Origin: Alphaproteobacteria bacterium
GTDB taxonomy: Bacteria; Pseudomonadota; Alphaproteobacteria; Rs-D84
Assembly: GCA_017642625.1 (NCBI GenBank)
Contig: JAGCOQ010000086.1
Span: 1-11,140 of the forward strand
Reading direction: 5' to 3'
DNA length: 11,140 bases
Shown: positions 1 to 11,140 of the stretch, piece after piece
How positions within the stretch are numbered: position 1 is the stretch's first letter
Layout: every line of letters begins with the position of its first letter
Position numbers and translations under genes: made by a program
The notes under the pieces: model-generated
Database searches by the model: none
Told to the model about the DNA's origin: nothing
The model's input: only the letters and a program-made list of their open reading frames with translations

Positions 1-1
1 G

Positions 2-355
2 CCAGATATGGATGCGGTGCGTAAAAACTTCCGTCCAGAGTTTATAAACCGTATTGATGAAATTGTGTTCTTTAATGCGCTGGGGCGTGATGTTATGGCG
101 AACATTGTTAAAATCCAGATTCATAATTTGGAAAAACGCCTTGCGGAACGTCGCATAACATTAAATGTCAGTGATAATGCGATTAAGTGGTTGGCGGACA
201 ACGGATATGATTCTGTGTTCGGCGCGCGCCCATTGAAACGTCTGATTATGTCGGCGGTCGAAGACAAGATTGCTGATTTAATTCTGACTGGTGCGGTTGT
301 CGATGGTGGCACAGTGTTCGTTGATACGCATGGTAAAGAATTAACGGTTAAATAA
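2..355 (+). CDS. clpB: ATP-dependent disaggregase ClpB, C-terminal part (5' end outside window)
   Basis: This is the last 117 residues of a Clp/Hsp100 AAA+ protein; the frame is open back to the window edge. It shows the second nucleotide-binding domain's arginine-finger stretch FRPEFINRIDE, the helical segment with EKRLAERR, and the sensor-2 motif YDSVFGARPLKR, then a short C-terminal domain ending in ELTVK. The order and the motif GARPLKR fit ClpB better than ClpA or ClpX. ClpB forms a cytoplasmic hexamer that threads aggregated proteins through its pore together with DnaK after heat stress. The Walker motifs, M-domain and promoter lie upstream, so heat-shock regulation cannot be judged. 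A strong hairpin terminator follows directly. Family assignment is firm; ClpB rather than ClpC is likely. Confidence 0.9.
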   Translation, partial: PDMDAVRKNFRPEFINRIDEIVFFNALGRDVMANIVKIQIHNLEKRLAERRITLNVSDNAIKWLADNGYDSVFGARPLKRLIMSAVEDKIADLILTGAVVDGGTVFVDTHGKELTVK

Positions 356-356
356 G

Positions 357-379
357 AACGGGGCAAACGCCCCGTTTTT
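357..379. terminator. Rho-independent terminator after clpB, shared with the convergent gene
   Basis: An 8-bp perfect stem (AACGGGGC / GCCCCGTT, 357-364 and 369-376) with loop AAAC is followed by a T run on the plus strand. On the minus strand the hairpin lies just past the TAA (378-380) of the convergent gene and is followed by CTTATTT, so termination in that direction is less certain. It differs in sequence from the four other terminators in the window. Confidence 0.85.
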
Positions 380-932
380 ATTTCGTTCTGTTGTGCGACA
401 AACGATACACAGCCAAAACAAAGTCGCGGACGGTTCTTACTTCCAGACCGTTTTGGTATGCCAACTTGATGTCATATGTTCTTTCAATATCTCGCAAAAA
501 TCCGTTGAACCCAACGAAATGACGTGTTGGTGGATTGCCGTACAGAGTAAGATCTTTCCATTGTGAATCCAAATAGAGTGGTGTTTTAATCTTGAATGTT
601 GGTGCGATAGCCTTGATATATTTAAATGTTCCGACAAGTGATTTATCTGGGCCGGCTTTTGTTATCACTGGTTTTTTAAACTTTGGTGAGCAGCATTCTA
701 AAATCGTGACAATGTCACCAACAGTTTTAATAGTGCAGTCATAGAGAATGAAGAAGCAGTTGTTTTCTTTTCCTATTGTTTTTAGAAATTGCCACAAACC
801 TTCGACATTGTTTGGTTCGGATAATAGACCCAGGAAAGTGTCCGCGTCAAATGGTGTGACAAGATTATATTGCGTGGCAAGTTTATTCAAATACTCAAGT
901 ATCTGTGATTCAGAAGAAGTTTCTTGTGCCAT
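378..932 (-). CDS. Hypothetical protein with two ACP-like helical domains
   Basis: The protein has 184 residues, no signal peptide and no membrane segment, so it is probably cytoplasmic. I do not recognise a named family. Two halves end alike: residues 68-82 (IKTVGDIVTILECCS) and 165-179 (VRTVRDFVLAVYRLS). Each follows a predicted helix pair, and the pattern 'FL.DIE..YDIKL.....LEVRTVRDFV' resembles helices II-IV of acyl carrier proteins, whose C-terminal part typically reads 'FGI.I......I.TVGD.V'. The Asp-Ser-Leu site that carries phosphopantetheine is not present in either half. The second half (about 98-184) is clearly related to the 89-residue product encoded at 993-1262, including the shared 'YIK.IAP' and 'TVRD.V.AV..LSH'. 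An ATG start is chosen with AGGGGT a few bases upstream, and a good promoter precedes it. The ACP-like fold is my inference; the relationship between the two genes is seen directly. Confidence 0.7.
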   Translation of the reverse strand: MAQETSSESQILEYLNKLATQYNLVTPFDADTFLGLLSEPNNVEGLWQFLKTIGKENNCFFILYDCTIKTVGDIVTILECCSPKFKKPVITKAGPDKSLVGTFKYIKAIAPTFKIKTPLYLDSQWKDLTLYGNPPTRHFVGFNGFLRDIERTYDIKLAYQNGLEVRTVRDFVLAVYRLSHNRTK

Positions 933-958
933 ATATACCCCTATATAATTATATATGG

Positions 959-986
959 ATTATTGCAACAATTTAATATTTGTCAA
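959..986 (-). promoter_or_regulatory. Sigma-70-type promoter for the 184-residue ACP-like gene
   Basis: On the minus strand a perfect -35 TTGACA (981-986) is followed after 16 bases by AATAAT (959-964); a 17-base reading gives ATAATC. It lies between the stop of the upstream small gene and the start at 932, so the 184-residue gene can be transcribed independently of the acyltransferase/ABC operon. Confidence 0.65.
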
Positions 987-992
987 TATGTA

Positions 993-1262
993 TTATAGGG
1001 TGTGTGACAATTTATGCACAGCAATAACCAAGTCACGAACAGTTTCAATTTGTAAATCTTTGCGATGTTCCATTCGTATTCCAAAATGCTTTTGAATATC
1101 GCATAAAAAATTCGCAATTAAATCAAACTTAAAGCTGCCTGGTTTAATCGGATAAACTTCGGACATATATGCGTTTAGACGGACCGGTTTTCTGAATTCA
1201 TATTTTGGCGCAATCGATTTTATATAATCTAATGTTTGAACAAACGAATAATTATGTTTCAT
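993..1262 (-). CDS. Small ACP-like hypothetical protein, last gene of the acyltransferase/ABC operon
   Basis: The product has 89 residues and no signal peptide. The ATG at 1262 is preferred because it is preceded by AAAAAGGT and lies 10 bases after the stop of the ABC transporter gene, giving a tight operon; a longer open frame upstream would run into that gene. The protein is a relative of the C-terminal half of the 184-residue neighbour: both share 'YIK.IAP', 'P..L', 'FL.DI...' and the end 'TVRD.V.AV.KLSH'. The segment FLCDIQKHFGIRM, then QIETVRDLVIAV, is reminiscent of acyl carrier protein helices II to IV. A serine occurs in PGSFKFDL at the place where ACP has DSL, but the following helix is about three residues longer, so a functional phosphopantetheine site is doubtful. 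Position beside an acyl-transferring enzyme makes an acyl-carrier or acyl-binding role worth testing. Confidence 0.75.
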   Translation of the reverse strand: MKHNYSFVQTLDYIKSIAPKYEFRKPVRLNAYMSEVYPIKPGSFKFDLIANFLCDIQKHFGIRMEHRKDLQIETVRDLVIAVHKLSHTL

Positions 1263-1272
1263 ATGTACCTTT

Positions 1273-3099
1273 TTATTTTGAGTCTTCTGTTTTTTTGCTT
1301 TTCGATTTAAATTGAATATCGCGCAGTTTCTTGTATTCGCCACCCAATGCACACAGTTCCGCGTCGGTTCCTTGTTCCACAATTTGACCATCTTTGATAA
1401 CGCAAATCATGTCGGCATCCAAAATCGTGGACAAACGGTGCGCGATAACGAATGTTGTGCGTCCCTTCATCAAATCTGCCAACGCCGCTTGAATCAATTT
1501 CTCGCTTTGCGTATCAAGCGCAGATGTCGCTTCGTCCAGCAACAGAATAGGGGCATTTTTCAATATCGCGCGTGCAATCGCGACACGTTGTTTTTGACCG
1601 CCCGACAACAAACCGCCACCTTCACCAACAGATGAATTATATCCATCTGGGAAATCCATAATAAAGTCATGGGCGTTTGCCGCACGTGCCGCCGCGACCA
1701 CTTCTTCGTGTGTGGCATCTGGACGGCCATATTTAATATTTGCCTCTATCGTGTCATTAAACAAGAACACATCTTGGGATACTTCGGAAATACTTTTACG
1801 CAAAGACTTTAATGTATAATTTTTAATGTCTGTGCGGTTGATTGCGATTTTTCCAGATTGCGGATCATAAAAACGTTGCAACAGATTAAACATAGTTGTC
1901 TTTCCACCGCCCGATTCGCCAACCAGCGCACATACTGTGCCGGCGGGAACATGAAAATCAACGTCGCGCAATACGGGTTCGCCTGGGTTGTATTCAAACG
2001 ACACATGGTCAAAATCAACCGACAAAGATTTAGATGTTAATTCGCGTGCGTTCCTGGAATCGCGGATGTCGGGTTTGCTGTCCAAGAAATCAAACAATAT
2101 TTCCGCCGCCAAAATACCATGTTGCATAGATTCACCGGTGCCGGTAATACTTTTCGCCGGTTTATATGCCGCGGTCAATGCCAACAAGAACGCCGTAAAA
2201 TCACCGGTTGTGATTGCGCCACTGGTAATAAAGTGGCCACCCATAATCATTGCGATACACAGACCAATGGAAATCATAAACTCCATCAATGGTGAACGCA
2301 TTGCGCCGGCCTGGGTGTTTTTATAAGAATTTGTGTTTGATTTATCCAAAACAGTTGAAAAGTTTTTCAATTCGCGTTCTTCGGTGGCAAAAGATTGAAT
2401 TGTTTTTATGCCACGCAGGGTTTGATTCAAACATTGTGAAACTTCGTTTGCGATTTTAAATCCGCGACGCGACAATTTGCGTTTGCGGCGCATAATCAGT
2501 GCCATTGGCAACAATAACGCTGGCACCAAGAATAACAACACGACGCACATTTGTGGCGCATAGTAAATCATCAAAGCGACCGTCATAACAAGTGTGGCGG
2601 CATTTTGCACAAACTTTACAACCGCGCTGGTCACAAGTGATAACACCGCGCTGGCTTGGACAGAGAAGTAATTCAAGTTCTTGCCAAATCCATCGCCATA
2701 AAAGCGCGCCAGATTCATATGAATCATATGATTATAAATACGCTTTTCCAAACGCGCGTATGCGATTAATCCGCCCTTGGACATAATCAATGATTTAGAA
2801 TAGGTGAATATACCCTTGACTGCGTATGCAATAATTATCTGCATGCCCAGAAAGTATATGGCCGCCATGGACTTTTCAATAAACGCTTTATCGACCACTT
2901 GCTGAACCAAAGTAATCGTATATGCTTCGGCAGATGCGGCAAAGATAGTTGCGATAACGCCGGCAATTAACCACTTTAATTGTGGAACGCCGATTTCGCG
3001 CCACACGCGCCAATACAGCGACCATTTTACGCGTTCTGAATCGGCATCATTTTTGTCGCCAAAAATTATCTTTGCTATTTTTTCTTTTAATTTAGCCAT
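1273..3099 (-). CDS. msbA: MsbA-like lipid flippase, ABC exporter with fused membrane and ATPase domains
   Basis: This is a 608-residue half-transporter of the usual MsbA length, expected to act as a homodimer in the inner membrane and move lipid A core or a similar lipid from the inner to the outer leaflet using ATP. Residues about 40-330 form a six-helix membrane domain (hydrophobic stretches near 43-60, 80-100, 160-180, 183-203, 275-292 and 300-312). The ATPase domain shows Walker A GESGGGKT (394-401), Q-loop Gln442, signature LSGGQ (498-502), Walker B ILLLDE (518-523) and switch His554. All catalytic residues are present. The ATG at 3099 has AAAGGA upstream and starts 11 bases after the acyltransferase stop. 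Co-transcription with an LpxL-family gene supports a lipid substrate, though multidrug exporters of the same fold cannot be excluded from sequence alone. Confidence 0.85.
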   Translation of the reverse strand: MAKLKEKIAKIIFGDKNDADSERVKWSLYWRVWREIGVPQLKWLIAGVIATIFAASAEAYTITLVQQVVDKAFIEKSMAAIYFLGMQIIIAYAVKGIFTYSKSLIMSKGGLIAYARLEKRIYNHMIHMNLARFYGDGFGKNLNYFSVQASAVLSLVTSAVVKFVQNAATLVMTVALMIYYAPQMCVVLLFLVPALLLPMALIMRRKRKLSRRGFKIANEVSQCLNQTLRGIKTIQSFATEERELKNFSTVLDKSNTNSYKNTQAGAMRSPLMEFMISIGLCIAMIMGGHFITSGAITTGDFTAFLLALTAAYKPAKSITGTGESMQHGILAAEILFDFLDSKPDIRDSRNARELTSKSLSVDFDHVSFEYNPGEPVLRDVDFHVPAGTVCALVGESGGGKTTMFNLLQRFYDPQSGKIAINRTDIKNYTLKSLRKSISEVSQDVFLFNDTIEANIKYGRPDATHEEVVAAARAANAHDFIMDFPDGYNSSVGEGGGLLSGGQKQRVAIARAILKNAPILLLDEATSALDTQSEKLIQAALADLMKGRTTFVIAHRLSTILDADMICVIKDGQIVEQGTDAELCALGGEYKKLRDIQFKSKSKKTEDSK

Positions 3100-3110
3100 T
3101 GTTTTTTCCT

Positions 3111-4190
3111 TTATGACCAGCGTTTATGCAACCATAAATATTCGTCTGGTTTTTTCCGAATGACGCGTTCCATTGCTTCATTCACCTTTTTCATGCCGTT
3201 GATTTCGTCGGCATTACTGTCGTCGGTGTGTGGCATGTCAACGAATTCGTCAAACGCCAATATGTGATAAGCCCCATGTGTGCGTTCAACATGTCCGATT
3301 AAAACCGGTAAATTAAACTTTCGCGCCAGTTGTGCCAACCCCGTTGATGTCTTTGCCGGAACGCCCATAAAGTCAATGTATGGCGCACCGTGGAAACGTT
3401 GATCGGAATTGATATTTAACACTTCGCCATTACGCAGGGCGCGCACCATTGGGATTGCGTTTCCAACCGGCAGAAAATGCGTCTCGCGGACATAGCCGTA
3501 TCCATAATTACGCAACAACAGGTCGTTTGTAAGCGGATTATTTGCCTGTTTATATGTGACACCGACAATTCGCCCACTGTTCACGAAGCCCAATGCCATC
3601 AATCCCATATAGCCATAATGAGGCATAGCCAATATGAATTGCGGGTATTTAAACAGCATATCGTGATTACGGAAAGTCACATATTTTTCCATCTTGCGAC
3701 GATATGTTGAAAACTTTAACCCTTCGGTAAAGACGCGCCCCCAGTTGTTCCATACGCGCTTCATAAATTCGCGGTTGGCGCATTCAGGCATTGTCTTTTT
3801 AAGATTATCATACATGGCCTTTTGACGCTTTTTCACCAATGGACCAAATGTTTGCAGTATTGCGCCACCAATCCACGACAACGCGGGCAGGGGCACGAAA
3901 TACAGCAATGTGTTCATAATCTGATACCCGAACAATTCGCGTGGATGTTTCCACCAGCGTTTGATGAATTTGCGCGGTTTTTCAACCTCTATCACACTCC
4001 ATGGGCGCAGTGCAGCAACAACCGCAAACGCGGCGTAAATGACCGCGACCGGCAACAAATATACGGAATCTATGCGGAAAATCGCAGTAATAATAACGAA
4101 CAAAATAAACACAGGCGTAAGAACTGCGGACGACTTTAATCCCTTGGCCACGCAAATCCATGCGCATGCGAATAAAAACAGTGTTATCAT
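3111..4190 (-). CDS. lpxL: LpxL/HtrB-family lysophospholipid (lipid A) acyltransferase with altered catalytic motif
   Basis: The ATG at 4190 gives 359 residues and has AAAGGG at ideal spacing; a TTG one codon earlier (4193) is too near the ribosome site. Numbering below is from this ATG. The N-terminus has an added region with two or three membrane helices (about 1-62); a typical LpxL core follows from about residue 85 (about 300 residues is usual for the family). Family marks are 'VTYKQANNPLTNDLLLR' (211-227), 'MVRALRNGEVLNINSDQR' (248-265), 'FMGVPAKTSTGLAQLAR' and the end 'P.EYLWLHKRW'. The enzyme family transfers an acyl chain from acyl-ACP to lipid A at the inner face of the membrane using a His-x4-Asp/Glu pair. 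Here His191 is in HYGYMG and the sixth position is Gly196, not acidic. It heads an operon with an MsbA-like exporter, matching a lipid A role; the substrate is uncertain. Confidence 0.82.
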   Translation of the reverse strand: MITLFLFACAWICVAKGLKSSAVLTPVFILFVIITAIFRIDSVYLLPVAVIYAAFAVVAALRPWSVIEVEKPRKFIKRWWKHPRELFGYQIMNTLLYFVPLPALSWIGGAILQTFGPLVKKRQKAMYDNLKKTMPECANREFMKRVWNNWGRVFTEGLKFSTYRRKMEKYVTFRNHDMLFKYPQFILAMPHYGYMGLMALGFVNSGRIVGVTYKQANNPLTNDLLLRNYGYGYVRETHFLPVGNAIPMVRALRNGEVLNINSDQRFHGAPYIDFMGVPAKTSTGLAQLARKFNLPVLIGHVERTHGAYHILAFDEFVDMPHTDDSNADEINGMKKVNEAMERVIRKKPDEYLWLHKRWS

Positions 4191-4213
4191 CAATAACCCT
4201 TTGAATCCCCAAA

Positions 4214-4242
4214 ATCTTAGCCCAACGGGGCAATAAAATCAA
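4214..4242 (-). promoter_or_regulatory. Promoter of the acyltransferase / ABC transporter operon
   Basis: Minus-strand TTGATT (4237-4242), a 17-base spacer and TAAGAT (4214-4219) lie about 25 bases before the ATG at 4190. It diverges from the tRNA-Ala promoter, which uses the same -10 hexamer TAAGAT. The match to sigma-70 is moderate. Confidence 0.5.
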
Positions 4243-4254
4243 GCAACAAAATAT

Positions 4255-4283
4255 TTGACATTTATGCGAAATAAATATAAGAT
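4255..4283 (+). promoter_or_regulatory. Promoter of tRNA-Ala and probably rpsU
   Basis: A perfect TTGACA (4255-4260), 17 bases, then TAAGAT (4278-4283; TATAAG at 4276 is an alternative). Transcription would begin near 4290, about 15 bases before the mature tRNA end, as expected for a tRNA gene. Confidence 0.7.
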
Positions 4284-4305
4284 ATGTGGGCTTTCAAAGA
4301 GTTTT

Positions 4306-4381
4306 GGGGTTGTAGCTCAGTTGGTAGAGCACCTGCTTTGCAAGCAGGGGGTCGTCAGTTCGAGTCTGATCAGCTCCACCA
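4306..4381 (+). tRNA. tRNA-Ala (anticodon UGC)
   Basis: A 76-base cloverleaf can be folded by eye. The acceptor stem GGGGTTG (4306-4312) pairs with CAGCTCC, including the G3-U70 wobble that marks alanine tRNAs. The D arm is GCTC...GAGC. The anticodon stem CCTGC/GCAGG encloses TTTGCAA with anticodon TGC at 4339-4341. The T arm GTCAG-TTCGAGT-CTGAT is followed by a genome-encoded CCA (4379-4381). It reads GCN codons and is 49 bases upstream of rpsU with no terminator between, so the two are probably co-transcribed. Confidence 0.97.
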
Positions 4382-4430
4382 AAACAATATATAATAAAGA
4401 TACAAGTTCGCCAAAGGGGGTGAATTATAT

Positions 4431-4637
4431 ATGGTAAAAGTTCTGGTTCGCGACAATAATGTTGAACAGGCATTGCGTGTTGCAAAACGTAAATCGCAAA
4501 AAGAGGGTCTGTACCGCGAAATGAAAGAACGTCAGCGTTATGAAAAACCAACAACAAAACGCAAACGTTTAAAAGAAGAAGCCGTTCGCAACGAAAAGAA
4601 ACGTCAATCAAAACAGCGTATGGTTTTCGGATTCTAA
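4431..4637 (+). CDS. rpsU: 30S ribosomal protein bS21
   Basis: The product is 68 residues, rich in Lys and Arg, and matches bS21 along its length: an N-terminal '[25 protein letters not shown]', the hallmark '[10 protein letters not shown]' (about residues 37-46) and a basic helical tail. bS21 sits on the small-subunit platform near the anti-Shine-Dalgarno region and helps initiation. The start ATG follows an extended ribosome site, AAAGGGGGTGA (4413-4423), close to a full complement of the 16S tail. The gene follows tRNA-Ala and ends at a strong terminator, so it forms a short unit with the tRNA. Confidence 0.95.
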
Positions 4638-4642
4638 TTTCC

Positions 4643-4665
4643 ACCGCCCAATCGGGCGGTTTTTT
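4643..4665 (+). terminator. Rho-independent terminator after rpsU
   Basis: The 7-bp stem ACCGCCC/GGGCGGT (4643-4649, 4654-4660), loop AATC, is followed by six T. It contains the 16-base palindrome CCGCCCAATCGGGCGG that recurs at the ends of three other units in this window. Confidence 0.9.
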
Positions 4666-4686
4666 ATTTTTGTTTTCACTGTTTTA

Positions 4687-4695
4687 TGATATAAT
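4687..4695 (+). promoter_or_regulatory. Extended -10 promoter of the DUF805 gene
   Basis: TG (4687-4688), one base, then a perfect TATAAT (4690-4695). No good -35 is present at 16-18 bases because the preceding T-rich sequence belongs to the rpsU terminator; an extended -10 can replace it. Transcription would start near 4702, leaving a leader of under 20 bases that holds the ribosome site AGGGGG (4706-4711). Confidence 0.55.
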
Positions 4696-4719
4696 CAGAA
4701 GAAATAGGGGGAAAATAAA

Positions 4720-5259
4720 ATGGCAACAACAAAAAAATCAGTTAAAAAAGTTAGCAGGACAGTTATTGTCAAAAAAGAGATGGCTGCACCATGTATGTGT
4801 GGCTGTTGCGAAAATGACAGTGTGAAATACACAAGCATTTGGGCGGCATGGCGTGCATTTTGGCGTCGTGGCTTTTACGAATGGGCGGGAACATCATCAC
4901 GTTCAGAATATTGGTTGGCGTGGGTCGGCAATCTGTTGGTGATGTTGATTGGTGCGCTGATTATGGTGGTGCTGGGCTCGGTAGAGGTCGCATTCTTTGG
5001 TCGTACTGGATTTTTGGCATGGATTATGGGATCGGCATTGGTGCTGTATGTGATTGCGGCGATAATACCGGCAATTTCCATGATGACCCGTCGTATGCAT
5101 GACGCAGGTCTGTCGGCGTGGATGTGGTTAATCTATATAATCAGTGCCTTGCCGGCATATGTTGGAAACGAATGGGTATATGGACCGGGGGCTGGTTTGA
5201 TTGTCGCATTATTGCCGACACAAAATCATGGCAATCGTTTTCACAAGAATAACAAATAA
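4720..5259 (+). CDS. DUF805 family inner-membrane protein with Cys-rich N-terminus
   Basis: The product has 179 residues. From about residue 45 it matches the DUF805 pattern: an aromatic region, 'GTSSRSEYWLAWVGNLL' (57-73), helices near 66-88 and 98-118, the conserved 'RRMHDAGLSAW' (124-134), another helix (about 134-148), and the end 'GNRF' (171-174). The function of DUF805 is not known; it is a small inner-membrane family. Unusual here is the cytoplasm-type N-terminal extension of about 40 residues with many lysines and the cluster CMCGCC (Cys 25, 27, 29, 30), which could bind a metal. The start ATG has AGGGGG at 8 bases. The gene has its own promoter and terminator, so it is probably monocistronic. 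Confidence 0.82.
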   Translation: MATTKKSVKKVSRTVIVKKEMAAPCMCGCCENDSVKYTSIWAAWRAFWRRGFYEWAGTSSRSEYWLAWVGNLLVMLIGALIMVVLGSVEVAFFGRTGFLAWIMGSALVLYVIAAIIPAISMMTRRMHDAGLSAWMWLIYIISALPAYVGNEWVYGPGAGLIVALLPTQNHGNRFHKNNK

Positions 5260-5288
5260 GAAATATTGAAATTAAGAAATATTGAAAT
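5257..5288 (+). repeat. Perfect 16-base tandem duplication at the stop codon
   Basis: TAAGAAATATTGAAAT occurs twice head to tail (5257-5272 and 5273-5288). The first copy begins with the stop codon of the DUF805 gene, so the repeat supplies a second TAA downstream. It looks like a recent replication-slippage duplication just before the terminator. Confidence 0.9.
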
Positions 5289-5289
5289 A

Positions 5290-5319
5290 AAAACACCGCC
5301 CAATCGGGCGGTTGTTTTT
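5290..5319 (+). terminator. Rho-independent terminator after the DUF805 gene
   Basis: Stem ACCGCCC/GGGCGGT (5295-5301, 5306-5312), loop AATC, then TTGTTTTT. It carries the same 16-base palindrome core, in the same orientation, as the rpsU terminator. Confidence 0.88.
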
Positions 5320-5348
5320 ATTTATGTGATTCTGTGTATTTTTTGTAA

Positions 5349-5378
5349 TTGACATATACACAAAAATCGTTTTATGAT
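5349..5378 (+). promoter_or_regulatory. Promoter of the first Cys-rich gene pair
   Basis: A perfect TTGACA (5349-5354), 18 bases, then TATGAT (5373-5378). Transcription should start near 5385, leaving a leader of about 60 bases. The arrangement TTGACATA with an 18-base spacer is repeated before the third Cys-rich gene. Confidence 0.72.
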
Positions 5379-5397
5379 AGTGCGTGTAGAGGGGTGT

Positions 5398-5421
5398 CTA
5401 GTCTAAAAGACCAGTTTAGAT
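5398..5421 (+). promoter_or_regulatory. Possible alternative hairpins in the leader of the first Cys-rich gene
   Basis: Two small stems share bases and cannot form together: CTAGTCT/AGACCAG (5398-5404 with 5408-5414, one mismatch) and TCTAAA/TTTAGA (5402-5407 with 5415-5420). The ribosome site AGGAAAGGA begins at 5432. The stems are weak and could be chance; a leader switch is only a possibility. Confidence 0.2.
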
Positions 5422-5447
5422 GGATCTTCATAGGAAAGGAAAAAGGG

Positions 5448-6095
5448 ATGAAATTCAAATCATTTTTTAATGTAGTTACAGTTTGTGCCTTGTCGATGTT
5501 TGTGTCGACAACGGCTCGTGCGGTTCAATGTGAGGAGTCGCCATCGGGACCTTATCCATACGCCAATGAATTGGCCAATCATAATTATTGTAACACTGGC
5601 ACCACAGAAACTTCGCGGTACTATCAGCTGCAGAATGGTGATTATATTAAGGCCACAAGCTGTACTTCGTGCACAAGTGGGGCGACACTTACCCTTGTGA
5701 AGTATCAAATAAATCCGTATGATGGTGGAGTGTGTGAGATATGGTATGAAGAATGCCAGTGCCCGGATTGTACAAATTGTACATCTACTGATTGGTCAGA
5801 CTATAGTACCTCGCACCAAAGCAGAACCGTAAAAACATGTGACTGTGGAACCTGTAATAGCACAACCGAATATCGTTGTAGAGATGATTATTATGGATCA
5901 CCAACAGGACCATCGTCGGGCTGCACAAAATGTGACACGCTTTACGGTGTCCAATCAAGGTCAACGGCGGGCAATAATAGTTATCACTCTAAATGTTGCT
6001 TCACTAGTGATGTTAGTATACCTGACACTGTGGGAAGCTTTCATTTCACAAACGGCTGTTGCTGGGAACCGGATGGTTTTGAACCCATTGGATAA
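5448..6095 (+). CDS. Secreted cysteine-rich protein, member 1 of a four-gene family
   Basis: The ATG at 5448 follows AGGAAAGGA; an in-frame TTG at 5349 lies in the -35 box and is rejected. The product has 215 residues. A Sec signal peptide (residues 1-25, cut after TTARA) is followed by a mature chain with 19 cysteines. Seen in order: 'CTSC' (72-75), the dense run 'ECQCPDCTNC' (102-111), 'CDCGTC' (131-136), 'TEYRC..DYYG' (141-150), 'SGCTKC' (158-162), a CC pair (183-184) and a final 'GCCWE' (203-207). There is no lipobox, anchor or membrane helix after the signal, so it should be periplasmic or released and disulfide-bonded. 'YRC..GYY...C..C' spacing recalls eukaryotic TNFR/GCC2-GCC3-like Cys-rich modules, but I claim no homology. 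It is followed closely by a near-duplicate gene. Function unknown. Confidence 0.85.
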   Translation: MKFKSFFNVVTVCALSMFVSTTARAVQCEESPSGPYPYANELANHNYCNTGTTETSRYYQLQNGDYIKATSCTSCTSGATLTLVKYQINPYDGGVCEIWYEECQCPDCTNCTSTDWSDYSTSHQSRTVKTCDCGTCNSTTEYRCRDDYYGSPTGPSSGCTKCDTLYGVQSRSTAGNNSYHSKCCFTSDVSIPDTVGSFHFTNGCCWEPDGFEPIG

Positions 6096-6178
6096 ATACT
6101 GTTCGGGGGCATCATAAGTGGTTTAAGTTATAAACATGTTGTCCGGTTTGATGATGTAGATCCCGAGAGGAGGATAAA

Positions 6179-6817
6179 ATGAAATTCAGATTATTTTTTA
6201 ATGTGGTTACAGTTTGTGCCTTGGTGATGCTTGTGTCAACAAATGCTCGCGCAGTCTTGTGTGAGACGGAACCAGCGGGAAGTTACCCATACGCCACGGA
6301 ATTGGTCGATCATAATTATTGTAACTATGGCACCTCTTCGCGGTACTATCGGCTGCAGAGTGGTGAGTATGTTAAGGTTACAGACTGTACTTCGTGCACA
6401 AGTGGGGCGGAACTTAACACTGTGAGGTATACAACAAATCCGTATGGCGGGGGACAGTGTGACATATACTATGAAGAATGCCAGTGCCCAGATTGTACAA
6501 ATTGTACCTCTACTAGTTGGACAAGCTATAGTACCACGCACGAAAGAAGAACATTAAAAACATGTAACTGCGGAACCTGTAATAGCACAACCGAATATCG
6601 TTGTAAAGGTGGTTATTATGGCAATCCAAGCACGGGCAGCAGCGGTTGCACAGCGTGCCCGACATTGTGTGGTAGCCTATCGTCAACATCAACAGCTGGT
6701 TCAAACGGGACTGTAATGGGATGTTGTGCGGCGTCTGGATCAACAGGCAGTAATTCGACCGGTTCATTTACAATAACGAGTCAGGTGTGTGGTGGTGATG
6801 CACTTGAGCTGCTTTGA
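6179..6817 (+). CDS. Secreted cysteine-rich protein, member 2 (duplicate of member 1 with a different tail)
   Basis: The product has 212 residues, and AGGAGG sits 5 bases before the ATG. Signal peptide residues 1-25 end in NARA. The first about 145 residues match member 1 closely, both in protein and in DNA, including 'ECQCPDCTNCTST', 'TCNCGTCNSTTEYRC' and 'GYYG', with the same cysteine positions. The mature chain also has 19 cysteines. After residue 160 the two diverge: this copy has a Ser/Gly/Thr-rich stretch (165-198), one CC pair (182-183), and ends VCGGDALELL without the CCW terminus of members 1 and 3. No reading-frame shift restores a CCW ending. The gene is 83 bases downstream of member 1 with no terminator between, so both are probably on one transcript. 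A hairpin terminator follows at 6869. Confidence 0.85.
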   Translation: MKFRLFFNVVTVCALVMLVSTNARAVLCETEPAGSYPYATELVDHNYCNYGTSSRYYRLQSGEYVKVTDCTSCTSGAELNTVRYTTNPYGGGQCDIYYEECQCPDCTNCTSTSWTSYSTTHERRTLKTCNCGTCNSTTEYRCKGGYYGNPSTGSSGCTACPTLCGSLSSTSTAGSNGTVMGCCAASGSTGSNSTGSFTITSQVCGGDALELL

Positions 6818-6866
6818 TTAGTAGTAAATACTGATTGTTGCAGGGTGACAGAATAAGAATAAAAAA

Positions 6867-6895
6867 ACACCGCTCGATTGGGCGGTTTTAATTTT
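6867..6895 (+). terminator. Rho-independent terminator after Cys-rich member 2
   Basis: Stem ACCGCTC/GGGCGGT (6869-6875, 6880-6886; one G-U pair), loop GATT, then TTTTAATTTT. The core is the 16-base palindrome in the opposite orientation to the rpsU and DUF805 terminators, with one base change. Confidence 0.85.
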
Positions 6896-6900
6896 CATAA

Positions 6901-6930
6901 TTGACATACGAACAGATTTTTTTCTAAAGT
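6901..6930 (+). promoter_or_regulatory. Promoter of Cys-rich members 3 and 4
   Basis: A perfect TTGACA (6901-6906), 18 bases, then TAAAGT (6925-6930). The -10 is weaker than at 5373 but lies at the same distance; TATACT at 6930 is a better hexamer but too far. The leader ends in the ribosome site AGGAAAGGG (6959-6967), nearly the same as that of member 1. Confidence 0.5.
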
Positions 6931-6970
6931 ATACTTGTAGGTGTATTGTATTTGCTATAGGAAAGGGAAA

Positions 6971-8302
6971 ATGAAGTATTTTTTGCGATTTTTTTCAGTA
7001 TTGTTAGTATTTGCTTGTTTCGCACCGAATTGGGCGTATGCTTTAGACGACACCGACCAGGATGATACATACGAATGCCCCGAACCTTCGGAAGATCAGT
7101 TGTGTGATATTGCTGATTCACTGTATCGGGATAATATTTCTTTGGAAAACTGCACTGATGTTTGTACGGCACGTTGCGAAACCGCGATAGGATACAACGC
7201 ATTACCGAATGCAGAAGCGACCTGTCCATCTGCATGCTGGGTCAGATGCGAAGATTTTTGCGAAAATAACAATGGCTGTTTTGTTAGTACGGATTGTCCA
7301 GATGGACGTGGTTGGGGTGGACCAGGTTGTGCTGACGAAGGTGGAGAGGTTGAAGATCCCGGCGAAGAAGAAGGTGGTGATTGTACATATTCGCCAATAA
7401 CAGGAAGCTTAAGTGGCTATGAACCGTTGGATGCATCGGATATAACTGGAGTATGTAGCCAGTATGATACCCCGCAGTTGATTGATGGCTCAGTAAGAAC
7501 ATATTTCCGTAACTGTCTGCAGTGTGCACCGGGTAATATAAAAATTACAGATACAGTTCATATAGAAGATGCGAACTGTATGCTAACATTTGACACCTGT
7601 GAGGAAATATGTACCCCTGGAACAGTTTGTGGAGATTGGACCAGTTATAATGACAAAACGGAAAGCCAAACCTGTACAATTACCGCAGATGATTGTGAAA
7701 CATCATCAACAACAATGTATCGTTGCAAGTCGGGTTATTATGCAACAGGAACCACACCAAACTCCAATCCGGATGGTTTGGGATGTATCTCTCAACAGGA
7801 CTGTGACGCAATGGCAACGATATGGCGCGACATGATGAATATGACCGCCCAAGAACGAATTACACATTGTACGAATATGGGCGCATATACAAATCCACCA
7901 ACCGAAACGGGTCGTTTGTGCGAAATTGTGCGCAGTAATAACGGTGTTCCATCACAGTGCACCGTCTGTACCCCTGATGAGGAATGCGACTGGACCCGGA
8001 TATCACAAGAGTTCGAACGTGGGGCTTGTACGATAACAGCAGCAGATTGCAGTGTTTCTCAAACTTTAAAATATCGTTGTGCGGTTGGTTATTATGCAAC
8101 AGGAACGTCGCCCAATGCGACTCAATCCGGGTTGAATTGTACGGTATGTCCCACTATGTACGATAACACGGTACCAACAACAACGGCCGAAGGGGGGCAA
8201 ACCAGTATTGCCGCATGTTGTGTAGATAGTGTTTCTTATCCATCTTTTTCTGATCCAAAAGGAACGTTCCATATTAATGGCGAATGTTGTTGGGTGCCAT
8301 AA
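6971..8302 (+). CDS. Secreted cysteine-rich protein, member 3, with two internal repeat modules
   Basis: The ATG at 6971 has AGGAAAGGG upstream; an in-frame GTG at 6941 is rejected because it lacks a ribosome site. The product has 443 residues: signal peptide 1-24 (cut after WAYA), a Cys-rich N-terminal domain (36-120), a Gly/Glu linker (120-137, 'GGEVEDPGEEEGG'), then two copies of a module at 214-272 and 333-390. Each module holds 'CTITADDC/CTITAADC', 'T..YRC..GYYATGT.PN' and a closing Gly-x-Cys. The C-terminus 'CPTMYDNT...CC...GTFHINGECCWVP' matches the end of member 1 (CC pair, 'G.FH..G.CCW'). No anchor or lipobox is seen, so periplasmic or extracellular location is inferred. The product should depend on disulfide formation. 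Member 4 follows after 25 bases. Function unknown. Confidence 0.85.
   Translation: MKYFLRFFSVLLVFACFAPNWAYALDDTDQDDTYECPEPSEDQLCDIADSLYRDNISLENCTDVCTARCETAIGYNALPNAEATCPSACWVRCEDFCENNNGCFVSTDCPDGRGWGGPGCADEGGEVEDPGEEEGGDCTYSPITGSLSGYEPLDASDITGVCSQYDTPQLIDGSVRTYFRNCLQCAPGNIKITDTVHIEDANCMLTFDTCEEICTPGTVCGDWTSYNDKTESQTCTITADDCETSSTTMYRCKSGYYATGTTPNSNPDGLGCISQQDCDAMATIWRDMMNMTAQERITHCTNMGAYTNPPTETGRLCEIVRSNNGVPSQCTVCTPDEECDWTRISQEFERGACTITAADCSVSQTLKYRCAVGYYATGTSPNATQSGLNCTVCPTMYDNTVPTTTAEGGQTSIAACCVDSVSYPSFSDPKGTFHINGECCWVP
7610..8140 (+). repeat. Internal duplication within Cys-rich member 3
   Basis: Two related segments, 7610-7786 and 7967-8140, encode the modules at residues 214-272 and 333-390. 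Both encode 'GYYATGT' with the same DNA, GGTTATTATGCAACAGGAAC (about 7733 and 8087), and share the cysteine spacing. The spacer between them (273-332) has its own cysteines and a Met-rich helix. Confidence 0.7.
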
Positions 8303-8327
8303 TATAAAAATATTGCCCAGTTAAATC

Positions 8328-9413
8328 ATGAGGGAAAGGTTGAGAAAAATACTTAAAAATCTTTTTTGTTCGCTGTTTATAATCACGATGGTGGTTGCAC
8401 CAGCACGTGTTTGGGCGGATACTAGGGTATCTTGTCCAAATATGGGAAGCGGAAGTGTTTGCAACGATGCAATGTATATTGGCGACAATGAAAGGTTAGA
8501 AGGCTGCAGGAGATCGGAAGAAGTTTGTTATTATCTTCAAACAGCATCTTCTCCTGGATATGCTCATTACAGGGTTAACGACTGTAAAGAGTGTGGTACT
8601 GGGTATGCCCCAACGTTAGAGGAAGTATTAGCAGATGGCGATGTACCGTTTCAGAGTGGTGCCACAAGATGCGTAGTAAGATATGGAGGATGTGAGTGGA
8701 ATGGTGGATGTACTGACCCTGACCCCGATTGTGTTTCTGATAATGATTGGTCCAGTTATTCTACAGGATATGACAAATATGTAGAACAGTATTGGGAATG
8801 TGATCATTGTTTAAGCACTACGTCATATAAGTGTGCAAATGATTATTATGATGAAAATGGACATACCTCGGGGGTGACGAGTATGGATTTGCTGAGTTGT
8901 AAAAAATGCCCGACTGCAGCCGATTGTACCGAAGATAAATGGGTGACTGTATCTGACAGAGGAGTGGAAAGATGTCTTTTTAATTATTCTGGATGTACAA
9001 CGATACAACTTTATCGTTGCAAAGATGGATATTATCCTGAAACAAACAGTGCGGCGACTTCATTAGTATGTCGAAAATGTCCAACAATGGTGGATTTAGA
9101 AAACGATACAACAACACCATGGAGATCTGCTGGGCAAACTGGGTATGAAATACGATCCCTTACAAATCCTGCACCAAAGGTATGTAGTGAAGTTGCGCAA
9201 TATCGTTGCGCGTCGGGATATTGGGGTGCGGCGCAAACTCTTTCGGGGACACTATCAGGGTGTACAAGGTGCGCAACAATAATGGGAGTACAATCGTCTT
9301 CGGTGGCTGGGGAAAATGCTACACGCAACCAATGTTGTGTAAAAAAAGGAGACAGGGCAAAAGTTACGGGGGGTATATTGGAGATCGATGAACCGTGTTG
9401 TGATGATACATAA
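8328..9413 (+). CDS. Secreted cysteine-rich protein, member 4, with three YxC..xYY modules
   Basis: The product has 361 residues from the ATG at 8328. A basic n-region (RERLRK), hydrophobic core and 'PARVWA' give a signal peptide of 30 residues. The mature part has modules at 'SYKCANDYY' (166-174), 'LYRCKDGYY' (228-236) and 'QYRCASGYW' (291-299), each followed by a C..C pair (191-194, 248-251, 312-315), plus CC pairs at 336-337 and 357-358. 'GCTRC.....VQSSSVAG...CC' matches the end of member 1, but this copy stops at PCCDDT. The start is uncertain: no ribosome site precedes 8328, and AGGGAAAGG lies just inside the frame at 8331-8339. The gene follows member 3 by 25 bases and is presumably co-transcribed. 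Arginine is mostly AGA/AGG, unlike obgE. Function unknown. Confidence 0.82.
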   Translation: MRERLRKILKNLFCSLFIITMVVAPARVWADTRVSCPNMGSGSVCNDAMYIGDNERLEGCRRSEEVCYYLQTASSPGYAHYRVNDCKECGTGYAPTLEEVLADGDVPFQSGATRCVVRYGGCEWNGGCTDPDPDCVSDNDWSSYSTGYDKYVEQYWECDHCLSTTSYKCANDYYDENGHTSGVTSMDLLSCKKCPTAADCTEDKWVTVSDRGVERCLFNYSGCTTIQLYRCKDGYYPETNSAATSLVCRKCPTMVDLENDTTTPWRSAGQTGYEIRSLTNPAPKVCSEVAQYRCASGYWGAAQTLSGTLSGCTRCATIMGVQSSSVAGENATRNQCCVKKGDRAKVTGGILEIDEPCCDDT

Positions 9414-9415
9414 TT

Positions 9416-9443
9416 AAAACACCGCCCGATTGGGCGGTGTTTT
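9416..9443. terminator. Bidirectional terminator between Cys-rich member 4 and the small membrane gene
   Basis: A perfect 12-bp stem, AAAACACCGCCC/GGGCGGTGTTTT (9416-9427, 9432-9443), loop GATT. The A run on one side and T run on the other allow it to stop transcription from both the plus-strand Cys-rich genes and the convergent minus-strand gene. The core is the recurrent 16-base palindrome. Confidence 0.92.
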
Positions 9444-9460
9444 ATTGTAATTCCATGTAA

Positions 9461-9694
9461 TTAACGACGACGGAAACCACCGTTGTTGTTATATTGTGCC
9501 GCGCCACTGGAACGCTTTGATAAATAACGCGCAGCAATCAAAATTAACCATTCAAGTGATAACGCTGCCAAGCCAAGCATTGCTTCTTGGAAACTGGATG
9601 ACCAACCTAAAACATAAACAAGTTGTGCGATAAAGCCCGCATACAAGATACCAAACATACTAACAAAAAATACTCTTTTGATTTTTCCAAACAT
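9461..9694 (-). CDS. Small two-helix membrane protein of unknown function
   Basis: The ATG at 9694 is chosen because AAGGGGAAAG lies directly upstream; a TTG at 9718 in the same frame would precede that ribosome site. The product has 77 residues, with two hydrophobic helices (about 9-31 and 38-56), a short loop containing WSSSFQ, and a basic, Asn/Gly-rich tail ending in GGFRRR. I do not recognise the family. It lies downstream of the tmRNA gene on the same strand with no clear terminator between, so read-through from the ssrA promoter is possible. The tail suggests it is on the cytoplasmic side by the positive-inside rule, giving an N-in, C-in hairpin. Confidence 0.7.
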   Translation of the reverse strand: MFGKIKRVFFVSMFGILYAGFIAQLVYVLGWSSSFQEAMLGLAALSLEWLILIAARYLSKRSSGAAQYNNNGGFRRR

Positions 9695-9721
9695 ATCTTT
9701 CCCCTTTTTATTTATCAACGT

Positions 9722-9953
9722 TTTTTATGGTGCTGGATTCTGGTGCCAGGTTCCAGCGGACCCCGCAAAAGCTTAAACGAATGCGACTAACAATAGCCAG
9801 CCACATTCAATGCCATATTAGGCAGCCATTGCAAGGCGAACGTTGTCGTTCGCAGCGATTGTATCGCCATTCATTTTTTAGTTGGTTTTTTACGACACCA
9901 TGTCGGATTCAGCCAATTTGTCTTTCGTCATCTGTCGAAGCTATAACACCCCC
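9722..9953 (-). ncRNA. ssrA: tmRNA coding piece
   Basis: It starts with acceptor strand GGGGGTG (9953 down to 9947), followed by TTATAGCTTCGACAG. A hairpin CGACA-TGG-TGTCG (9893-9905) has a loop that can pair with ACCAA (9882-9886), a candidate pseudoknot 1. The tag frame follows, then a 3' hairpin GCTGGA...TCCAGC (about 9732-9757). The length, about 230 bases, is estimated because the processed 3' end cannot be read from the sequence. Confidence 0.85.
9818..9856 (-). other. ssrA: tmRNA tag reading frame, peptide AANDNVRLAMAA
   Basis: The minus strand reads GCT GCG AAC GAC AAC, then codons for Val-Arg-Leu-Ala-Met-Ala-Ala and TAA. Known tags begin (A)AND and end in two small residues seen by ClpXP. 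GCT is taken as the resume codon by analogy with alphaproteobacterial AANDN tags; starting at GCG would give 11 residues. The ending A-M-A-A differs from the more common A-L-A-A or A-V-A-A. Confidence 0.88.
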
Positions 9954-9964
9954 ATATGTATTAT

Positions 9965-10030
9965 TGGTGGAGGTGCCGGGTACCGCCCCCGGGTCCAAAA
10001 TGATTATTGCACAACGGTTTCAGAATCATC
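9965..10030 (-). ncRNA. ssrA: tmRNA acceptor piece
   Basis: This piece ends in a genome-encoded CCA (9965-9967) after discriminator A. The T stem is CCGGG/CCCGG (9988-9992 with 9976-9980) around loop GGCGGTA, a non-standard T loop in place of TTCGANT; my recollection is that this is typical of the alphaproteobacterial type. The 5' end is not fixed by the sequence; upstream, TCGC-GCAA-GCGA (near 10031-10042) folds as a GNRA-capped hairpin that may be trimmed off. Confidence 0.85.
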
Positions 10031-10050
10031 TTCGCTTGCGCGACCCTTAA

Positions 10051-11140
<1,090 letters not shown>

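Follow-up and report, generated by a model that had tools for sequence, protein, structure and literature searches.

Four neighbouring plus-strand genes (W1–W4) in the analysed stretch of DNA (the window, 11,140 nucleotides) belonged to an unnamed, lineage-restricted family of Cys-rich proteins, and all four proteins ended in one C-terminal module of about 100 residues, recognised by a profile built without them. Judged from the sequences, these proteins may be exported, disulfide-bonded and exposed at the cell surface, the module serving as their sorting/assembly tag, a reading to which we assign a probability of about 0.45. The coordinates of the features are presented in Table 1.

Table 1. 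Features of the W1–W4 locus (positions in the window).
Feature	Position	Strand	Details
Terminator-like hairpin 5' of W1	5295–5312		
Promoter-like site before W1	5349..5378	+	11/12; class not above chance in region
W1	5448..6095	+	215 aa; predicted signal peptide 25 aa; mature Cys 19/190
C-terminal module of W1	5769..6068	+	residues 108–207; A2 profile, 81.5 bits
W2	6179..6817	+	212 aa; predicted signal peptide 25 aa; mature Cys 19/187
C-terminal module of W2	6494..6784	+	residues 106–202; A2 profile, 79.3 bits
Terminator-like hairpin between W2 and W3	6869..6886	+	
Promoter-like site before W3	6901..6930	+	10/12; class not above chance in region
W3	6971..8302	+	443 aa; predicted signal peptide 24 aa; mature Cys 39/419; acidic
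Near-identical block inside W3	7598..7745	+	148 bases, 98.6% to Cys-rich gene at the G001 locus (left flank ~90%)
Inner partial module of W3	7631..7792	+	residues 221–274; domain E 0.0013, weak
C-terminal module of W3	7982..8293	+	residues 338–441; domain E 6.2e-10
W4	8328..9413	+	361 aa; predicted signal peptide 30 aa; mature Cys 29/331
Two inner partial modules of W4	8727..9095	+	residues 134–197 (E 1.2e-8), 199–256 (E 9.8e-7)
C-terminal module of W4	9108..9404	+	residues 261–359; domain E 1.7e-15
Two-way terminator-like hairpin after W4	9415..9444	.	

Cys-rich genes of the window and their C-terminal module

The original prediction of four adjacent genes encoding signal peptides followed by Cys-packed mature chains was borne out by the open reading frames, the signal peptides called with a simple rule and the cysteine counts, the 19 mature cysteines foreseen for each of the first two members being exact. 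Cysteines made up 8.8–10.2% of the mature chains and their number was odd in all four. As had also been expected, a sequence scan of the mature chains revealed no lipobox and membrane anchors were absent, with a maximal 19-residue mean hydropathy of 0.73 for any mature chain. The start of the cluster, placed before at 5349, had to be corrected: W1 begins at ATG 5448, and position 5349 belongs to a -35-like hexamer. W1 and W2 represented a tandem duplicate (61% protein identity; 82% DNA identity over 449 bases).

The match of W1–W4 to the module exceeded a composition effect. With the rows from the window and the nearest genome left out, the module profile (A2) gave 81.5 bits for W1, 79.3 for W2, 36.7 for W3 and 88.1 for W4, the shuffled sequences (500 per protein) reaching at most 1.6 bits. 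W1 and W2 each had a single copy of the module, W3 had a weak interior copy besides the terminal one, and W4 had three copies. The terminal module was followed by 8, 10, 2 and 2 residues in W1–W4, respectively. The presumed common C-terminal pattern was recovered as a module shared by all four proteins, but the CC/CCW ending did not apply to W2, the tail of which is VCGGDALELL. Structure models were made for mature W2 and for its module by itself, and the latter was predicted to fold as a unit (pLDDT 88.6).

The proposed division of the cluster into two transcription units fitted the positions of hairpins and promoter-like sites, but the promoter-like sites as a class were at chance level in the region (10 observed vs. 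12.3 expected). The terminator-like sites numbered 10 vs. 3.8 expected. In relatives, many tagged genes (see below) were preceded by a structured RNA leader with two exclusive covarying pairings. Its alignment (A6) comprised 26 of 30 class I leaders and one further leader, with four class I leaders of odd length or poor fit and nine class II leaders being left out. The leader scored above threshold for no Rfam family. As a regulator of the window genes it was rejected, its model (R1) giving no match at E ≤ 1 in the window, and its exclusive link with tagged genes was rejected by genome searches, in which counts may be low as at most 103 first-look candidates were scored per genome.

A co-terminal tag on variable proteins in relatives

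The module profile search suggested along with the original prediction detected relatives within the order and recovered W1–W4 without their own rows. Of 201 genomes of the order, 93 carried the module, and these belonged to a single family; in a class-wide draw it was present in only 4 of 385 genomes. In relatives the family was multi-copy and scattered, with 28 module matches dispersed over a one-contig genome of 1.0 Mb. A signal peptide was called by the simple rule in 62 of 79 module ORFs, and 43 of 49 full-length candidates entered the alignment (A3).

The last 40 residues in relatives formed a co-terminal tag, with the stop codon no more than three residues away in 98 of 108 distinct ORFs, the loci of which were mostly best hits and biased to good matches. 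The tag profile was seeded from C-termini, and internal matches were free to appear. The YRC..GYY-like motif was missing from 21 of the 108 tagged ORFs, and the tag was also present on proteins of about 96 residues. The variability of the N-terminal parts was seen in pairwise BLAST comparisons of relatives (ORFs of at least 160 residues; low-complexity filter and composition correction off for both parts), in which 3470 of 4005 pairs matched in the C-terminal and 219 of 3741 in the N-terminal parts. A tag-only profile (A5) built from 78 of 92 tails gave, without the window rows, 28.0 bits for W1, 20.0 for W2 and 17.8 for W3, with shuffles reaching 12.9, and did not report W4. The tag appears to have diverged in the window genes, that of W4 being unrecognised, and these weak scores count against the display reading.

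The module could also be a mere folding domain of secreted, freely released proteins, with no sorting role, which would act in solution, e.g., as effectors or binding proteins directed at cells of the host or of competitors. A conserved folding domain accounts for most of the same sequence facts, which counts against surface display. The module is predicted to fold as a unit, W3 and W4 contain partial copies of it in their interior, W1–W4 carry no anchor, and the tag was not accompanied by any machinery dedicated to it. However, the placement of the tag at the very end of 98 of 108 ORFs, and on the 21 ORFs without the preceding motif, including proteins of about 96 residues, does not fit this explanation well, and we consider it rather unlikely.

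The left flank of the window locus was about 90% identical to that of the nearest genome, in which the Cys-rich cluster was replaced. W3 contained a block nearly identical to a Cys-rich gene of the G001 locus and was a patchwork when compared with P0002–P0004; the locus is evidently hypervariable. Recombination between copies might renew the exposed N-terminal parts, the C-terminus staying constant. Phage origin was rejected, as relatives were encoded in none of 13 pattern-matching viral-contig stretches. In the termite-gut locus L002, family genes were seen by eye among phage-like-looking genes, with chromosomal-looking genes interspersed.

The copies in relatives sat scattered between housekeeping genes; small near-identical copies were noticed within one genome and an apparently frame-broken copy in locus L122. 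Four tag-rich genomes had 29–43 tag matches vs. 0–1 in 12 genomes of the same genus for which no module hit was listed. Many same-genus genomes lacked the module family, which counts against the display reading. Such scattering, near-identity and breakage, as well as the many relatives that do without the family, could be expected of a selfish or drifting sequence that duplicates and spreads without a selected function for the cell. This seems very improbable to us, for the Cys pattern, signal peptides and terminal tag were retained in many divergent copies and reduced genomes seldom keep dozens of useless genes.

Chlamydial Cys-rich envelope proteins of the OmcB type are structural and, as predicted for the window family, are exported proteins of reduced-genome bacteria. 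A Cys content of about 10%, the odd mature Cys counts in all four proteins (19, 19, 39 and 29), the predicted export and the small genome would agree with structural proteins cross-linked by disulfides into a similar envelope coat. The window family is, however, a variable multigene family, and membership in OmcA/OmcB was rejected (no Pfam match at E ≤ 1, no lipobox). Highly variable N-terminal parts and copy numbers, together with the absence from many same-genus genomes, are unlike a coat that the cell needs, and this explanation is improbable.

Comparison with known families and export machinery

No confident match of W1–W4 to a described family was found: none had a Pfam family at E ≤ 1 or an NCBIfam match near the cut-off, and a fimbrial subunit (LpfA) was rejected for W3 (12.2 bits vs. 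the NCBIfam cut-off of 221). Among 43 relatives, Pfam and PHROGs each matched two families, every one of them in just one protein and taken as chance. A PDB sequence search with the module returned one cytochrome besides antibody/nanobody chains, at E 0.011 at best, which was also taken as chance. The suggested resemblance to TNFR/GCC2-GCC3 proteins was weak, as is the likeness to TNFR/ephrin-receptor Cys-rich domains in general; two relatives scored 23.0 and 21.3, below the curated cut-off of 23.1 for Ephrin_rec_like (PF07699), and membership of W1–W4 was rejected with no Pfam match at E ≤ 1. These domains, with the GCC2/GCC3-type repeats, are among the closest known systems.

The variant-specific surface proteins of Giardia constitute a Cys-rich multi-copy family with a constant end that is a membrane anchor. 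The window family is similarly multi-copy and Cys-rich, with a variable N-terminal part and a constant C-terminus, but it is bacterial whereas the Giardia family is eukaryotic, and it shows no sign of one-at-a-time expression. Membership was rejected given no Pfam match and no hydrophobic C-terminal anchor. Type IX CTD, PEP-CTERM and LPXTG are bacterial C-terminal sorting tags which, as in the window family, provide otherwise differing exported proteins with a common C-terminus. The tag described here differs from them in being Cys-rich, in having no hydrophobic C-terminal segment and in having no known partner enzyme. PEP-CTERM/LPXTG sorting was rejected on the missing segment (maximal mean 0.73) and the type IX CTD on the lack of a Pfam match in W1–W4 at E ≤ 1.

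The machinery was compared in 28 genomes, 16 tag-rich (12–26 module matches) and 12 tag-poor (no listed match). DsbA-like, secretin and OEP families were present in all 28, tag-rich and tag-poor equally, so none of them explains the presence of the tag, which likewise counts against the display reading. The suggested search for DsbA/DsbB was successful for the former, with one DsbA-like protein per genome, but DsbB, like VKOR, was found in none of the 28, which leaves the re-oxidation step without explanation and counts against the display reading. Each genome tested had a single type IVb-pilus-like secretin with a TcpQ-domain neighbour, adjoined by a tagged gene in three of seven neighbourhoods read. 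PMC9565799 describes TcpF as a soluble factor exported by type IVb pili with an N-terminal signal. The secretin and its neighbour recall this system, but the secretin was as common in tag-poor genomes and none was present in the window; it is only a candidate for the machine reading the tag. No pilin or ATPase motifs were detected by pattern in 0.76 Mb of loci.

In the surface-display reading, the signal peptides would direct W1–W4 to Sec export, the DsbA-like enzyme would form the disulfides, and the proteins would cross the outer membrane and be retained on the surface via the common module, where they may contact partner or host cells. The four proteins would likely form a reshuffled set at the cell surface. 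The original interpretation, a disulfide-bonded system at the surface or in contact with a host, was thus partly supported.

Significance for the lineage

Titles and abstract beginnings of the open-access literature contained no paper treating the tagged family or the RNA leader. In its widest form, the module would be an address tag of an undescribed display route in a reduced-genome gut order, bringing recombining cargo, a repertoire that can reach some 40 disulfide-rich proteins in a genome of one megabase, to the surface via the lone type IVb-type secretin, switched in relatives by a new class of RNA leader, as a bacterial counterpart of the variable Cys-rich coats of gut parasites that would grip partner cells; taken as a whole, this is unlikely. 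The family covers genes without names in the libraries searched, and its common C-terminus makes the sorting question tractable. The RNA leader, if a true switch, would provide a handle on the regulation of such a gene set. The presumed lineage is thought to depend on partner cells, and the means of holding on to them is not named in PMC12306168. The tagged, multi-copy, recombining Cys-rich family is a direct molecular candidate for this attachment.

The cysteine-rich genes and their common C-terminal module

The four adjacent genes W1–W4 each encode a predicted signal peptide followed by a mature chain rich in cysteines (see table), and neither a lipobox nor a hydrophobic segment was found in the mature proteins. 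The open reading frames and cysteine counts bear out the original prediction, including the 19 mature cysteines assigned to W1 and W2, which are tandem duplicates with a DNA identity of 82% over 449 bases. Terminator-like hairpins 3' of the DUF805 gene, W2 and W4 delimit two units, in agreement with the two transcription units proposed. The proposed promoters fared less well: W1 and W3 are each preceded by a promoter-like site, but such sites were equally frequent in shuffled sequence.

Features of the window and of loci of relatives (L-numbers)
Feature	Coordinates	Strand	Remarks
W1	5448–6095	+	predicted signal peptide; 19 cysteines/190 mature residues
W2	6179–6817	+	predicted signal peptide; 19 cysteines/187 mature residues
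W3	6971–8302	+	predicted signal peptide; 39 cysteines/419 mature residues
W4	8328–9413	+	predicted signal peptide; 29 cysteines/331 mature residues
DUF805 gene	4720–5259		left neighbour of cluster; membrane protein with N-terminal CMCGCC motif, also at the left edge in G001
obgE	about 10085–11113		right flank of cluster
tmRNA gene	9729–10083	-	two-piece (permuted), alphaproteobacterial; just 3' of cluster
Unaligned stretch	436–1002		no alignment to G001 locus, otherwise 90–92% identical; takes in most of the next ORF
184-aa ORF	378–932	-	without Pfam family
Leader	L051:1058–1194	+	relative
Leader	L073:1975–2112	-	relative
Leader	L002:4907–5042	+	relative
Termite-gut locus	L002:911–17419		tagged genes and leaders amid phage-like (portal-, terminase-, tail-like) and chromosomal-looking (dnaB-like) genes, by eye
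Giant frame	L120:6881–13720	-	2279 aa, 180 cysteines
Giant frame	L121:4889–11743	-	2284 aa, 190 cysteines
Open-ended frame	L034:5395–11154	+	1920 aa, 68 cysteines; near-threshold Listeria-Bacteroides repeats
Tagged-gene copy	L122:12027–12665	-	apparently frame-broken near end (decay or assembly error); leader match upstream at 12576–12711

Searches of W1–W4 against Pfam (E ≤ 1) returned nothing and NCBIfam gave a single 12-bit row for W3, read as chance, as were the single-member rows obtained with Pfam and PHROGs for 43 relatives. The nearest genome searched, G001, has 40% of the sampled 31-letter words of the window. W2 alone, used as the query against G001 and 58 relatives, matched proteins in 16 of the 59 genomes, and their last ~100 residues were common to all. 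The consensus of this module, directly followed by the stop, is C..C...W...GY....C.C..C...YRC..GYYG...GC..CP.....S.AG.T.IT.CY...G...SD.TG.Y.YT..CYY. Because the seed alignment contained window rows, the profile was rebuilt without these and the nearest-genome rows (25 of 30 rows kept). It still matched W1 (81.5 bits), W2 (79.3), W3 (36.7) and W4 (88.1), with shuffles (500 per protein) scoring at most 1.6 bits. Three module copies were present in W4 and two in W3, the last being terminal in each.

Across 108 distinct ORFs carrying the tag (the last 40 residues), the distance from tag to stop was 0, 1, 2 or 3 residues in 50, 32, 9 and 7 cases, respectively, and greater in 10; the tag profile was seeded from C-termini, with internal matches still free to show. 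One giant G001 protein has an internal module. The tag occurred without a preceding YRC..GYY-like motif in 21 of the 108 ORFs, among them ~96-residue proteins, several of which are near-identical copies. In pairwise comparisons (E ≤ 1e-3), the last 105 residues matched in 3470 of 4005 pairs and the remainder, minus 25 signal-peptide residues, in 219 of 3741. A simple hydrophobicity rule detected a signal peptide in 62 of 79 module ORFs. The main reason to propose a role in sorting or assembly is that the tag recurs at the extreme end of exported proteins that are otherwise unlike. The main rival explanation is that the module is merely a conserved fold with no sorting role. A tag-only profile, likewise rebuilt without window rows (71 of 78 rows kept), gave 28.0 bits for W1, 20.0 for W2 and 17.8 for W3, with W4 unreported and shuffles reaching 12.9; these low scores indicate that the window tags have diverged, which counts against our own reading.

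Turnover of the locus and distribution of the family

In G001 the left neighbours at the counterpart locus (L033) are the same, with identities of 92.0% (1–435) and 90.1% (1003–5322); beyond them, as far as the contig runs, both strands carry cysteine-rich genes that differ from W1–W4. Only two cluster stretches above terminator length aligned to it, 6864–6993 (77%) and 7598–7745 (98.6%). The latter comprises 148 bases at the G001 contig end, and the chance of two or fewer differences over this length at the flank divergence is 3e-5, uncorrected for the number of places examined. The W3 protein is a patchwork relative to its relatives: P0002 is 93–100% identical at residues 151–270 and 43–73% upstream of 151, P0003 is 10–37% identical up to residue 270 and 80–93% beyond, and P0004, a cut-off G001 gene product, reaches 93% in one 30-residue block and at most 43% before it. 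Judged from these alignments, the W1–W4 locus is hypervariable and recombining.

Of 201 genomes surveyed in the order, 93 have the module; these belong to a single family and cover 11 of the 23 genera; a class-wide draw gave 4 of 385 genomes, all from the window's nearest genus. In one relative, G061 (one contig, 1.0 Mb), 28 module matches (E ≤ 0.01; 20 at 1.1e-5 or better) were dispersed around the chromosome. Tag-profile matches (E ≤ 0.01) numbered 43 in G172, 41 in G033, 36 in G061 and 29 in G028. Of 12 genomes from the same genus for which no match to the module was listed, eight gave none and four gave one, and 16 more distant genomes gave zero. Three tagged genes were located in L002, a termite-gut record labelled as a Rickettsiales MAG. 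No relatives encoded on viral contigs were found. W1–W4 belong to a lineage-restricted family, absent from the searched family libraries, whose members have their C-terminus in common and form what we read as a recombining repertoire.

A structured RNA leader in relatives

Among the 84 tagged genes for which a start was detected, 39 have a structured 5' leader of ~137 nt, perhaps ~200 nt, that runs into the ribosome site; it was absent from the window. A second pattern divided the 39 leaders into two classes, of 30 and 9. An alignment of 27 leaders from the larger class shows a 30-pair structure, with 93.8% of cells paired, that puts a CCUCC strand over the Shine-Dalgarno sequence; both-side changes occur at 10 pairs versus 4.8 in shuffles. 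An incompatible 10-pair helix, in which the 5' hairpin pairs with that CCUCC strand, is likewise kept (94.8% of cells), five pairs changing on both sides. Two exclusive pairings at the ribosome site are as expected of a switch. Across ten loci, no leader was matched by an Rfam family at or above that family's threshold; sRNA-Xcc1 overlapped one at 36 bits, below its threshold of 53. The leader is a candidate for a new class of cis-regulatory RNA.

Leader-model copies numbered 53 in G172, 42 in G033, 32 in G061 and 24 in G028, 0–24 in genomes of the family without a listed module match (tag-poor), and 1–2 weak copies in each of five genomes from other families of the order. Among the 23 listed of the 32 copies in G061, 14 precede a tag or variant-tag gene on the same strand within about 1.3 kb. 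Genes 3' of leaders, inspected by eye, encode tagged proteins, two-gene secreted operons, small helix-turn-helix-like proteins, a beta-barrel-like protein and large repeat proteins, so the leader marks a wider gene set.

Candidate export machinery and proposed role

Candidate export and oxidation components were surveyed in 28 genomes from the same family, of which 16 are tag-rich (12–26 module matches) and 12 tag-poor. Each encodes exactly one DsbA-like Thioredoxin_4 protein, exactly one secretin and several OEP (TolC-type) matches; no match to DsbB or VKOR was detected in any of the 28. The genomes with this DsbA-like enzyme but no DsbB or VKOR match come from a lineage that has been described as devoid of a respiratory chain. 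By score (237.5 bits, below the 287.65 cut-off), the G033 secretin, whose gene follows a TcpQ-domain gene, came closest to the type IVb pilus family PilN. In the seven neighbourhoods read (L187–L193), where the lone type IVb-pilus-like secretin lies beside a TcpQ-domain gene, the slot immediately 3' of the secretin is variable. It is occupied by a tagged cysteine-rich gene in three of them (G061, G080 and G033) and by genes of other kinds in G003, G028, G029 and G172, several of which encode a signal peptide or many cysteines. A type IVb pilus has been described as exporting a soluble colonization factor from its own operon via an N-terminal signal (PMC9565799). The same secretin is found in tag-poor genomes, so its link to the tag is treated as a lead and not as evidence.

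The original prediction was right in its observation and half right in its interpretation. In the mechanism we propose, signal peptides would direct the chains into the periplasm, the DsbA-like enzyme would close the disulfides and the C-terminal module would direct the proteins to the cell surface or their assembly there. Their N-terminal parts, which vary, would face outward and be renewed via exchange between copies. Candidatus Enterousia of the order Rs-D84 are gut bacteria with MAGs of about 0.75–1.02 Mb, without a respiratory chain or standard sugar, amino acid and peptide transporters, for which a partner-dependent life is presumed (PMC12306168). The W1–W4 family may represent partner- or host-facing binding proteins.
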